This document shows positions 1-64,000 of a stretch of 64,000 nt of DNA, one piece after another. The position numbers and the translations under genes are program-made. Under the pieces are notes generated by a model. The model did no database searches and was not told where the DNA came from. It saw only the letters and a program-made list of their open reading frames with translations. Source of the stretch: Acidicapsa acidisoli (GTDB lineage: Bacteria > Acidobacteriota > Terriglobia > Terriglobales > Acidobacteriaceae); contig NZ_JAGSYI010000003.1 of assembly GCF_025685625.1 (NCBI RefSeq), positions 310,001 to 374,000 of the forward strand. Reading direction: 5' to 3'. Each line of letters begins with the position of its first letter. The first letter of the stretch is position 1.

Positions 1-144
1 CTTGCGCGACTGATGTGTACAACTCAATTGGCGATAGCGAGGATGGAGTCTGGGCGGAGTTTGCCAACCATCGCCACGCTTGAGAAATTGGCCGAAGTGA
101 CTGGGAACCGGCTTGAGGTTAGGTTGATTAAATGCCCTTCATAA
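1..144 (+). CDS. XRE-family HTH regulator, C-terminal fragment (cut by window edge)
   Basis: Reading frame 1 is open from the first base to a TAA at 142-144 and gives 47 residues. They match the end of an XRE/HigA-like helix-turn-helix: the stretch TTQLAIARMESGR resembles the recognition helix region and is followed by LPTIATLEKLAEVTG, the usual last helices. Such proteins bind operator DNA and often act as antitoxins or autorepressors. The N-terminus and any toxin partner lie outside the window. The 3' end overlaps the end of the convergent gene at 128 by 17 bases. The family assignment is good; the antitoxin role is inference. Confidence 0.7.
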   Translation, partial: LARLMCTTQLAIARMESGRSLPTIATLEKLAEVTGNRLEVRLIKCPS

Positions 145-352
145 ACTCCGCTATCGACATTCCGAATGCAGTCGCCAGAGCTTGAATCGTGTTCAAGCAA
201 ACTTCCTTCCTGCCTAATTCCAGATCCGAAACATAGTTCTCGTTGATCCCGGCCTGCACTGCTAAATCCAACTGCCGCCATCCGCGCTTTCGCCGCAAAC
301 TTCGGATTCTCTGCCCGAGGGCTGTGCAGACTTCACTTGCCATCCCCACCAT
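128..352 (-). CDS. Small XRE-family HTH transcriptional regulator
   Basis: This 74-residue protein is essentially one Cro/C1-type helix-turn-helix: LGQRIRSLRRKRGWRQLDLAVQAGI, then NENYVSDLELGRKEV and LNTIQALATAFGMS. It lacks a second domain, as is common for phage-like or accessory-region autoregulators. Two starts are possible, at 352 and 343 (protein begins MVGM). An inverted repeat at 342-355 and 382-395 overlaps or abuts both, which fits autorepression. It is transcribed away from the small membrane protein at 428. The regulator family is clear; its targets are unknown. Confidence 0.75.
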   Translation of the reverse strand: MVGMASEVCTALGQRIRSLRRKRGWRQLDLAVQAGINENYVSDLELGRKEVCLNTIQALATAFGMSIAEFMKGI

Positions 353-395
353 AGTCCGGTTAGGCTGGAAAGTTCATCCCTACTATAGTGGGGAT
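342..395. promoter_or_regulatory. Inverted-repeat operator candidate between XRE gene and the divergent small gene
   Basis: ATCCCCACCATAGT at 342-355 and ACTATAGTGGGGAT at 382-395 are inverted copies differing at one base. The second copy contains the perfect 8-base palindrome ACTATAGT. The site sits over the start of the XRE gene and in the divergent intergenic region, where an autorepressor would bind. Binding itself is inferred. Confidence 0.55.
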
Positions 396-427
396 TTCAG
401 AAATTCCCGTTAGATCGGAACCAGCCC

Positions 428-718
428 ATGAACCGGCTAAAAGCGTTGCCCTGGACGCAGATTTTGCTCTTTTGCCTGCTGCTTACAAATCTGGTGAACT
501 ACGTCCAGATGGAAAGATTGAAGCGGTCAGTTGACGATGTATGGTCACAACTTCAAGATCAGGCATCCGCTGGCCAAATGGACGATATAGAGAAGCAGAT
601 CAAGGAATCCAACGAACATCTTCAGGAAGTCGAGTTTGGCCTACGCTGCATGTCCAGTCGTTTCGACGCGACGTGTATAGCAGCGGGACGTTCCCGTCTG
701 AGCCCCATAGCACCATAG
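428..718 (+). CDS. Small membrane-anchored coiled-coil protein, function unknown
   Basis: The 96-residue product has one N-terminal hydrophobic segment (ILLFCLLLTNLVNYV, about residues 12-26) and then a charged heptad-like stretch to about residue 70 (MERLKRSVDDVWSQLQ, DIEKQIKESNEHLQEVE). This predicts a single-pass inner-membrane protein with a cytoplasmic or periplasmic coiled coil. I do not recognise a family. No good ribosome binding site precedes the ATG, so the gene call rests on the protein's composition. It runs divergently from the XRE gene and convergently toward the frameshifted gene at 736. Confidence 0.5.
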   Translation: MNRLKALPWTQILLFCLLLTNLVNYVQMERLKRSVDDVWSQLQDQASAGQMDDIEKQIKESNEHLQEVEFGLRCMSSRFDATCIAAGRSRLSPIAP

Positions 719-735
719 CGAAAGCACCTTTCAGC

Positions 736-1486
736 CTAAAGGATGGCTTCCAGTTGCTCCATGAACAGCTTTACTTGCCCAATCAGGTTGCCAGCTTCCT
801 CCAAGGTGTATGTATCCTTTGGGTGCATCACTTCGTTCCGCCGAGCCAGCTTGACGGCGTAGAGGTTAGCTGAGGCTTGGCTCATCGCAACTCGATCAGA
901 CTTCGCTGGCAAATCTTTGATCGCCTTATTTACTTCCTCCAGAATGTTGTGCCAATACTTTTCGTTGACCAGAGCCACGCCGAGCTTAGTGCCGAATACC
1001 TGTACACCAACCTCCATGATCCGCATCAAGTGGAAGACGCAAGCTGTACTCCGGCCCATAGCGTAGCAGTTCCCGGCCTCAACCATGTCATACTGGATCA
1101 TCGGAAATCTGGCAACAACTCCCTTCCCAAAGAGTTCTGGTTGATCGTAAAAATCAATCTGCTTCGATGGCATGTAAAAAAAACTGCTCTGCGTCCATCT
1201 CCAGGCGAATCACTCTTCGCAACGCCTCAAACCTGGCACGCACTACTTCTCTCGCTAGGATTAGTCCTGGCTCCAGCAATTCCGCTGCACAACCGCCCGA
1301 AATTTTGAGGTTAATTTCTTGGCAGCAGTCCCGTATTTTCACGAGTTTATTGCGGAGGTCGCTATCTAAGTCGAAGCTGACAACCTCCGAATCCGGATAG
1401 TTGGGAGCATAATGCTCCAACCACTCCTCCTCTTGGTGTAATTCAGAAATAATGCTCACATATGCAGTAGCCGAAAACCGTTCCAT
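736..1486 (-). pseudogene. HEPN-like hypothetical protein, broken by one-base frameshift in an A8 run
   Basis: Two overlapping frames, 1154-1486 (from MERFSATAYVS) and 736-1173, read as one protein of about 248 residues if one base is removed from the A8 run at 1176-1183 (T8 on the coding strand). The repaired join reads EQFFYMPSKQIDFYDQ, an uninterrupted fold. The second half holds the conserved EAGNCYAMGRSTACVFHLMR block and, near the end, RNEVMH, a match to the Rx4-6H motif of HEPN proteins, which include RNases and toxins or abortive-infection effectors. It lies in a patch rich in regulators and toxin-antitoxin genes. It may be a decayed gene, a slippage-dependent gene or a sequencing error. 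The HEPN link is inference from the motif and helical character. Confidence 0.65.
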
Positions 1487-1607
1487 GTCCCACCATGAAA
1501 TCAAAGAGTATGGCGAGGATACCCATGGCTGGCGAATGTTGTCGATAGGGGTGCTATTCATGCCGCACCCCCTTGATGAGCCAAGCATATTCTTGCCCGT
1601 TGACGCT

Positions 1608-1660
1608 GTGAACCCAGGTCTCAAAAGCGAGACCTGGGGCACCCCGATTTTAGATGTGGG
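1608..1660. repeat. Dispersed hairpin repeat, family A copy 1
   Basis: CCCAGGTCTC at 1613-1622 and GAGACCTGGG at 1629-1638 form a perfect 10-bp stem with loop AAAAGC. They are followed by GGCACCCCGATTTTAGATG. Copies at 2390, 4265, 26811 and 32085 share this plan. Confidence 0.85.
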
Positions 1661-1721
1661 CCACCCGGCAGTCAGTTATACGGGTGATTGGAAATTCTGA
1701 AAAGGAGCAGGTGGAATATTG

Positions 1722-2381
1722 ATGGACAGGCGGAGATTCATCGAAGATTCCTTGTTGGTTACCGCGGGATCGGTGTTATTCGATCAGGCAATGGACGCGG
1801 CAATTGCCTCGTCACCTCATGACAACTTGTTTGCACGCATGACATGGATGAACGAACCCGCTTCTTCCAAGATCACCGGAGAGCAGATGGTGGTTCGGAG
1901 CCGGCCAAAAACGGATTTCTGGCAAAAGACATTCGATGGCTATGTCGCCGATAACGGCCACTTCTATCACCTCTCTGTGCCCGGAGAGTTTACCTTCACA
2001 GCCCGTTTCAATGGCAAGTATGCAACGCTCTACGATCAGGCGGGACTGATGGTCAGGTTGGACAGTGAAAACTGGATGCGATGCGGCACCGAGTTCCTTG
2101 AGGGAAAGCGATTCGCGAGCGTAGTTTTCACACGCACCTATTCCGACGGATCTACGATGCCGGATCTCTCTGAGACAGACCCTGTCTGGTGGCGGGTTAT
2201 CCGCAAGAAGGATTCCATTGAGACGCTCTGTTCGCTCAACGGCGTTCAATTCACTTCTGTTCGTATGGGATATTTCCAGCCGAGTCGACCAGTAGAGGTG
2301 GGAATTATGTGCGCTGCTCCGAGCGGCCAGGGATTTGAAGCTACATTCGAAGATCTGAAACTGCAAACAGTCTCAACTTAG
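1722..2381 (+). CDS. DUF1349 domain protein with twin-arginine-like leader
   Basis: The 219-residue product begins MDRRRFIEDSLLVTAG, which resembles a short Tat-type leader. The body matches the DUF1349 concanavalin-like fold: KTDFWQKTFDGYVADNGHFYHL, then YATLYDQAGLMVRLDSENWM, GTEFLEG and SVVFTR. Members of this family occur as stand-alone proteins and beside carbohydrate-active domains; no reaction is established. AAGGAG at 1702-1707 precedes the start; a TTG one codon upstream is the alternative start. It lies alone between two family A hairpins, which could mark transcription ends. The family call is firm; the role is unknown. Confidence 0.8.
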   Translation: MDRRRFIEDSLLVTAGSVLFDQAMDAAIASSPHDNLFARMTWMNEPASSKITGEQMVVRSRPKTDFWQKTFDGYVADNGHFYHLSVPGEFTFTARFNGKYATLYDQAGLMVRLDSENWMRCGTEFLEGKRFASVVFTRTYSDGSTMPDLSETDPVWWRVIRKKDSIETLCSLNGVQFTSVRMGYFQPSRPVEVGIMCAAPSGQGFEATFEDLKLQTVST

Positions 2382-2389
2382 GCTGTACC

Positions 2390-2448
2390 GTGAACCCATG
2401 TCTCAAAGGCGAGACTTAGGACGTTCCGATTTCAGATGCGGACCGCCC
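2390..2448. repeat. Dispersed hairpin repeat, family A copy 2 (degenerate)
   Basis: Begins GTGAACCCATGTCTC, followed by AAAGGC, GAGACTTAGG and later CCGATTTCAGATG. It lines up with copies 1 and 3, but the stem has mismatches on both arms, so this copy appears to be decaying. It fills most of the gap after the DUF1349 gene. Confidence 0.75.
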
Positions 2449-2460
2449 GTCGAGTGTGGC

Positions 2461-2979
2461 TTAGTCGGCTAGGGCGGCTATTTCGCTCAAGGCTACCTGG
2501 AAGCTGCCGCCTGGAAGCTCGAAGGTGGTTGCCGGGGTAAGCTGGCCGCTTGAGTAGAGATAATAGGACGGTTTTTTCGGCTCGATAACCCAAATGGCTG
2601 GGATGCCCATCTGCTGGTAGTCGGCCAGCCGATCCAGCATTTCGGTCATCGTGTCTGTCGGGGAAAGGATTTCGAAGACGGCCAAGGGAGGCTGGGTGAC
2701 GATCTGCTCTCGCGGGGCGCCTCGGCTGAGGATGGTGACGTCGGGAACGCGGAAGTTGTCGGCGGCTACCTGGACACGCAGTTCGGGGTAAACGCGGATG
2801 TTCCAGGCGGAGTTATGTTCGCTGAACCAGCGAACAAGGGCCGCCTGCCAGGATGCGTGATCGAGTTCGCCCACAGCGCGCTCCTTGATGACTCCGCGGA
2901 CGTACTCGCAGTCGGGGTTGGCGGAGGTTTTCCGGTACTCTTCGACGGAAATCCGATTTGAGATCAGAGCTGTGGCCAT
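2461..2979 (-). CDS. Uma2 family endonuclease-like protein
   Basis: The start chosen is the ATG at 2979, giving 172 residues beginning MATALISNRISVEEYRK; the longer frame upstream is low-complexity and unlike the family. Uma2 (DUF820) proteins have a PD-(D/E)xK restriction-like fold. The conserved pieces are visible: ISVEEY, CEYVRGV (E near residue 26), VYPELRVQV, RVPDVTIL (D of the active site), LAVFEILSP (E) and DRLADYQQMGIPAIWVIEP. The family is greatly expanded in cyanobacteria and found in acidobacteria. The substrate and role are not established. It stands alone on the minus strand in the accessory patch. Confidence 0.85.
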   Translation of the reverse strand: MATALISNRISVEEYRKTSANPDCEYVRGVIKERAVGELDHASWQAALVRWFSEHNSAWNIRVYPELRVQVAADNFRVPDVTILSRGAPREQIVTQPPLAVFEILSPTDTMTEMLDRLADYQQMGIPAIWVIEPKKPSYYLYSSGQLTPATTFELPGGSFQVALSEIAALAD

Positions 2980-3061
2980 ACTCGGCCTCCGTGATGTGAT
3001 TGTACTCGGATGTGCTCCACCCGCCCAATTGCGGCGATAGACCCATAAGGGCCTGTACCCT

Positions 3062-3253
3062 TCAACTGCCGGAGGGAGCGAGGGCTGCGAAGACGGCTGC
3101 GCTGACGGCTTTGGTGACAAGGCCGTAACCGGCGGTGGTGGCCACGGTGGCGAGGATTCCGGGGTTGGCGCGGCGGCCGAAGTAGACCAGGCCTGCGCCA
3201 AGAAGTCCGAAGGCTAATGTGGATGCGATGGATTGGTCTTGTCTGCCGGTCAT
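3062..3253 (-). CDS. Small hydrophobic membrane protein
   Basis: This 63-residue protein has two hydrophobic segments, STLAFGLLGAGLVYFG (about residues 11-26) and GILATVATTAGYGLVTKAV (about 32-50), separated by the basic loop RRANPG. That topology suggests a two-pass inner-membrane protein. It has no recognised domain or catalytic motif. Small proteins of this composition are often annotated only as hypothetical. The frame is short, so the support is composition and topology rather than homology. Confidence 0.5.
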   Translation of the reverse strand: MTGRQDQSIASTLAFGLLGAGLVYFGRRANPGILATVATTAGYGLVTKAVSAAVFAALAPSGS

Positions 3254-3298
3254 TGAGGTCTCTCCGATTCGATTCTCAGATTGCGTGTCAGAAGTAGG

Positions 3299-3498
3299 AT
3301 GCAGAAATTCGGCGCGGAGGGCGTGTTGCGCGAGAAGGCTGGCGTGACGTCGGAGATGTCGATCAATATCAGCGAGTCTATTGGGCAGGGTTCGCCGGAT
3401 ATCTGGTTCAGTTGCAGCATGATTACGATTTCTGGCAGGCGGCCCATGCGAAGGGTCGACGGAAGAAGATTGCTCCGCTGCGGTCGGCGGCGGCTTGA
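3299..3498 (+). pseudogene. Remnant of a HigA-type HTH antitoxin gene (frameshifted)
   Basis: One frame reads VTSEMSINISESIGQGSPDIWF. Moving the frame by one base near 3408 continues it as QLQHDYDFWQAAHAKGRR and ends KKIAPLRSAAA at a TGA (3496-3498). Together this reproduces the C-terminal half of HigA/VapI antitoxins, whose hallmark is PEMAxRLxxALGxSPxxWLxLQxxYDLWQA. The N-terminal DNA-binding half is not recognisable upstream. No intact toxin partner is attached. A different, intact toxin-antitoxin pair starts about 110 bases downstream. Confidence 0.6.
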
Positions 3499-3606
3499 TC
3501 TGCGGGCGGTACTTGGGCCTGCTGGTGCCACATGCCAGTTTGATATTATTGAGAAACAGGATCTGTACATTTTAAAGTGCAGTGGTACTATATAAGGTAC
3601 GGCATC

Positions 3607-3960
3607 GTGGATGGTTCAAGGCAACAGAAGATTCCTCTTATTTTCTTCCGTTCACCGTCTGGGGTTGAGCCGGTGAGAGAGTGGTTGCTGGGGCTGCCTG
3701 AAGAGGAGCGTCAGTCAATCGGGCGAGACCTGCTGCGGGCGCAATGGCAGTGGCCAGTTGGAATGCCGCTATGCCGTCCGATGGGGAGAGGGTTGTGGGA
3801 GATTCGCACGGATATGCCGACGAAGCGAACTGCGCGAGTACTGATCTGTCCGCATCGCGATCACCTGGTCGCATTGCATGGATTCATTAAGAAGACGCGG
3901 ACCACGCCGGAGGATGATTTGGAATTGGCGCGCAGGCGTCAGAAGGAGTTAGGGCAATGA
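3607..3960 (+). CDS. HigB/RelE-type toxin (phage Gp49-like family)
   Basis: The product matches the Gp49-like RelE superfamily of mRNA interferases, which cut mRNA on the ribosome: IPLIFFRSPSGVEPVREWLLGL, then GRDLLRAQWQWPVGMPLCRPMGRGLWEIRTDM and ARVLICPHRDHLVALHGFIKKTRTTP. The order of sheet strands and the GLWEIR and LHGFIKKT blocks are typical. I favour the GTG at 3607, which has AAGG nine bases upstream and gives 117 residues; a GTG at 3577 in the same frame is possible. The stop overlaps the antitoxin start by four bases (ATGA), so the two are translationally coupled, toxin first. Confidence 0.8.
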   Translation: MDGSRQQKIPLIFFRSPSGVEPVREWLLGLPEEERQSIGRDLLRAQWQWPVGMPLCRPMGRGLWEIRTDMPTKRTARVLICPHRDHLVALHGFIKKTRTTPEDDLELARRRQKELGQ

Positions 3961-4235
3961 GCGATCAACATATGGGTTCGAGCATTGATGATTTCATGAA
4001 GGAAGAAGGCATCTTTGAGGAGGCGCAGGCGCAGGCTGTGAAGGAGGTTGTTGCGTGGCAGCTTGCCGAAGCTATGCGGGTGCAGAAGATCTCCAAGAAC
4101 AGGATGGCGACTTTGCTTAAGACGAGCAGGTCGCAGGTGGATCGGCTGCTTGATCCGACGAGTGATATTACGCTTGCGAGCCTGCAGCGGGCCGCTGTGA
4201 TGGTTGGGCGGCGGGTTTCGATTGAGCTTGTTTAG
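3957..4235 (+). CDS. HigA-type XRE antitoxin of the Gp49-like toxin
   Basis: The 92-residue protein has a helix-turn-helix in its C-terminal half: WQLAEAMRVQKISKNRMATLLKTSRSQVDRLLDP, then ITLASLQRAAVMVGRRVSIELV. The N-terminal portion (SSIDDFMKEEGIFEEAQAQA) is acidic and helical, as expected for toxin contact. It overlaps the toxin gene by four bases. By family precedent it should neutralise the toxin and repress the shared promoter. A family A hairpin follows about 30 bases after the stop. Confidence 0.82.
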   Translation: MSDQHMGSSIDDFMKEEGIFEEAQAQAVKEVVAWQLAEAMRVQKISKNRMATLLKTSRSQVDRLLDPTSDITLASLQRAAVMVGRRVSIELV

Positions 4236-4264
4236 TTATAGATAGATTTGTGGACGATCCAGCA

Positions 4265-4313
4265 GTGAACCCAGGTCTCAAAGGCGAGACCTGGGGCATC
4301 CGATTTTAGATGT
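4265..4313. repeat. Dispersed hairpin repeat, family A copy 3
   Basis: CCCAGGTCTC at 4270-4279 and GAGACCTGGG at 4286-4295 pair perfectly around loop AAAGGC, followed by GGCATCCGATTTTAGATG. It lies between two convergent genes, where it could also end transcription. Confidence 0.85.
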
Positions 4314-4324
4314 TGATGGGATTT

Positions 4325-5671
4325 TTACTCTGCACAATGGTTCCTGCCGCTAGGCCAGAATTTCGACTGCAAGATAGGATCGACTGGGTAGTCAGACCAC
4401 CAAACTTCTTTAAGGCCTGGAAGTTGTCTACGAATGTTTGCCAGTGCCGAAGATTGGTCGCATAGGTGCGGACCAATTACAAGCGTTCCGCCTTTGATCT
4501 GAAGGCTAGAACTCAGGTAGAAGGTTTCCCCATCGAAAAAGAACGTGCAATTCTCGAAGTGGCCACTAATGATTACAGTATTGTCCAGAAGTATCTTCCC
4601 GCCCTTCAAGGTGCCATTGCCGACACAACTATATTGAATGTAGACAGCTGAAGGCAGGCCGATTGGGAGAAGAGCGTCGTCGAAATTTGAGTTCATTACG
4701 ATATTCTGCGCAAACACCTTTGGGTACTCATTCATGCCAACCGGCGGAGCGAAGGCCGGTTGTCCACCAGCAAAAACAGCCTCCTGAATGGGGCCACCGA
4801 TAACCGGGGAAGGGTATGGGGGAAGCATCCCATTCTGGTCGGCGATGTGCCTTAGGTGTTCGGCCAATTCTTTAAGCTGCGCGGCTGAGAGCGTGTCCAG
4901 GCGATGCTGTGTCTTAGCACGTGCGTACGCACGAAGTGGAGGTTCATCCCTGAAGAGAACATCGTCGGGATGAGCGATCCTATCGGAGACAGCCTTTTCG
5001 GCATTAGGTGGGGCTGAGATGAGATAAAGTAAATCATCGTTGTGGTAGTCCTCAACTGACGAGATACTGGCACGAGGTCTGGCAGAAGTGCCTTCTGCTG
5101 GCGCCCTTGAGTACGAGATGACGCGCTTGGTACTTCTCATAGTACCGTCAACATCGTAACCCGCGAATATTAGGTCTAAATCAGTAGGTGCGTGGGACGC
5201 GATGCCTTCGCTTGCGATCCGTGCTGCGTTGAGATTATCGAGATAGTATCGAATGTATTCCGTCAAGTCACTTACCTTTTTATCAAACGTCAGGACAGAC
5301 TCAGACTTTGACAACTCCTTGGAGTAGGCAAAAATCAACTGAGAGGTTGCGACAAACATGGGATACAGAGCATTCTCTTTATTACCAACGTTAGGCCCTG
5401 GGTCGGTAACCAGACCGGCAAGCGAAACCATTGTCTTTTTGTCAAGTCGAAAGAGTTTTTGCTCCAGGTCTTCATAGTCGCCATTGGGTTTAGTTCCTCT
5501 GCTATCGGTGATAAGCACCATTGCATTCTTGTTAGCGAGGAGAAGGTTAATCGTCCCATGCGAGGGTAGACTGGGCGCCGTTTGCGGTAAGGCATGCGTC
5601 GCTGCAAGCAAGCCAGACAGAACGGTGACAAGGAATGGCTTAACTTTGGCCCAAGTCTGAACAGCCTTCAT
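4325..5671 (-). CDS. Predicted secreted proteasome-beta-like Ntn hydrolase with C-terminal extension
   Basis: The start at 5671 gives 448 residues; the longer frame upstream translates a dispersed repeat and is rejected. Residues 1-29 form a signal peptide (KPFLVTVLSGLLAATHA). After SHG, Thr40 begins a proteasome-beta-like fold. Counting Thr40 as position 1 places D56 at 17, R58 at 19, K72 at 33 and G86 at 47, exactly the conserved catalytic and pocket positions of proteasome beta subunits (TDSR, EQKLF, LAGL). Later DLIFAGYDVDG resembles the central strand pair. The last 200 residues are not recognised. Export is inferred from the leader; activity requires cleavage before Thr40. No neighbouring gene explains the substrate. 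Confidence 0.7.
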   Translation of the reverse strand: MKAVQTWAKVKPFLVTVLSGLLAATHALPQTAPSLPSHGTINLLLANKNAMVLITDSRGTKPNGDYEDLEQKLFRLDKKTMVSLAGLVTDPGPNVGNKENALYPMFVATSQLIFAYSKELSKSESVLTFDKKVSDLTEYIRYYLDNLNAARIASEGIASHAPTDLDLIFAGYDVDGTMRSTKRVISYSRAPAEGTSARPRASISSVEDYHNDDLLYLISAPPNAEKAVSDRIAHPDDVLFRDEPPLRAYARAKTQHRLDTLSAAQLKELAEHLRHIADQNGMLPPYPSPVIGGPIQEAVFAGGQPAFAPPVGMNEYPKVFAQNIVMNSNFDDALLPIGLPSAVYIQYSCVGNGTLKGGKILLDNTVIISGHFENCTFFFDGETFYLSSSLQIKGGTLVIGPHLCDQSSALANIRRQLPGLKEVWWSDYPVDPILQSKFWPSGRNHCAE

Positions 5672-5738
5672 CGGGATTCCTCCGGCGCTCGTTTTAAGAA
5701 ATGTTAGCACCCGCCAAGACAAGCGCAGGAACAACTGC

Positions 5739-5784
5739 AACGGCAACAACAGATCCTTCGCTGCGCTCAGGATGACAAGTCGTG
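5739..5784. repeat. Dispersed repeat, family D copy 1
   Basis: The segment around CTGCGCTCAGGATGACAAG recurs near 26757-26782 as TTTGCTCAGGATGACAAGC after a similar TTCG. Its reverse translation gives the string VILSAAKDL, a frequent artefact in acidobacterial gene calls. It lies in the leader region upstream of the Ntn hydrolase gene. Confidence 0.6.
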
Positions 5785-5805
5785 GGGTGGCGCGGAAATT
5801 TGTGA

Positions 5806-5848
5806 GTCCCACCCTTCCCGCAAAAGGCGCGGTAAGGATGGGGCACCC
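5806..5848. repeat. Dispersed repeat, family C copy 1
   Basis: GTCCCACCCTT and GGATGGGGCACCC flank a GC-rich centre. The same ends flank a different centre at 31121-31160. GGTG/CACC complementarity makes it an imperfect palindrome. It lies between the Ntn hydrolase and acs. Confidence 0.65.
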
Positions 5849-5915
5849 ACTTTGGTGGTGATTTCAGGAGAAGGCGCGGGCTGTTCTTGCGCCGTAGGCG
5901 CGGTTGCCTAGGCGG

Positions 5916-7943
<2,028 letters not shown>

Positions 7944-8299
7944 TCATTGTCCTTCAAAGACGAAAAGTGTCGGAATAATCACAACTGCGCTAATGAGGCT
8001 GCATCATTCCCTTAAATGACACGATAGCCGCTGGGAATGGGATGGGCAAGCCAGAGCAGTTTTGGACACCTTCCTTGAAATGGTCGAGCTTACATTCAAT
8101 TTTCGCAAGAACTGCTTGACAATGAGAGATTTCTAATTTCATGTGATTGCGAAGTTTTTGCGAGTCGCCGGATTCTTCCAAAATCAGGCAATAGCAAAGC
8201 GCCCGGGGTGGTCTTAGCGCAGTCGTCTCAAAGCCGGCAAGCAATGTGGAAGCCTCGCGTTCTACACGTGGCTGACATAAGGCAGGACAAGGAGAGATC
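7944..8299. other. Divergent intergenic region between acs and the arylsulfotransferase-like gene
   Basis: No convincing coding frame. It must contain the acs promoter (minus) and the promoter for the gene at 8300 (plus). A ribosome binding site AAGGAGAG at 8289-8296 belongs to the latter. I do not see a clear operator, riboswitch or terminator. Confidence 0.5.
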
Positions 8300-10933
8300 A
8301 TGCCAGAGCAAATTGCGAAAATGAGTAATTGGGGCCCTTCTGTTGCGGATGGCATCTACCCCCAGCGCGATCCTCTGAAACATCAATTCGGGATGACAAC
8401 GCGATTGATTTTCCTATGTGCTGGGCTTTCCGCTGCTTCTCTGGTTGGATGTGGTGGCGGAAGCAAGGGTGACTTCACTCTGGAAGTCGCGCCTGCAACC
8501 ATCACCGTCGTTCCCGGCGGCCCAGCGCAGACATTTACGGTTGGAGCTTCACCGGTGAATGGCTTCAAAGGAAGTGTCGCTCTTACAGTGGGCTCTCTTC
8601 CCACAGGCGTCACGGCATCGCCGACTAGTTTAACCATTACTCCGGGCACTCTAATGCAGGTCAGCGTCACCGCGTCTTCCACGGCTGTGGCCGGTTCCGC
8701 CAGCATTGCCCTCTCTGGAACTTCCGGAACTCTCACGCACAGCGCCTCCTCCTCGCTGACGGTCGCGCCACTCCCGCCGCCGGTCGTCGCTGACTTCGCG
8801 CTCGAAGTCGCGCCGTCGACCATCACTCTTGTCCCAGGCGGCGCCGCGCAGACACTTACGGTTGGAGCTTCCCCGATAAATGGCTTCACTGGAAGCGTTG
8901 CTCTTGCAGTTGGCTCTCTTCCGGCAGGCGTGACGGCAACGCCGACGACTTCAACCATTACTCCCGGCATGTTGATGCTGGTCAGCGTGACCGCATCTTC
9001 CACGGCTGCGGTCGGCACCACCAACATTGCCCTGAATGGAACTTCGGGGGCTCTTTCACACAGCGGCTTCTCTACCCTGACCGTCACGCCTCCGCCGGCC
9101 CCTGTCACAACTGCTGCCTTGAGCACGGCGTCGTTTAGTTTTGGCAACAATCTGGTCAACAACAGCCTGACCCAAACTGTTGTTCTAGTCACGAATACCG
9201 GGTCGGATACTTTGATGATGAGTCCGACCCTATCCGGGGATCCAAGCTATTCGATTGTCTCCAGCCAATCGTGCGGTAGTCAGCTCGCCGCCGCTGCCAG
9301 TTGCGATGTCGTGGTGAAATACACGCCTACGACGCCGTCCGCCCCCAAAACGCAGGATGCCGTCTTGAATATGGGCTTTGGAGACGTACCGGCTGGGACT
9401 CCGCAAACTGTGGCGATTACAGGAATATCGGCAGCGCTGACCGCAGGTCAGGTAACGGCTACGAATAATCCGCAGGTCGCGCTTTACACAATGACCTTAC
9501 CTTTTCCGGGAAGCATGACGGTCAATTTCGGCACCACCACAGCCTACGGATTCACAACATGGTCGCAGTCCACTGACACGGCAGGCGGTAAGGTGAGCAT
9601 TCTCGTTGCGGGCATGAAGGCCGTCACCGCTTACCATATGCAGGCCGTTGTGACACTTTCAAACGGAGTGACGGCGAGCGATGCGGACCATTCCGTCACA
9701 ACCGGTGCTGTACCCGCGAATATGGTCATCAGTCTAACGGCGGGCGCCATGCCAGGAATGACACCACAACCGGGGCTCGAGATGTTGAACCCACTGAGCG
9801 GAACACCTACCGGAGTGATTGTGACCGATCTCTCCGGAAACGTGCTCTGGACTTACGCGAACCCTGGGAGCGGTGCGAATTTCATTGACGGCGTCAAGAT
9901 GCTTCCAGACGGGGATCTGCTGATGACGATCGGCGCGAGTTCGGGAGCTCCGCTCAGCGGCCCAATACCTGATGGAACCTTCCTGGAAATGCGCGAAGTT
10001 GACCTGGCCGGAAACACGGTCCGCGAAATCAGCATTGCCGATCTGAATGCAGAATTGGCCACTGCAACTTGCGCCGAATGCGGAGTGGTCATTGATACCT
10101 TTCACCACGATGTGGAACCGCTGCCCAATGGCCATTGGCTGGTGTTGGGCAACACAATCCGGCAGCTATCGAGTACCAGCAAGCCGCCGTTGACGAATGC
10201 AGCGCCACAATCCGTGTTAGGCGATGTGATTGTGGATCTGGATCAGAATCTCCAGCCTGTCTGGGTCTGGAACGAATTCAATCATCTTGACCCCAACCGG
10301 CACCCCTTGCAGTTTCCCGACTGGACACACACAAATGCCATCGTGTACTCACCGGACGACGGGAACATCCTGGTTTCGATGCGGCATCAAAACTGGGTAG
10401 TAAAAGTGGACTACGCGAACGGCACGGGTAAGGGCGATATCCTCTGGCATTTGGGCGAAGGCGGAGACTTTACTCTTCAAGGTGGAACAGATCCGACCGA
10501 TTGGGAATATGCTCAGCACGGTCCCGGATTTTTCAGCCCGAACACGAGCGGCGTTTTCTCGCTTGGATTGATGGACAATGGAGATGACCGCATCTTTCCA
10601 TCGACTGTCAAATGTGGCTCTGCGGGAGCCCCACCGTGTCTCTACACAACTATCCCTGTCTTTCAGATCGATGAGACCGCAAAAACGGCTAATCTGACCT
10701 TCCATCAGATACTTCCCTCTACCCTCTACAGCTTCTTTGGAGGCAACACGGATCAACTCCAGAATGGGAACGTCGAATACGACCTATGCGGTCTTGGAAC
10801 CCGTCACGGCTCCGATGTGTACGAAGTAACGCAAGAGAGCACTCCGCAGACGGTCTGGAGTATGCACGTCACCGGCACGAATCTGTACCGCGCCTTCCGC
10901 ATTCCGAGCTTCTACCCAGGAGTGCAATGGTAA
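8300..10933 (+). CDS. Secreted arylsulfotransferase-like (ASST) lipoprotein with Ig-like repeats
   Basis: 877 residues from the ATG at 8300, which has a good AAGGAGAG site. A lipoprotein signal (LIFLCAGLSAASLVGC) begins only at the in-frame ATG at 8393, so one of the two features decides the true start. Two near-identical domains follow (about 58-160 and 166-268, each starting DFxLEVAP), then an ASH-like beta domain (TASFSFGNNLVN, about 271-379). The C-terminal 385 residues match arylsulfotransferase: GVIVTDLSGNVLWTY, FHHDVEPLPNGHWLV, DWTHTNAIVY, ILVSMRHQNWVVKVD and GTRHGSDVYEV, with histidines expected for sulfate transfer between phenols. The substrate is unknown. Confidence 0.82.
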   Translation: MPEQIAKMSNWGPSVADGIYPQRDPLKHQFGMTTRLIFLCAGLSAASLVGCGGGSKGDFTLEVAPATITVVPGGPAQTFTVGASPVNGFKGSVALTVGSLPTGVTASPTSLTITPGTLMQVSVTASSTAVAGSASIALSGTSGTLTHSASSSLTVAPLPPPVVADFALEVAPSTITLVPGGAAQTLTVGASPINGFTGSVALAVGSLPAGVTATPTTSTITPGMLMLVSVTASSTAAVGTTNIALNGTSGALSHSGFSTLTVTPPPAPVTTAALSTASFSFGNNLVNNSLTQTVVLVTNTGSDTLMMSPTLSGDPSYSIVSSQSCGSQLAAAASCDVVVKYTPTTPSAPKTQDAVLNMGFGDVPAGTPQTVAITGISAALTAGQVTATNNPQVALYTMTLPFPGSMTVNFGTTTAYGFTTWSQSTDTAGGKVSILVAGMKAVTAYHMQAVVTLSNGVTASDADHSVTTGAVPANMVISLTAGAMPGMTPQPGLEMLNPLSGTPTGVIVTDLSGNVLWTYANPGSGANFIDGVKMLPDGDLLMTIGASSGAPLSGPIPDGTFLEMREVDLAGNTVREISIADLNAELATATCAECGVVIDTFHHDVEPLPNGHWLVLGNTIRQLSSTSKPPLTNAAPQSVLGDVIVDLDQNLQPVWVWNEFNHLDPNRHPLQFPDWTHTNAIVYSPDDGNILVSMRHQNWVVKVDYANGTGKGDILWHLGEGGDFTLQGGTDPTDWEYAQHGPGFFSPNTSGVFSLGLMDNGDDRIFPSTVKCGSAGAPPCLYTTIPVFQIDETAKTANLTFHQILPSTLYSFFGGNTDQLQNGNVEYDLCGLGTRHGSDVYEVTQESTPQTVWSMHVTGTNLYRAFRIPSFYPGVQW

Positions 10934-10977
10934 CGCGCCCCCAAGGCGAATGAGCCAAAGTCGAAAGTCGCATGATT

Positions 10978-11004
10978 GGAAGTCGCTGTTCGTTGGCGAC
11001 TTCC
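10978..11004. terminator. Candidate bidirectional terminator hairpin
   Basis: GGAAGTCGC and GCGACTTCC form a perfect 9-bp stem around a 9-base loop. It lies between the ends of two convergent genes (10933 and 11049). There is no strong T-run, so the terminator role is inferred from position. Confidence 0.4.
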
Positions 11005-11048
11005 GACCAGTATTGTTGCGATAGCCGTTCGCGTGGAGCCTGGGCAAG

Positions 11049-11798
11049 TTAAGGATTGGTTGCGGGGGCGAGGTCGATCTTGTAGCCGGAGTAGTCGATG
11101 GTGAGGAGGGTGTCGCCGAAAAGGCGGCTGTGGGAGCGGGCTTCGGCGTGGGTGGCCATGGAGAAGCCGTCGATTTTGATGTAGTCGCGGGAGACTTTGG
11201 TTTCGCCGGCGAAGAAGGACGGGCTTTGGGATGGGGTGCCTTCAATATGTACGAGGGTGAAGTCGGAGGCGTCGATGAAGGCTTTGCCGATGAAAAGATG
11301 CGGGCTTTTGTGGTGCGGATGCAGGTCGACGATGATGCACTGACGGCCGTTCTTTTCGACGGTGCCGGGCTCGGGAGTGAGGTCGTAGTTGTGGGAGGTG
11401 ATGAGGGCTGCTTCGCGATTGGCGGGGATATTGATTTCTTTTTCGCTGGCGAGGACGTGGTCGATGATGGCGCTGCGCATGAAGGCGGAGCCGCTCTGGG
11501 CGACGGCGGTGTATTGCTTGCCTGTGGAGCGGTCGTAGACGGTTTGGATGGTTTCCTGGGCGGAGGGCTCGGGCGCTCCGTTGCGGTAGAGAGCGTACTG
11601 TTCGCGGACGGTGTAGCCAGTGACAGCGTTGTAGCGCTGGTAGACGGCGGCGTCGATGCGCTGGATGATTTGCTGGTCTGTAGGGCGGTCTGTTTGCGGT
11701 GGAGGCTGGAATGCGTGGGCATTCGCTGCGACGACGGCCAGGGCGGCGAGGATGGCGATACTGGCGAAGGGACGGATTCTATTTGGCACTTTTTTCAC
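11049..11798 (-). CDS. Secreted protein of unknown function, possibly LolA/B-like fold
   Basis: The 249-residue protein starts with a clear signal peptide (KVPNRIRPFASIAILAALAVVAANAHA, cleavage after AHA near residue 29). The mature part is rich in beta-strand patterns typical of outer-membrane lipoprotein-sorting folds: VTGYTVREQYALY, KQYTAVAQSG, RQCIIVDLHPHHK, KAFIDASDFTLVHIEG, FSMATHAEARSHSRLFGDTLLTIDYSGY. No catalytic motif is seen. It lies 33 bases downstream of the phospholipase-like gene on the same strand and may be co-transcribed with it. The LolA/B likeness is a judgement from the strand pattern, not a proven relation. Confidence 0.7.
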   Translation of the reverse strand: MKKVPNRIRPFASIAILAALAVVAANAHAFQPPPQTDRPTDQQIIQRIDAAVYQRYNAVTGYTVREQYALYRNGAPEPSAQETIQTVYDRSTGKQYTAVAQSGSAFMRSAIIDHVLASEKEINIPANREAALITSHNYDLTPEPGTVEKNGRQCIIVDLHPHHKSPHLFIGKAFIDASDFTLVHIEGTPSQSPSFFAGETKVSRDYIKIDGFSMATHAEARSHSRLFGDTLLTIDYSGYKIDLAPATNP

Positions 11799-11831
11799 TT
11801 GGGTTTGGACGATGCAATGCTGGAATTCGAT

Positions 11832-13148
11832 TCAATGGGATGTGACTGAGGAAGTCTGAAATGCCTGGAGCTGGGCTAGATTACTACGCGTTTTTGACCA
11901 CTTGGCGGGATTTTTGGCGGCGAATGCGGGCGGTTGCGGATCTTTGTAGAAAGCCAGGATGTTGGTCTGGAGATCGGGCGTGAGATTGGCGAAGTGATTG
12001 CCTGCGAGTTTATTGAGGAGATCGGCGTAGGTGGCATCGGTTAGAGCGTATTCGCCGGCTTTGGTTTCTTTGCCAGTGTCGAAGTCTTTGTTCTCCAGAT
12101 TCAGAGCGTTGGTCTGGATTGCGGTCAGGTCGTCGCCATATTGCGTGGCTGAGTTATTGACGCTTTGCATATAGAGATTTTCGGTGGATGGGGTGGGCAT
12201 TTTGAAATCGAGTGTCTTTAATGGACCGATTTTAGGAAGTATAGAAATGATAAAGGCCAGGAGGCGGTCGCCGAAGTTGGGGCGTTGGTAGGTTCTGCCC
12301 CATTCGCGGCGGTATTGGCTTACTTTGAGGTGATAGAGAAAGCGTTTGCGGGTCATGGTCGGATCTTCTTTGACTATTTCGTCTTTTTTCATGGCCAGGG
12401 CCACGCGGGTCATCTGCGGGATGAGGCGGCTGACGGAGTAGCGGAAGCTGCCGACCGCCATGTCGAAATTGGGGAAGATTGTCTCCAGGGGCAGGCCGTA
12501 GGTGGCGAGCACGGTCTTTTCGAGGAGGGGCTTTGAGACTTCGAACCCGATGAAGTCGTGAAAGGCCTGGGAGGTGAAGCGGTCTTTGGCGACCTGGACG
12601 ACGTCGAACCCGAATTCGGTGCGGATGTGGGCGCTGTGGTTGTCTTCGTAGGTGACGATGTCGCCGTATTTGGCGCGGAGCTTGGGAAAGTAGTCTGCGA
12701 CTGCTTTGTTGACGGCGGGATGGCCGGCGATGTCGGAAGCGTAGTGAGCGAGGGACCCGAGGGCGAAGGCGTACTGGTTGATGTCGCCTGATTTCTCGGC
12801 CTCAGAGAGCATGTTGCTGACGAAGTCGCCGCTGCGGACGTAGTGGGTGAGATCGCTGAAGAAGTGGTTGCCGAAGGGATAGTAGCCGATGTCCTGAATG
12901 AGGCAGCCGCCATAGGCATAGGCATGAGCCTGGCGCATCTGGTCGTCCGTGGTGCCGGGATAGCGGGCGAGAAGAATTGGGCGGATCTGGGATTTCCAGA
13001 GGAGATCGACGATTTGCTCGTGGGTCAGGACAGAGTAGGCCGGAGCATTCTGGCTTGCCGTGAAGAAGCACAGGATAACCAGGATGCGCACCAGTCTCCG
13101 AGGGAGTTTCTCAGTAAACTGACGGGTCGACCTGGGAAATGGAAGCAC
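11832..13148 (-). CDS. Zinc-dependent phospholipase C-like secreted protein
   Basis: 438 residues with an N-terminal hydrophobic leader (RLVRILVILCFFTASQNAPA). The mature protein begins YSVLTHEQIVDLLW, the signature of the zinc-dependent phospholipase C / S1-P1-type fold, in which early His residues bind zinc. The other expected elements are GGCLIQDIGYYPFG, HYVRSGDFV, ALGSLAHYASDIAGHPAVN (His and Asp ligands) and EDNHSAHIRTEFGFDV. In known enzymes the fold hydrolyses phospholipid head groups outside the cell; here the substrate is inferred. The gene is divergent from serB, with a 127-base gap holding both promoters. Confidence 0.8.
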   Translation of the reverse strand: MLPFPRSTRQFTEKLPRRLVRILVILCFFTASQNAPAYSVLTHEQIVDLLWKSQIRPILLARYPGTTDDQMRQAHAYAYGGCLIQDIGYYPFGNHFFSDLTHYVRSGDFVSNMLSEAEKSGDINQYAFALGSLAHYASDIAGHPAVNKAVADYFPKLRAKYGDIVTYEDNHSAHIRTEFGFDVVQVAKDRFTSQAFHDFIGFEVSKPLLEKTVLATYGLPLETIFPNFDMAVGSFRYSVSRLIPQMTRVALAMKKDEIVKEDPTMTRKRFLYHLKVSQYRREWGRTYQRPNFGDRLLAFIISILPKIGPLKTLDFKMPTPSTENLYMQSVNNSATQYGDDLTAIQTNALNLENKDFDTGKETKAGEYALTDATYADLLNKLAGNHFANLTPDLQTNILAFYKDPQPPAFAAKNPAKWSKTRSNLAQLQAFQTSSVTSH

Positions 13149-13275
13149 CGTAAAAGCATACAGTTTGCGAGAGGCCGGGGTCGTACCAGTTTGCTCATCC
13201 GAGTCTATTTAGACTACTTAGCGACTCGTTCAGGACTGGTTGGCTGCGCTGATAGGCTGGTTTGGATAGGAGTGG

Positions 13276-14241
13276 ATGAAGGAGACGATGCAGGAATTCG
13301 AGAATGACTGGGTAATTACGGTAATCGGCCGCACCGATGTGGAGCACGCGCTGGGGCCGGTAGTGGACGTTGTGAAGGAGCAGGGGCTGGAACTGGACCG
13401 GATCGAAGCACTATCGAGTGTGATGCCGGGCGGACGGATTGAGACCGTTGAAGGCGAACCGGGATACGCGTGCGCGGAAATCTGGGCCTGCGGGACTGTC
13501 GCGAATGACGCCGGCATGAGGGCCGAGCTTATGGCGCTCGCGGACCAGTTGGCCGTAGATATCGCGTTTCAGCGTGTGAGCGAGTATCGCCAGGAGCGGC
13601 GGCTGTTTGTTTTCGATATGGACTCAACGCTGATTCAGGGGGAGACGATCGACGAGCTGGCCAAGATGGCTGGCGTAGGTGATCAGGTGGTCGCGATTAC
13701 AGCTTCGGCGATGCGAGGGGAGATCCAGTTTCAGGAGAGCTTTCGGCGGCGCGTGGGACTGCTGAAGGGATTGCCGGAGGCGCGGGTGCTTGAGGTCGTG
13801 GATCGCATTCCGCTGATGGAGGGTGCGGAGCGGCTGTTTCGGGCGCTTAGGGCGCGCGGGGCGAAGACGGCGATTCTTTCTGGCGGATTTACTTTCTTTG
13901 GCGCGGTTTTGCAGGAGAAGCTGGGGGTGGATTTCGTCCATGCCAACGAGTTGGATGTGCGGGATGGAATTGTGACCGGCGAGGTGCGTGGGCGGATTGT
14001 GGATGGGGCTTATAAGGCTGAGCTGCTGGTTGAGATTGCGCGACGCGAGGGAATTCCGCTGGAGCAGGTGGTGGCGGTTGGGGACGGGGCGAATGATCTG
14101 CCAATGCTAGGGCTTGCCGGGATGGGGGTTGCGTTCCATGCCAAGCCGGTGGTGCGGGCGAGTGCGAGGTTTTCGATGACGCATGTTGGGTTGGATGGGT
14201 TGTTGTATCTGCTGGGCGTGCCGGATCGGGGGTGGGCGTGA
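13276..14241 (+). CDS. serB: Phosphoserine phosphatase with N-terminal ACT-like domain
   Basis: 321 residues. It removes phosphate from L-phosphoserine, the last step of serine synthesis. The first 90 residues resemble an ACT regulatory domain (WVITVIGRTDVEHALGPVVDVV), as in long-form SerB. The haloacid-dehalogenase core follows: FDMDSTLIQGETIDELA with nucleophile Asp near residue 114, AILSGGFTFFG, and VAVGDGANDLPML, which binds magnesium. All catalytic elements are intact. The gene stands alone, convergent with the hypothetical gene at 14273, with a gap of about 30 bases. Confidence 0.95.
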   Translation: MKETMQEFENDWVITVIGRTDVEHALGPVVDVVKEQGLELDRIEALSSVMPGGRIETVEGEPGYACAEIWACGTVANDAGMRAELMALADQLAVDIAFQRVSEYRQERRLFVFDMDSTLIQGETIDELAKMAGVGDQVVAITASAMRGEIQFQESFRRRVGLLKGLPEARVLEVVDRIPLMEGAERLFRALRARGAKTAILSGGFTFFGAVLQEKLGVDFVHANELDVRDGIVTGEVRGRIVDGAYKAELLVEIARREGIPLEQVVAVGDGANDLPMLGLAGMGVAFHAKPVVRASARFSMTHVGLDGLLYLLGVPDRGWA

Positions 14242-14272
14242 GGCGGGGACCCAACCGGGGCGTTGAGGTTGC

Positions 14273-14683
14273 CTAACCGCCAAACCGTTTCACGACGTGG
14301 TCGCGGTAAGCGCGCCATTTACCGAAGCTCTCGATCGCCCGGGGGCCGGAAACGAAAAAATCGCTCGATTGTAAATCCGCAGCGCGGAGCTCCAGATGTT
14401 GCAGAATGGCGGCGACTACGCATACCGCGGCATCGCCGCCGCGAACATGGAAAACGAAGCTTTTGCAGTCTTCTTCGGAACTCATATTGACCTCGATCGA
14501 CCAGCCCTCGCCTATGATAATTCCCCACGCAGGGTTGGTGAAGTCCGCAGTTGGTGCGACATCTTTGATCTTTTCGATGATCAGGGAACGTTTGCCTAAC
14601 GAGGCAGGCTTAAAGTCCGGCGGAATTTCCTCAAGACGCTTTACATCGGCTGGAAAATCCTGGACGAATATGTCCCAACTCAT
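14273..14683 (-). CDS. Conserved hypothetical protein (MSWDIFVQDFP family)
   Basis: The start at 14683 is chosen because GAGGAG lies nine bases upstream and the protein then begins MSWDIFVQDFPADVKRLEEIPPDF; the longer frame adds 18 unlikely residues. At 136 residues it has a mixed alpha/beta pattern: SLIIEKIKDVAP, ADFTNPAWGIIIGEGWSIEVNM, CKSFVFHVRGGDAAVCVVAAILQHL and a final SFGKWRAYRDHVVKRFGG. Proteins with this MSWDI start and GGDAA block occur as lone hypotheticals in many bacteria, sometimes in polymorphic-toxin immunity contexts. No such context is visible here. Confidence 0.7.
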   Translation of the reverse strand: MSWDIFVQDFPADVKRLEEIPPDFKPASLGKRSLIIEKIKDVAPTADFTNPAWGIIIGEGWSIEVNMSSEEDCKSFVFHVRGGDAAVCVVAAILQHLELRAADLQSSDFFVSGPRAIESFGKWRAYRDHVVKRFGG

Positions 14684-14769
14684 ATGGCGTTGCTCCTCAG
14701 GCAAACTCTTTCGTTCGATGTTCACCGCAGCCCTCAATGACGACGTTGAGTTCGCGGGCCGAGTGGGGG

Positions 14770-15078
14770 CTAGCCGCGATGGGCGAACATATATTCGCGG
14801 AGGGCGGCATTGATGCGGCTCTGGTAGCGTTTGCCGGTGCTCTTGAAGAAAGCAAGGATATCGGCGTCGAGGCGCAGGGTGATCTGCTGCTTGTTCTCTT
14901 CGGGAATTAGCTCAGAGACTCGACGCCACGCGGTGTTGTTGCTTTGATCGGGGATGTCGCTTAAGTCGATATTTTCATCGCTTAGATCACGCAACGCCTG
15001 GAGCTGCTCCGGCGTCATCGTCGGCGGATTCCTGGGATCGAGTTTAAACTTGACCAGACCAGTACCGGATGTACTCAT
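14770..15078 (-). CDS. brnA: BrnA-type antitoxin
   Basis: 102 residues from the ATG at 15078, the start that gives the family's usual length. The C-terminal half is the BrnA ribbon-helix-helix: KQQITLRLDADILAFFKSTGKRYQSRINAALREYMFAHRG. The N-terminal half is acidic and proline-rich. BrnA binds the BrnT toxin and represses the operon. It follows brnT and overlaps it by 35 bases, the normal gene order. The DNA-binding strand (QITLRLD) and the KGRYQSRIN-type turn are intact, so it should be functional. Confidence 0.88.
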   Translation of the reverse strand: MSTSGTGLVKFKLDPRNPPTMTPEQLQALRDLSDENIDLSDIPDQSNNTAWRRVSELIPEENKQQITLRLDADILAFFKSTGKRYQSRINAALREYMFAHRG

Positions 15079-15319
15079 TGCGAATTCCCTTCCTTGCTGA
15101 AATGATCCGAATGCTTTCATCGCGCAGGGTGAAGATGACCACCAGAACAAACTGCTCGACTCTGCCGGTTACTATCCATCTTTCCTCGTCGACGTAATTC
15201 TGATCCAGTTCCTCAATTCGGTCAGGATCAAGAAACACGGCAGTGGCGAATTCAAAGGTCACGCCGTGCTTGCGCAGGTTTGCTTCGGCCTTTGCCGGGT
15301 CCCACTCGAAATCTATCAT
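15044..15319 (-). CDS. brnT: BrnT-type ribonuclease toxin
   Basis: 91 residues, the standard BrnT length. BrnT is a RelE-fold RNase that stops translation in stress. The signature is complete: FEWDPAKAEANLRKHGVTFEFATAVFLDP, then RWIVTGRVEQFVLVVIFTLRDESIRIISARKGIRNEYIRYW, matching WDxxKxxxNxxKHGVxF and the IRIISARxAxxxExxxY end with the catalytic basic and aromatic residues. It precedes and overlaps brnA. The repeated TATTTGTAG-type sequence just upstream may be the operator. Confidence 0.9.
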   Translation of the reverse strand: MIDFEWDPAKAEANLRKHGVTFEFATAVFLDPDRIEELDQNYVDEERWIVTGRVEQFVLVVIFTLRDESIRIISARKGIRNEYIRYWSGQV

Positions 15320-15330
15320 TTGATCGTACG

Positions 15331-15352
15331 CTATTTGTAGCTATTTTTGTAG
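15331..15352. promoter_or_regulatory. Direct repeat upstream of brnT, operator candidate
   Basis: CTATTTGTAG and CTATTTTTGTAG lie in tandem at 15331-15340 and 15341-15352, immediately upstream of brnT. BrnTA operons are autorepressed, so a repeated site here is a reasonable operator. No direct proof. Confidence 0.35.
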
Positions 15353-15365
15353 TGACATTCGCAAT

Positions 15366-16391
15366 TTATTTGCTGTGTCGTTTCTGGTGCCAGATCCAGG
15401 CGGTGCGGATGATTTCGTCGATTTGGGGGTAATTGGGCTTCCAGCCCAGTTCGGCGATGGCTTTTTCGCTGCTGGCGATGAGGAATGCCGGGTCACCGGG
15501 GCGTCGGGGGCAGAGTTCGACGGGGATGGGGTGGCCCGTGGCGCGGCGGACGGAGTCGATGACCTCTTTTACGGTGAAACCGGCTCCGTTGCCGAGGTTG
15601 TAGATGAGTCGGTGCTCAGCGGCGCGATCGGATTCTAAGGCTTCGAGGGCTAGCAGATGGGCGTCGGCCAGGTCGCCGACGTGGATATAGTCGCGGACGC
15701 AGGTGCCGTCGTGGGTGGGGTAGTCGTCGCCGAAGATCTTGATAGAAGAGCGGCGGCCGAGGGCTACGTCGAGGACGAGCGGGATCAGATGCGACTCGGG
15801 CTCGTGGGCTTCTCCGCTGACGATGTTGCCGGTTCCCTTCCCGCCGACTTCAGGAGCGCCGGCGACGTTAAAGTAGCGCAGCGAGGCGGAGCGCAGTCCG
15901 TGGATGCGATGGAACCAGCCGAGCATGTGTTCGACAAGGAGCTTGGATTCGCCATAGGTGTTGGTAGGGCGAAGGGCGGCGGCTTCCGGGATGGGAACAG
16001 CTTCCGGTTCGCCGTAAACGGCGGCTGTGGAACTGAAAACAATGCGTTTAGGTCCAGCGGCGAGAATGGATTCGAGCAAAGCCAGCGTCGAGGCAGTGTT
16101 GTTACGGAAGTAAACTTCGGGGTATTTCATCGACTCGCCTGCTTCGATGAGCGCGGCGAAATGGAGCACGCCGTCAAAGGGAACGTTTTCAGCGGTTGCC
16201 TGGCGAAAGAGGCCCTCGATGCGAGGGCGATCGGCGATGTCGGCTTCAACGAACTCGACGCCTGCGGGAACCTGTTGGCGACGGGCGTGGCAGAGATTAT
16301 CGACGACCACGACCTGATGTCCACGCGCCACTAATAGAGCCGAAACGGTTCCACCCACGTATCCGGCACCGCCGGTGACCATAATCTTCAT
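15366..16391 (-). CDS. galE: UDP-glucose 4-epimerase
   Basis: 341 residues from the ATG at 16391 (MKIMVTGGAGYVGG). It interconverts UDP-glucose and UDP-galactose for surface polysaccharide and galactose use. The NAD-binding TGGAGYVG loop, DNLCHARR, HFAALIEAGES, SSTAAVYGEPE and the catalytic NTYGESK (Tyr and Lys three apart) are all present, as are LRYFNVAGA, CVRDYIHVGDLADAHLLAL and NLGNGAGFTV. The first 35 codons of the longer frame are not family-like. It is last before a 680-base gap and is preceded on the same strand by nothing close, so it has its own promoter. Confidence 0.93.
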   Translation of the reverse strand: MKIMVTGGAGYVGGTVSALLVARGHQVVVVDNLCHARRQQVPAGVEFVEADIADRPRIEGLFRQATAENVPFDGVLHFAALIEAGESMKYPEVYFRNNTASTLALLESILAAGPKRIVFSSTAAVYGEPEAVPIPEAAALRPTNTYGESKLLVEHMLGWFHRIHGLRSASLRYFNVAGAPEVGGKGTGNIVSGEAHEPESHLIPLVLDVALGRRSSIKIFGDDYPTHDGTCVRDYIHVGDLADAHLLALEALESDRAAEHRLIYNLGNGAGFTVKEVIDSVRRATGHPIPVELCPRRPGDPAFLIASSEKAIAELGWKPNYPQIDEIIRTAWIWHQKRHSK

Positions 16392-17074
16392 AAAATATTT
16401 GCCCCTTTGTGCCGCCGTTTGCTGTAAGTTTAATCTATTGCACAGGCTGAACAGGTGGGCGGAAGATGCGAAACCATGTTCGTAGACTGTCTTCAAGACG
16501 GCACGCCTAATCTAGATTGATCTGAACTATTGTGGCGAGGGGAATGCAGGAAGTGACAATAAGTTGTTGATTTGTCTGCACAAACGGCTCCAGTCTCGGA
16601 TGAGCCAAGTTGACTCGTTTTTCTTTAGCAACCGAGGCCTGCCTCAACTTGAGAGGCTTGTGCCGCGAACGAATCAAATTGCCATGCGTCTGAAGTTGTA
16701 GTGATTCGTGCAACTCTTGGCGAATTTCTTATGGAAAGAAGTGTGACAATTGCAGGCAGGACCACTCGCTTTGCTGCACGGATCCGCCTCCCCTACAGGG
16801 TATCCGTATCGGCCAATGCAACTCAGCCCGACTTTTGGGCAGGAGCAAGGGAGATTTGCTGAAAACTTCAGACAAGGGGTCATCATTTTCCGCTTCGGTG
16901 ACGAAGATACGTTTACGGGGTTCTTTTTATCACTCCACAAGCGCAAACCTGTCGCCGACGGCTCAGTTTTGGGAAGTGACACCGTCTACAATGGTGTTTT
17001 TGAATTCAGCAATCTTGCTTCTGGAATAGTCGGTTAAACCGTGGTCAAGAATACCGCGATCGAGGACTGAGGAC
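16392..17074. other. 683-base gap between galE and the TonB gene, no supported gene
   Basis: Short frames on both strands here have poor composition and no recognisable family. The gap must hold the galE promoter (minus) and the promoter of the TonB gene (plus; GAGG at 17067-17070 precedes its ATG). A small RNA could be present, but I cannot identify one by eye. Confidence 0.5.
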
Positions 17075-18151
17075 ATGCCATCAACCCCTTACGCAGGACG
17101 TATGCGATTTGGATTGCTTCCGGAACCGGAGAGCAATCCAGCATCCTTTCTGACTAGTTGCATCATTAACGGTGCACTACTCGCATTGCTCATCGTGTTT
17201 GGCACGGTGGCCCATCATGAGTTGCAAGTTCGCAAGATGGAGTCGACGGAGATCACGTTTCCGACGACGCCGCCTCCGGAGATCAAGGTAAAGGTAAAGG
17301 TGCCTCCGCAGCCGAAACTGCCGGCCCCGCCTGAGCCGAAGATAGCCAAGCTCGAGGCGCCTAAGATCTTCAAGCCAAAGGTTGAACCTAAACCGGAAGT
17401 CAAGCAGCTTCCTGTAATACAGGAGAAGGTTGCTCTGCCGACGGTCGCGGCAGCGAAACCGGCGATCGTGCTGGCTCCGCAGCCCAAGGCCGCGTTGACG
17501 GCGGCTGCACCTGCGCTCACGCCACAGCTTCATCCGTCGGTGACGCCCGTGCATCTGGGCGACCTGAACGGTGTGAAGCCAAATCCTGAGGCCACGCGGC
17601 CGGCAACGATTGCAGCTCTGGGAAATCCGTATGGTGGAATGCAGGGCAAAGCGGAAGCGCCACGCGGTGTCGTTGGTTCAACCGGATTCGGAAACGGAAC
17701 GAAGTCGGGCTCGAATGCCGGCTCGATGGGCCGGGTTGCTTCGGCTGGAATTCCGGGCGCGACTGGCACTGCTTCCAATGGCGGCAGCGGCAGCGGTTCG
17801 CAGGGCCGGGTGGTGGCGGCGGGCATTCCGGCGATGGCGACCCCTTCTTCGACCCCGGCTGCCGCAGTGGCGCAGGAGCCGAAGACCACTCCTCCGGTGT
17901 TGCTGAGCCACTCTGAACCGGAGTACACTCCCGAGGCACGTCAGCTCAAGATTCAGGGAGACGTGGTTTTACGCGTAACAATCACTACCAGCGGGCAGAT
18001 GGTGGTGCATAATGTGATCCACGGGCTGGGCCATGGTCTCGACGAATCCGCGATGCGGTCGGCGCCGACCTACAAGTTCCGGCCAGCTACGCAAAATGGA
18101 CAACCGGTGGAATATACCACCAACATCATCATCAAGTTCCAGACCGCTTAG
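17075..18151 (+). CDS. TonB-family energy transducer
   Basis: 358 residues. A single membrane anchor (SCIINGALLALLIVFGTVA, about residues 29-47) is followed by a long proline/lysine-rich spacer (PPEIKVKVKVPPQPKLPAPP, EPKPEVKQLP) and a glycine/serine-rich linker. The C-terminal TonB domain begins near residue 275: LSHSEPEYTPEARQLKIQGDVVLRVTI, then GLGHGLDESAMRSAPTYKFRPATQNGQPVEY. TonB carries inner-membrane proton-motive energy to outer-membrane receptors. No ExbB/ExbD or receptor gene is adjacent. It may be co-transcribed with the M48-like gene 117 bases downstream. Confidence 0.88.
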   Translation: MPSTPYAGRMRFGLLPEPESNPASFLTSCIINGALLALLIVFGTVAHHELQVRKMESTEITFPTTPPPEIKVKVKVPPQPKLPAPPEPKIAKLEAPKIFKPKVEPKPEVKQLPVIQEKVALPTVAAAKPAIVLAPQPKAALTAAAPALTPQLHPSVTPVHLGDLNGVKPNPEATRPATIAALGNPYGGMQGKAEAPRGVVGSTGFGNGTKSGSNAGSMGRVASAGIPGATGTASNGGSGSGSQGRVVAAGIPAMATPSSTPAAAVAQEPKTTPPVLLSHSEPEYTPEARQLKIQGDVVLRVTITTSGQMVVHNVIHGLGHGLDESAMRSAPTYKFRPATQNGQPVEYTTNIIIKFQTA

Positions 18152-18268
18152 CAAAGAACGCGAATGACGGATGCCTGGAGAATGCTCCAGCCGCAACCCC
18201 CCGGCCCAGAGAGGCAGGTGAAGGCGGCCAGAGAACGACTAGAGACGAATTCACCTTAGGAGCCTGCA

Positions 18269-20038
18269 ATGAAGTTATGGAAGATCCCCCTCACCTTCCT
18301 GATGATCACGTTGAGTATTAACGTAGCCTTCGCCAAGAAGGAGCCCAAGTACGAAAAGGCGCATCAGCTTACCCCCGAACAGGCTGCTCTGGTGGAAAAG
18401 GCGATTGCTCGGGAAAAGGTGATCATCAAGAGCATTCAACAGCGAACGCCTCTGGTCGAAACTTACATCCAGGAGATGAGACCCGACGACAAGCTGTATC
18501 AGGTTCCCACCGGGGACACATACATGCTGAACCGGGTCGACTTCCGCAAGACCTTTGTCGACAAGCCGTATTCGGCTCGCAGCGAAAAGGGCCACGGGTT
18601 TTTCAAGGGGTCGCTGTCCGCATTTTCCAACATCGGCAAGGCGCTGCACCTGGACAAGGAAACCTTTAACGACCTCGGTTTCACGCAGATGATGTTCCTG
18701 GATCCAAACGGGTTTGACCAGCAGCACTATGTTTTCAGCTATGTGCGCCGGGAGTTTCTGGGAAGCGTGAGGACATGGGAGTTCGACGTTCACCCACGAC
18801 CGGACGTGAAGGGCAACGGTCGCTTCTACGGACGTGTCTGGATTGAAGATCAGGACGGCAACGTGGTGCGGTTTAACGGCACCTATACCGAGAGCGCGAG
18901 CGAAGACAACAACAAGGAGTACTTCCACTTCGACAGCTGGCGCATGAATATGCAGCCGGATTTGTGGCTGCCGGTGGCGATCTACGTCGAGGAATCGCAG
19001 CGCATCGAAGGCGGCAAGACGGTTGGTTTGCGCGCCCAGACGCACTTCTGGGGCTACTCCCTGACGCTGCCGACACGCGACAGCGAGAATGTCTCGGTAC
19101 AGGTGGAAGGTGCGGTCGATCAGAGCGGGGATTCGCAGGATGTAACTCCTTTGCAGGCAACGCGCCAGTGGGTTTCGCAGGCGGAAGATAACGTCCTTGA
19201 TCGCCTGGTGCAGGCCGGATTGCTGGCTCCGCCCAGCGATTTCGACAAAACGCTGGAACAAATCGTGGTGAACCTCGCTGTTCCAAACAATCTGAACTTC
19301 CCTGACCCGATTCATTGCCGGATTCTGTTGACGACGACGGTTGAGGCGACGACGGTGGGCAACACCATCCTGCTCAGCAAGGGACTAATCGACACGCTGC
19401 CGAATGAGGAGTCGATTGCCTCTGTGGTGGCTCTGGAGCTGGCGCACATCGCGCTTGGACACCACATCGATACGCGCTATGCCTTCAACGACCGGCTGCT
19501 CTTCCCGGATGAGTCCTCGTTCCAACGCGTCAAGATGAATCATTCCGACCTCGACAATGCGGCGGCATCCAAGAGCGCCATTGCGTACATGCAGAACTCG
19601 ATGTACAAGGACCGCCTCGCGAACGCCGGCCTCTACTTCGCCCAGTTGACAGATCGGGCCAAGGCGCTGAAGCAGCTCAACAGCCCGAAGCTGGGCGACT
19701 CGATGCTGAAAGCGGACGGCACTCCGTGGCTGGCCGACTTGGCCAAGGGCGCGCCCAAGCTGAACCAGGACGACACAACGCAGGTGGCTGCGCTTCCGCT
19801 GGGAAGCTGGCTCAAGACCGATCCGTGGGATGACAAGGAGCATATGTTGAACGCGAAGCGGTACGCTCCGTTGAACGCTCGCGACAAGATGCCGTTTGAA
19901 GTGACGGCGATCTACTACAAGCTGCAACGGTATGAGGACGCAGCGAAGGCTCCGGCGGATACGACGCCGGCGACTCCACCGCCTCCTGCTCCGGCTGCGG
20001 GTCAAGCCGCAAACCCCGCTCCTACTAGTAACAATTAA
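18269..20038 (+). CDS. Secreted M48-like protein with lost zinc site (predicted pseudoprotease)
   Basis: 589 residues with a signal peptide (LWKIPLTFLMITLSINVAFA). The middle holds a beta-rich domain, and the region after about residue 340 matches M48 peptidases: ILLTTTVEATTVGNTILLSKGLIDTLPNEESIASVVALELAHIALGHH. The zinc motif HExxH is replaced by L389-E-L-A-H393. The downstream EADxxA-type segment reads DLDNAAASKSAIAYM, so the third ligand is missing too. The fold should therefore be non-catalytic, perhaps binding or scaffolding. The C-terminus is an alanine/proline-rich tail. AGGAG at 18259-18263 precedes the ATG. Its neighbours are TonB upstream and a beta-barrel protein downstream. Confidence 0.8.
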   Translation: MKLWKIPLTFLMITLSINVAFAKKEPKYEKAHQLTPEQAALVEKAIAREKVIIKSIQQRTPLVETYIQEMRPDDKLYQVPTGDTYMLNRVDFRKTFVDKPYSARSEKGHGFFKGSLSAFSNIGKALHLDKETFNDLGFTQMMFLDPNGFDQQHYVFSYVRREFLGSVRTWEFDVHPRPDVKGNGRFYGRVWIEDQDGNVVRFNGTYTESASEDNNKEYFHFDSWRMNMQPDLWLPVAIYVEESQRIEGGKTVGLRAQTHFWGYSLTLPTRDSENVSVQVEGAVDQSGDSQDVTPLQATRQWVSQAEDNVLDRLVQAGLLAPPSDFDKTLEQIVVNLAVPNNLNFPDPIHCRILLTTTVEATTVGNTILLSKGLIDTLPNEESIASVVALELAHIALGHHIDTRYAFNDRLLFPDESSFQRVKMNHSDLDNAAASKSAIAYMQNSMYKDRLANAGLYFAQLTDRAKALKQLNSPKLGDSMLKADGTPWLADLAKGAPKLNQDDTTQVAALPLGSWLKTDPWDDKEHMLNAKRYAPLNARDKMPFEVTAIYYKLQRYEDAAKAPADTTPATPPPPAPAAGQAANPAPTSNN

Positions 20039-20285
20039 CCGCGTACCGGGGAATAAAGTCCCTGGAATTTCGATCGAGGGATATATCAGCCGGGAAGCAA
20101 CGGGCCGCAGGGTTCGGGGTTTCCCGGCTATACTTTTGTAGGTAGCCTGGGGAATTTCAAGTCTTTTCCCCTTTTTCGTTGCGTGCCGACGTCTAAGACC
20201 TGGCGGTGATCTTTTTGCCAAAGATCGCTGAGGTTTCGATGACCGGTTTGCACTTTCAGAGAAGATGTTTCTCTGCGCTGGTCCA

Positions 20286-20325
20286 ACTAGACCCTCAGGA
20301 CAATAACTAGACCCTCAGGACAAAT
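20286..20325. repeat. Tandem direct repeat upstream of beta-barrel gene
   Basis: AACTAGACCCTCAGGACAA occurs twice in a row, at about 20286 and 20306, ending six bases before the next start codon. It covers the expected ribosome-binding and leader region of the gene at 20331. Confidence 0.8.
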
Positions 20326-20330
20326 CCGGA

Positions 20331-20885
20331 ATGATCACAAAAACAACGACTTTTTCTTTTTTGCTCCTTTTGGCGGCAGTGATGGGCGCCGGTGCGGTTT
20401 CGATGCAGGCTCAGGTGGTTCCGTCGGCGATCAAGAGTCCCATTTCCCTCACGGTGGGCGGCACCGTTTCGGTATTTGACCCCAACTACATCCAGAACAA
20501 ACTGGTGGGCGCGGGCGCATTCGTTGACGTGAACCTATTTCATGGCATTGGCGTGGAAGCGGAAGGGCGCTGGCAGCGCTTTCACGAGACCGAAGGCATC
20601 AGCCAGGACAATTACCTGATCGGGCCGCGTGTTCAGGTACTGCACTTCTGGCGTTTGCGGCCCTACGCGAAGGTACTCGGCGGCTTTTCGAATATGAACT
20701 TCGAAGAAGGCATCGGCTCCGGACGCTTTACGACGCTGGCTTTTGGCGGCGGAGTCGACATCAAAATGACGCGCCGGTTGAGCGTGCGGGCCTTTGACGC
20801 AGAGTACCAGTATTGGCCGTCGTTTCTGGGTGGAACGCTGACGCCTTACGGGGCTAGCGCTGGGATCAGCTATCGGATTTTTTAG
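20331..20885 (+). CDS. Outer-membrane beta-barrel protein
   Basis: 184 residues with a signal peptide (TFSFLLLLAAVMGAGAVSMQA). The rest alternates polar and aromatic residues in strand-length pieces: ISLTVGGTVSVFDP, VGAGAFVDVNLFHGIGVEAEGRW, LRPYAKVLGGFSNMNF, FTTLAFGGGVDIKMTRRLSVRAFDAEYQYW and a final LTPYGASAGISYRIF. The terminal phenylalanine is the outer-membrane assembly signal. The size and eight-strand pattern fit the OmpA/OprF-like small barrels common in acidobacteria. Ligand and role are unknown. The tandem repeat directly before the start leaves no standard ribosome binding site except AGGAC. Confidence 0.8.
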   Translation: MITKTTTFSFLLLLAAVMGAGAVSMQAQVVPSAIKSPISLTVGGTVSVFDPNYIQNKLVGAGAFVDVNLFHGIGVEAEGRWQRFHETEGISQDNYLIGPRVQVLHFWRLRPYAKVLGGFSNMNFEEGIGSGRFTTLAFGGGVDIKMTRRLSVRAFDAEYQYWPSFLGGTLTPYGASAGISYRIF

Positions 20886-20946
20886 GGAGTAAAGGACGAA
20901 AACCTGGCGTTTATTTCGACAGTCGGATCGGTTTGAAAAAGACAAA

Positions 20947-21010
20947 CCCTCAGGGGCTAAAGCCCCTTGATATTGTAGGACTTAATGTACGGGCTGAAGC
21001 CCGTACCCTT
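20947..21010. repeat. Dispersed repeat, family B copy 1 (paired palindromes)
   Basis: CAGGGGCTAAAGCCCC and, 29 bases on, TACGGGCTGAAGCCCGTACCCTT form two palindromes as a unit. The same pair recurs at 31970-32040 and, with different spacing, at 35522-35586. Here it lies between convergent genes. Confidence 0.85.
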
Positions 21011-21025
21011 CACCGTGCCCTCACG

Positions 21026-21526
21026 CTATTTGGCGATTACGTCGATGGCGACTGGGATGGTGTGCGGGGGCATGCACGTGTCGCTGTTGCAGGCCTGATA
21101 GCGGAGTTTGGCTTCTACGAGGTGCTCTCCCTTGGAAGCGACAAATTCGGTATGCACAATAAATTCGCCGGTGTAGACGCTGAGTTTTTCGTTGGGGCTT
21201 AGGGCAAAGGTGTAATCGGTTCCGGGTGGGAAGTCGGTTTTTGCCAGATGCACGCCTGGGGTCTCGGGCAGGCTCAAGGTGGTCGGAATCAGGTCTTCGG
21301 TACGCGGGGTGTGCGAATTGACGTGCAGTCCCTGGCCTACTTTGAAGTGCAAATCGACGGCCGAGGGCTTATCCGCCGCGACTGTAACCTGTTCCGGAAA
21401 AAGGTAGGTCACCGCGGTTGTTTTGGCGCCAGCAGGTCGGGGCTGGAGATCGCCGAGTGGATTCTGAGCCTGAAGCGGCGCGAGGGCCAAGGCGAAGGCC
21501 AGCAGTTTTGTTGCCGAGAGATACAT
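21026..21526 (-). CDS. Stand-alone DsbD alpha-domain protein, periplasmic
   Basis: 166 residues. A signal peptide (LSATKLLAFALALAPLQA) precedes a domain that matches the N-terminal alpha domain of DsbD: VTVAADKPSAVDLHFKVGQGLHVNSHTP, then YTGEFIVHTEF and LRYQACNSDTCMPPHTIPV. Cys146 and Cys151 are at the positions of the DsbD-alpha redox pair. In DsbD this domain hands electrons to DsbC, DsbG or CcmG and is recharged by a membrane domain. That membrane domain is absent from this protein and from the window. The start codon follows directly after the stop of the TlpA-like gene, so the two form one operon. Confidence 0.82.
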   Translation of the reverse strand: MYLSATKLLAFALALAPLQAQNPLGDLQPRPAGAKTTAVTYLFPEQVTVAADKPSAVDLHFKVGQGLHVNSHTPRTEDLIPTTLSLPETPGVHLAKTDFPPGTDYTFALSPNEKLSVYTGEFIVHTEFVASKGEHLVEAKLRYQACNSDTCMPPHTIPVAIDVIAK

Positions 21527-22177
21527 CTAGTTCCCTTCTCCTAACGCCTTGCGGATGTTGGCTTCGAGATCGTCTTTGGAGGTAAGCCCGAAGGACGCAG
21601 CTACGATGGTGCCTTTGCGGTCGATGAAGAAGGAGGTCGGGAAGACGTCCACATCTCCATAGGGCTTGCCGATGCTGTCGCCGTCGATTAGCACAGGGTA
21701 ATCGATGTGCAGATCCTGCGCTCCCTTTGCAATGCCCGCGATGTCTTTAGCCAATTGGTTTTTGTCATCTTTGTCGAGATCGTCGACGGAGACACCGAGT
21801 ATTTCAAAGCCTTTGGGGGCGTATTGCTTTTCGAGCTCGACCAGCCACGGGGTTTCGATCTTGCAGGGAGCGCACCATGTGGCCCAGAAATTGATCTGAA
21901 CTGCCTTGCCTTTGTAGCTGGCGAGAGAGACTTTTTCGCCTTTAACGTTGGTGAGGGTGAAGGCCGGGGCAGGCTTGCCGACGAGCGGCGAGCTCATGTG
22001 CAACGCGCCTCCGCTGTTGTCGTCCGCCACGAGGACGGCTTGTGCCTGCTGTGCCTGGAGACGGGCTGCGGCCTGTTTGCGGTTCTGCCAGTTGGCCCAG
22101 CCAGCGAGGGAGAGCAATCCCAGGACGAATACGACGACGGCGATTACGACGACATTGCGTTTCAAGGAATCAGTCAC
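21527..22177 (-). CDS. TlpA/ResA-type membrane-anchored thioredoxin
   Basis: 216 residues. One membrane anchor (VVVIAVVVFVLGLLSLAGW, about residues 9-27) is followed by a thioredoxin fold: VGKPAPAFTLTNVKGEKVSLASYKGKAVQINFWATWCAPC with Cys102 and Cys105, then FEILGVSVDD and DVFPTSFFIDRKGTIVAASFG. Such proteins reduce disulfides on the periplasmic side, often for cytochrome c maturation or to supply other reductases. It is the first gene of a two-gene operon and abuts the DsbD-alpha gene. A natural inference is that one partner passes electrons to the other. Confidence 0.9.
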   Translation of the reverse strand: MTDSLKRNVVVIAVVVFVLGLLSLAGWANWQNRKQAAARLQAQQAQAVLVADDNSGGALHMSSPLVGKPAPAFTLTNVKGEKVSLASYKGKAVQINFWATWCAPCKIETPWLVELEKQYAPKGFEILGVSVDDLDKDDKNQLAKDIAGIAKGAQDLHIDYPVLIDGDSIGKPYGDVDVFPTSFFIDRKGTIVAASFGLTSKDDLEANIRKALGEGN

Positions 22178-22297
22178 CCCGGGCTTTCATTATGCAGTTT
22201 CTGTCCAGTTTCATTGTAAGACGGACTTGTTATTGGATGGTGCGCAGCGTGCCGGGGTTACGGGAGATTGACGGGAAACTGCTACCATCGGAGTCGC

Positions 22298-23308
22298 ATG
22301 AATGATGTTAACTCTGGAATAGCGGGATGGACGCCGGCGGAACTGGTTCGGACTGAGGCGGCGGCTTTGGAGGCGCTTGCGGTGCGGCTGGATGAGGCGA
22401 TGGCCGAGACTTTTGGCCGCGCCGTCGAGCTGGTGGTGCGTTGCGGCGAGGGGCGCGGCCGTGTGGTGGTAACGGGCATGGGCAAGAGCGGGATTATCGC
22501 CCAGAAGATTGCGGCGACGCTGAGCTCGACCGGGAGCCCGGCGCTGTTTTTACATCCGGCGGAGGCGGTGCACGGCGACCTGGGCGTTCTGATGCCGGGG
22601 GATGTGGTGGTTGCGTTGTCGGCGAGCGGGGAGACGGAGGAGATTCTGCGGCTGCTCCCTGTGCTGAAGCGCAAGGGTGATGCACTGATCTCGTTCTGCT
22701 GCAATCTGCAATCAACGCTGGCAACGGCGAGCGATGTAGTGCTGGATGTTGGGGTGGAGCGCGAGGCTTGCGGGATGAATCTGGCCCCGACAGCGTCGAC
22801 GACGGCGATGCTGGCGCTGGGAGATGCGCTGGCAATTGCGGTTTCGCTGCGCAAGGGCTTTCGGTTGGAGGATTTTGCGGAGTTGCATCCGGGTGGGAAG
22901 TTGGGGGCAATACTCGAAAAGCGGCTGGCGAAGGTGCGGGATCTGATGCATTCCGGCGAAGCGATTCCAGCGGTCGGTTCCCGGACGCTGATGACGGATG
23001 TGATCTATGAGATGTCGCGCAAGAAGCTGGGAATTACGACCGTTCAGGAAGATGGGCGGTTGCTTGGGGTGATTTCGGACGGAGATTTGCGGCGTTTGCT
23101 GGAACGCGAAGGCGGAGCGGCGCTAAGCAAGACCGCAAGCGAAGCGATGAATGCGCATCCGAGGACGATTGGCGTGGGAGAGCTGGCGGCGCGCGCACTG
23201 GCGGAGCTTGAGGAGAAGAAGATTACCTCGCTGGTGGTCGTTGATTCCGAAAGCCGCGTCGAGGGCGTGTTGCATCTGCATGATCTTTGGGGGATGGAGT
23301 TGATCTGA
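22298..23308 (+). CDS. kdsD: Arabinose-5-phosphate isomerase (KpsF/GutQ/KdsD family)
   Basis: 336 residues from the second ATG, which begins MNDVNSGIAGWTP. It converts ribulose-5-phosphate to arabinose-5-phosphate, the first step toward Kdo in lipopolysaccharide. The SIS domain shows VVTGMGKSGIIAQKIAATLSSTGSPALFLHPAEAVHGDLG and ALSASGETEEI, with MNLAPTASTTAMLALGDALA. A pair of CBS domains follows (about 210-336: RDLMHSGEAIPAV, VISDGDLRRLLE). All core motifs are intact. The SDR gene starts 22 bases later and may share the transcript. Confidence 0.93.
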   Translation: MNDVNSGIAGWTPAELVRTEAAALEALAVRLDEAMAETFGRAVELVVRCGEGRGRVVVTGMGKSGIIAQKIAATLSSTGSPALFLHPAEAVHGDLGVLMPGDVVVALSASGETEEILRLLPVLKRKGDALISFCCNLQSTLATASDVVLDVGVEREACGMNLAPTASTTAMLALGDALAIAVSLRKGFRLEDFAELHPGGKLGAILEKRLAKVRDLMHSGEAIPAVGSRTLMTDVIYEMSRKKLGITTVQEDGRLLGVISDGDLRRLLEREGGAALSKTASEAMNAHPRTIGVGELAARALAELEEKKITSLVVVDSESRVEGVLHLHDLWGMELI

Positions 23309-23329
23309 CGCGGAAAGGTGCAAGCGACC

Positions 23330-24190
23330 ATGGCACAGGAACGGGTTGCGCTGATTACTGGGGCATCCAGCGGTTTTGGGCTGCTGACGGCTGTCACCTT
23401 GGCCCGGCGCGAATGGCGGGTGCTGGCCACAATGCGCGATCTGACGCGGCGCGAACGGCTGGAGAGTGCAGCTCGCGCGGCGGGAGTGCTGGGGCGGATC
23501 GAAATTCTTGCGCTGGATGTGACTGATCTCGAACAGATTGCCGGAGTAGCCGCTACGGTTGCAGCTCGCGGGTTGCGGATGGATGCACTCGTCAACAATG
23601 CCGGCTTTGCGATGGCCGGGTTTGCCGACGATGTTACGGATGCGGAACTGCGACGGCAGTTCGATACGAACTTTTTTGGCGCGGCGGCGGTGACTCGGGC
23701 TTTTCTGCCGCAGTTGCGGCGTCAGGGTTTCGGGCATATTGTCATGGTTTCTTCGGTTTCAGGACGCAGCGCTTTTCCTGGGATGAGCAGCTACTCGGCA
23801 TCGAAGTTTGCGATGGAGGGTTGGTCCGAATCGCTGAGACTTGAGCTCAAATCGCTGGGAATTCAGGTGGTCCTGGTGGAGCCGGGTGCATTTGAAACCG
23901 ATATCTGGACGCGCAATGGAACGCTCTCCGAGGGAACGCTCGATCCGCGCTCTCCGAATGCGGCTCGGGTGGAGCGTTGGAAAAAAGGGATCGAAGGAGC
24001 GAAGAAGCAGCCCGATGCGCAAGTGGTGGCGGATGGGATTGCGGCGATTCTGGAAGATCCGAAACCGCGGCTGCGGTATGTCTACGGAAGAGACGCGAAA
24101 ATGGCTCTCATGATGCGCCGGTTGCTGCCGTCTGACGTTTTCGAGCGGCTGATGGTCAAGTACAGCGGGATCGACGGCAATGCCGGTTGA
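23330..24190 (+). CDS. Short-chain dehydrogenase/reductase (SDR)
   Basis: 286 residues from ATG 23330 (MAQERVALITGASSGFG). It is a classical SDR with the cofactor loop TGASSGFG, VNNAG (about 88-92), the catalytic triad Ser in VMVSSVSGRSAFPG and YSASKFAMEG, and VVLVEPGAFET after the active site. The Arg in TMRDLTRR after beta-2 suggests NADPH preference. The substrate cannot be read from sequence. It sits directly after kdsD; a link to envelope metabolism is possible but unproven. Confidence 0.9.
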   Translation: MAQERVALITGASSGFGLLTAVTLARREWRVLATMRDLTRRERLESAARAAGVLGRIEILALDVTDLEQIAGVAATVAARGLRMDALVNNAGFAMAGFADDVTDAELRRQFDTNFFGAAAVTRAFLPQLRRQGFGHIVMVSSVSGRSAFPGMSSYSASKFAMEGWSESLRLELKSLGIQVVLVEPGAFETDIWTRNGTLSEGTLDPRSPNAARVERWKKGIEGAKKQPDAQVVADGIAAILEDPKPRLRYVYGRDAKMALMMRRLLPSDVFERLMVKYSGIDGNAG

Positions 24191-24271
24191 GATGGCCAAG
24201 TGCATGTTGCGGTAAACTGGCCTCTGGTTGGGTTGATTCATAGCCCTCCTCAGCGAGGAGATCGAGCTTAT

Positions 24272-24736
24272 ATGCCTACCGCTTCCTTCCGTCCGCAGGG
24301 ATCCGGCGTTCCTCTGGAACAACAGGCTGGAATCGACGCACGAAAAGCAGGCGGAGTGATCGCCTGGTCCAGCTTCGTTTTCGCGGTGCTGCAGAGTGTT
24401 TGCACATTCTTTGCGGCGGTGGATGGGCTGCGGGTGGCGATTGGGGTTGGAGCGCTGGTGCTTGGCGCTGGGGTGGGCGGATTTGTGCATCAATTGCACT
24501 CGGATCTGATCCGGTTGCCGATGATCGGGCTGGCTCTCTTTGGTTCTTTGCTGAATTTGGTGGTTTTATGGCAGGTTCGGCGGCTTCGCAACAATCCGGC
24601 GGCGCAGTGGCGGCAGCGGCCGTTGAGTGCGTCGAAGGTTCGCATGGAGCGGGTGCAGCTGGTTTTGTCGATTCTGACGCTGGTGCTGGTGGGGATTGAG
24701 GAATACTGGCATATTCGCTGGCATCATCACGTATAG
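24272..24736 (+). CDS. Four-helix membrane protein of unknown function
   Basis: 154 residues from the ATG at 24272, which has GAGGAG 11 bases upstream; the longer frame begins with unlikely residues. Four hydrophobic stretches are visible: IAWSSFVFAVLQSVCTFFAAV, VAIGVGALVLGAGVGGFV, MIGLALFGSLLNLVVLWQV and VQLVLSILTLVLVGIEEYW. The protein ends HIRWHHHV, a histidine-rich tail that might bind metal. No family is recognised. Confidence 0.65.
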   Translation: MPTASFRPQGSGVPLEQQAGIDARKAGGVIAWSSFVFAVLQSVCTFFAAVDGLRVAIGVGALVLGAGVGGFVHQLHSDLIRLPMIGLALFGSLLNLVVLWQVRRLRNNPAAQWRQRPLSASKVRMERVQLVLSILTLVLVGIEEYWHIRWHHHV

Positions 24737-24760
24737 GCCGCTTTCCCGGTAGCGGCTCTT
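24737..24760 (+). terminator. Candidate terminator hairpin after the membrane-protein gene
   Basis: GCCGCT and AGCGGC form a 6-bp stem around TTCCCGGT directly after the stop, followed by TCTTG. A modest intrinsic terminator at best. Confidence 0.35.
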
Positions 24761-24780
24761 GTCGAATTTGATTCAATGCA

Positions 24781-24799
24781 GAGAGCCAGTGCGGCTCTC
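24781..24799 (+). other. Hairpin in the proS leader
   Basis: GAGAGCC and GGCTCTC pair perfectly around AGTGC about 115 bases before proS. It lacks T-box hallmarks that I can see, so no riboswitch is claimed. It may be a second terminator or a leader structure. Confidence 0.35.
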
Positions 24800-24911
24800 G
24801 CTCCTTCCGATCCCAGAAGATCTCTCCCCCCGAACATTTAGAATGATGGCTACTGTCATTTGGTTTGCGCCGGGTTTTTGCTTTGGCGGGAAAGCACGTT
24901 GATCTCTACGT

Positions 24912-26675
24912 ATGCATCGTTGGTCGAAACTGTTTGTTCCTACATTGCGTGAGGCTCCGGCGGATGCCGAAGTCGCCAGCCACAAATTCCTGCTGCGGGC
25001 CGGATACATCCGGCAGTTGGGCGCGGGAATTTACAACTACCTCTTCCTGGGTCAGCGGTCGCTGAACAAGATCATCGCCATTGTGCGCGAGGAAATGGAC
25101 ACCATCGCGCAGGAGTTTTATCTGCCGGCGATTCATCCGCGCGAGGTCTGGGAGCAGAGTGGGCGCTGGTCGGTGATGGGCGACAACATGTTTCGCCTGA
25201 AGGACCGTAAGGGCGCGGAGCTTTGTCTGGGCATGACGCATGAGGAGATCGTGACCGGGATTGCGCGGAATGAACTCCGCAGCTACAAGCAATTGCCGCA
25301 GATCTGGTATCAGATTCAGTCGAAGTTTCGCGATGAGCCGAGGCCGAAGGGCGGGCTGTTGCGAGTGCGGCAGTTCACGATGAAGGACAGCTACTCTTTC
25401 GATCTGGATGCGGCCGGGCTCGACCGGAGCTTTGACCAGCACGACGTTGTCTACCGGCGAATTTTCACTCGCTGCGGATTGACGTTTGTGGCCGTGGAAG
25501 CGGACTCGGGAGCGATGGGCGGGTCGCAGTCGCAGGAGTTCATGGTCTATACAGACGCAGGCGAGGACCTGATTGCGAGCTGTCCGGTTTGCGGGTATGC
25601 CGCGAATACGGAGAAGGCAACTTCTGTGCTGGAGCCCGTGACGGAGATGGAGCCGACCGGCGATGGGTTACCGGAGCTGGTCTATACGCCGGGGTGCGCG
25701 GCGATTTCCGATGTGGCTGAGTTTTTCAAGATTTCTCCGGCTTCGGATATCAAGTGCGTGGCGTATATGGCGCTGGTTCGAGGGCCAAAAGGAAAGCCGG
25801 ATGTCTGGCATGGGCTGGCGGCGTTCCTGCGCGGCGACCACCAGGTGAATGAGACGAAGTTGATGTCTGCGGTTGGCGCGGCCGAACTGCGCACGATGAA
25901 CGGCGAGGAGCTGGAAGCATTTCTGCACGCTCCGGCTGGGTATCTCGGGCCGGTTGGACAGACGCCTGCAGTGAAACCTCTTGCGGGCGGACTTACGGTC
26001 GTGATCGACAAAGGTCTGGAGGGACGCAGGAATCTGGTCTCGGGCGCGAACAAGCTGGATTATCACTTCCGCAATGTGACGCCGGGGCGGGATTTTACCT
26101 GGACGCTGGCGGCGGATATTCGCACGGTGAATGAGGGCGAGGCTTGCCCTACGCCGGGATGCGCCGGGAAGCTGGTTGTGGGCAAAGCGGTCGAAGTAGG
26201 TCACATCTTTAAGCTGGGGTACAAGTACACTTCTTCGATGGGCGCAACGGTGCTGGACCCGAATGGCAAGGAAGTTACGCCGATTATGGGCTGCTACGGC
26301 ATCGGAATCGAGCGGATTCTGACGGCGGCGATTGAGCAATTCAATGATGCGAATGGATTCTGGCTGCCGGCGAGCATCGCTCCGTTTACGGTGGTGGTGA
26401 CGGTGACGAATGTGACCGACGCGCTGCTGCGCGAGACCGGCGAAAAGCTGGCTGCGGAGCTGGAGGCGGCAGGACTGGATGTGCTGCTTGACGATCGCGA
26501 TGAGCGGGCCGGGGTCAAGTTCAAGGATGCCGATCTTGTCGGAATTCCGTATCGCGTGAATGTGGGCAAGAAGGCGGTTGAAGGCAAGGTGGAGCTGGTG
26601 ACGCGGGCGGTTCCGGGTAGTGAGGACGTGCTGATCGGAGAGCTTGTGGGGCGGTTGAAGGGGCTGATTGGGTAA
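24912..26675 (+). CDS. proS: Prolyl-tRNA synthetase
   Basis: 587 residues of the bacterial long form. It charges tRNA-Pro in the cytoplasm. Class II motifs are present: motif 1 around [16 protein letters not shown], motif 2 [26 protein letters not shown] and motif 3 [16 protein letters not shown]. Between motifs 2 and 3 is the editing insertion ([16 protein letters not shown]), which removes mischarged alanine. The anticodon-binding domain closes the protein ([39 protein letters not shown]). The gene is complete and stands alone on the plus strand, followed by a repeat cluster. Confidence 0.97.
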
Positions 26676-26689
26676 GAAAGACGAAGAAG

Positions 26690-26786
26690 AAGCAGATTCC
26701 CTCGCGGGAATGACAGAAAGAAAAGCAAGAGTCTGAGCAGATTCGTAGAATCAGATTCTTCGCTTTGCTCAGGATGACAAGCTCTC
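26690..26786. repeat. Dispersed repeat, family D copy 2, with related segments
   Basis: AGATTCCCTCGCGGGAATGACAG is followed by AGATTCTTCGCTTTGCTCAGGATGACAAGC. The second part matches the segment at 5739-5784. These short segments are common in acidobacterial intergenic DNA and can be mistaken for coding sequence. Confidence 0.6.
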
Positions 26787-26810
26787 CTGGTGTGCATAAT
26801 TCGGTGGAAG

Positions 26811-26850
26811 CCCACATCTCAGAATCGAGATGTGGAGCACCCGGATTTTC
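26811..26850. repeat. Dispersed hairpin repeat, family A copy 4 (covaried stem)
   Basis: CCACATCTC at 26812-26820 and GAGATGTGG at 26827-26835 pair perfectly around AGAATC, followed by AGCACCCGGATTTT. The arms changed together relative to copies 1 and 3 (AGGT/ACCT became ACAT/ATGT). It lies just before the PBP start, in the leader region. Confidence 0.85.
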
Positions 26851-26877
26851 CAGGGTGATGCCGCGGAGGCATTTGGA

Positions 26878-29292
26878 ATGGCATTAAAAGTCCGGATCGC
26901 GAGACCGACCACGCGGCAGGGATGGAGCAGTCTGATCTTGCGGGCTGCTTTGGCTTGCGTAGCCCTGGTTGCGCTTTTTGTCTTCGCGGTGGGTGGGTAT
27001 TACTACTTTCGCTATCAGGGGATTGTGGATGCGCGGCTGAAGCAGCCGCTGTTTGCTACCACGGCGAAGATTTACGCGGCTCCGCGTGAGGTACGGCCGG
27101 GCCAGAAGCTGAGCCGGGCGGCGATTGTCAATGAGCTGCGCTCCGCGGGATACACGGGGGATGGCACGGCCAAGGATTCTCCGCTGGGGACATTCACGGA
27201 GACGGCAAATAGCGTGACGGTACATCCTGGGCCGCAGAGCTACCACGCGCAGGATGGAGCGACGATCCACTTTGACAATGGGGTGGTGCAGTCGCTCACA
27301 GACGATCGCGGGCAGGCCCTGTCGAGCTATGAGCTTGAACCGCTGTTGATTACTGGACTGAGCGAAGGCGCAAACCGGACCAAGCGGCGGCTGATCACCT
27401 ACGACGAGATTCCTCAGAACCTGGTGCACGCGGTGCTGGCCATTGAGGACCGGCAGTTTTTTGAGCACAATGGCGTGAATTTCTGGCGTTTTTTTGTGGC
27501 CGCGACGCGCGATGTTCGTTCAGGCAGGTACAAAGAGGGCAGCTCGACGCTGACGATGCAACTGGCGCGCGGGTTCTTCCTTTCTCCCGAGAAGCGGATT
27601 AAGCGCAAGCTGATCGAGATTGTCATTACCTTCCAGCTTGAGCATCGTTTTTCAAAAAAACAGATCTTTGAGATGTACGCCAACCAGATCAACCTGGGAC
27701 AACAGGGCAGTTTTGCGATCAATGGTTTTGGCGAGGCTTCGCAGGCATATTTTGGCAAGGATGTGAAGGAGCTGAACCTGGCCGAAAGCGCGATGCTGGC
27801 CGGGATTATTCAGCGGCCGAATTACTTCAATCCTTATCGGCACCCCGAGCGGGTGATGGAGCGGCGCAACCTGGTGCTCGACTCGATGGTGGAGACGGGA
27901 GCGATCACCAAGGAGCAGGCGGAGCGGGCCAAGGATGAACCGCTGCATCTTTCGCAGCAGAGCGTGGATGCGAGCGACGCGCCGTACTTTGTCGACCTCG
28001 TTCGGGATCAGTTGAATCAGAAGCTGGGCGAGCGGGACTTTAATCGCGAGGGATTGCATATTTACACTTCGCTCGATCCTGACTTGCAGCGGGCGGCGAC
28101 CTCGGCGGTTGAGAACACGGTTCATGTGGTCGACGAGCAGGTGGACAAGCTCTACGCGCGGCGACATCGCGGAAAAAATGGCAAGCCGGAAGAAACGACA
28201 GAGCCGCATACGTATCCGCAAGTGGCGCTAGTGGCGCTCAATCCGCATACGGGCCAGGTGCTCGCGCTGGTGGGCGGGCGCAGCTATGGATTGAGCCAGT
28301 TGAATCATGCGATTTCGGCCCGGCCGACGGGATCGATCTTTAAGCCGTTTGTCTACGCGGCAGCATTTAACACGGCGGTTGCGGGAACGCAGTTGCCGGG
28401 GCATGACGAGCTTTTTTCGCCGATTACGATGTTGAGCGACGAACAGACTACGTACGATGTGGGTAATCAGGAGTACACTCCGCGCAACTTCGAGGGTGAA
28501 TATCACGAGCAGGTGACGGCGCGGTTTGCGCTGCAGAAGTCGCTGAACAACGCGACGATTGGACTGGCTTCTCTGGTGGGCTTTGACCAGGTGGCGGCGC
28601 TGGCCAGGTCCGCGGGAGTGAAGAGCGCGCGCGGGACGCCGGCGATGGCGATTGGAGCTTATGATGCTACTCCGCTGGAGATGGCCGGGGCGTACACGAT
28701 TTTTGCCAATGGCGGGCTGAAACTCGAGCCGTGGATGGTGGCGAGTGTGCGTACTCCGTCGGGGGATGTAATCACGGATTACTCGCCGACTTCGAAGCAA
28801 ATTCTTGATCCGCGAGTCGCGTATCTCACCACCAACATGCTGGAGAACGTGATCAACCACGGCACTGGATTCCCGGTACGGGCGCGTGGATTCACTGCTC
28901 CGGCTGCGGGTAAGACGGGCACTAGCCATGATGCCTGGTTCGCGGGCTATACAAGCAACCTGTTGTGCATCGTGTGGGTGGGCAACGACGATTACACCGA
29001 CATCAAGATTCAGGGTGCAGATGCGGCAGCGCCGATCTGGGCCGAGTTCATGAAGAAAGCGGTCGCCCTGCCGCAGTACTCGGATACGCATGAGTTCAAT
29101 GCGCCGGAGGGCGTGCAACTGGTGCAGGTCGACAAAACTACCAACCTGCCAGCGGACTCAACGTGTGAGAGCGATACATATACGGCGGCGTTTCTGGATG
29201 GGACGGTGCCGGCGCAGACCTGTTCGCATCCGAATACGGACAAGCGGAATTTTCTTCAGAGGATATTTGGGCTGGGGGAGAAGAAGCCTTAG
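26878..29292 (+). CDS. Class A penicillin-binding protein, PBP1b-like (glycosyltransferase/transpeptidase)
   Basis: 804 residues from ATG 26878; the earlier ATG lies in a repeat and is rejected. It polymerises and cross-links peptidoglycan. A membrane anchor (LILRAALACVALVALFVFAVGGYY) is followed by a UB2H-like domain (LFATTAKIYAAPREVRPGQKLS), which favours PBP1b. The glycosyltransferase 51 domain shows VHAVLAIEDRQFFEHNGVNF (catalytic Glu) and EGSSTLTMQLARG. The transpeptidase has ISARPTGSIFKPF (SxxK serine), QKSLNNATIG (SxN) and AAGKTGTS (KTG). All motifs are intact. Confidence 0.93.
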   Translation: MALKVRIARPTTRQGWSSLILRAALACVALVALFVFAVGGYYYFRYQGIVDARLKQPLFATTAKIYAAPREVRPGQKLSRAAIVNELRSAGYTGDGTAKDSPLGTFTETANSVTVHPGPQSYHAQDGATIHFDNGVVQSLTDDRGQALSSYELEPLLITGLSEGANRTKRRLITYDEIPQNLVHAVLAIEDRQFFEHNGVNFWRFFVAATRDVRSGRYKEGSSTLTMQLARGFFLSPEKRIKRKLIEIVITFQLEHRFSKKQIFEMYANQINLGQQGSFAINGFGEASQAYFGKDVKELNLAESAMLAGIIQRPNYFNPYRHPERVMERRNLVLDSMVETGAITKEQAERAKDEPLHLSQQSVDASDAPYFVDLVRDQLNQKLGERDFNREGLHIYTSLDPDLQRAATSAVENTVHVVDEQVDKLYARRHRGKNGKPEETTEPHTYPQVALVALNPHTGQVLALVGGRSYGLSQLNHAISARPTGSIFKPFVYAAAFNTAVAGTQLPGHDELFSPITMLSDEQTTYDVGNQEYTPRNFEGEYHEQVTARFALQKSLNNATIGLASLVGFDQVAALARSAGVKSARGTPAMAIGAYDATPLEMAGAYTIFANGGLKLEPWMVASVRTPSGDVITDYSPTSKQILDPRVAYLTTNMLENVINHGTGFPVRARGFTAPAAGKTGTSHDAWFAGYTSNLLCIVWVGNDDYTDIKIQGADAAAPIWAEFMKKAVALPQYSDTHEFNAPEGVQLVQVDKTTNLPADSTCESDTYTAAFLDGTVPAQTCSHPNTDKRNFLQRIFGLGEKKP

Positions 29293-29295
29293 CTG

Positions 29296-30093
29296 CTAGC
29301 GATCAGGATCATGCCGTGGCCGAGGCTGGCGCGGCTGCGTTATAACACTACGGCAATCGCAGTTCATGAACGATGTAGCCCGCGGGGGTTGGTACTGCGA
29401 AACGTCCGGCTCTCCGCGAACGATCTGTATCAATTCATTGCGCGTCGTTCCGCTGCGCGGATCATCATTGGTTTCGAGGATCACAAGTTTAAGTTCCGGG
29501 GAATACCAAACCTCGTGAACCACTAAAATGGGTTGGCTGTTGTGATCCAGTCCCGCCGGAACGGTATAGCTGCGGCGCGTGCCCTCCGCAACAAAGCCTT
29601 CGATAGTCTTTACACCAAGTTTCTCAACTGCGTCGAATAGCGTGTTAGTGGCAGATTCGAGGCATTCGGCGTGGCACTGTGAGTCATCATTCGACATCTT
29701 CTGAGACCAGTGGATTACCTTCGTCTCCTTTAAGCTTGAGTCCCATCTCGTATCTGTATTAGCAACGGGATCGTGAATTCGATATAACATTTCGCTTTTA
29801 AGGATGCTCTTATTACCTTCCATATAGGTCCACTTGCGTTCACCTGCGGTGTATGTGCGACCTTGAGAATCCCGCGCTTCATTGCCTCCCGATTCGCTTC
29901 GACTGAGCTTTCCATCGGCTACCTTGTCGATAGAAGTGAAACGGCGTTGCGCCGAGTAGGGGATATTCAAGACCCTATCGTCTGCAATGGTCGATTTAGT
30001 CCGAATGGACGGGGTCTCTGTTTGAGCTAGGAGCGCAAAGACAGACAAGATCCCTGATGCAGCTATTAGAAACATCGAACGTAATGCGATCAT
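29296..30093 (-). CDS. Secreted protein of unknown family; C-terminus apparently frameshifted
   Basis: 265 residues with a leader (LRSMFLIAASGILSVFALLA). The body shares blocks with the product at 57933-58727: ARDSQGRTYTAGE versus GRDSQGRIHNES, EVWYSPELKLVILETNDDPRSG versus EFWYSDDLHMNLIVKHSDPRTG. The last 27 residues (PRATSFMNCDCRSVITQPRQ) are unlike the family's usual PAGY-type ending. Adding one base in the C5 run (plus-strand G5 at 29384-29388) would give QPPAGYIVHELRLP and a stop at 29348-29350. So the true end was probably near 29348. Function is unknown; it is likely periplasmic. Confidence 0.65.
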   Translation of the reverse strand: MIALRSMFLIAASGILSVFALLAQTETPSIRTKSTIADDRVLNIPYSAQRRFTSIDKVADGKLSRSESGGNEARDSQGRTYTAGERKWTYMEGNKSILKSEMLYRIHDPVANTDTRWDSSLKETKVIHWSQKMSNDDSQCHAECLESATNTLFDAVEKLGVKTIEGFVAEGTRRSYTVPAGLDHNSQPILVVHEVWYSPELKLVILETNDDPRSGTTRNELIQIVRGEPDVSQYQPPRATSFMNCDCRSVITQPRQPRPRHDPDR

Positions 30094-30230
30094 GGCTTAA
30101 TCAGCTTAACGCTGCTAAAGCCTCGCGCAAAAGTATGATTGTTCGATTTCGCAGTTCTTAGTTGTTGTCCGAATAAAGGACTGCAATTAGGCCCGAAACT
30201 GCGGGATCGTTTCGGATTCAGGTCACGAGA

Positions 30231-31082
30231 TTAGGTCAGCGGCTGACAGATTGGACACCAGTAAGTACTGCGGGCGTTTTTGCCCTGGAGACACCTCTGG
30301 ATCGGCTCGCCGCAGCGGCGGCAGGGCTCTCCGTTGCGGCGGTAGACCCAGAGATTTTCGCCCGGATCGGCATTGCCAGTGGTACGGCGATTCTTGCCGC
30401 TGTAGGTGGCGATGGTGTCGCCCGAGTCTTCGAGGACGTTTGCGGCCATCAAACGACAGGCTGTGGCTACGAGCTTTTCGAGCTGTCGGTCCGACAGCGT
30501 GGCGACCTTTTGGAATGGGCTCAGTCCTTCGAGGAAGCAAATCTCTGATTTGAAGACGTTGCCTACGCCTGCGAGAACGTTCTGCCGCAACAGGGCTTCC
30601 GCAATTTCTTCGTTGGGATGGGCCTTTAAGCGTTCCATTGCTGCCGAGGCATTGAATTCTTCTTTTAGAACGTCGCTTGCAGGCTGCGGGATTTTGCGGT
30701 CGCGCGTGAGGGACTCCGGCGTATGCATGCGTGCGACGGGAATGCGGAAGCCTACGGCCAGGTAATCCGCCGTTTCTATGATGATTCGGGCGTTCGAATG
30801 GGGCTGTTGCCAGCGCTCGCCGGGGCGGTAGATGTGCCAGCTTCCACTCATGAGCATGTGGGTGGCCAGGATGGCTCCGGGCGTCTCTCCGCTTCCTGAG
30901 AAATGGATAAGCAGCCATTTGCCGCGCGCTTCGACTTGGGTAATGGTCTGGCCGACGAAAGGGTGGTCGTCGTTGGCGCGGGCTAGCTGGGCGTATTCGG
31001 TGGTGAATCGGGTAATGGGTTTGCCGGTAAGTGCGCGGCCCAGGGCGCGAGCAGTGCGGAAGATTGTGTCTCCTTCGGGCAT
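30231..31082 (-). CDS. Endonuclease VIII-like DNA glycosylase (Nei/Fpg family)
   Basis: 283 residues from ATG 31082 (MPEGDTIFRTARAL). It excises oxidised bases and cuts the backbone. Pro2-Glu3 is the catalytic pair expected after Met removal. The helix-two-turn-helix is ALLRQNVLAGVGNVFKSEICF, and the C-terminal zinc finger is CRRCGEPIQRC with YWCPICQ, four cysteines in the right places. MPEGDTI starts are typical of Nei2-type enzymes rather than MutM (MPELPEV). The longer frame upstream runs into the family C repeat and is rejected. Confidence 0.9.
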   Translation of the reverse strand: MPEGDTIFRTARALGRALTGKPITRFTTEYAQLARANDDHPFVGQTITQVEARGKWLLIHFSGSGETPGAILATHMLMSGSWHIYRPGERWQQPHSNARIIIETADYLAVGFRIPVARMHTPESLTRDRKIPQPASDVLKEEFNASAAMERLKAHPNEEIAEALLRQNVLAGVGNVFKSEICFLEGLSPFQKVATLSDRQLEKLVATACRLMAANVLEDSGDTIATYSGKNRRTTGNADPGENLWVYRRNGEPCRRCGEPIQRCLQGKNARSTYWCPICQPLT

Positions 31083-31120
31083 TGGCTCCTTTCCGGGGAT
31101 TGCGCTGCGGTCATTCGTTG

Positions 31121-31160
31121 GTCCCACCCTTCGCACACTACGCGAAGGATGGGGCACCCG
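31121..31160. repeat. Dispersed repeat, family C copy 2
   Basis: GTCCCACCCTTCGC and GCGAAGGATGGGGCACCC are inverted arms around ACACTAC. The outer arms match copy 1 (5806-5848). It lies between the start of the Nei gene and the end of lhr. Confidence 0.75.
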
Positions 31161-31169
31161 GAGTTGTTG

Positions 31170-34100
31170 TTAATCAGGCCGGGTCAGGGCGGGGCGGTTC
31201 ATTGCGGCCTGCTCTGGGCTGAGTCGGTTGGGTTGGAGTCCTTGAGTTGCTGGGCGGGGCGGCAAGTTTGTTGGCCGGCGCAGGTGCATGCCCAGCGGAC
31301 CGGGATGGAAGCCGGCTTCTTGCAGGGCGCGGGCGATTGGGTGCGCGGCTACGGGAAGGCCGTTGATGGTGCTGATGAGGTAGCCGCTGTGATGGCTGCT
31401 CGATTGATCCTGCTGGAGGCGGGATTGGCCTAGTTCTGCGAGGAATCTGGCTAGTCCTTCGGCGATTTGGGAACGTTCTGGTTCATCTGCGGGAAGAAAG
31501 ACGAGCAGATTGGGATTGCCACGGCGGAGCCAGGCTACGAGGCGTCCGGCGCAAAGGACTACCTGGGCGTAGGCGGCGCGGGTCAAGATGCGCGGGGCGG
31601 ATTCGGTATCTTCGGATTCGGGCGGGAGTTCCGGCCATTTCAGGGTTGAGCCATAGGGGTTGGCTGGGTCTGTTGCGGCGAGGAGGACGAATTCGGGCTT
31701 GGTGCCTTCGGGAAGCTGCGGTGTGCTGCGGAGTGAGCGGAGCAGGTCGATAGCGGCGGGGAGGGCGAACTGGGTTGCTCCGAGTCCTGCTACAAAGTAG
31801 CCGCGGCGGATGCGGCCGCTTTCTTCGAGGGCTTTGAGGACGGGGTAGATCGCGGAGAAGCCGCCGGGGATGTTTTCGGCGGCGGCGCACTCGCGCAGGA
31901 GGACTCCGTAGCGGTTGAGGAGCTGGAGCGCGAGGGCGTGGGTGGATTCGGTAGTGGTGGGAAGGTTTGCCTCAGGGGCTAAAGCCCCGTCTGATCTTGG
32001 TTCCTTAACGTACGGGCTGAAGCCCGTACCCTTCGGGGATCTGGAATTCGGAGTGGACTCAGATGCCGTGGTAGATGGGGAGATCCCGGGTCTCAAAGTC
32101 GAGACCTGGGTCACCCGCGCTTGACTTTCGATGATTGACCAGCGGCCTTGCGCGGTGGCTGGGACGGTGCGGCGGGAGCGGAATGTCCCGTTCTGGTGTT
32201 GCTTGCGGTTGTTTCGGACTGATTCTGGGCGGGTGACGTAGGCGCGCAGCGGGTGCAGCGAGTCGTTGGTGACGAGACCGCGCCAGACGAGGCTCCAGAG
32301 AGCGTCGAGGGATTCGCCGGGATAGCCTCCTCCGACGGACTCGTGGAGCTGGGTGAAGAAGCTGGCGCCGGATTTCTGGAGCGATGCCAGTAGTTGCTCT
32401 TCCCTTTCGGAGAGGATGGTGTTGCTGGGGTGCGGGACGGCGAGGAGCGGCATCTTGTCGGCGAGGTAGAGGGCTACGCGGCCGTCGCGTTCGCCGAGGG
32501 GTTCGACGCCGGACCAGGAGATTTCTCCGGCGGCGATCAGTGTATCCAGATCTCCGGCTTGGTAGTTCGCGATGCGGGCGGGCAGGATGGCGGTCTCGAT
32601 GAGCGAGGCTGGCAGAGGCGCACCTTGCAGGTTTTCGATTGCGTCCAGAAGAGCGTCCATGCCGCGGCGCGGGATGAGCAGGCCCTGCCAGTGGGTGAGG
32701 AAGCGAGCCAATGTTTGCTGCTCGACTGGCTCGACTTCTTTGCGCAGTTTGGCGAGGGATTTGCGGCGGATAAGGCGCAGGATTTCGGCGTCGCACCATT
32801 CTCTATGGAGGCCGCCGGGGCGGAAGCCACCTTCTACGATGCGGTTTTCAGTGGCGAGATGGTTGAGCGCCAGTTCGGCTTGCGCGGGGTCGAGTGCAAA
32901 GCGGCGGGCTACTTCTTCGAGCGTGAAGGGGCAGTGGGTGCGGGCGTATCGGCGGACGAGTTCGATGACGGGCTGGGCTACGGGTTCGAGGAGTGCGGCG
33001 GGGATGCCGGGCGGCAGCGGGATGCCGAGGCCGTCGCGGTAACGGGCACAGTCTTCGATGGCGATGAGGCGCTTTTCACCTGCGATGCGGACTTCTAACA
33101 GGCGGCGAGTGCGGATTAAGCGGTCCAATGATTCGAGGACTTCGGGACCGGTCACACGGAGGGCCAGTTCTTCGCGCGTCAGATCGCCGAGGCGGAGGAG
33201 CAGGTCGTGCAGGCCGTCGGCGGAACGGGCTCGATAGGGGTCGACAAGGCATTGCTGCTGCTCTTCGATTTCGGCCATGGCGTCGCCGTCGAGGAGTTCG
33301 CGGAGATCGGCTTCGCCGAGCAGTTCGCGGAGCTGGTCCTGGTCGATGGTGAGGGCCTGGGCGCGGCGTTCGGCGAGTGGGGCGTCTCCGTCGTAGAGGA
33401 AATTGGCTGCATAGCTGAAGAGGAGCGATGACGCGAAAGGCGACGGAGTGCGGGTATCAACGACGTGGACGCGGAGTTGGCGCTGTTCGATGGCGCACAG
33501 GGTTTCGATGAGCGCGGGCATGTCGAAGACGTCGCGGAGGCATTCGCGGTAGGTTTCGAGAAGCAAAGGGAAGCCGGGGTAGCGCGAGGCTACGCTCAAC
33601 AGGTCGTAGGCGCGCTTGCGCTGCTGCCAGAGCGGAGCGCGGCCGTCGGCGCGGCGGCGTGGCAGAAGCAAAGCACGGCCTGCGGCTTCGCGGAAGCGGC
33701 CTGCGAAAAGAGCTGTGGCCCCGAGCTGACGCAGAACGAGGGACATGGCTTCGGCGGACTCAACCATGAACCAGTCGGAGGTGGGTGGTTCGTCGCTGTC
33801 GGGGAAGCGGAGGACGAAGCCGTCGTCTCCCCAGAGGGTTTCGACGTCGGGGCCGCCGGCTGCGCGGATGCGGGCAGCAACGGCCATGGCCCAGGGGATG
33901 TGGATGCGGCTGCCGAATGGGGTGAGGACGCAGACGCGCCAGTCGCCCAGTTCGTCGCGACAGCGCTCGATGACGATGTTGCGGTCGTCGGAGACCTGGC
34001 CGGTGGCCTCGTGCTGGTCGGCGAGGAAGCGCATGAGGTTTTCGGCGGCTCCGGGGTCGAGGTCGTGGGCGGTCACGAGGCGCGTCAGGGCGGCGGGCAG

Positions 34101-36317
34101 GGGCATCGCTCGCAGTTCGCGAACCATGGCGCCGATGCGACGGCCGAATTCGAGCGGGCGGCCGGGACCGTCGCCTTTCCAGAAGGGCATTTTGCCGGGT
34201 TCGCCAGGGGCGGGTGAGACGAGGACGCGATCGTGGGTGATTTCGTCGATGCGCCAGGTGGTTGCGCCGAGGATGAAGGTCTCGCCTTCGCGGGACTCGA
34301 AGACCATCTCTTCGTCGAGTTCGCCGACGCGCAGGCTTTTGCCTTCGCTGTTGGAGAGGAAGACACCGTAGAGACCGCGGTCGGGGATGGTTCCGGCGTT
34401 GAGAATGGCGAGGCGGGTTGCTCCCTGACGCGCGGATAGAACGTTGCGAACACGGTCCCAGGTGAGGCGCGGGCGAAGTTCGGCGAACTCGTCGGAGGGG
34501 TAGCGGCCACTGAGGAGATCGAGAACGCTTTCGAAGGTGGAACGGGTCAGGCCGCCGAAGGGTGCAGCGCTGCGGACGATTCGGAAGAGGTCGTCGAAGC
34601 TGACTTCCGTGGCTTGTTCTGGGATGAAATCCTGGGAGGTTTTGGCTTCGAATTCTTCGCCGTTCTGGCCTTCAAATTCGGCGAAGAGGGGTTTTCTGGT
34701 GGAGGCACGGGATTTTGGCTTCAGCGTTCGTTTGCGGGTGGTCTTCTCTGGTGGCGGAAGGTTGGGTGGGTGGGCGACGATGGCTACAATTTGCTGGGCT
34801 AGGACGTCGAGGGGGTTGCGCGGGAAGCGCGTGGATTCAATGTGCGCTTCGTGCATGGCGTGAGTCATGGCGGCGCAGGCGACGAGGTCGGCGCGGTATT
34901 TGGGGAAGATGACGCCTTCGCTGACGGCTCCGACGGAGTGGCCGGCGCGGCCGATGCGCTGCATACCGCTGGCTACCGATGGTGGGGATTCGATCTGGAT
35001 GACGAGATCGACGGCGCCCATGTCGATGCCGAGTTCGAGGGTGGAGGTGGCGCAGAGGCCGCGGAGTTTGCCGGCTTTTAGCTGCTCTTCGATGATGAGG
35101 CGCTGTGGGGCGGCGATGGAGCCGTGATGGGCGCGGACGATGTCTTCGCCCGCCAGCTCGTTCAATGCTCCGGCGAGGCGTTCGGCTACCTGGCGGCTGT
35201 TGACGAAGAGGATGGTGGAGGTGCGTTCGCGGATGATTTCGAGAAGGCGCGGGTGGATGGCGTTCCAGATGGAGACGCGTTTGGGGGTCTGGCTGGCTGG
35301 GCCGGATGGGATTTCTTCCTGTTGGCCGAGGCGCGCCATGTCCTCGACTGGGACTTCGATGCAGAGTTTTAGTTGCTTGGGGGCGCTGGCGTTGACGATG
35401 GTTACGGGGCGGTAGTGGAGGTTGCTGATTTCGATGATGTCGGCGGACCAGGATTCGGTTTCGGAGGACAGAATCTCCTGCGAAAGAATAAGTTCATCTG
35501 GTGAATCGGCTTTGGAGTCATTCCCTCGGGGGCTAAAGCCCGCATTTTCTGGCTCGCTGGTGGCGCGGCTAAAGCCGCGCCCTTTCAAAGCATCTGGGTT
35601 CTTGGTTTCAGTCGCGGGAACTTCTACGCCGCCGAGGAAGCGGGCTACTTCTTCGAGTGGGCGCTGGGTGGCTGATAGGCCGATACGCTGGATGTTTCTT
35701 CTTGTGAGGGCTTGCAGGCGTTCGAGGGACAGGGCGAGGTGTGCGCCACGCTTGGTGGGGACGAGGGCGTGGATTTCGTCGATGATGACGGTGTCTACGG
35801 TGTGGAGGGATTCGGCGGATTGCGAAGTGAGGAGGAGGTAGAGCGATTCCGGGGTGGTGATCAGGATTTCGGACGGCGTGCGGCGGAAACGGGCGCGGTC
35901 TTTTTGCGTGGTATCGCCGGTGCGGATGCTGATTTCGGGGTCGTGGACCGGGACGCCCATGCGGCGGGCCATGTTGGCGATTCCAGCGAGCGGGGAGCGG
36001 AGGTTGCGCTCGACATCGACGGCGAGGGCTTTGAGTGGGGAGACGTAGACGATTCTGCAGCCAGGGCCTGCTGGGCGCTGCTGGAGCATCAGGCGGTCTA
36101 AACACCATAGGAAGGCGGTCAGCGTTTTGCCGGTGCCGGTGGGGGCGAGGATGAGGGTGCTTTCGCCGCGTGCGATGGCTGGCCACCCGAGACGCTGCGG
36201 TGCGGTTGGCTCTTCGAAGACTTCGCGAAACCAGGCTGCGGTTACGGGGTGGAAGCTGGCGAAGGGGTCGGTGGGTGCTTCGGGCGCTGGTTTCGGGATG
36301 GGCTTGCGCGGGGCCAT
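31170..36317 (-). CDS. lhr: Lhr-type ATP-dependent helicase, with repeats inside the frame
   Basis: 1715 residues from ATG 36317 (MAPRKPIPKPAP); Lhr proteins are usually about 1400-1550. Superfamily 2 motifs are clear: LAPTGTGKT (59-65), PLKALAVDVERNL, TTPESLY, DEIHAL, GLSATQRPL, TILFVNSRQVAERL, HHGSIA, ATSTLELGIDMGAVDL and QRIGRAGHS. The long C-terminal part with winged-helix and DUF4880-like domains is intact (RRLLEVRIAGEKR, FRPGGLHREWCDAEILRLIRRK). Lhr unwinds RNA:DNA and acts in DNA repair. Three dispersed repeats are translated inside it, at about residues 244-265, 1402-1411 and 1426-1449, all in surface-like linkers. This explains part of the extra length. Confidence 0.9.
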   Translation of the reverse strand: MAPRKPIPKPAPEAPTDPFASFHPVTAAWFREVFEEPTAPQRLGWPAIARGESTLILAPTGTGKTLTAFLWCLDRLMLQQRPAGPGCRIVYVSPLKALAVDVERNLRSPLAGIANMARRMGVPVHDPEISIRTGDTTQKDRARFRRTPSEILITTPESLYLLLTSQSAESLHTVDTVIIDEIHALVPTKRGAHLALSLERLQALTRRNIQRIGLSATQRPLEEVARFLGGVEVPATETKNPDALKGRGFSRATSEPENAGFSPRGNDSKADSPDELILSQEILSSETESWSADIIEISNLHYRPVTIVNASAPKQLKLCIEVPVEDMARLGQQEEIPSGPASQTPKRVSIWNAIHPRLLEIIRERTSTILFVNSRQVAERLAGALNELAGEDIVRAHHGSIAAPQRLIIEEQLKAGKLRGLCATSTLELGIDMGAVDLVIQIESPPSVASGMQRIGRAGHSVGAVSEGVIFPKYRADLVACAAMTHAMHEAHIESTRFPRNPLDVLAQQIVAIVAHPPNLPPPEKTTRKRTLKPKSRASTRKPLFAEFEGQNGEEFEAKTSQDFIPEQATEVSFDDLFRIVRSAAPFGGLTRSTFESVLDLLSGRYPSDEFAELRPRLTWDRVRNVLSARQGATRLAILNAGTIPDRGLYGVFLSNSEGKSLRVGELDEEMVFESREGETFILGATTWRIDEITHDRVLVSPAPGEPGKMPFWKGDGPGRPLEFGRRIGAMVRELRAMPLPAALTRLVTAHDLDPGAAENLMRFLADQHEATGQVSDDRNIVIERCRDELGDWRVCVLTPFGSRIHIPWAMAVAARIRAAGGPDVETLWGDDGFVLRFPDSDEPPTSDWFMVESAEAMSLVLRQLGATALFAGRFREAAGRALLLPRRRADGRAPLWQQRKRAYDLLSVASRYPGFPLLLETYRECLRDVFDMPALIETLCAIEQRQLRVHVVDTRTPSPFASSLLFSYAANFLYDGDAPLAERRAQALTIDQDQLRELLGEADLRELLDGDAMAEIEEQQQCLVDPYRARSADGLHDLLLRLGDLTREELALRVTGPEVLESLDRLIRTRRLLEVRIAGEKRLIAIEDCARYRDGLGIPLPPGIPAALLEPVAQPVIELVRRYARTHCPFTLEEVARRFALDPAQAELALNHLATENRIVEGGFRPGGLHREWCDAEILRLIRRKSLAKLRKEVEPVEQQTLARFLTHWQGLLIPRRGMDALLDAIENLQGAPLPASLIETAILPARIANYQAGDLDTLIAAGEISWSGVEPLGERDGRVALYLADKMPLLAVPHPSNTILSEREEQLLASLQKSGASFFTQLHESVGGGYPGESLDALWSLVWRGLVTNDSLHPLRAYVTRPESVRNNRKQHQNGTFRSRRTVPATAQGRWSIIESQARVTQVSTLRPGISPSTTASESTPNSRSPKGTGFSPYVKEPRSDGALAPEANLPTTTESTHALALQLLNRYGVLLRECAAAENIPGGFSAIYPVLKALEESGRIRRGYFVAGLGATQFALPAAIDLLRSLRSTPQLPEGTKPEFVLLAATDPANPYGSTLKWPELPPESEDTESAPRILTRAAYAQVVLCAGRLVAWLRRGNPNLLVFLPADEPERSQIAEGLARFLAELGQSRLQQDQSSSHHSGYLISTINGLPVAAHPIARALQEAGFHPGPLGMHLRRPTNLPPRPATQGLQPNRLSPEQAAMNRPALTRPD
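31970..32040. repeat. Dispersed repeat, family B copy 2, inside lhr
   Basis: CTCAGGGGCTAAAGCCCC and TACGGGCTGAAGCCCGTACC repeat the two-palindrome unit seen at 20947. It lies in the lhr frame and is translated as part of GTGFSPYVKEPRSDGALAPE. The frame is preserved. Confidence 0.85.
32085..32120. repeat. Dispersed hairpin repeat, family A copy 5, inside lhr
   Basis: CCCGGGTCTC (32085-32094) and GAGACCTGGG (32101-32110) surround AAAGTC. One pair is G:U, which keeps the RNA stem. The copy is in the lhr coding frame, just 45 bases from the family B copy, and reads in part as TQVSTLRPGIS. Confidence 0.8.
35522..35586. repeat. Dispersed repeat, family B copy 3, inside lhr
   Basis: CGGGGGCTAAAGCCCG and GGCGCGGCTAAAGCCGCGCC are two palindromes on the family B plan, with different arms. 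They lie in lhr and are translated as part of GRGFSRATSEPENAGFSPRG, which separates the VPATETKN segment from SADIIEISNLHYRP. Confidence 0.8.
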
Positions 36318-36416
36318 CGGTATTTTCAAGGATAGACCCAACGGTGCTGCCTCTAATCTTGCTGCGTCATAGCGACGGTGTTGTATACGCGCATCGCAGT
36401 CCCTGATACTGATTGC

Positions 36417-37412
36417 ATGACGATTTCCGAGCGGTGGATCACTGCGATCGAGGACGCTTGTACCGAGCCGGACCTGGCGCGATCCAACCAATCGATAACG
36501 AGGCTGCACTACTTACTCTCCGAGGCGCTCGCCGATAGGCTAGGGCGCGAGGGCGGGCCGAACTTCCACTCATGGGCAGTCTGGGGCTCGCGAAAAGCGG
36601 GCGTGACAATCAGACAAGAAGACCTCGACAGCGCGATCGTCAACGCAACCACGACGGCAGGCGTCGTGGGTAGCGTGATCGGTGCCGCGACGGGGGTTCT
36701 CGCCGGGCGTTGGCTCCACTGGGGTCCTTACTACTCCACAGCGGTGATCGGAGCGGGCATCGGAACGCTTACCGGCGGCTGGACCGGACGGCAGATCGCG
36801 ATCTGGAGCCGCGAGAAGGCGGCGAGGCTTATTCTTCAGGGTAATCAAACTGTGCTTCAAGACATCGGGGAGCAGTCAGCGCGGTTTCTGGAATTGCTCG
36901 AAAATGACGCCACGAGAGAGGGACGAGAGGCGTTCTTTGCAGGTCTGCGGCCAGGCTCGACCGAACGGCATGGCCAGGATCGGCTCGCGACTGCATTTCG
37001 TTCTTACCTCGCGGCCTTCGACTCGAACGATTTGGAGACGAAGCGCGCGGAAATGATCGCGGGCAACTGCGAGATTGTCTACCATGAGCACATTCGGCTC
37101 GAGCCATACATACGGAGCGCGATGCCGTTCATCATAAGGCGTTGCGCAACCCGGAGATTGATGACTTATGAGATCGGCGAGAAAGTCTTAACTGTCGGCG
37201 AAGACCTTCCAGGCATCCCGACCCCGACCGCGGCGAAAAACTGGGCCAAGATCGAAGAACGGATGCGTTATGTCTTCGCCCTCTTCCGAAAGTTTCATAA
37301 CTCACCGGAGGTGTTCTCAGCGCCGTACCCCGAGATGGAGATGCCACAATTCGGGAGGGACGGGCGATCGCCTTATGAGGCTAAAGCGCCGTCAACCTGC
37401 GAATGGCCATAA
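36417..37412 (+). CDS. Hypothetical protein with glycine-zipper membrane segment
   Basis: 331 residues from ATG 36417 (MTISERWITAIEDA). After FHSWAVWGSRKAGVTIRQEDL there is a hydrophobic glycine-rich hairpin (AGVVGSVIGAATGVLAGRW and STAVIGAGIGTLTGGWTGRQIA) of the glycine-zipper kind. A helical, charged region follows (LELLENDATREGREAFFAGL, RLATAFRSYLAAFDSNDLETKRAEMIAGN). No catalytic motif or family is recognised. It is divergent from lhr with about a 100-base gap. A pore-forming or effector role is only a guess from the membrane hairpin. Confidence 0.6.
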   Translation: MTISERWITAIEDACTEPDLARSNQSITRLHYLLSEALADRLGREGGPNFHSWAVWGSRKAGVTIRQEDLDSAIVNATTTAGVVGSVIGAATGVLAGRWLHWGPYYSTAVIGAGIGTLTGGWTGRQIAIWSREKAARLILQGNQTVLQDIGEQSARFLELLENDATREGREAFFAGLRPGSTERHGQDRLATAFRSYLAAFDSNDLETKRAEMIAGNCEIVYHEHIRLEPYIRSAMPFIIRRCATRRLMTYEIGEKVLTVGEDLPGIPTPTAAKNWAKIEERMRYVFALFRKFHNSPEVFSAPYPEMEMPQFGRDGRSPYEAKAPSTCEWP

Positions 37413-37459
37413 AGTCCAGCTTTTCGGTAGCTCCCTGCTATCGAAGCTAGTACAAGTTC

Positions 37460-38374
37460 TTAACTCGGCTGTCTTGGGCGGAAGTAGCAGGTGCCGCCGG
37501 ATAAGTGGGAGGTCCAGATGGTGGGGTCGGCGGGTTGTTCGCTGGAGCCCAGGAAGAGAATGCCGTCTGAAGCTAACAGGCGGTGAATGTTGATCAGGAG
37601 CTTTTTGCGGGATTCCTGGGAGAAGTAGAGCATTACGTTGCGCAGGAAGATTACATCGAAGCGGCTGGAAAAGGGCAGCGTGTCGCTGCACAGGTTGGCC
37701 TGGCGGAAGTTGCAGAGGTTGCGCAGTTCGGGTTTCACTGACCAGTGTTCGCCGTGATCGCCTTGGCTGTGGTGTTGGAAGAAGCGGACGATATTGCGGG
37801 CGGGAAGGCCGCGGTTCATCTCGATTCGGTGGTACGTGCCTGCCTGGCAGCGTTGGATGACTTCGGCGGAGATGTCGGTGCCTTCAATTCTCACGTTCCA
37901 GTTGGCCAGGTGCGGGAAGTGCTCGAGGAGCAGCATGGCCGTCGAGTAGGCTTCCTGGCCGGTGGAGCAGGCGGCGCTCCAGATGCGGAGGGTGCGGGTG
38001 TCGCGGCGGTTTTCGATGAGCGCGGGGAGCAGTTCGGTGCGGAGCAGTTCGAAGGGGCGGCTGTCGCGGTAGAAGCTGGTTTCGTTGATGGTCATGGCCT
38101 CGGCTACCGCGCGTTCGAGTGCCGGGTCACGCTTGAGGCGAAGGTGCTGGATGAGCGCTTCGATGCTGGCGAGGCCGTGTGCGCGGACGAGCTTGCTCAG
38201 GCGGGTTTCGAAGAGGTAGTCACGCGAGGGGTCGAGGACGTTTTGCGTGTGTTCGAAGACGAGTTGGCGCAGGTAGGCGTAATCGATTGCGGCCGTATAT
38301 GGCGACGACGCTGGCGCGGACGGTTCGGATAGAGGCTTCGCGGGAAGGGGCTTTGCGAACAGATTGGAATTCAC
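37460..38374 (-). CDS. cheR: Chemotaxis protein methyltransferase CheR
   Basis: 304 residues. It methylates glutamates of chemoreceptors using S-adenosylmethionine. The N-terminal helical domain (YLRQLVFEHTQNVLDPSRDYLFETRLSKL) leads into MTINETSFYRDSRPFELL, the methyl-donor site IWSAACSTGQEAYSTAMLL, VRIEGTDISAEVI and VIFLRNVMLYFSQESRKKLL. These match CheR throughout. It is the last gene of the cheA-W-Y-B-R operon and overlaps cheB by four bases. The ending GSSEQPADPT and YFRP is normal for the family. Confidence 0.94.
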   Translation of the reverse strand: MNSNLFAKPLPAKPLSEPSAPASSPYTAAIDYAYLRQLVFEHTQNVLDPSRDYLFETRLSKLVRAHGLASIEALIQHLRLKRDPALERAVAEAMTINETSFYRDSRPFELLRTELLPALIENRRDTRTLRIWSAACSTGQEAYSTAMLLLEHFPHLANWNVRIEGTDISAEVIQRCQAGTYHRIEMNRGLPARNIVRFFQHHSQGDHGEHWSVKPELRNLCNFRQANLCSDTLPFSSRFDVIFLRNVMLYFSQESRKKLLINIHRLLASDGILFLGSSEQPADPTIWTSHLSGGTCYFRPRQPS

Positions 38375-39636
38375 GGTGTCACCCAGCCGATTCCAGAAGC
38401 TCCAGCTTCCCGAGGATCAGTTTCCCGAAGGTCAGGGGCTTCGCGTTGGCTCCGGGCTGAGAGCCGGAGGATCTCTGATGCGATTGCGTTGAGGGGCAGG
38501 ATGCGGTTGGCGAGTCCGGCCTGGGCGACTGCGCCGGGCATTCCCCAGACGGCGCTGGTGGGCTCGTCCTGCGCGAGGAGGACGCCGCCGTGCTGACGGA
38601 GGATGCGGCTGCCGGCGAGGCCGTCGTGGCCCATGCCGGTGAGGATGACTCCGAGGAGGCGTCCGCTGTAGACGGCCGCGGCGGTGCGGAAGAGGACGTC
38701 GACGGAGGGACGGCAGTGATTTTCAGGGGCTTGGCGGGTGAGGCGCAGGACCGGCGCAGAGGATGAATGGTGATCCGGCATGGCACTGTGAGCGGAGACT
38801 TCCATGTGCCAGTCGCCTTTGGCGATGTAGATGTGGCCGGGGCGGACCGGCTCGCCTTCTGCGGCTTCGTGGACGCGGAGAGGACAGCGGCTGTCGAGGC
38901 GTTCGGCGAGATGTTTGGTGAAGAGCTCTGGCATATGTTGCACGATGAGAATTGGAAGCGGAAAGGCAGCCGGTAGACCGGGCAGCAGGAGATCGAGCGC
39001 GGCGGGACCGCCGGTGGAGACGCCGATTAGAACAGCTGCGGGCGCGAATCCGGATGGCGGTTGCTGGGGAGGGGTGGAGAACGCGAGATTTGCGGTGACT
39101 GGTGTGCGCGGAGGCGCGGCAGGAGATGATAAAGGAAATGCCGAGGCGTGTCCTCTGGCGGAGCCGTGCGATGGGCTGCCCAGTGCGGTGAGAGCGAGAA
39201 TCTTTGGAACGAGATCCTGAGCCAGCGCTTGCACCGCTGCTTCGCGGGAGGGCTGTCCGGTGGGTTTTGCTACGTAATCGGAGGCGCCGCTGGCCAGTGC
39301 TTCGATGGTGACCTGGGCTCCGCGCTGGGTCAGTGAACTGCACATGATGACAGGAATGCGGGTAGGCCGAGCGCGAATTTGCCGGAGCGTGCTGAGGCCG
39401 TCCATGACGGGCATTTCCACGTCGAGCAGGATCAGGTCGGGACGCACCGAGTCGATGACGCGAAGCGCGGATGCGCCGTCGGAGGCGGTGCCCGCGACTT
39501 CGAGGCGCGAGTCGGAGCTGACGACGCTTCGCAGCAGGGCGCGCATGACGGCGGAGTCATCGACGATGAGGATGCGGGCAGGCCGTGGCGGCGCTGCGGG
39601 TGTCGGTTGGGGTATCAAGACGTCAGGCCTCCGCAA
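38371..39636 (-). CDS. cheB: Chemotaxis protein-glutamate methylesterase CheB
   Basis: 421 residues with two domains. The receiver (RILIVDDSAVMRALLR, LILLDVEMPVMDGLSTL, about residues 20-140) ends with a long linker. The methylesterase domain has VLIGVSTGGPAALDLLLP (catalytic Ser), LIVQHMP (His) and VILTGMGHDGLAG (Asp). It removes methyl groups from receptors and is activated by phosphate from CheA. It overlaps cheY by 14 bases and cheR by four. The linker is longer and more alanine/proline-rich than usual, but all catalytic residues are present. Confidence 0.94.
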   Translation of the reverse strand: MRRPDVLIPQPTPAAPPRPARILIVDDSAVMRALLRSVVSSDSRLEVAGTASDGASALRVIDSVRPDLILLDVEMPVMDGLSTLRQIRARPTRIPVIMCSSLTQRGAQVTIEALASGASDYVAKPTGQPSREAAVQALAQDLVPKILALTALGSPSHGSARGHASAFPLSSPAAPPRTPVTANLAFSTPPQQPPSGFAPAAVLIGVSTGGPAALDLLLPGLPAAFPLPILIVQHMPELFTKHLAERLDSRCPLRVHEAAEGEPVRPGHIYIAKGDWHMEVSAHSAMPDHHSSSAPVLRLTRQAPENHCRPSVDVLFRTAAAVYSGRLLGVILTGMGHDGLAGSRILRQHGGVLLAQDEPTSAVWGMPGAVAQAGLANRILPLNAIASEILRLSARSQREAPDLRETDPREAGASGIGWVTP

Positions 39637-39991
39637 ATCCGAGCATGGCCAGTTTTTCGGTGAGGGCCTGGTTATCGAATGGCTTCATCAGGTATTCGTC
39701 GGCACCGGCGTCGAGAGAGAGCGTGATGAATTCGTTCTCCGCTTCGGTGGTGACCATCATGACCTTGATGTCGGAAAAGCCCTCGGACCGCATTTTCTTG
39801 AGCATGGACAGTCCGTCCATGACGGGCATGTTCCAGTCGACCAGCGCGAGATCGAAGGGGGCGTCGTTTTGCAGTTGCATGAGGCCAGCCCAGCCGTCGG
39901 TGGCCTCTTCGCACTCGATTCCTTTGGCTTCGAGCAGTCCACGCAGGTAATCTCGCACGAAGCGCGAGTCATCGACGATCAATGCACGCAT
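39623..39991 (-). CDS. cheY: CheY-like single-domain response regulator
   Basis: 122 residues, receiver domain only. VDDSR holds the acidic pair, Asp52 in LALVDWNMPVMDG is the phosphorylation site, TTEAENEF has the switch Thr, and Lys103 in YLMKPFD is the conserved lysine. This is the CheY architecture. The product is cytoplasmic and should carry signal from CheA to an output such as the flagellar motor or a pilus. The gene follows cheW by about 80 bases and overlaps cheB. Confidence 0.92.
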   Translation of the reverse strand: MRALIVDDSRFVRDYLRGLLEAKGIECEEATDGWAGLMQLQNDAPFDLALVDWNMPVMDGLSMLKKMRSEGFSDIKVMMVTTEAENEFITLSLDAGADEYLMKPFDNQALTEKLAMLGFAEA

Positions 39992-40070
39992 TGTTTCTCC
40001 TTCGCACGGGCCATAATTTGCGGATCTTGCTCGCGCATTCCATCTCCCTGAGGGGGCCGTTCAAAACCTT

Positions 40071-40580
40071 CTAAGCTGCAGTCGCGCCGAGGCGCATGGG
40101 ATCTAGCTGCTCGGGATCGAGCATGACGAGCAGGCCTTGCGGGAGCTTGTAGGCTCCGGCAAAGAGAACGCTGCGGCGTCCTTCGAGCGTGGATGGGTTC
40201 GGTTCGTGGTCGGCCGAGGATACGGTGAGCACTTCGCCGACTGAGTCGACGAGGAGACCGAAGCAGCCGCCGGCGCTTTCGAGCACGAGAATGTCGTGGC
40301 GGGTGTCTGCGCCTTGCATTTCTTTGCCGGGAAGTCCGAGGAGTTGGCGCAGGCTGACGGTGGTGAGGACCTCGCCGCGATAGTGGACGAGGCCGCCGAC
40401 GAATTCGGGCGCGAGGGGAACGGACTGCGAACGGGCGTTGCCGAGAATCTCAAGAATGTGCGTGATGGGAAGGCCGAAGAGCGTTGGCCCGACTCGAACG
40501 GAGCACATCTCCAGCATTACCGGCGCGGCGGCTCCTTTGCGAAGCGCCAAAGTTGATTTTGCGGTTGATCTGGCGCTCAT
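40071..40580 (-). CDS. cheW: Chemotaxis coupling protein CheW
   Basis: 169 residues from ATG 40580. CheW joins chemoreceptors to CheA. The fold is visible: SVRVGPTLFGLPITHILEIL, SVPLAPEFVGGLVHYRGEVLTTVSLRQLLGLP, HDILVLESAGGCFGLLVDSVGEVLTV and AYKLPQGLLVMLDPEQL. The start at 40580 overlaps the cheA stop by four bases (ATGA), which argues against the longer frame. It is the second gene of the operon. Confidence 0.92.
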   Translation of the reverse strand: MSARSTAKSTLALRKGAAAPVMLEMCSVRVGPTLFGLPITHILEILGNARSQSVPLAPEFVGGLVHYRGEVLTTVSLRQLLGLPGKEMQGADTRHDILVLESAGGCFGLLVDSVGEVLTVSSADHEPNPSTLEGRRSVLFAGAYKLPQGLLVMLDPEQLDPMRLGATAA

Positions 40581-42898
40581 GAGCGTACCTCCGGGAGGGG
40601 TTCTGCCTCGTAGCTCCATTCCGAATTCTGGTCGAAATCCGACTGGGAAGCGATGGGCAGCGGCTGAATGGATCTGAGATCGACGATGCCGGTGACGTGG
40701 TCGTTGAGCAGCGTAACGCCCGAGGCTGGTTGTTGCGATCCGGCCTCGAAGAGCTCTCCGCCTGCGCCGACATCGAGGACGTGACTGACGGCGATGCCGA
40801 CCTGGCGATTGCCCTCGCGGCAGACTACGACGATGATCTCAGCGGTGGGATTGCCGGCGGTTGAGGCGATGACTCCTGCCGAGTCTTCGATGGGTAGCAA
40901 TTGCCCCTGGAAGTTGAGGACCGGACGGTAGCCGATGTACTCGACGCGCGAGAATGGGATGCGCTCGATGCGGATGACATCGTCTAGCGGGATGGCTGCG
41001 CGACGCGGGCCAGCCTCGACGAGCAGGAACTTGGAGGCTGCGGCTTCGACTTCTTCGTCTTCCCGCGACAACTCCATTTTCACCTCGGCTTTGCCCATCG
41101 CCACGCCGCCTCGAGTGGCAATGGCGCCGGGATCAAGAATGAGGGCGAGGTCTCCGCTGCCGAGGACGGTGGCTCCGGAGTATATGCCGATGGATTTGAG
41201 GACGGAACTCAGGGGTTTCACGACGATCTCTTCGGGGTCGGCAAGGCCATCGACGACGAGGCCGTAGCGGCGGCCATCGGCATCGAGCACGGCGATGAAC
41301 TGATCGTGTTCGGACATTGGCTCGTCTGATCTGGATTCGGCCTGGCGCGCTGCCTGCAGGTTCGGTGAAAGCAGGCGGTCGAGGAAGATGAGCGGCAGGA
41401 GTTGGCCGCGAAGGCGATAGAGCGGCGTGCCTTCGAGCCATTCGATGGCGGTTGCGACTTGTTCTGGAGCGATATGGACGAGTTCCGAGAGCGCGCCTTG
41501 CGGAAGCGCGAAGCTTTGGCCGAGGCTGCGGACGATCAATGCGGGGACAATGGCCAGGGTGAGCGGAATTCTGAGACGCAGGGTCGTTCCCTGACCTGCA
41601 CGGGAGTCTATTTCGACTTTGCCGCCGATCTTTTCTACGTTGGTGCGGACGACGTCCATTCCGACGCCGCGGCCACTGACGTTGGTGATGGCTTCGGCGG
41701 TCGAGAAGCCGGGCAGGAAGATCAGTTGCAGCAGTTCGCGTTCGCCGAGTTGCGCGGCGCGCTGGGCGGTGATGAGGCTACGCTCCAGAGCTTTTTTGCG
41801 GACGCGGTCGACGCTGATGCCTGCGCCGTCGTCCGAGACCTCGATGATGACGTGGCTGCCCTCCTGGTAGGCGCGCAGCTTGAGCGTGCCCTCGGGGTCT
41901 TTGCCCGCGGCGGCGCGCACGTCGGGCATCTCGATGCCGTGGTCGAGCGAGTTGCGGACGGCGTGGGTGAGCGGGTCTTTGATGGCTTCGAGAAGGCTCT
42001 TGTCCAGCTCGGTTTCCTGGCCTTCCATGACGAGGCGGACCTTGCGGTTCAGAAGCTGCGAAAGGTCGCGGATGATGCGGGGAAACTTCGAAAAGACATT
42101 GGAAACCGGCTGCATCCGGGCCTTCATCACGGATTCGCGCAGGTCGGCGGTGACCATATCGAGCCGGCGGGAGAGCATGGTGAAGTTGGGGTCGAGCGAG
42201 GTGGCCTGGAGGATCTGGTTGCGGGTGAGGACGAGTTCGCCGACGAGGTTCATCATGCGGTTGAGCAGGACGACATCGACGCGCAGGGTGCTGTCGGAGG
42301 CTGCGCCTTTTGGTTTGCCGGTTTCCTGGCTCTGTTCGAGTGCTACCGGAGCTTCGGAAGCGGGAGGTGCTGGCGCTGTTTCCGGATCAGGAATGGCGGG
42401 CGGAGCTGTTTTGGAACCGGCGTGAATCAGATGGGCAGGAGGCTCGGCCAGTTCGGTTGGACCGGCTGAGATGACTTTGCCTTTGGCCGAGAGCGTGATG
42501 GCTGCGGCTTCAGGCTGTTGCAGTTCTTTGAGGAGCGCGATTAATGCGGCATCGACGTGCCCGTCTTCGGCTTCACCTTCGTGATTCTCGAGTTCGATGG
42601 TGCGGAGGATGCCGCGCAGAGCGTCGAGCAGTTGCAGGAGGCCGGTGATGATCGGCTGGTTGGCCGACAATTTGCCGTCGCGGAGCAGGCCGAGCAGGTT
42701 TTCTCCGGCATGGGCGAGCTTTTCCAGTCGCTTGAAGCCGAGAAAGCCGGTGGTGCCTTTGATGGTGTGGACAGAGCGGAAGATATCCGCCAGCAACTCG
42801 GTGTCGTGGGGGCGCTCCTCGAGATCTGTGAGGCAGCGCTCCATGCGGTCCAGGCCTTCCTGGCTCTCGATCAGGAACTCTCGTGTCAGTTCATCCAT
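40577..42898 (-). CDS. cheA: Chemotaxis histidine kinase CheA
   Basis: 773 residues. An N-terminal Hpt domain carries the phosphorylated His44 in RSVHTIKGTTGFLG. A variable linker (about 130-205) replaces the P2 domain. The dimerisation helix is VDVVLLNRMMNLVGELVLTRNQI, the ATP-binding region has LTHAVRNSLDHGIE and VSDDGAGISVDRV, then FSTAEAITNVSGRGVGMDVV. The C-terminal part contains two CheW-like regions (about 405-560 and 615-750), where most CheA proteins have one. It is first in the operon; no receptor gene lies in the window. The target output is unknown. Confidence 0.93.
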   Translation of the reverse strand: MDELTREFLIESQEGLDRMERCLTDLEERPHDTELLADIFRSVHTIKGTTGFLGFKRLEKLAHAGENLLGLLRDGKLSANQPIITGLLQLLDALRGILRTIELENHEGEAEDGHVDAALIALLKELQQPEAAAITLSAKGKVISAGPTELAEPPAHLIHAGSKTAPPAIPDPETAPAPPASEAPVALEQSQETGKPKGAASDSTLRVDVVLLNRMMNLVGELVLTRNQILQATSLDPNFTMLSRRLDMVTADLRESVMKARMQPVSNVFSKFPRIIRDLSQLLNRKVRLVMEGQETELDKSLLEAIKDPLTHAVRNSLDHGIEMPDVRAAAGKDPEGTLKLRAYQEGSHVIIEVSDDGAGISVDRVRKKALERSLITAQRAAQLGERELLQLIFLPGFSTAEAITNVSGRGVGMDVVRTNVEKIGGKVEIDSRAGQGTTLRLRIPLTLAIVPALIVRSLGQSFALPQGALSELVHIAPEQVATAIEWLEGTPLYRLRGQLLPLIFLDRLLSPNLQAARQAESRSDEPMSEHDQFIAVLDADGRRYGLVVDGLADPEEIVVKPLSSVLKSIGIYSGATVLGSGDLALILDPGAIATRGGVAMGKAEVKMELSREDEEVEAAASKFLLVEAGPRRAAIPLDDVIRIERIPFSRVEYIGYRPVLNFQGQLLPIEDSAGVIASTAGNPTAEIIVVVCREGNRQVGIAVSHVLDVGAGGELFEAGSQQPASGVTLLNDHVTGIVDLRSIQPLPIASQSDFDQNSEWSYEAEPLPEVRS

Positions 42899-43026
42899 TG
42901 GGCATCCATCCGGGCCGTTTTAAGCACAGTGGCCTTATCGGAGGCGGGCGGACAAACTTGAGTGGGTAACGGGGGCGGTTCGTAATCGGGCGTTGGACTT
43001 AGAATGGGCGAAGAGAGGTTTCCGGA

Positions 43027-43428
43027 ATGCAGGAACTGGAGAACGCAGCGATTGCCGCAGCGGAGCACTCGTATTCGCCGTATTCGAGGTTTCGCGTGGG
43101 CGCGGCGCTGCTGTTGACGAATGGACAAATTGTCACGGGGACTAATGTCGAGAATGTGAGCTACGGGCTGACGATCTGCGCGGAGCGGTCTGCGCTGGTG
43201 CGGGCTGTGGCGCAGTTTGGCCCAGAGATTCGAGTGCGGGCAGTGGCGGTGGTGAATCTCAATGATGCGCCGAGCCCGCCGTGCGGAGCATGCCGGCAGG
43301 TGCTGGCTGAGTTCATGGATGCGGATGCGCTGGTCCGTTTTCCCGGCGGCGCAGCCGGGGCGGTTGCGGCGGTGACATTGCCTATTGGCGAGATACTGCC
43401 CTATGGTTTTGATTTGCAGCTCAAGTAG
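43027..43428 (+). CDS. cdd: Cytidine deaminase
   Basis: 133 residues, the standard size of the homotetrameric form. It turns cytidine and deoxycytidine into uridine and deoxyuridine. Zinc ligands and catalytic Glu are in TICAERSAL and PPCGACRQVLAE. The SPYSRFRVGAALL and TGTNVENVSYGL blocks bind substrate. It opens a plus-strand nucleoside-salvage cluster with deoA, nupC, punA and udk. It is divergent from cheA, with 127 bases between them for both promoters. Confidence 0.95.
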   Translation: MQELENAAIAAAEHSYSPYSRFRVGAALLLTNGQIVTGTNVENVSYGLTICAERSALVRAVAQFGPEIRVRAVAVVNLNDAPSPPCGACRQVLAEFMDADALVRFPGGAAGAVAAVTLPIGEILPYGFDLQLK

Positions 43429-43457
43429 TTCCCAGATCCGATTTGTGAGGTTCGCTT

Positions 43458-44840
43458 TTGTCTGATTCGTCTGGTCATCTTCATATGCCGATTCACATGA
43501 TTGACCTGATCCGCAAGAAGCGGGATCGTGGTGTGCTTTCAGAAGCCGAGATCGGCTTCCTGGTGTGCGGTGCCGCAGGCGAGAGCATTCCGCTGGAGCA
43601 GCTTTCGGCGTGGCTGATGGCTGCGTGGCTGAATGGACTGGAGTTGGATGAGATTCGCGCGCTGACGGTGGCGATGCGCGACTCGGGGGCGAAGTTCGAT
43701 CCGTCGCGGCTGGGCAAGGTCGCTGTCGATAAGCATTCGACAGGCGGCGTTGGCGACAAGACTAGCTTTCTTGTAGCTCCAATCGCCGCGGCTTGTGGCG
43801 TGGCGGTGCCGATGATCAGCGGGCGCGCGCTGGGGCATACGGGCGGGACGCTGGACAAGCTGGAGGCGATTCCCGCGTATCGGACAGCTCTGACACTGGA
43901 GGAGTTCGAGGCGGTGCTGCAGAAATGCGGGGCTTCGATTGTGAGCCAGACGCCTGCGCTGGTGCCCGCGGATCGCGTGTTATATGCGCTGCGCGACAGG
44001 ACAGGGACGGTCGAGAGTCCGGGGCTGATCTGTGCTTCGATTTTGAGCAAGAAGCTTGCTGCCGGGTTGAATGCTCTGGTGCTGGATGTGAAGACCGGTT
44101 CCGGGGCGTTTCTGCGCAAGCGGGAGGATACAGAGTATCTCGCCGCGTTGATGGTGGCGACTGCTGAGGCTGCCGGAACGCGCACCGTCGCGCTGATGAC
44201 GGATATGGGCCAGCCGCTGGGTGCGATGGCCGGGAATTGGATTGAGCTGGCGGAGTGCGTGGGGTTGATGCGCGGGAATCGCCCGGTTGAGAGCGAGGAT
44301 CTGCGTGAGCTTTCGCTGATTCTGGCGGGATGGATGATCCATCTGGGCGGGCAGGCGGAGACGCCTGAGGCGGGATATGCGCGGGCTGAAGGAGCGATTG
44401 TCGATGGCTCTGCGCTGCGGATTTTCCTAGAGATGATTGCGGCGCAGGGCGGGGATGTTTTGGCTTTCGATGACGCGCACTTTCACAAACCGGGCGCGAC
44501 GCGGGTGGTTGAGGCTTTGGAGACAGGCTTTATTTCATCCATGGATACAACGATGCTTGGATGGGCTGTGCAGCGGCTGGGCGCGGGACGCGAAAAGGCC
44601 GGTGAGCCGGTTGATCCTCATGCCGGGATTCACTTTCATGCGCGGCGTGGGGCGTTTGTCGAGAAAGGCCAGCCGCTGGCTACGCTCTATGCGACGCGCG
44701 AGGCGATGCTTGCCGAGCCGGAATCGCTGCTGAAGCGGGCGATTGTGTTTTCGGCAACCAAGCCGGAGACGGTTCCGCTGGTGAGCCGGATCTTTACCCA
44801 AGACGACGCCGAAATCTACCTGCGCAATGCTGTAAGGTAA
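43458..44840 (+). CDS. deoA: Thymidine / pyrimidine-nucleoside phosphorylase
   Basis: 460 residues. It splits pyrimidine nucleosides with phosphate into base and ribose-1-phosphate. HMIDLIRKKRDRGVLSEAEI starts the family domain; VDKHSTGGVGDKTSFLVAPI is the phosphate-binding loop. The GRALGHTGGTLDKLEAIP block and KKLAAGLNALVLDVKTGSGAF (catalytic Lys) are intact. The start is a TTG at 43458 with GAGG eight bases before; the next ATG (43485) would cut a conserved helix only slightly. Bacillus-type Pdp is the alternative name. It follows cdd by 29 bases. Confidence 0.93.
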   Translation: MSDSSGHLHMPIHMIDLIRKKRDRGVLSEAEIGFLVCGAAGESIPLEQLSAWLMAAWLNGLELDEIRALTVAMRDSGAKFDPSRLGKVAVDKHSTGGVGDKTSFLVAPIAAACGVAVPMISGRALGHTGGTLDKLEAIPAYRTALTLEEFEAVLQKCGASIVSQTPALVPADRVLYALRDRTGTVESPGLICASILSKKLAAGLNALVLDVKTGSGAFLRKREDTEYLAALMVATAEAAGTRTVALMTDMGQPLGAMAGNWIELAECVGLMRGNRPVESEDLRELSLILAGWMIHLGGQAETPEAGYARAEGAIVDGSALRIFLEMIAAQGGDVLAFDDAHFHKPGATRVVEALETGFISSMDTTMLGWAVQRLGAGREKAGEPVDPHAGIHFHARRGAFVEKGQPLATLYATREAMLAEPESLLKRAIVFSATKPETVPLVSRIFTQDDAEIYLRNAVR

Positions 44841-44894
44841 TAAGCAATCCATTCACAAGAAGCGCCCATAGTGCGTGTTTAAGGAGCTTGCCTT

Positions 44895-46160
44895 TTGGAG
44901 AGATTCACTGGGGTGCTGGGAATTGTTGCCGTGCTGCTTGCGGCGTGGCTGGGCTCGACTGACCGCAAGGCGATTCGCTGGCGGACGGTGTACTGGGGAC
45001 TGGGGCTGCAATTCGCGTTCGCATTCCTTGTGCTGCGCTTCAGTTACGGACAGGCGTTCATGTCGAGCGCCGGCGGCGTGGTGCAGAATATGCTGGCCGC
45101 GACCTACAAGGGCACTGCGGTGCTGTTCGGAGAGCTGGGCCTGCCCAACGCGGGACGGTTCGGAGCGCTGATTTCTGACACGGCCCATCCTAACGCCGGG
45201 TCGATCTTTGCCTTTCAGGTGCTGCCGACGATCATCTTCATCTCCGCGTTTTTCGCGGTGATGTACCACATTGGTCTGATGCAGATCATCATTCGCGGGC
45301 TGGCGTGGCTGATGCTCAAGACGATGCGCATCTCGGGCGCGGAGAGTATGAATGTGGCGGCTTCGATCTTCATGGGCCAGACGGAGGCTCCGCTGACGAT
45401 CCGGCCGTTTCTGGCCGGGGCGACGCGCAGCGAGTTGATGACGATTATGACGAGTGGGATGGCGCATGTCTCGGGGGGCATCATGGCCATGTATATATCG
45501 CAGGGTATCGACGCGTCGCATCTGCTGTCGGCGGTGATCATGACTTCGCCGGGAACGATTCTGATGGCCAAGATGCTGGTGCCGGAGACTGGCGTTCCCG
45601 CTACCGAGGGCCGTGTGGTGATGCCCAAAAACGAGGAGCACAAGGACGAGAATCTCATCGGCGCGATTGCCCGCGGGACACTGGATGGCGGCAAGCTGGC
45701 TTTCAATGTGGGGATCATGCTGATCAGCTTTCTGGCGCTGGTGGCGCTGCTGGATAGCATTCTGGGCTGGTTTCATGCGGGGCATCTCTGGTTTCCGGGG
45801 AGCCTGGGACAGATTCTTGGGTTTGTGTTTGCGCCGGTGGCATGGCTGATCGGAGTTCCGTGGCATGATGCGGGGGCGATTGGGAATCTGTTGGGCACGC
45901 GCATGGCGCTGAACGAAGTGATCGCCTATATTGCGCTGGGCGCGCAGAAGGCTACACTGGCGCCGCGCTCGTTTACGATTGCGACCTTTGCGCTTTGCGG
46001 CTTTGCGAATCTTGGCTCGGTGGGAATGCAGATCGGCGGCATCGGCGCGCTGGTGCCGGAGCGGCGCAACGATCTGGCCAGACTGGGGATTCGGGCGATG
46101 CTGGCCGGGACGATGGCGAATCTGATTTCTGCGTCGATTGCGGGGATGTTTCTGGGGTAG
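44895..46160 (+). CDS. nupC: Concentrative nucleoside transporter (NupC/CNT)
   Basis: 421 residues with many membrane segments. It imports nucleosides by proton or sodium symport across the inner membrane. Recognisable blocks are QNMLAATYKGTAVLFGELG, VLPTIIFISAFFAVMYHIGLMQ, AESMNVAASIFMGQTEAPLTIRP (substrate site), SGMAHVSGGIMAMYIS, TRMALNEVIAYIAL and LCGFANLGSVGMQIGGIGAL. It starts with TTG at 44895, with AAGGAG eight bases upstream. It is third in the salvage cluster. Its last codons are repeated, in degraded form, at 46884-46935. Confidence 0.93.
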   Translation: MERFTGVLGIVAVLLAAWLGSTDRKAIRWRTVYWGLGLQFAFAFLVLRFSYGQAFMSSAGGVVQNMLAATYKGTAVLFGELGLPNAGRFGALISDTAHPNAGSIFAFQVLPTIIFISAFFAVMYHIGLMQIIIRGLAWLMLKTMRISGAESMNVAASIFMGQTEAPLTIRPFLAGATRSELMTIMTSGMAHVSGGIMAMYISQGIDASHLLSAVIMTSPGTILMAKMLVPETGVPATEGRVVMPKNEEHKDENLIGAIARGTLDGGKLAFNVGIMLISFLALVALLDSILGWFHAGHLWFPGSLGQILGFVFAPVAWLIGVPWHDAGAIGNLLGTRMALNEVIAYIALGAQKATLAPRSFTIATFALCGFANLGSVGMQIGGIGALVPERRNDLARLGIRAMLAGTMANLISASIAGMFLG

Positions 46161-46181
46161 GCTCTTCGTGAGGGTTTCCCG

Positions 46182-46877
46182 ATGAGCGATTCTGCGAAAG
46201 ACCGTTGGTTGCTGGAGCTGGCCGAGGGGCGCACGGAACTGGTTTTCGATTTGCTGGAAGCCGGGTGTTCCGCAGACTTCACGGATGAAAACGGCGTCTC
46301 GCTAATGCAGCAGTGTGCGTATTACGGGGATGTCAGCGCGATTCATTTCCTGCTTTCACATGGAGCCAACCTGACGGCTCTCGGCGAGGATCTCGGCATT
46401 GGCGGCGCAAGCTATCACGGTCACTGGCGGCTTTGCCAGTTCCTGCTGGAGCAGGGTGCCGACGCAAACTGGACAGATGCGGAGACGGGCGAGACACCGC
46501 TGCACAATGCTTTGGCGAAAACTGACCGCGTGGTCTACGACCGTGTGCTGACGGTGTTGCTGGCGCATGGCGCGAATCCGAATGTGGCGACGAAGCCTGG
46601 TGTCGAGACGGGGGCTTTCATGCGGGATTGCCGGACGAAGGGCGAGACTCCGCTGCATCGGGCGGCTGCGTTTGGCAAGGTGGAGACGATCCGTATGCTG
46701 AAAGATGCCGGGGCCATTGTCGACGCGAAGGATGCGAATGGAGAAACTCCGCTGTCGTGGGCGAGCTGGTATGGGCGGCCTACTCCGGTGTTGCGGGAGC
46801 TACTTTATGGGAATTTTCGAATTCATCCGCAGAACCAGAGTATGCGGGCGAATCTGCTGGGGAAGCCGCTGATATAG
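46182..46877 (+). CDS. Ankyrin-repeat protein
   Basis: 231 residues with five or six ankyrin repeats: GRTELVFDLLEAGCSADFTDENGVSLMQ, GDVSAIHFLLSHGANL, WRLCQFLLEQGADANWTDAETGETPLHNAL, VLLAHGANPNV, GETPLHRAAAFGKVETIRMLKDAGAIVDAKDANGETPLSWA. Ankyrin proteins bind other proteins; the partner is unknown. It sits between nupC and a decayed copy of the nupC 3' end, so it may have been caught up in a duplication. It has no signal peptide, so it should be cytoplasmic. Confidence 0.88.
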   Translation: MSDSAKDRWLLELAEGRTELVFDLLEAGCSADFTDENGVSLMQQCAYYGDVSAIHFLLSHGANLTALGEDLGIGGASYHGHWRLCQFLLEQGADANWTDAETGETPLHNALAKTDRVVYDRVLTVLLAHGANPNVATKPGVETGAFMRDCRTKGETPLHRAAAFGKVETIRMLKDAGAIVDAKDANGETPLSWASWYGRPTPVLRELLYGNFRIHPQNQSMRANLLGKPLI

Positions 46878-46883
46878 GTACAG

Positions 46884-46935
46884 GAGATGGCGAATCTGAT
46901 TTTCGGCGTCGACTGCCGGGATATTTCTGGGGTAG
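46884..46935 (+). pseudogene. Degraded copy of the nupC 3' end
   Basis: GATGGCGAATCTGATTT, then GCGTCGA and TTTCTGGGGTAG, copies the last 50 or so bases of nupC (about 46109-46160), with a few changes and one extra base. It follows the ankyrin gene directly, so the ankyrin gene is flanked by two copies of this sequence. Not coding. Confidence 0.75.
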
Positions 46936-47000
46936 GTAGAGCAGGCTAGGCAGATTTCTTCCTAGGTGTCTTCCTGCTAGAATTTCGGCGGGGAACAAAT

Positions 47001-47252
47001 ATGATCGATATGAAACAAGCTGTCCAAACTGCCGTGACATCCGTCGAAAGTCTTTATCCGCAGGCGAAGGACATCCGACTTGAGGAAATCGAGCCGTATG
47101 GTGACTTACATTGGAGCGTCGTTCTGTCGTTCAAATCCGGCGAGCCGACAACCCTCGCAGCCGTTATGGGAGCGGAATCTCGCCTTTTCAAGAGACTTGA
47201 GATTGATAAGTCCACGGGTACGCTTGAAGCATTGAAAGTCTGGAAGCAATGA
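47001..47252 (+). CDS. Small partner of a PIN-domain protein, possible antitoxin
   Basis: 83 residues with mixed alpha/beta pattern: VQTAVTSVESLYPQAKDIRLEEIEPYG, LHWSVVLSFKSGEPTTLAAV, then SRLFKRLEIDKSTGTLEALKVW. No DNA-binding fold, TM segment or known antitoxin family is recognised. The stop overlaps the start of the PIN gene by four bases (ATGA), the arrangement of toxin-antitoxin pairs. The antitoxin role is inferred from this alone. It lies within the nucleoside-salvage cluster but has no evident link to it. Confidence 0.6.
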   Translation: MIDMKQAVQTAVTSVESLYPQAKDIRLEEIEPYGDLHWSVVLSFKSGEPTTLAAVMGAESRLFKRLEIDKSTGTLEALKVWKQ

Positions 47253-47755
47253 GTTCGTACGTCGAACTTCTTCTGCAAAGATATCAATCCAAAGGACTTC
47301 TGATCGACGCGAACCTTCTGCTTCTATATTTGGTGGGTTCTTATGATACGCGGTTAATTGGGGACGGCAAGTACAATAAGCTATCGAAATATACTCCGGA
47401 GGATTTCAATCTGCTGATCCGATTGAGGTCTGCATTTGCAAAGTCCGTTACGACGGCGCATGTTCTTACCGAAGTAAGCAATCTTACCAACGATCTTCCC
47501 GAGTCGACCAAGGGCGAGTGTTTGTCGGAGTTCTTGCAAGTCTTTGAAAATATCGAGGAACTGACCGTTGCGAGCTTCCAGGCGGCGAAGCGCCCTGAAT
47601 TTCGCTATCTAGGGCTAACCGACTGCGCTCTTGCAGAAGTATCTACCCGCTTCCTGATTGTGACCGACGATGCGCGTCTGGTCGCAAAATTGGGAGAATC
47701 GGGGCTAGAGGCGCTGAATTTCAACCATTTAAGGGAGTATCTTCTGCCCAAGTAG
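47249..47755 (+). CDS. PIN-domain protein, toxin-like ribonuclease
   Basis: 168 residues. PIN domains cut RNA with a cluster of acidic residues. Here Asp20 in GLLIDANLLLLYLVG starts the domain, TAHVLTEVSNL provides the helix-3 Glu, GLTDCALAEVS gives the third acid, and FLIVTDDARLVAKLGESG the fourth. The pattern fits VapC-like nucleases, though the protein is longer than typical VapC. It overlaps its small partner by four bases. The usual AbrB, RHH or Phd antitoxin is absent. It is on the plus strand between the ankyrin gene and punA. Confidence 0.8.
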   Translation: MSSYVELLLQRYQSKGLLIDANLLLLYLVGSYDTRLIGDGKYNKLSKYTPEDFNLLIRLRSAFAKSVTTAHVLTEVSNLTNDLPESTKGECLSEFLQVFENIEELTVASFQAAKRPEFRYLGLTDCALAEVSTRFLIVTDDARLVAKLGESGLEALNFNHLREYLLPK

Positions 47756-47812
47756 CTCCGCGCGTTCAATGCGACGGAACCGCAACACCTGTCGGCGGAT
47801 AAAGTATGTTCT

Positions 47813-48709
47813 ATGACTTCCTCTCCACTTCCTTCCTATTTCGACCAAGCCAACAAAGCAGCGAACTTCCTTCGCGAAAAACTCGGCGCGCTCATGCCGC
47901 GCATTGGTATTGTGCTCGGCTCCGGGCTTGGGGCTGTTGCCGATGCTGTGTCTTCGCCTGTTTTCGTTGCCTACGGGGCGATTCCGCACTTTCCACAATC
48001 GACTGTCGAAGGGCACTCGGGGCGGATTGTCGCTGGGCTACTGGGCGGCGTGCCGGTGATTGTGATGCAGGGGCGGGTGCATTATTACGAGGGATATACG
48101 CCGCAGCAGGTTACGTTTCCCATGCGGGTGCTGGGCCGGTTGGGGATTGAATCGGTGATTCTGACCAATGCTGCCGGAGGAATCAATTCGAATTACCAGA
48201 TCGGGCAGCTGGTGCTGCTGGCGGATCACATCAATCTGCTGGGGTTCAATCCGCTGGTGGGGCCGAATGAACCGCGTTTTGGTGAGGTTCCGGGATCGGG
48301 GCTGCGGTTTTTCGATATGACGGAGGCTTACTCGGTGCAGCTTCGCGGGCTGGCGCAGGAGGCTGCGCGGACCATTTCCGAGTCTGGCGGTGAAGCGCTG
48401 CATGAGGGCGTGTATCTGGCGACTTCGGGGCCGAGCTTTGAGACGCCAGCGGAGATTCGGGCGTTTCGCGCGCTGGGCGCGGACCTGGTGGGCATGTCAA
48501 CTGTGCCTGAAACGATTGTGGCGCGGCACATGGGTATGCGGGTGCTTGGCATCTCCTGCGTAACGAACCTGGCCGCGGGGATTTCCGCGACGCAGCTTAG
48601 CCACGAGGAAGTCTTCGAGGCGGGCAGCCGGGTGCAGCACAAGCTGGCGCGGCTTTTTGAACGGCTGGTTCCGGCTATTGCCGCAACGCAGATGGAGACC
48701 GCTTCGTGA
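47813..48709 (+). CDS. punA: Purine-nucleoside phosphorylase
   Basis: 298 residues of the trimeric class. It cleaves inosine and guanosine with phosphate. Signature blocks are PRIGIVLGSGLGAVAD (phosphate loop), GHSGRIVAGLLGGVPVIVMQGRVHYYEGY, NAAGGIN, DHINLLG, GVYLATSGPSFETPAEIRAFRALGADLVGMSTVPETIVARHMGMRVLGISCVTN. All are intact. The stop is shared with the udk start (GTGA). Together with deoA it converts nucleosides taken up by NupC. Confidence 0.94.
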   Translation: MTSSPLPSYFDQANKAANFLREKLGALMPRIGIVLGSGLGAVADAVSSPVFVAYGAIPHFPQSTVEGHSGRIVAGLLGGVPVIVMQGRVHYYEGYTPQQVTFPMRVLGRLGIESVILTNAAGGINSNYQIGQLVLLADHINLLGFNPLVGPNEPRFGEVPGSGLRFFDMTEAYSVQLRGLAQEAARTISESGGEALHEGVYLATSGPSFETPAEIRAFRALGADLVGMSTVPETIVARHMGMRVLGISCVTNLAAGISATQLSHEEVFEAGSRVQHKLARLFERLVPAIAATQMETAS

Positions 48710-49398
48710 TTGATCGAAGCGACACAACCGGGGAATCCGGCCGGCTTCCCTTCCCTCCGGTGATGCTGGCTGTGGCCGGCGCTTCGGGGTCGGGCAAGAC
48801 GACGCTGGCGGCGGAGCTGGCGCGGACGCTGGGCGGCTTGCATTTCCCGCTCGACACGTACTACCGCGACCTGGCTCATCTTCCGGTGGAAGAGCGCGCG
48901 TTGCAGAACTTCGACGACCCGGCAATGATCGACGTTCCGTTGCTTGCCAGCAATCTCCAGGCACTCTCTCAAGGGCACAGCATCGAGCGGCCGCTTTACA
49001 GCTTTGCGGAGTTTACACGCATCCCCGGCAAGACGGAGACGATTCGCCGCGGTTCGCTGGTGGTGGTCGAGGGGCTGTTTGCGCTTTACTTTCCCGAATT
49101 GAGGCCCTTGTATCAGCTCAGCGTATTTGTCGATACGCCGGATGACATCTGCTTTGCGCGGCGGCTCAAGCGGGATATTGAGGAGCGTGGCCGCGATCCG
49201 GAGTCGGTGCGACGCCAGTATGCCGCCACGGTCCGGCCATGCAGTCTGGCGTTTGTAAGGCCGCTGATCGATTTTGCCGATCTGGTGGTGGATGGGGCCG
49301 ATTCACTGGATTTCAAGATCGAATTAGTGGTGAATACGTTGAGGAAACGCGGGCTTCTTGGCAGGCTCGAGCCGGGGTTCGGATCGCGCATTGGATAA
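48706..49398 (+). CDS. udk: Uridine kinase
   Basis: 230 residues. It phosphorylates uridine and cytidine with ATP or GTP. The P-loop is LAVAGASGSGKTT, followed by HFPLDTYYRD (base and ribose site), LQNFDDPAMIDVPLLASNLQAL, VVVEGLFAL and FARRLKRDIEERGRDPESV. It starts with GTG at 48706, overlapping punA by four bases. It completes the cluster's pathway: import, deamination or phosphorolysis, and kinase salvage. Phosphoribulokinase is a relative, but the DTYYRD block favours uridine kinase. Confidence 0.9.
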   Translation: MIDRSDTTGESGRLPFPPVMLAVAGASGSGKTTLAAELARTLGGLHFPLDTYYRDLAHLPVEERALQNFDDPAMIDVPLLASNLQALSQGHSIERPLYSFAEFTRIPGKTETIRRGSLVVVEGLFALYFPELRPLYQLSVFVDTPDDICFARRLKRDIEERGRDPESVRRQYAATVRPCSLAFVRPLIDFADLVVDGADSLDFKIELVVNTLRKRGLLGRLEPGFGSRIG

Positions 49399-49545
49399 GT
49401 CATCGGGCTGTTAATTTCATCGGACTAACATTGGGCGTTCCAAATTGAAATGCCGGTAACGAACTTGGTCCGGATTTTCCTATTCAACGAATATTGACTT
49501 CCCGTCCAACGCAACTAAACTATGCGGTCCGTACTCTCATAGGGT

Positions 49546-50049
49546 ATGCAGCGCATTCTGCAATCTGGTTCTCCGCTGTCGCGCCGTTTCGAGGCTGCGC
49601 AGGAGAAGATTCTGGAGTGGCTTCAGTGCGGATTGGCGCCGCGGCAGCTTGCTTTTACACTGGCTTTGGGCTTTGCCATTGGCTGCATTCCGCTGCTGGG
49701 CGTGACGACGGCCATCTGCGCGTTGCTGGCAATGATGCTGCGGTTGAATATGCCGGCGATCCAGGCAGCGAACTGGGTCGCGATGCCGCTCCAGGTCGTG
49801 CTGTTGATTCCCTTCCTGCGCCTCGGTCACTGGCTCTTCCGCGGCGAATCGGTCGCTTTCAATCCTGCTCAGCTCCTGCTCCAGATCGAGGCTGCGCCCT
49901 GGCACTCGCTGGTGCAGATGAGCGGCCTTTTCGGACATGCGGTAGTGGCCTGGATGATTACGGCAGGACCGGCGCTGGCGCTCTTTACCATCCTTCTGAC
50001 TCCTTTAATGCACCGAATTTCAAGGCTTGTTCCGGTCGCGGCCGACTGA
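49546..50049 (+). CDS. DUF2062 membrane protein
   Basis: 167 residues. The DUF2062 pattern is present: GLAPRQLAFTLALGFAIGCIPLLGVTTAICALLAMMLRLNMPAIQAANWVAMPLQVVLLIPFLRLGHWLF, with three or four membrane helices in total. DUF2062 proteins are unstudied, but often lie near glycosyltransferases or phosphoesterases. Its last codons (TPLMHRISRLVPVAAD) reappear, degraded, at 51120-51195. It faces the metallophosphoesterase at 50082 across 32 bases. Confidence 0.85.
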   Translation: MQRILQSGSPLSRRFEAAQEKILEWLQCGLAPRQLAFTLALGFAIGCIPLLGVTTAICALLAMMLRLNMPAIQAANWVAMPLQVVLLIPFLRLGHWLFRGESVAFNPAQLLLQIEAAPWHSLVQMSGLFGHAVVAWMITAGPALALFTILLTPLMHRISRLVPVAAD

Positions 50050-50081
50050 GGTTCGTCTGGTCGATCATTCGGATCGACTGG

Positions 50082-50981
50082 TCAGGCGCTGCGCAGGGTC
50101 ATATGCAAAATCTCCGGTGGACACGCGAATCGTATTGGTAGCTCGACGGTGCCTATTCCGCGATTGACATAGAGCTGCATCCTTCCAAACCGGAACCAGC
50201 CTTCGACGTACTTCCGGCCCATCGGCGGGAGGCTCATAGGGCCGACAAAGGGCATGCGGATCTGGCCGCCGTGGGTGTGACCGCTCAACATGAGATCTAC
50301 TGCCCGGCCCGCTGGAGTTGCGATAAGGTCGTCTACGTAATCCGGCGCGTGACACATCAGAATGACCGGTTCGTTCGGACGGTTGCGGATCGAAGCGGGA
50401 ATAGCCAAATCGGGGTCCGGAAGGCCTTCAAATGGATCATCGAGTCCCGCGAGCCAGATTCGGCCGCCGGTTCTCTCCCCAAAGCGTTCAATCGGCAGGC
50501 ACCCGTTGTTCAGGACGAGGATGCCGCTGGCCGTCAATGCCTCCGTGACGCTCGGCGCTCCGACGGCTACGTCGTGGTTGCCCATCACTGCGTAGAGTTG
50601 CCGGCAATGGAGTTCGCTGAGGATCTTCGCACACTCCCACGCTGCGCGGTTAGCAAAGGCTTTAGACCGAGGCTCATCGCTGACAAAGTCGCCGGTCAGC
50701 AGGATTGCATCGGGCTTCATGCTATTTATCTTGTCGACCACCTGGCGCAGGAAAAACGGCTCCGTGAATTCGTCCAGATGGATGTCGCTGATTTGTACGA
50801 CACGGACGCCATCGAACGAGGCGGGCAGGCCTCGGAGGCGCACCTCGGCCTCGGTCACATCGATCCGATAACGCTCAATTTCGGTGGAATAGAGCATTAA
50901 TCCAGCAGCGCCGAAAATACCTGTTTTCACTAAAGCGCGCCGGGTGACGATCTGGGGTGAAAAAAAGTGAGAAAAAGCCAT
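50082..50981 (-). CDS. Metallophosphoesterase, copy 1 of tandem pair
   Basis: 299 residues. All five calcineurin-like motifs are seen: VVQISDIHLDEF, LLTGDFVSD, MGNHDVA, CHAPDYVD and SGHTHGGQIRMP. The N-terminus TRRALVKTGIFGAAGLML resembles a Tat leader or signal anchor. It is the YkuE/UDP-2,3-diacylglucosamine-hydrolase-like type; the substrate is unknown. It is about as long as copy 2 at 51219 and very similar throughout. The pair arose by a tandem duplication, as the junction shows. Confidence 0.9.
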   Translation of the reverse strand: MAFSHFFSPQIVTRRALVKTGIFGAAGLMLYSTEIERYRIDVTEAEVRLRGLPASFDGVRVVQISDIHLDEFTEPFFLRQVVDKINSMKPDAILLTGDFVSDEPRSKAFANRAAWECAKILSELHCRQLYAVMGNHDVAVGAPSVTEALTASGILVLNNGCLPIERFGERTGGRIWLAGLDDPFEGLPDPDLAIPASIRNRPNEPVILMCHAPDYVDDLIATPAGRAVDLMLSGHTHGGQIRMPFVGPMSLPPMGRKYVEGWFRFGRMQLYVNRGIGTVELPIRFACPPEILHMTLRSA

Positions 50982-51045
50982 ACTTTCATGCTATCCGGCG
51001 TCTTGGTCCGCAAACGGTCCGGTTTGGGTATGTATTGGTATGAAT

Positions 51046-51116
51046 TGGCCCAATTTTCGCTGCGGAACTGGCTTTGCGCTTTCCAGCCACGCGGTGTGGA
51101 TCAGGCCGCGAGAACC
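51046..51116 (-). pseudogene. Remnant of the 3' end of the P1-type nuclease gene
   Basis: On the minus strand this reads RGLIHTAWLESAKPVPQRK, matching the final residues LRDLIYTAWLESAKPVPERN of the nuclease at 52176. The stop codon is lost. It marks the end of the first unit of the tandem duplication. Confidence 0.8.
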
Positions 51117-51119
51117 CGC

Positions 51120-51195
51120 GCTTTTGCTCATGACCGTGCTTTTGGCTCCGCTGATGCACTGGATTTCGAGGCTTGCGGCGGTCTCAGCCGACTAA
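51120..51195 (+). pseudogene. Remnant of the 3' end of the DUF2062 gene
   Basis: Reads LMTVLLAPLMHWISRLAAVSAD and a TAA (51193-51195), matching the end of the DUF2062 protein (LFTILLTPLMHRISRLVPVAAD). It begins the second duplication unit. The rest of the gene is missing. Confidence 0.85.
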
Positions 51196-51218
51196 GGTTC
51201 AGCACTCAAATCGGCTCA

Positions 51219-52118
51219 TCAGGCACTGCGCAGGGTTAGCTGTGTAATCTCCGGCGGGCAAGCGAATCGAAACGGCAGCCCGACGGTGCCTATGCCGCGA
51301 TTGACGTAGAGCTGCATCTTCCCAAAGCGAAACCAGCCCTCGACATACTTCCTGCCCAGCTCTGGAAGAGCCAAAGGACCCAACGCGGGTATGCGGACCT
51401 GGCCTCCATGGGTGTGACCGCTCAACATGAGATCGACGGCCCGGCCGGCTGGAGTCACGAGCAGGTCATCGGCGTAATCGGGCGCGTGACACATCAGAAT
51501 CACGGGTTCCTTCGCCTGATTGCGTATTGAGACGGGAATAGCTAGATCGGCGTCTGGATCGCCCTTGCACGGATCGTCGAGTCCCGCGAGCCAGATTCGG
51601 CCGCCGGTTCGATCGCCGAAGCGTTCGATCGGCAGATATGCGTTTCTGAGAACCGTGACGCCATGGGCGGTTAACGCCTCGATGATGTTCTGCTCACCGA
51701 CGGACACGTCATGGTTGCCGAGCACGGCGTAGAGTTGCCTGCACCGCAGTTCGCTGAGAATGCTGGCGCATTGCCATGCTGCGCCAGCCGCAAAATGCTT
51801 CGATCGAGGCACATCGCTAACGAAGTCGCCGGTGAGCAGGACTGCGTCGGGCTGCATGCGATTGATCTTGTCTACCGCGTCGCGCAGGAAAAACGGCTCC
51901 GTGTACTCCTCCATGTGGATATCGCTGAGTTGTACGATTTGGACACCGTCGAACGCGTCCGCAAGGCCGCGCAGTTGCACTTCGGCCTGCGTGATCTCGA
52001 TCCAATGGCGCTCAATTTCGCCGGAATAGAGGGCCAACCCGGCGGCGCCTAGAACTCCTGCCTTCAGTAAACCGCGCCGGCTTATGGGCCGACGGGAGAG
52101 AGAATCAAAAAAAGCCAT
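51219..52118 (-). CDS. Metallophosphoesterase, copy 2 of tandem pair
   Basis: 299 residues, the same length as copy 1 and similar from end to end. It keeps VQLSDIHMEEY, LLTGDFVSD, LGNHDVS, CHAPDYADD and SGHTHGGQVRIP, so it should be active. The N-terminus SRRPISRRGLLKAGVLGAAGLALY is a stronger twin-arginine leader than copy 1's. Divergence between the copies is spread out, which suggests the duplication is not recent or that both are under selection. It is followed on the same strand by the P1-type nuclease gene upstream. Confidence 0.9.
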   Translation of the reverse strand: MAFFDSLSRRPISRRGLLKAGVLGAAGLALYSGEIERHWIEITQAEVQLRGLADAFDGVQIVQLSDIHMEEYTEPFFLRDAVDKINRMQPDAVLLTGDFVSDVPRSKHFAAGAAWQCASILSELRCRQLYAVLGNHDVSVGEQNIIEALTAHGVTVLRNAYLPIERFGDRTGGRIWLAGLDDPCKGDPDADLAIPVSIRNQAKEPVILMCHAPDYADDLLVTPAGRAVDLMLSGHTHGGQVRIPALGPLALPELGRKYVEGWFRFGKMQLYVNRGIGTVGLPFRFACPPEITQLTLRSA

Positions 52119-52175
52119 AGTTTCATGCTATCCGGCTTCTTGCTTTGCGGATGATCCGGTTTTGGCTGAGTTGGT

Positions 52176-53093
52176 TTAATTCCGTTCGGGAACCGGTTTT
52201 GCGCTTTCCAGCCAGGCGGTGTAGATCAGGTCGCGCAGTTCGCTGGCTCCGGCGGCGATGCGCTCTGCGGTGAAAGCGCGAGACTCGGAAGTTCCTGCGT
52301 TATCGAATGCTCCGGCTTTATCGAAGGAGTAAACGGTGTCGATCATCGTGGCCGTGTGGCGCAGGTAGGCGACATAGCTGTCGAAGACATCGCCGGTGAT
52401 CGCCTTGGGCTCGGTCATCTTCGGGGCCACATCGGCGGCTTTGATGTTGGCGGAGACGAACTGAGTTTCGAAGCGGCTGTGAATGCCGTGCGCCGTGGTG
52501 TATCCGTTGGGATTGTCTTTTAGCGTCCATCCGTCATAGTTGATCGTCGTATGAAGAGGCTGAGAGCCGTCGCCAACGTAGTGGCCGAGCCAACCGGCAT
52601 AGAAGATAGCGGCTTCTTCCACGGCGTGCAGGTCGTTCTGATTCGCGGTTTTATCGGCGGAAAGGCGGCGGTATTCGCGAAGATCTGCTTTGAGACGCTG
52701 CCAGACTTCCAGGGTTTCCCAGGGCTGAAGGCCGATCTTTTCCGGACGCTGCCCGTGGGCGAAGGCCAGGGCTTCGAAGTCGAGGCGGTTGCGCGGAAGT
52801 GGTCCGAGCGCATCGGCCGGTTCCAGATCCAGGAAGTGCTCGGGGGCCTGGGCTGCGCTCAGTTCGGGTTCGGCACGGGAGCGCCAGCGGTCGGGTTCGG
52901 GACCGAGGTATTCGATTTCTGCAGCTGCTGTGTCAGTGCGCAGGAAAGCTGGCACATCGGCCGGAAGCGTGGTTGCGGCCAGTCGATTGATCATACGATG
53001 GCCATCGCTTCCCCAGCCAAAGCTGGAGAGCGGGGTAAAGGAAGTAAGAATCAGCGTGCAGGCAGCAAGACGTCGGAGCGGTTCAGTACGCAT
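52176..53093 (-). CDS. S1/P1-type nuclease, secreted
   Basis: 305 residues from ATG 53093. A leader (LRRLAACTLILTSFTPLSSF) ends before GWGSDGHRMINRLA, where Trp at the mature N-terminus binds zinc in this family. Further ligands are in EEAAIFYAGWLGHYVGDGSQPLHTTINYDGW and TTAHGIHSRFETQFV. S1/P1 enzymes cut single-stranded nucleic acid and 3' nucleotides; here it would act outside the cytoplasm. Its 3' end is partly copied at 51046-51116. Nucleoside salvage genes a few kilobases away may benefit from its products, but a shared role is inference. Confidence 0.88.
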   Translation of the reverse strand: MRTEPLRRLAACTLILTSFTPLSSFGWGSDGHRMINRLAATTLPADVPAFLRTDTAAAEIEYLGPEPDRWRSRAEPELSAAQAPEHFLDLEPADALGPLPRNRLDFEALAFAHGQRPEKIGLQPWETLEVWQRLKADLREYRRLSADKTANQNDLHAVEEAAIFYAGWLGHYVGDGSQPLHTTINYDGWTLKDNPNGYTTAHGIHSRFETQFVSANIKAADVAPKMTEPKAITGDVFDSYVAYLRHTATMIDTVYSFDKAGAFDNAGTSESRAFTAERIAAGASELRDLIYTAWLESAKPVPERN

Positions 53094-53341
53094 TATTCGA
53101 AGTATATCGAGGAGGGTCTTACGGAAGATGAATATAGCTTCACGAAAGTGATGAAAGACGAACGCAAACATGGCGTTCACGAGGGTTAGTTTATTACGGG
53201 AAAAAAGGGCACTTTCGTAAGAAGCTAAAAAATTAAATCGCTTGCGGGAGTTACCATCGTATACTAGGGTAACACTAAAGTTGTAGGTGTCTCCGGTCCA
53301 CTGCCACGTTGCCAAGTGGGAGATAGGATCTGTGGGGCCAG

Positions 53342-56300
53342 TTGCGAAGACGTGGGCGAATTGATTTGAAAAAGACGAAGACAGTGATGATCCTTTCCGG
53401 ATGCGTGGCAGGGTATCTCCTGTTCGGCGCAGCGGCTCGTCTTTATTGGGGCTCCTCTGTCAATAATTTAATCGCTGCGGCGGTGCTTGCCGGAGCGATT
53501 CCGCTGCTGCTCGTTCTGGTCGCCCAGATGCGTTCCGGTGACATGTCCAAGCAGAAGAGTCCGCGTGCCGAGCTCGCGGAAGCGCTGCTTCACTCCACAA
53601 GTCCCATGGTGCTGGCAACGGCGATGGATGGCAGCTTTACGTATCTGAATCCATCGGCCGAACGGGTGCTTGGAATGCGCGCTTCGGATCTCATCGGCAG
53701 AGCAAAGATGATGGAGATCTTTGCGCCGGGTGAGATGGAGAGAATCAGCCAGTGGCTGCGTAAACTGCATCCGGATGCCGCATCTGGGCCGGTTGTTCCG
53801 TCAGACCCAATGCGGGAATGCGTCAACTACGTCCTGCAATTCCCTCCCAGCCAACTTCGTGGGATCGATTTGCAGCTTCGCCGCAATGACGGGAACACGT
53901 TTCCGGCCACGCTCTATTTGTCGGCCATTCGTGGAACGGACGGAAAGCCCTCCGGCATATTGGCCGTTGCGCTGGACCAGACACTGAGCCATCGCCAGGA
54001 GCGGGCGCTGCGTGAGTCCCGAGAGCGATACCGGGATCTGTTTGAAAATGCAAACGAGATGATCGCCACGCTGAATCCGGCTGGCCAGTTTGTTTACGTC
54101 AATCCTGTCTGGAAATCATGCTTTGGCCTGGGTGATAGCGACTTCAACAAGCTTGAGTCGCTGGAGATGGTCTTCAGCGAGGATTGCCGCTCCGAGGTTG
54201 GCAGACTTTTCCGGCTGGCGATGGAGGGCGAAACAGTCGAGCGGGAGCCGGTTCGCACGCACACGTTGGATGGCCGGGTGCTGGACCTGGAACTGAGCCT
54301 GAGCCGCAGGCAAAAGGGCGACAATCCTCTGGCAATCCGCTGCCTTCTGCGCGACATCACCCCGCAGAAGCAACGCGAGCGGAGATTGGCGCTGCAATTA
54401 GTGGTGAGCCAGATTGTGGGCCAGAGCACTTCGCCGGAAGTCGCTTCGATGCGCATTCTGGAATCGGTTTGCCTCTCGCAAGGCTGGGACGCGGCGATTC
54501 TGTGGACGGTCAATGAGGAAGAGGAACGGCTGCAGTTCTACTCCGCCTGGGGTGCACCGGGGAAAAAGAGCGAGGCACTGATCCAGGAAAGCATGGGGCA
54601 GTCGATCGGCAAGGGTCCGGAGCTGCCAGGGCGCGTGTGGGTGCAGGGCCGCCCAGTATGGATGGAAGATCTGGCCGCCACGCTGGCTGCTGGGCCGGCT
54701 GCGGTCCGGCTGCAGGCAGCGTTGCGCCACGGGCTTGTAACCGGCTGGGCGATTCCGGTGCGCGTGGGCAACAACCTCATTGCAGTTCTCGAGTTTTACT
54801 GCCACCAGCGCCATCGCGAGGAACGCGAGACGATGGCGACGCTGGAAACTGTCTCTTCGTCTCTGGGCCAGATGCTGGCGCGTTCGCGCGAGCAGGGCCG
54901 AGTGGAGGAGCTGCATCGCACTCAGGAAATTCTGCTGGACACGATTGAAGATGGGATCTGCGGCGCGGACCGCAACGGGCTGGCCAGCCTCGTGAATCCT
55001 GCGGCGGGACGGCTGCTCGGAGCTTCGCCCGCTGAGCTTACCGGCGCTTCGGTTCACGATCTGCTGCATGGCTCTATGCCCGGCGGCAGCCGGTGCGGCG
55101 ACGACTGTGTCTTGCTGCGGGCACTAACGCGCAAGCTGTCGGCCTCAGCGGAGATCACCGTGTATCGCCGCGATGGCAAGTCGTTTCCGGCGGAGTTTTC
55201 GCTGACGCCCATCCTCGAACAGGGCCGCTACACCGGATCTGTCCTTAGCTTCCGCGATATCAGTCAGCGGTATGCACTCGACCGCATGAAAGACGAGTTC
55301 GTCTCGACGGTAAGCCACGAACTGCGCACTCCGCTCACTTCGATTCGAGGAGCGCTGGGTTTGCTCTCGGCCGGATTGCTGGGCACCGTGAGCGACAAGG
55401 CTGCCAATCTGCTGCGGATTGCGCTTTCGAATTCGGATCGGCTGGTGCGGCTGATCAATGACATTCTCGATCTGGAGCGCATCCAGAGCGGTCGTGAGCC
55501 GCTCACCTTCCGTCCGATTGCCTTGAGCGAGATTGTGCGGCAGGCGATCGACGGCATGCAGCCGGTGGCCGATGCCGCGAATGTTCAGTTGATCCACGAC
55601 TCCAACGTGGTGCAGGTCTCCGCCGACCCGGATCGGATGCTGCAGGTGATCACCAACCTGCTTTCAAACGCGGTGAAGTTCTCGCCCGAAGGCGCGACTG
55701 TTTCGGTGACACTACGCGAGGGCTCGAACTCCATGACGCTCTCGGTAATCGACCAGGGTCGCGGCATTCCAGCCGACAAGCTGGACTCGATCTTTGACCG
55801 CTTCCAGCAGGTCGATGCCTCCGATTCGCGGCAAAAGGGCGGCAGCGGCCTCGGACTGGCAATCTGCCGGACGATCGTGCAGCAGCACGGTGGCCGAATC
55901 TGGGCGGAGCGCAACAACGTCCGCGGCTCGACCTTCCGCGTGGTTTTACCGCTTCAGCCGCATGTGACGTCCACGCCGACGGCAACCCCTATCGACGAAC
56001 CGGATCGCGGCCGGGTTTTGCTGGCCGACGCCAACCTCTCGACGCGACCCCTTGTCGCCAACCAGTTGCGCCGCCAGGGTTATCGCGTCGTGGAAACCGG
56101 CACGGTCGAAGAGACGCTTGCGGCGCTATCAACTGGCGTGGATTCGGAACATCCCGATGGGGTACAGGGCGGAATCGAAGCGATTCTGGTGGATATCTCG
56201 CTGGACGGGTTGAACGGATGGGAGATTTTGCCTCGCCTGCGTATGGAGCCATCGGCGGCTGGCGTTCCGATTGTGCTGCTGAGCGTAGACCATCCCAATC

Positions 56301-56848
56301 CTTCTCTTCCGATTCCTACCGGCGCGGATGGTTGGGTTTCGCAGTCGCCGAATGACGAAACGCTGTTGAACGAGCTGGCTCGGGTTCTTTCCAGTCCCGG
56401 GGAAAAGGCGCGCATTCTGGTGGTCGAAGACGATGTGGACCTCGCGCGCGTCATCGGCGCGGTCTTTGCCAAAGATGGCATCGACGTGATGCTGGTGCAC
56501 ACACGGCAGGCTGCGCTCGATGCCTGTGTCTCCTTCCTGCCGCAATTGCTCGTGTTGGACCTCTCGCTGCCGGATGGGGATGGTTTCAACGTGGTGGACT
56601 GGCTGCGCCAGCATGAGGATCTGGCTCATCTGCCACTAGTGGTGTATTCGGCCCGGGAGATTCCGCCGGCGGAACGATCTCAGCTGCAGCTTGGACCGAC
56701 TCACTTCTTGACGAAGGCGAAGGTACAGCCGCAGCAGTTGGAGTCGCTGGTCTTGACGATGCTGCGCCGTTCGCGTCAGATGGAAGAATCCCTTTGCCTC
56801 GTACCTCCAAGCAACCCCGATCAGCCGCGAGGTTCTGCGACGGACTGA
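53342..56848 (+). CDS. Hybrid histidine kinase: two TM, PAS-PAS-GAF-PAS-HisKA-HATPase-REC-REC
   Basis: 1168 residues; start is TTG 53342, TTG 53366 or ATG 53387, with no clear best site. Two membrane helices (about 16-36, 42-62) precede PAS domains (MVLATAMDGSFTYLNPSAERVLG; ENANEMIATLNPAGQFVYVNP), a GAF-like region (LQLVVSQIVGQSTSPEVASMRILESVC) and a third PAS. Phosphorylated His is near 658 in STVSHELRTPLTSIRG. ATP-binding follows (VITNLLSNAVKFSPEG, QGRGIP, SGLGLAICRTIVQQHGG). Receiver 1 has ADAN and VDIS but lacks the usual Lys (QSPND). Receiver 2 has VVEDDVD, LVLDLSLPDGDG and FLTKAK and looks complete. It leads a plus-strand set with receiver and Hpt genes. Confidence 0.9.
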   Translation: MRRRGRIDLKKTKTVMILSGCVAGYLLFGAAARLYWGSSVNNLIAAAVLAGAIPLLLVLVAQMRSGDMSKQKSPRAELAEALLHSTSPMVLATAMDGSFTYLNPSAERVLGMRASDLIGRAKMMEIFAPGEMERISQWLRKLHPDAASGPVVPSDPMRECVNYVLQFPPSQLRGIDLQLRRNDGNTFPATLYLSAIRGTDGKPSGILAVALDQTLSHRQERALRESRERYRDLFENANEMIATLNPAGQFVYVNPVWKSCFGLGDSDFNKLESLEMVFSEDCRSEVGRLFRLAMEGETVEREPVRTHTLDGRVLDLELSLSRRQKGDNPLAIRCLLRDITPQKQRERRLALQLVVSQIVGQSTSPEVASMRILESVCLSQGWDAAILWTVNEEEERLQFYSAWGAPGKKSEALIQESMGQSIGKGPELPGRVWVQGRPVWMEDLAATLAAGPAAVRLQAALRHGLVTGWAIPVRVGNNLIAVLEFYCHQRHREERETMATLETVSSSLGQMLARSREQGRVEELHRTQEILLDTIEDGICGADRNGLASLVNPAAGRLLGASPAELTGASVHDLLHGSMPGGSRCGDDCVLLRALTRKLSASAEITVYRRDGKSFPAEFSLTPILEQGRYTGSVLSFRDISQRYALDRMKDEFVSTVSHELRTPLTSIRGALGLLSAGLLGTVSDKAANLLRIALSNSDRLVRLINDILDLERIQSGREPLTFRPIALSEIVRQAIDGMQPVADAANVQLIHDSNVVQVSADPDRMLQVITNLLSNAVKFSPEGATVSVTLREGSNSMTLSVIDQGRGIPADKLDSIFDRFQQVDASDSRQKGGSGLGLAICRTIVQQHGGRIWAERNNVRGSTFRVVLPLQPHVTSTPTATPIDEPDRGRVLLADANLSTRPLVANQLRRQGYRVVETGTVEETLAALSTGVDSEHPDGVQGGIEAILVDISLDGLNGWEILPRLRMEPSAAGVPIVLLSVDHPNPSLPIPTGADGWVSQSPNDETLLNELARVLSSPGEKARILVVEDDVDLARVIGAVFAKDGIDVMLVHTRQAALDACVSFLPQLLVLDLSLPDGDGFNVVDWLRQHEDLAHLPLVVYSAREIPPAERSQLQLGPTHFLTKAKVQPQQLESLVLTMLRRSRQMEESLCLVPPSNPDQPRGSATD

Positions 56849-56908
56849 GTCTGCGCCAGTAATTGAAACTCGTGCGTTGCCATTTGTAAGTATGTATAGG
56901 AGTACCGC

Positions 56909-57283
56909 TTGTCCCGCCGAATTCTGATCATTGACGATGAAGACGATATTCGCCAGGTCGCCGCGCTCAGCCTCGAAACCGTAGCTGGGTGGGATGTGAT
57001 CGTGGCTAACTCTGGCGCGCAGGGGCTGCTGCGTGCCGCCGAACACCAGCCCGACGCGATTCTGCTGGATGTCATGATGCCTGGGATGGATGGGCCGACG
57101 ACTTTTCGCGAATTGCGCAAGAACCCGGCTACGGCAAAGATTCCTGTACTGCTGCTGACGGCCAAAGTGCAGGGCCCGGACCAACGGCGATTCGCGGATC
57201 TGGGCGTGGAGGCGGTGCTGATGAAGCCGTTCGATCCCCTGACGCTGTCGACCCAGATGGAGAAGATTCTCGGCTGGGAATGA
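56909..57283 (+). CDS. Single-domain response regulator (receiver)
   Basis: 124 residues, receiver only. LIIDDEDD, Asp54 in ILLDVMMPGMDG, the LLLTAKV switch Thr and Lys in VLMKPFDPLTL are all in place. It starts with TTG at 56909, with AGGAG six bases upstream. It follows the hybrid kinase by 60 bases and precedes the Hpt gene, so it probably takes phosphate from the same relay. No output domain is attached. Confidence 0.92.
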   Translation: MSRRILIIDDEDDIRQVAALSLETVAGWDVIVANSGAQGLLRAAEHQPDAILLDVMMPGMDGPTTFRELRKNPATAKIPVLLLTAKVQGPDQRRFADLGVEAVLMKPFDPLTLSTQMEKILGWE

Positions 57284-57322
57284 TGCAGTGTTGACGCACT
57301 GCCGTCCAGGCGCAAAGACATT

Positions 57323-57664
57323 ATGGCCAGTACGCCTCCTGAAACTCGACCAGCCACGCCGCCATCCCTTTCAGACGCCCTGAATCGTCTGTGGGTGAAA
57401 TTCTTGCCGGATATCGAAAATCGCGTCTCGATTCTGGAAGCTGCGGTTAGGGCGCACGCTGACGGCCACCTGTCGGAGGAGCATCGCGGGGCGGCTCACG
57501 CAGCGGCGCATAAGCTGGCTGGAACGCTGGGCACATTTGGGCTGCATCGTGGGACCGACCTTGCCAGGCAGATTGAGTTGGAGTTTGCCGATGAGTTGCC
57601 CAGCACCGCTCAGGTATCTTTGTGGATTGCGGAACTTCGCAGCGTGATCGAGCGTCGTCAATAA
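57323..57664 (+). CDS. Hpt-domain phosphotransfer protein
   Basis: 113 residues forming one Hpt helical bundle: FLPDIENRVSILEAAVRAH, EEHRGAAHAAAHKLAGTLGTFGLHRGTDLARQIE, with the phosphorylated His63 in AAHKLAGTLG. Stand-alone Hpt proteins shuttle phosphate between receivers. It follows the receiver gene by about 40 bases and completes a kinase-receiver-Hpt set. The small DUF2905 gene starts eight bases later. Confidence 0.85.
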   Translation: MASTPPETRPATPPSLSDALNRLWVKFLPDIENRVSILEAAVRAHADGHLSEEHRGAAHAAAHKLAGTLGTFGLHRGTDLARQIELEFADELPSTAQVSLWIAELRSVIERRQ

Positions 57665-57671
57665 CAGCGAG

Positions 57672-57899
57672 ATGAATCACGGACCATTGGCGCGGATCGG
57701 CCTGAGTTTGATTGTGCTGGGTATTCTGTTTCTTGCCGCGGCTGGGCTTGCCCGATTGGGGTGGCCGCTGGGGCGGTTGCCGGGAGATATTTCGGTTCGC
57801 GGAAAGCACTTCGCCTTCTATGCGCCGATTGCCACCTGCCTGCTGTCGTCCGTCGTGCTTACGCTGTTGTTCTGGCTGGTTAGCCATTTCCGGCGATAA
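57672..57899 (+). CDS. DUF2905 small membrane protein
   Basis: 75 residues with two membrane helices: ARIGLSLIVLGILFLAAAGLA and FAFYAPIATCLLSSVVLTLLFWLV. Between them is GRLPGDISVRGKHFAFYAP, the hallmark of DUF2905 (LGRLPGDI). The function of the family is not known. It may be co-transcribed with the Hpt gene. Confidence 0.88.
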   Translation: MNHGPLARIGLSLIVLGILFLAAAGLARLGWPLGRLPGDISVRGKHFAFYAPIATCLLSSVVLTLLFWLVSHFRR

Positions 57900-57932
57900 G
57901 ATGCGCTACGCTTGTGAACGCTCATCGAGGAG

Positions 57933-58727
57933 TTACCGGGCAGCGCCTTGCACTGGCTTGGCCTGCGTGTAGTCGGCTGGAATAGCGAAGAACGCCGGGT
58001 TGGGTTCGTTGCGGTTCAACTGCGTGACAGTCATCGCGACACTGCCCGTCCGCGGATCGCTGTGCTTGACGATCAGGTTCATGTGAAGATCGTCCGAGTA
58101 CCAGAACTCGTCTGTGACCGGGATTTCCTTGCCCATGCCGCTGGCTTCTGCTGGGATTTCCTGTGTCTCGCGAACGCCATGTGCGAGCACACCGGCGATT
58201 TCGCGCATTCCCAGATCTTCTTCCCGTGTGAATTGACTTTGCGGAAGGCTGCGGGCCGTCGGCGAGGCGAGCAGTTGCGGCGGCTCCGTTGACGGCGGGT
58301 GATTCACGATTGCTGTCGAGAATGTCTTGTTGGCTGGATCGAGATAAGCCGTAGTTCTGGATACGGGATCGTAGAGATGAATGCTTTGGATCGCAGGGAT
58401 CACATTGTCCGAAACCGAAACGAGCATTCTCGACTCGTTGTGGATGCGGCCCTGACTGTCACGGCCAATCTCCCGAATCGTCCTGAGATTGACCAATGCG
58501 CCATCGCTTTGAACGATGGATCTCTCGACCTGCACAACGCCCTTAAAGGGAGCATTCGCCACTGGTGTGACGAAAATATCCGGCCGAGCTTGGGCAAAAA
58601 CTGCCGGAGCGGCGATAGCGAAGCCGAGCAAAAGCGCGCCAGACCAGCCGGCGAGTGATTGGCGGGAAGGCACGAGCACCTCCAGAGAAATCCGTCGGGG
58701 CAAGAATAGTCCAATCCTGAAGGGCAT
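57933..58727 (-). CDS. Secreted protein, paralogue of the protein at 29296
   Basis: 264 residues with a leader (LAGWSGALLLGFAIAAPAVFA). It shares RTIREIGRDSQGRIHNESRM and EFWYSDDLHMNLIVKHSDPRTGSVAMTVTQLNRNEPNPAFFAIPADY with the window's other member; its ending FFAIPADYTQ shows what an intact C-terminus looks like. Function is unknown; export is predicted. The 5' end overlaps the upstream extension of the xseA frame on the other strand, so that extension is unlikely to be translated. Confidence 0.75.
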   Translation of the reverse strand: MPFRIGLFLPRRISLEVLVPSRQSLAGWSGALLLGFAIAAPAVFAQARPDIFVTPVANAPFKGVVQVERSIVQSDGALVNLRTIREIGRDSQGRIHNESRMLVSVSDNVIPAIQSIHLYDPVSRTTAYLDPANKTFSTAIVNHPPSTEPPQLLASPTARSLPQSQFTREEDLGMREIAGVLAHGVRETQEIPAEASGMGKEIPVTDEFWYSDDLHMNLIVKHSDPRTGSVAMTVTQLNRNEPNPAFFAIPADYTQAKPVQGAAR

Positions 58728-58809
58728 TCAAGGACAAAACTGGCTGATCGGAACTGGCACCCGGTTTCAGGGAATCGGCTCATTGCGTAGGTACGAACGA
58801 TTACACTTT

Positions 58810-60375
58810 GTGTTGGTGAGTGCAAAGACTTCATCCTCGAAACAGCCCGCGACGCCGCAACTAGACCTGCTCTTTGAGGTGGCTGCTCCGGTCGAAGAGG
58901 CGATCCCGAAGGTTGCCCCGCGGCGCAGCCGGGAGCGGCGAACGTGGCTCGTCCATCAGCTCGTCTCCGAGGCACGGGAGCTGGTCGAGGCGGAATTCGG
59001 CGATGTCTGGGTCGAAGGAGAAATCTCCAACTTCCGTCCGGCGTCTTCAGGCCACCTGTATTTCACGCTGAAGGATGCCGAGGCGCAGCTTCCTGTGGTG
59101 CTCTTCCGCCGCCAGGCGATGCTGCTTCGCTTCCGGCCGGAAGATGGCCTACAGGTTCGAGTACGCGGCAAAGCCAGCGTCTACGAGCAGCGGGGTCAGC
59201 TTCAGCTTGTGGCGGAAACGATGGAGCCTGTGGGCGCAGGCAGCCTGCAACTGGCCTTTGAACAACTGCGCGACAGGCTGAAAGCCGAAGGGCTATTTGA
59301 CGCGGAGCGGAAGCAGCCACTGCCGGCATTTCCACGCACCGTTGCGGTGCTGACATCTCCAACCGGGGCAGTGATCCGAGACTTTCTGAACATTGTGAGG
59401 CGGCGCAATTCGGGATTGAATGTGCTGGTTGTCCCGATGGCCGTGCAGGGCGACAATGCGGCGGGAGAGATTGAGTCCGCAATTGCGATGACAAATGATT
59501 CTGGCCTTGCGGACCTGATCGTGCTGGCGCGCGGCGGGGGATCTCTGGAAGATCTTGCTGCGTTCAACAGCGAACGCGTGGCGCGGGCTGTTGCCGCTTC
59601 GGCTTTACCGGTAGTTTCAGCGGTTGGCCATGAAACTGATTTTACGATTGCCGATTTTGTGGCTGATCTGCGCGCTCCAACGCCTTCGGCTGCGGCGGAG
59701 CTGGTGACGGAAGCCCAGCATAAGGTCGAGGAGTTAATCGCGGTGCTCTCAAATCGTCTGATCCGGGCAGCGCGGTTTCAGCTTTTGCAGGCCCGGCAAA
59801 GTCTGGCGCATCTCCCCGTGGCATACACGCAGCAGCGCGTCGCATCGACCATCCACCGGCTCCAACAACGGCTGGACGATCTTGGCTTCCGTATGGAATC
59901 GGCGATGAATGAAATGCTCCGCGAACGCCAGCGGACAGTTGGCGAGCTGACGGCGGCTATTCTCAGCCATGATCCGCGACAAGAGCTCAGCGCGGCCCGC
60001 GAACTGCTCGCTTCCTGCCAGTCGCGCCTTGATTATTCGCTGCATCGGCGCTTGGCGGCGGCCAGGTTTCGCTGCGAGTCGGTGGACGCGCGGCTCTATC
60101 GCTCGACACAGATTTCCATGACCGCGCATCGGTCCGATTGGACCAATCTGCGCGGCAGGCTGCAGGCGCTATCGCCGGTGGCTGTACTGCAACGCGGCTA
60201 CGCTCTCGTACAAAATGAGAACGGAGTTGTCGTTCGCTCGGCAGGCCAGCTTGTAGTTGGCGAGACGGTCCAGACGCGGCTGGGCGATGGTGGTTTCTCG
60301 AGCAACGTCACGGCGGTCAACGTCATGACAATCCAGCCCAACAAAAAGAAAAAGGACAAACCAACTTCCAAATGA
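58810..60375 (+). CDS. xseA: Exodeoxyribonuclease VII large subunit
   Basis: 521 residues from GTG 58810; TTG 58813 or GTG 58816 are also possible. The open frame extends 98 codons further upstream but overlaps the opposite-strand gene and is unlike the family. The OB-fold N-domain shows WLVHQLVSEARELVEAEFGDVWVEGEISNFRPASSGHLYFTLKD, the catalytic core FPRTVAVLTSPTGAVIRDFLNIVRRR, DLIVLARGGGSLEDLAAFNSERVARAV and VSAVGHETDFTIADFVADLRAPTPSAAAEL. The coiled-coil C-half is complete (SPVAVLQRGYALV). It degrades single-stranded DNA with XseB, which is not in this window. It overlaps glmM by four bases. Confidence 0.93.
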   Translation: MLVSAKTSSSKQPATPQLDLLFEVAAPVEEAIPKVAPRRSRERRTWLVHQLVSEARELVEAEFGDVWVEGEISNFRPASSGHLYFTLKDAEAQLPVVLFRRQAMLLRFRPEDGLQVRVRGKASVYEQRGQLQLVAETMEPVGAGSLQLAFEQLRDRLKAEGLFDAERKQPLPAFPRTVAVLTSPTGAVIRDFLNIVRRRNSGLNVLVVPMAVQGDNAAGEIESAIAMTNDSGLADLIVLARGGGSLEDLAAFNSERVARAVAASALPVVSAVGHETDFTIADFVADLRAPTPSAAAELVTEAQHKVEELIAVLSNRLIRAARFQLLQARQSLAHLPVAYTQQRVASTIHRLQQRLDDLGFRMESAMNEMLRERQRTVGELTAAILSHDPRQELSAARELLASCQSRLDYSLHRRLAAARFRCESVDARLYRSTQISMTAHRSDWTNLRGRLQALSPVAVLQRGYALVQNENGVVVRSAGQLVVGETVQTRLGDGGFSSNVTAVNVMTIQPNKKKKDKPTSK

Positions 60376-61760
60376 GACAGCTTTTCGGCACCGACGGCAT
60401 TCGCGGCATTGCAGGCACGGCACCACTCGACACAAACACGATCTACGCCGTCGGGCTCGCCCTGGCGCACCAACTGAGACCCGGCGCTCTTGCGAATGGA
60501 TTGGTAGGTGCGAGGGTGATCCTGGGAAGGGATACGCGGGAATCGAGCCCTTGGATTACGAAGATGCTCGCCGCCGGGCTGCGCGCAGGCGGTGCCGAGG
60601 TTGAGAGCGCCGGCATCGTACCTACGCCCGCGATTGCGCATCTGGCGCACACGCACGGCTTCCATGCGGGAGTGGTGGTCTCGGCAAGCCATAATCCGTG
60701 GGAAGACAACGGGATCAAGCTCTTTGGTCCCGATGGAAAAAAGCTGCCCGATCAGACGGAACTTGCGATTGAAGAGGTGATCTTCAAGCATGCGATTGCG
60801 ACGACTCCGCCGGATATGGCTGATGTGCCGGAGATCGAGGATCAGTTGCACTATGCCGAGGAATATGTGGCCTACTTGCTGGCTGCGGTTCCCGGTTTGC
60901 GTCTTGACGGGATTGCCGGGCATAGCATCGTGGTCGATTGCGCCAACGGCGCGGCGGCTGCGGTTGCGCCGAAGATTTTCGCTGCGCTGGGCGGGAATGT
61001 GACTTTGCTCAATATCTCGCCGGATGGGCGAAATATCAATGACCATTGCGGGGCGCTGCACCCGAAGACCGTAGCTGTCGAGGTTGCGCAGCGCGGGGCA
61101 AACCTTGGGATCACCTTTGATGGTGATGCCGACCGCTGTCTCTTTGCCGGGGCTTCCAACAATGTCATCAATGGAGACGCGATTCTGCTGATGGCTGCGC
61201 GCGACCTGCAGGAGCGAGGACTGCTAACGGACAACGTGATTGTGGCTACCACCATGTCAAACATGGGGCTGGAAGCTGCGCTGAAGCGGTCCGGGATTAC
61301 GATGCTTCGCGCTCAGGTGGGAGATCGCTACGTACTGGAACTGATGCAGCAACGGAATGCGGCGCTGGGCGGCGAGCAGTCGGGGCACATCCTGTTTCCG
61401 CATTTGGCGACTACAGGCGATGGGTTGCTGACTTCGCTGGTGGTGCTGGACCTGATCGCACGCACCGGCAAGGCGGTCGAGGAATTAACCGCGGACCTCA
61501 AGGTCTTTCCGCAGGTAATTGTGAATGTGAAGGTGCGCGAGAAGAAGCCGCTTGAAGACATTCCCTCAGTCGCGGAGCGCATCCGTGCGGCAGAGGCTGA
61601 GTTGGCTGACTCGGGGCGCGTAGTTATCCGCTACTCAGGCACGGAGGCTTTAGCGCGAGTGATGATTGAAGCAGAGAGCGAAACCGCGATGAAGCACCAT
61701 GCGGAAGCTATCGCCGGAGCTATCCGATCGGAGCTGGGCATCGAAACAAGTCAATCGTAG
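60372..61760 (+). CDS. glmM: Phosphoglucosamine mutase
   Basis: 462 residues. It converts glucosamine-6-phosphate to glucosamine-1-phosphate for UDP-GlcNAc. MRQLFGTDGIRGIAG starts the family, VVVSASHNPWEDNGIKLFG carries the phosphorylated Ser, GITFDGDADRC binds magnesium, GGEQSGHIL fixes sugar and RYSGTEALARVMIEAES binds phosphate. Complete and intact. It overlaps xseA by four bases, so the two are coupled. It feeds the same envelope pathways as the PBP, GalE and KdsD. Confidence 0.95.
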   Translation: MRQLFGTDGIRGIAGTAPLDTNTIYAVGLALAHQLRPGALANGLVGARVILGRDTRESSPWITKMLAAGLRAGGAEVESAGIVPTPAIAHLAHTHGFHAGVVVSASHNPWEDNGIKLFGPDGKKLPDQTELAIEEVIFKHAIATTPPDMADVPEIEDQLHYAEEYVAYLLAAVPGLRLDGIAGHSIVVDCANGAAAAVAPKIFAALGGNVTLLNISPDGRNINDHCGALHPKTVAVEVAQRGANLGITFDGDADRCLFAGASNNVINGDAILLMAARDLQERGLLTDNVIVATTMSNMGLEAALKRSGITMLRAQVGDRYVLELMQQRNAALGGEQSGHILFPHLATTGDGLLTSLVVLDLIARTGKAVEELTADLKVFPQVIVNVKVREKKPLEDIPSVAERIRAAEAELADSGRVVIRYSGTEALARVMIEAESETAMKHHAEAIAGAIRSELGIETSQS

Positions 61761-61872
61761 AGACACGAACGTGAGAATACCCTAATTTCTCATCGACAAC
61801 ACTTCCCTCTCCTGGCTACAGAATTGCTGGCTTGAAGTGAACCAGTGCAGGTAGCACTTCCCCGGGAGGTCG

Positions 61873-63342
61873 GTGTTGCAACGGATTAAGAGTTCAGAGC
61901 CTGTTCTCGATTTGTCTTCGGCTGCCGTTTCTGCCAAGCAACCCTTCCGCCTGATAGAAGAATTTCCTTACTTTGGGAAAAAGGCGTCCTGCTGGAACGG
62001 CCGGGCCGCAGTGGAGAAGCGCGGGACAACTGGATTGCTCTTCTGGAACTAGATTCCTCTCATTTAGGTGCTCTAAGCCGTCTTGGGGGGAATTCTCGCT
62101 GCTGCGGGAGAAAACCAGCTCGCGCTCGAGATCTTCTGGAATGCTGTAGCGCTGCATCTAGGCGATCCGATGTTCCTGGTGAACCTGGCTAACATACTGA
62201 TCAAAGAGGATCAGTATGAGCTGGCGCGGGAGCAGTTGGAGCGGGCGCTCAGTCTCGATTCGAATTTCCGGCCTGCGCATGCTGGCTTGGCTTTTCTGTT
62301 GCCCCGCCTGGGTGAACCGGGGATGGCTACACGGCATGGACGCATTGCATTTCAAGGCCGATGTCTGGTTGGATCGCAATACCGGGGCGATGCGACGCCG
62401 ATCACGGTTTTGGAGCTGATTTCGACGCGTGGGGGCAATGTTCGCATACAGAATTTCCTGAGCGGTCAAATCTTTCAACGTTATCTTGTCACTGCCGAGT
62501 TCTATGACACCAACACTCCGTTACCGCCGCATCAACTGGTGGTCAACGCGATTGGGGATGCGGACGCGGCTGGCGCGGCGCTGGCTGGGGCGAGCGCTTT
62601 GTTGGCGCACACGACGGCTCCGGTGATCAATCCTCCCGGAGCAGTGTTGGCTACGGGCCGTGCTGCTGTTGCACGGCAGCTGGCTACGATACCAGGGATT
62701 GTCACTGCCCGGACTGCTTCGGTACACCGTGATTTGCTCACCGGGCCGGATGCTTTGGTCAGTCTCGTGGAGATGGGATTTGCGTTTCCATTGTTGCTTC
62801 GATCGCCGGGATTTCATGGGGGCGAGCACTTTCTGCGGCTTGAAACTGGGGCGGAGTTGCCAGCTGCGCTTGATGCGCTGCCGTGACGCGAGTTGCTGGT
62901 GATGCAGTATCTCGACGCTCGCGGACCGAATGGAAAGTTTCGCAAGTATCGAGTGATGATGATTGATGGGCGGCTCTATCCGCTGCATTGCGCTGTTTCA
63001 CATCATTGGAAAATTCATCACTTCAGCGCAGAGATGGAGGATTATCCGGAGCATCGCGCCGAGGATGCTGCTTTTCTGGGCGATATGCCCGCTGTGCTCG
63101 GACCGCGCGTGATGGCGGCGCTTGAAGCGATTCAGGCTGTTCTCAGCCTCGATTATGGCGGCATTGATTTTGGCGTCTATGCGGACGGCGATCTGCTGCT
63201 CTTCGAAGCCAATGCGGCGATGGTGATTTTACCGACCGTCGAGGATGCGCGATGGGATTATCGGCGGCCTGCTGTGGAGCGAGTTGGCCGGGCTGTCCAT
63301 AGATTGCTGGTGGCGAGAGCGAGACCAGAAGCAAGAACTTAG
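61873..63342 (+). pseudogene. TPR / ATP-grasp-like gene broken by frameshifts and a nonsense codon
   Basis: GTG at 61873, after GGGAGG, starts a frame LQRIKSSEPVLDLSS. Near an A5 run (61978-61982) the family sequence moves to another frame (GVLLERPGRSGEARDNWIALLELDSSHLGALSRLG), then returns at a G6 run (62085-62090) as ILAAAGENQLALEIF. From 62083 the frame holds TPR repeats and then a conserved region. A TGA at 62884-62886 interrupts it, after which the same frame continues LLVMQYLDARGPNGKFRKYRVMMIDGRLYPLHCAVSHHWKIH and ends YGGIDFGVYADGDLLLFEANAAMVI, an ATP-grasp-like motif set. Net frame is kept across the two indels, but the stop is real. Probably a decayed gene. Confidence 0.8.
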
Positions 63343-63653
63343 TATGCAACGCACCAAGATAAGGCCAGTGATGCGGCCTTCGATATAGAAGCCTGCAGTC
63401 TGTGAATGGACGAAGAAAAACGCTCCGTTTCCACAACCTTTCTTCTACTCAGTGTTCCAGAAGATATGTAGGCGCCTGCATTCCGCAGTAGGGTCTTCAC
63501 TTCCGGTATCTGGCAAGTAATCTATCTCGTCGCAGCTTTTCTCTGCGAAAAGCTCCTCTCAGATGTGCCTCAAAACCATAGTTGAAGTGGAGATAGTCCA
63601 GAGTAAACTCCCGGCAGAGCCGGCACACCCATGCAACGCAGGAGAATGCAACA
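63343..63653. other. Intergenic region before the final secreted-protein gene
   Basis: No supported gene. It contains a short inverted repeat (AAGGCC near 63361 and GGCCTT near 63375) that could end transcription of the decayed gene, and AGGAG at 63641-63645 for the next start. A minus-strand frame (63497-63925) is a shadow. Confidence 0.4.
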
Positions 63654-64000
63654 TGAACGGTTTGTTGAAGAAGCTCACCTTTGCGGCGCCTATCGTCGCC
63701 GTTGTACTTACCCTTACTCCAATTGCCGCTCAGGCGCAAGAGATCTTTCCGATTGAAGGCGGTCGGACCACGGTAACTCTGTCGAAGGCTTTCCTGGCTG
63801 ATGTAACAGCCATCAAAGCAACTCCGACGTCCATTGTTCCCTCGCAACTCTACAACAACCAGATATTCTTCCCCATAACTTCGGGCGCAATCAGCCTCGA
63901 TACGGCGACGGGGCAGATACTGCATTCCGGCGGCATAACCCTTACTGCCGGAACAAAGGTAGTGCGGTTGGATAGCTTCATTCTCAACACGCTGGGCGAG
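63654..64000 (+). CDS. Secreted protein of unknown function, N-terminal part (runs off window)
   Basis: 115 codons without a stop. ATG 63654 has AGGAG eight bases upstream. A signal peptide is clear: NGLLKKLTFAAPIVAVVLTLTPIAAQA, cleaved before QEIFPIEG. The mature part seen so far is beta-strand rich (GGRTTVTLSKAFLADV, SQLYNNQIFFPITSGAISLDTATGQILHSGGITLTAG, TKVVRLDSFILNT). The HxGG-type segment is common in secreted heme-binding-like or fasciclin-like proteins, but no family can be assigned from this portion. Confidence 0.75.

Follow-up and report, generated by a model that had tools for sequence, protein, structure and literature searches.

A proteasome-like Ntn hydrolase with a predicted export signal in Acidicapsa acidisoli

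Can a proteasome-type hydrolase be built to work outside the cytoplasm? The question is raised by a gene on the minus strand (4325..5671, 448 codons plus stop) of the window, the 64,000-nucleotide stretch of the Acidicapsa acidisoli genome analysed here, whose product, P0001, combines the residue spacing of proteasome beta subunits with a hydrophobic N-terminus. To our knowledge, characterised proteasome-like enzymes have been treated as cytoplasmic, and the combination of ring and unfoldase as central to what they do. The limits of the gene follow from its translation and from relatives that share its length and layout. A ribosome binding site (GGAGGA, 5678..5683, minus strand) lies 6 bases before the ATG, and since the gene has this site of its own the ATG was taken as the start of P0001. 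Upstream of this ATG the frame stays open as far as a GTG (window 5672-5812, minus strand); a VILSAAKDL stretch within this extension resembles a dispersed repeat read as protein.

The initial annotation, made from the letters of the window, had placed P0001 in the proteasome-beta register, and this proved correct beyond chance, as judged by shuffling and by conservation in relatives. Thr40 is preceded by Gly39 and, counted as residue 1, puts Asp56 at 17, Arg58 at 19, Lys72 at 33 and Gly86 at 47; the GYD block reported with it is also present (Gly171-Tyr172-Asp173). Within the 124,929 residues of the six-frame translation of the window, the P0001 gene holds the sole instance of the pattern [TS]-D17-R19-K33-G47, and none of 200,000 shuffles of P0001 gave Gly-Thr at 20-60 together with the four register residues. 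As a single sequence P0001 reached 16.6 bits against the Pfam Proteasome family (residues 39-90; cut-off 22.4), had weak matches far below cut-off in NCBIfam and found nothing significant in the PDB (1pma_B, E 0.79). P0001 alone thus falls below the Pfam cut-off; proof of the register comes from the residues that are invariant in its relatives.

Single-sequence searches of the genome_contigs, viral_contigs, plasmids and phages collections returned no relative, and a search of 297 genomes of the phylum returned only the genome of origin. Among 15 genomes of the genus, one other (G297) carried a full-length relative with 31% identity, and a 13-row profile run on the same sample still gave 2 of the 15; two further genus matches, L003 (a frame with stops) and L004, were judged spurious. 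With profiles, 5 of 396 phylum genomes were matched at E≤0.1, three of them weakly, and G384 was gained; L009, L010 and L011 (E 0.013-0.077) are not among the relatives used. A further match, the frame L007, lies antisense to a gene resembling secretion ATPases and was judged spurious. Profile searches of family genomes gave 7 of 300, two already known. Two further tallies cannot be taken as numbers of exported enzymes: that for an order sample (23 of 298) includes eight places matching only the C-terminal domain, and that for a phylum sample (22 of 297) includes ordinary HslV or proteasome genes, five places overlapping Pfam hits and L091 and L096 having the sequence of HslV. In the plasmid collection neither L030 nor L028, used as queries, had a match.

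An alignment of eight rows, with relatives at 20-31% identity, has invariant columns only at M1, G39, T40, D56, S57, K72, G86 and G292, so that Thr40, Asp56 and Lys72, the residues singled out for an orthologue comparison, are kept in 8/8 rows. With 13 rows D56, K72, G86 and G292 remain invariant and G39, T40, S57 and R58 nearly so. Across 21 mature sequences, 12-31% identical to P0001, Asp17 (Asp56, 5504..5506), Lys33 (Lys72, 5456..5458), Gly47 (Gly86, the oxyanion hole, 5414..5416) and the later Gly are invariant (21/21), and position 1 (Thr40, the putative catalytic Thr1, 5552..5554; all minus strand) carries Thr in 19 sequences and Ser in the other two (L034, L084). The retention of Thr1/Ser1, Asp17, Lys33 and Gly47 at such low identity suggests selection for catalysis. 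The proteasome-beta/HslV spacing, described at first as exact, holds for P0001 but not as a general rule, since the loop before the Lys differs in length: by direct count the residue is Lys34 in L002 and Lys35 in L008, and L008 also has Met at the Arg19 position. L032, a leader-bearing relative whose Thr-Asp distance is off by one, was left out of alignments and counts and speaks against a fully fixed register. Three partial frames with Thr1 and Asp17 in register (L031, L037, L044) were also left out.

With a limit of E 1, seven of eight members matched Pfam Proteasome, the best of them at 9e-5; L028, L030, L032 and L034 matched no Pfam family within that limit. Against the PDB, a profile of eight rows found proteasome beta subunits (9rla_I, E 7.3e-7; 1pma_B, E 1.1e-5; best 60 of 76 matches), and one of 21 rows found 6td5_H (E 1.7e-7) and, lower down, the BPH structure 5ovu_A (E 3.8e-4; best 60 of 199). 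In these two sets of best 60 matches there were only proteasome subunits and the one BPH. An AlphaFold model of mature P0001 from 21 rows had a pLDDT of 73.2 and a pTM of 0.70. Its strands and helices follow the order of a beta subunit, with one additional helix between H3 and H4; residues 277-317 are poorly predicted, and the C-terminal part is rich in beta structure. A first fold from two rows (pLDDT 39.5) was set aside. Foldseek of the model against the PDB gave 555 matches at E≤0.001, all 50 of those listed being 20S proteasome entries, with an E of 8.2e-9 to a proteasome chain for this predicted structure. The fit is partial: in the listed 50, target TM was 0.51-0.68, query TM 0.31-0.37 and rmsd 5.4-13.7. 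The structure comparison that the initial annotation had called for thus places the predicted fold with the proteasome.

From the PDB profile, AlphaFold and Foldseek, the proteasome-like Ntn domain was delimited to residues 40-308 (mature 1-269; 4748..5554, minus strand). According to the secondary structure of the model it contains an insertion with the extra helix between H3 and H4 (residues 234-262, 4886..4972, minus strand), and in the alignments a VIGGP stretch (residues 290-294, 4790..4804, minus strand) lies opposite the Ser169-Gly-Gly stretch of beta subunits. The main text of PMC8665760 reports H3/H4 insertions of this kind in PMI-2 to PMI-6 and also describes phage members of the proteasome-like family. 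A viral origin of P0001 was rejected; Foldseek on BFVD matched two proteins at E≤0.001, one from a Gordonia phage and one unnamed. It might still be argued from the weak single-sequence scores that the register is a coincidence and P0001 something else altogether, but this is contradicted by the invariant residues, the profile matches to beta subunits, the fold match and the shuffles, and it is considered extremely improbable. Membership of P0001 among the proteasome-like proteins is close to certain.

Whether P0001 could free its own Thr1 is a separate matter. In the 20S proteasome Lys33, Asp17 and Gly47 perform self-cleavage as well as catalysis, and D166A blocks self-cleavage in the archaeal particle, as stated in the text of Huber et al. 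(PMC4792962). Equivalents of Asp166 and Ser169, proposed at the outset as residues to look for, were not matched in P0001: in the profile alignment with the Thermoplasma acidophilum beta subunit (1pma_B) they stand opposite an Arg-type and a Val consensus, in a segment scoring 3.6 bits only, and an ungapped count from the GG pair puts Ser288 and Ile291 of P0001 in their places. The Ser-Gly motif was used to pick the Ser129 column; this column, chosen by eye, holds P, S, S, G, A and E in the MAFFT rows. The HslV sequences inspected also lack the Asp-x-x-Ser-Gly-Gly stretch. The suggestion of a self-cleaved Thr1 is supported, as a prediction, by the conserved Gly39-Thr40 pair and active-site residues; with no match to Asp166 or Ser169 it is uncertain, and self-cleavage before Thr40 is best called plausible but challenged by the missing relay. 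The absence of these two residues would also suit an enzymatically dead binding protein comparable to proteasome alpha subunits, but the persistence of Thr1/Ser1, Asp17, Lys33 and Gly47 through 21 rows at 12-31% identity makes such a protein quite improbable.

The leader reported ahead of Thr40 agrees with our own hydrophobicity scoring, which predicts a leader at residues 1-27 (5591..5671, minus strand) with a basic start and a hydrophobic core at 13-23. A candidate signal peptidase site, between THA and LPQ, was chosen by the -3,-1 rule. Between this site and Thr40 lies a putative propeptide (residues 28-39, 5555..5590, minus strand) ending with Gly39, which is invariant in 8/8 rows. All leader calls are Kyte-Doolittle scores of our own, with starts and cleavage sites chosen by reading. 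Among the 23 members scored, a hydrophobic core ends ahead of the nucleophile in 17, and these leader-bearing proteins come from several genera of Acidobacteriota. The mean score is at least 2.0 in 16 of the 17 (1.80 in L086) and in 0/6 of the other members, the best of which reaches 1.95 inside the mature part; as a control, 3 of 34 long frames of the window, P0001 being among the 34, reach 2.0. Four of the 17 leaders (L008, L015, L034, L087) are without a basic residue before the core. With its proteasome-type core behind an apparent export signal, P0001 probably works outside the cytoplasm, and its export is likely on these sequence grounds.

The same start could be an uncleaved membrane anchor, or the hydrophobic propeptide of a cytoplasmic enzyme, with no release outside. 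This would agree with leader calls drawn from hydrophobicity scoring and with members such as L081 and L098, whose extended starts have no leader and which both carry Gly before the nucleophile, or L079, L083, L084 and L097, in which Met stands directly before the nucleophile in cytoplasmic style. It is held to be unlikely, however, given the A-x-A-like sites behind the hydrophobic cores in the 17 members.

The residue before the nucleophile in the 17 is Gly in 13 and Ala in four. In the latter (L041, L077, L078, L086) an A-x-A directly abuts Thr1, so signal peptidase could expose Thr1 by itself. The N-terminus of L037 (RA followed by TS) resembles this type. P0001 may instead be an exported, proteasome-like protein whose propeptide is removed by another protease, with signal peptidase alone exposing Thr1 in some sisters. 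Both the A-x-A sites and the missing Asp166/Ser129 relay, with Asp166 and Ser169 unmatched, point this way; yet Gly, the residue after which beta subunits are cut, precedes the nucleophile in 13/17 leader-bearing members, and removal by another protease is regarded as doubtful, if the least improbable of the alternatives.

The last 200 residues had been treated as one part of P0001. This did not hold: the Ntn domain ends within them and is followed by a linker of poor model quality and a separate domain of ~107 residues. The latter, a beta-rich C-terminal domain (residues 342-448, 4328..4648, minus strand), was delimited by alignment A8, profile matches and the model. It aligns with stand-alone frames of ~88-112 residues (L035, L036, L038, L039, L040, L042) and with parts of the longer L043 and L045, which have hydrophobic segments, and the shared core reads LDxxxFxxCxF; since these eight relatives were recruited by the profile, the alignment is not independent. 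L038 matched Pentapeptide_4 at E 0.021 (15.3 bits, below the cut-off of 38) and P0001 had no pentapeptide match in Pfam; a pentapeptide-repeat protein was rejected, as no match exceeded the model cut-off. No Pfam family exceeded cut-off in the six that were scanned of the eight relatives, and the PDB held no significant relative of the domain (best E 0.65). With L036 as query the plasmid collection gave two distant matches, both from Granulicella tundricola. A stand-alone copy of the domain was searched for in the genome of origin and none was found.

Seven full-length members carry this domain (P0001, L002, L008, L014, L015, L016 and L017), all within one taxonomic family. A tree was built from 28 rows, five of them HslV and 23 members; L083 and L097, left out of alignment A7, were included, and L029, L080 and L085 were not used. 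Six of the seven grouped in it with support of 90/88 and all seven with 50/78. The type with Met before the nucleophile forms one group (94/93), and leader-bearing rows without the C-terminal domain fall in three places, the branching order being uncertain because of long branches. HslV rows form their own group (100/100), separate from the members. HslV shares its fold family with P0001, and the 13-row profile picks up HslV genes (G083, E 1.9e-7), but the genome of origin encodes a separate HslV.

The closest described setting for P0001 is the proteasome-like family of Fuchs, Alva and Lupas (2021, PMC8665760), the main text of which gives the triad of Thr1/Ser1, Asp17 and Lys33 and the Gly47 oxyanion hole for the whole family. 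P0001 shares these residues and, as predicted, the beta fold; its relation in sequence is seen by profile (E 7.3e-7 to PDB beta subunits), and extra C-terminal domains are known there in other groups. It differs by its leader, its putative propeptide and its probable export, propeptides being stated in that main text only for proteasome beta and HslV. Among the 22 groups named for the family, those called PMI (proteasome homologs with multiple insertions) are perhaps the nearest to P0001, judged by the H3/H4 insertion, the one feature used for this placement. With 20S beta subunits it has in common the catalytic triad, the oxyanion Gly, the Gly before Thr1 and the predicted fold, but it lacks a match to Asp166 and Ser169 and has an extra insertion, a C-terminal domain and a leader. 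Exported Ntn hydrolases exist in other families: penicillin acylase and gamma-glutamyltranspeptidase are exported and their N-terminal nucleophile is then exposed. Neither family is that of P0001 or appeared among the listed PDB profile matches. Connectase and Anbu, proteasome-like proteins without closed barrels, are set beside P0001 by their description and are not described as exported in the main text of PMC8665760; since connectase acts as a ligase and is monomeric, P0001 could also have an activity other than proteolysis.

Among the papers listed by a literature search, which reached neither supplements nor most subscription papers, there was no exported or periplasmic bacterial proteasome-like enzyme. 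The main text of PMC8665760 has nothing on export, signal peptides, periplasm, secretion, extracellular location, membrane or Acidobacteriota; PMC5666114 contains none of five export-related words, and PMC13022661 does not mention periplasm or secreted. In two Acidobacteriota papers the phrase "Secreted proteasome" stands only in the reference list, in the title of Coluccia and Besaury 2023, where our guess is that secreted proteome was meant. The claim of a novel extracytoplasmic Ntn enzyme stands in part: leader and proteasome-beta-type fold speak for it, but P0001 is no one-off and its family has already been described. It probably belongs to an exported branch of that family, absent from the main text of Fuchs et al.

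Taken together, these data are explained best, at somewhat better than even confidence, by P0001 being an exported, self-maturing proteasome-like Ntn hydrolase. After transfer over the inner membrane by the Sec machinery, signal peptidase would remove ~27 residues, leaving a propeptide of ~12 residues that ends with Gly39. The folded Ntn domain would then cut its own Gly39-Thr40 bond, Lys72 serving as base, Asp56 positioning Lys72 and Gly86 forming the oxyanion hole, and so expose Thr1. Needing neither ATP nor an unfoldase, mature P0001 may attack amide or peptide bonds, either in the periplasm or extracellularly; its targets may be peptides, proteins in an unfolded state or a single dedicated substrate. 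A closed proteasome barrel is unlikely, given the H3/H4 insertion and the extra domain at the C-terminus, and this domain probably binds a partner or surface. For Acidobacteriota as a whole, the chances seem evenly balanced that there is an exported branch of proteasome-type Thr hydrolases, free of unfoldase and barrel, in which Thr1 is exposed by either of two routes: directly by signal peptidase at A-x-A before Thr, or by removal of the signal peptide followed by a self-cut, without the Asp166/Ser129 relay, of a short propeptide ending with Gly before Thr. One clade, including P0001, would have gained the beta-rich C-terminal domain, which may choose the target. If such a branch exists, the fold can also function by itself and without ATP in a second compartment; members of the branch would be simple systems for the study of Thr1 exposure, whether by self-cleavage without Asp166 or by signal peptidase, and may constitute a new class of peptidases, amidases or ligases, periplasmic or secreted, in a common bacterial phylum.

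The P0001 gene looks solitary. Its same-strand upstream neighbour is presumably an acetyl-CoA-synthetase-like gene, and two overlapping plus-strand frames at 3577-4235, facing the P0001 gene, resemble a toxin-antitoxin pair. No gene for an alpha subunit or an unfoldase adjoins it among the frames of the window; alpha-like matches in the genome of origin were only HslV, the P0001 gene and one spurious frame, and a search there for a second P0001 copy found none. The G+C content of the gene is 50.3% (52.6% at third positions), lower than that of the window (58.7%) and of six neighbouring frames (54.8-62.4%), which may point to gene transfer. This low value together with presence in 2/15 genus genomes suggests transfer or frequent loss.

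A different arrangement was observed at L084, where two frames lie on the minus strand (L084:1489-2376 and L084:2501-3196). The leaderless relative encoded there, with Ser after Met, lies ~120 bases downstream of an ATPase frame on the same strand, which we take to be ClpC-like. Since no AAA+ partner was found for the new homologs described in the main text of Fuchs et al. (PMC8665760), this pairing may deserve attention.
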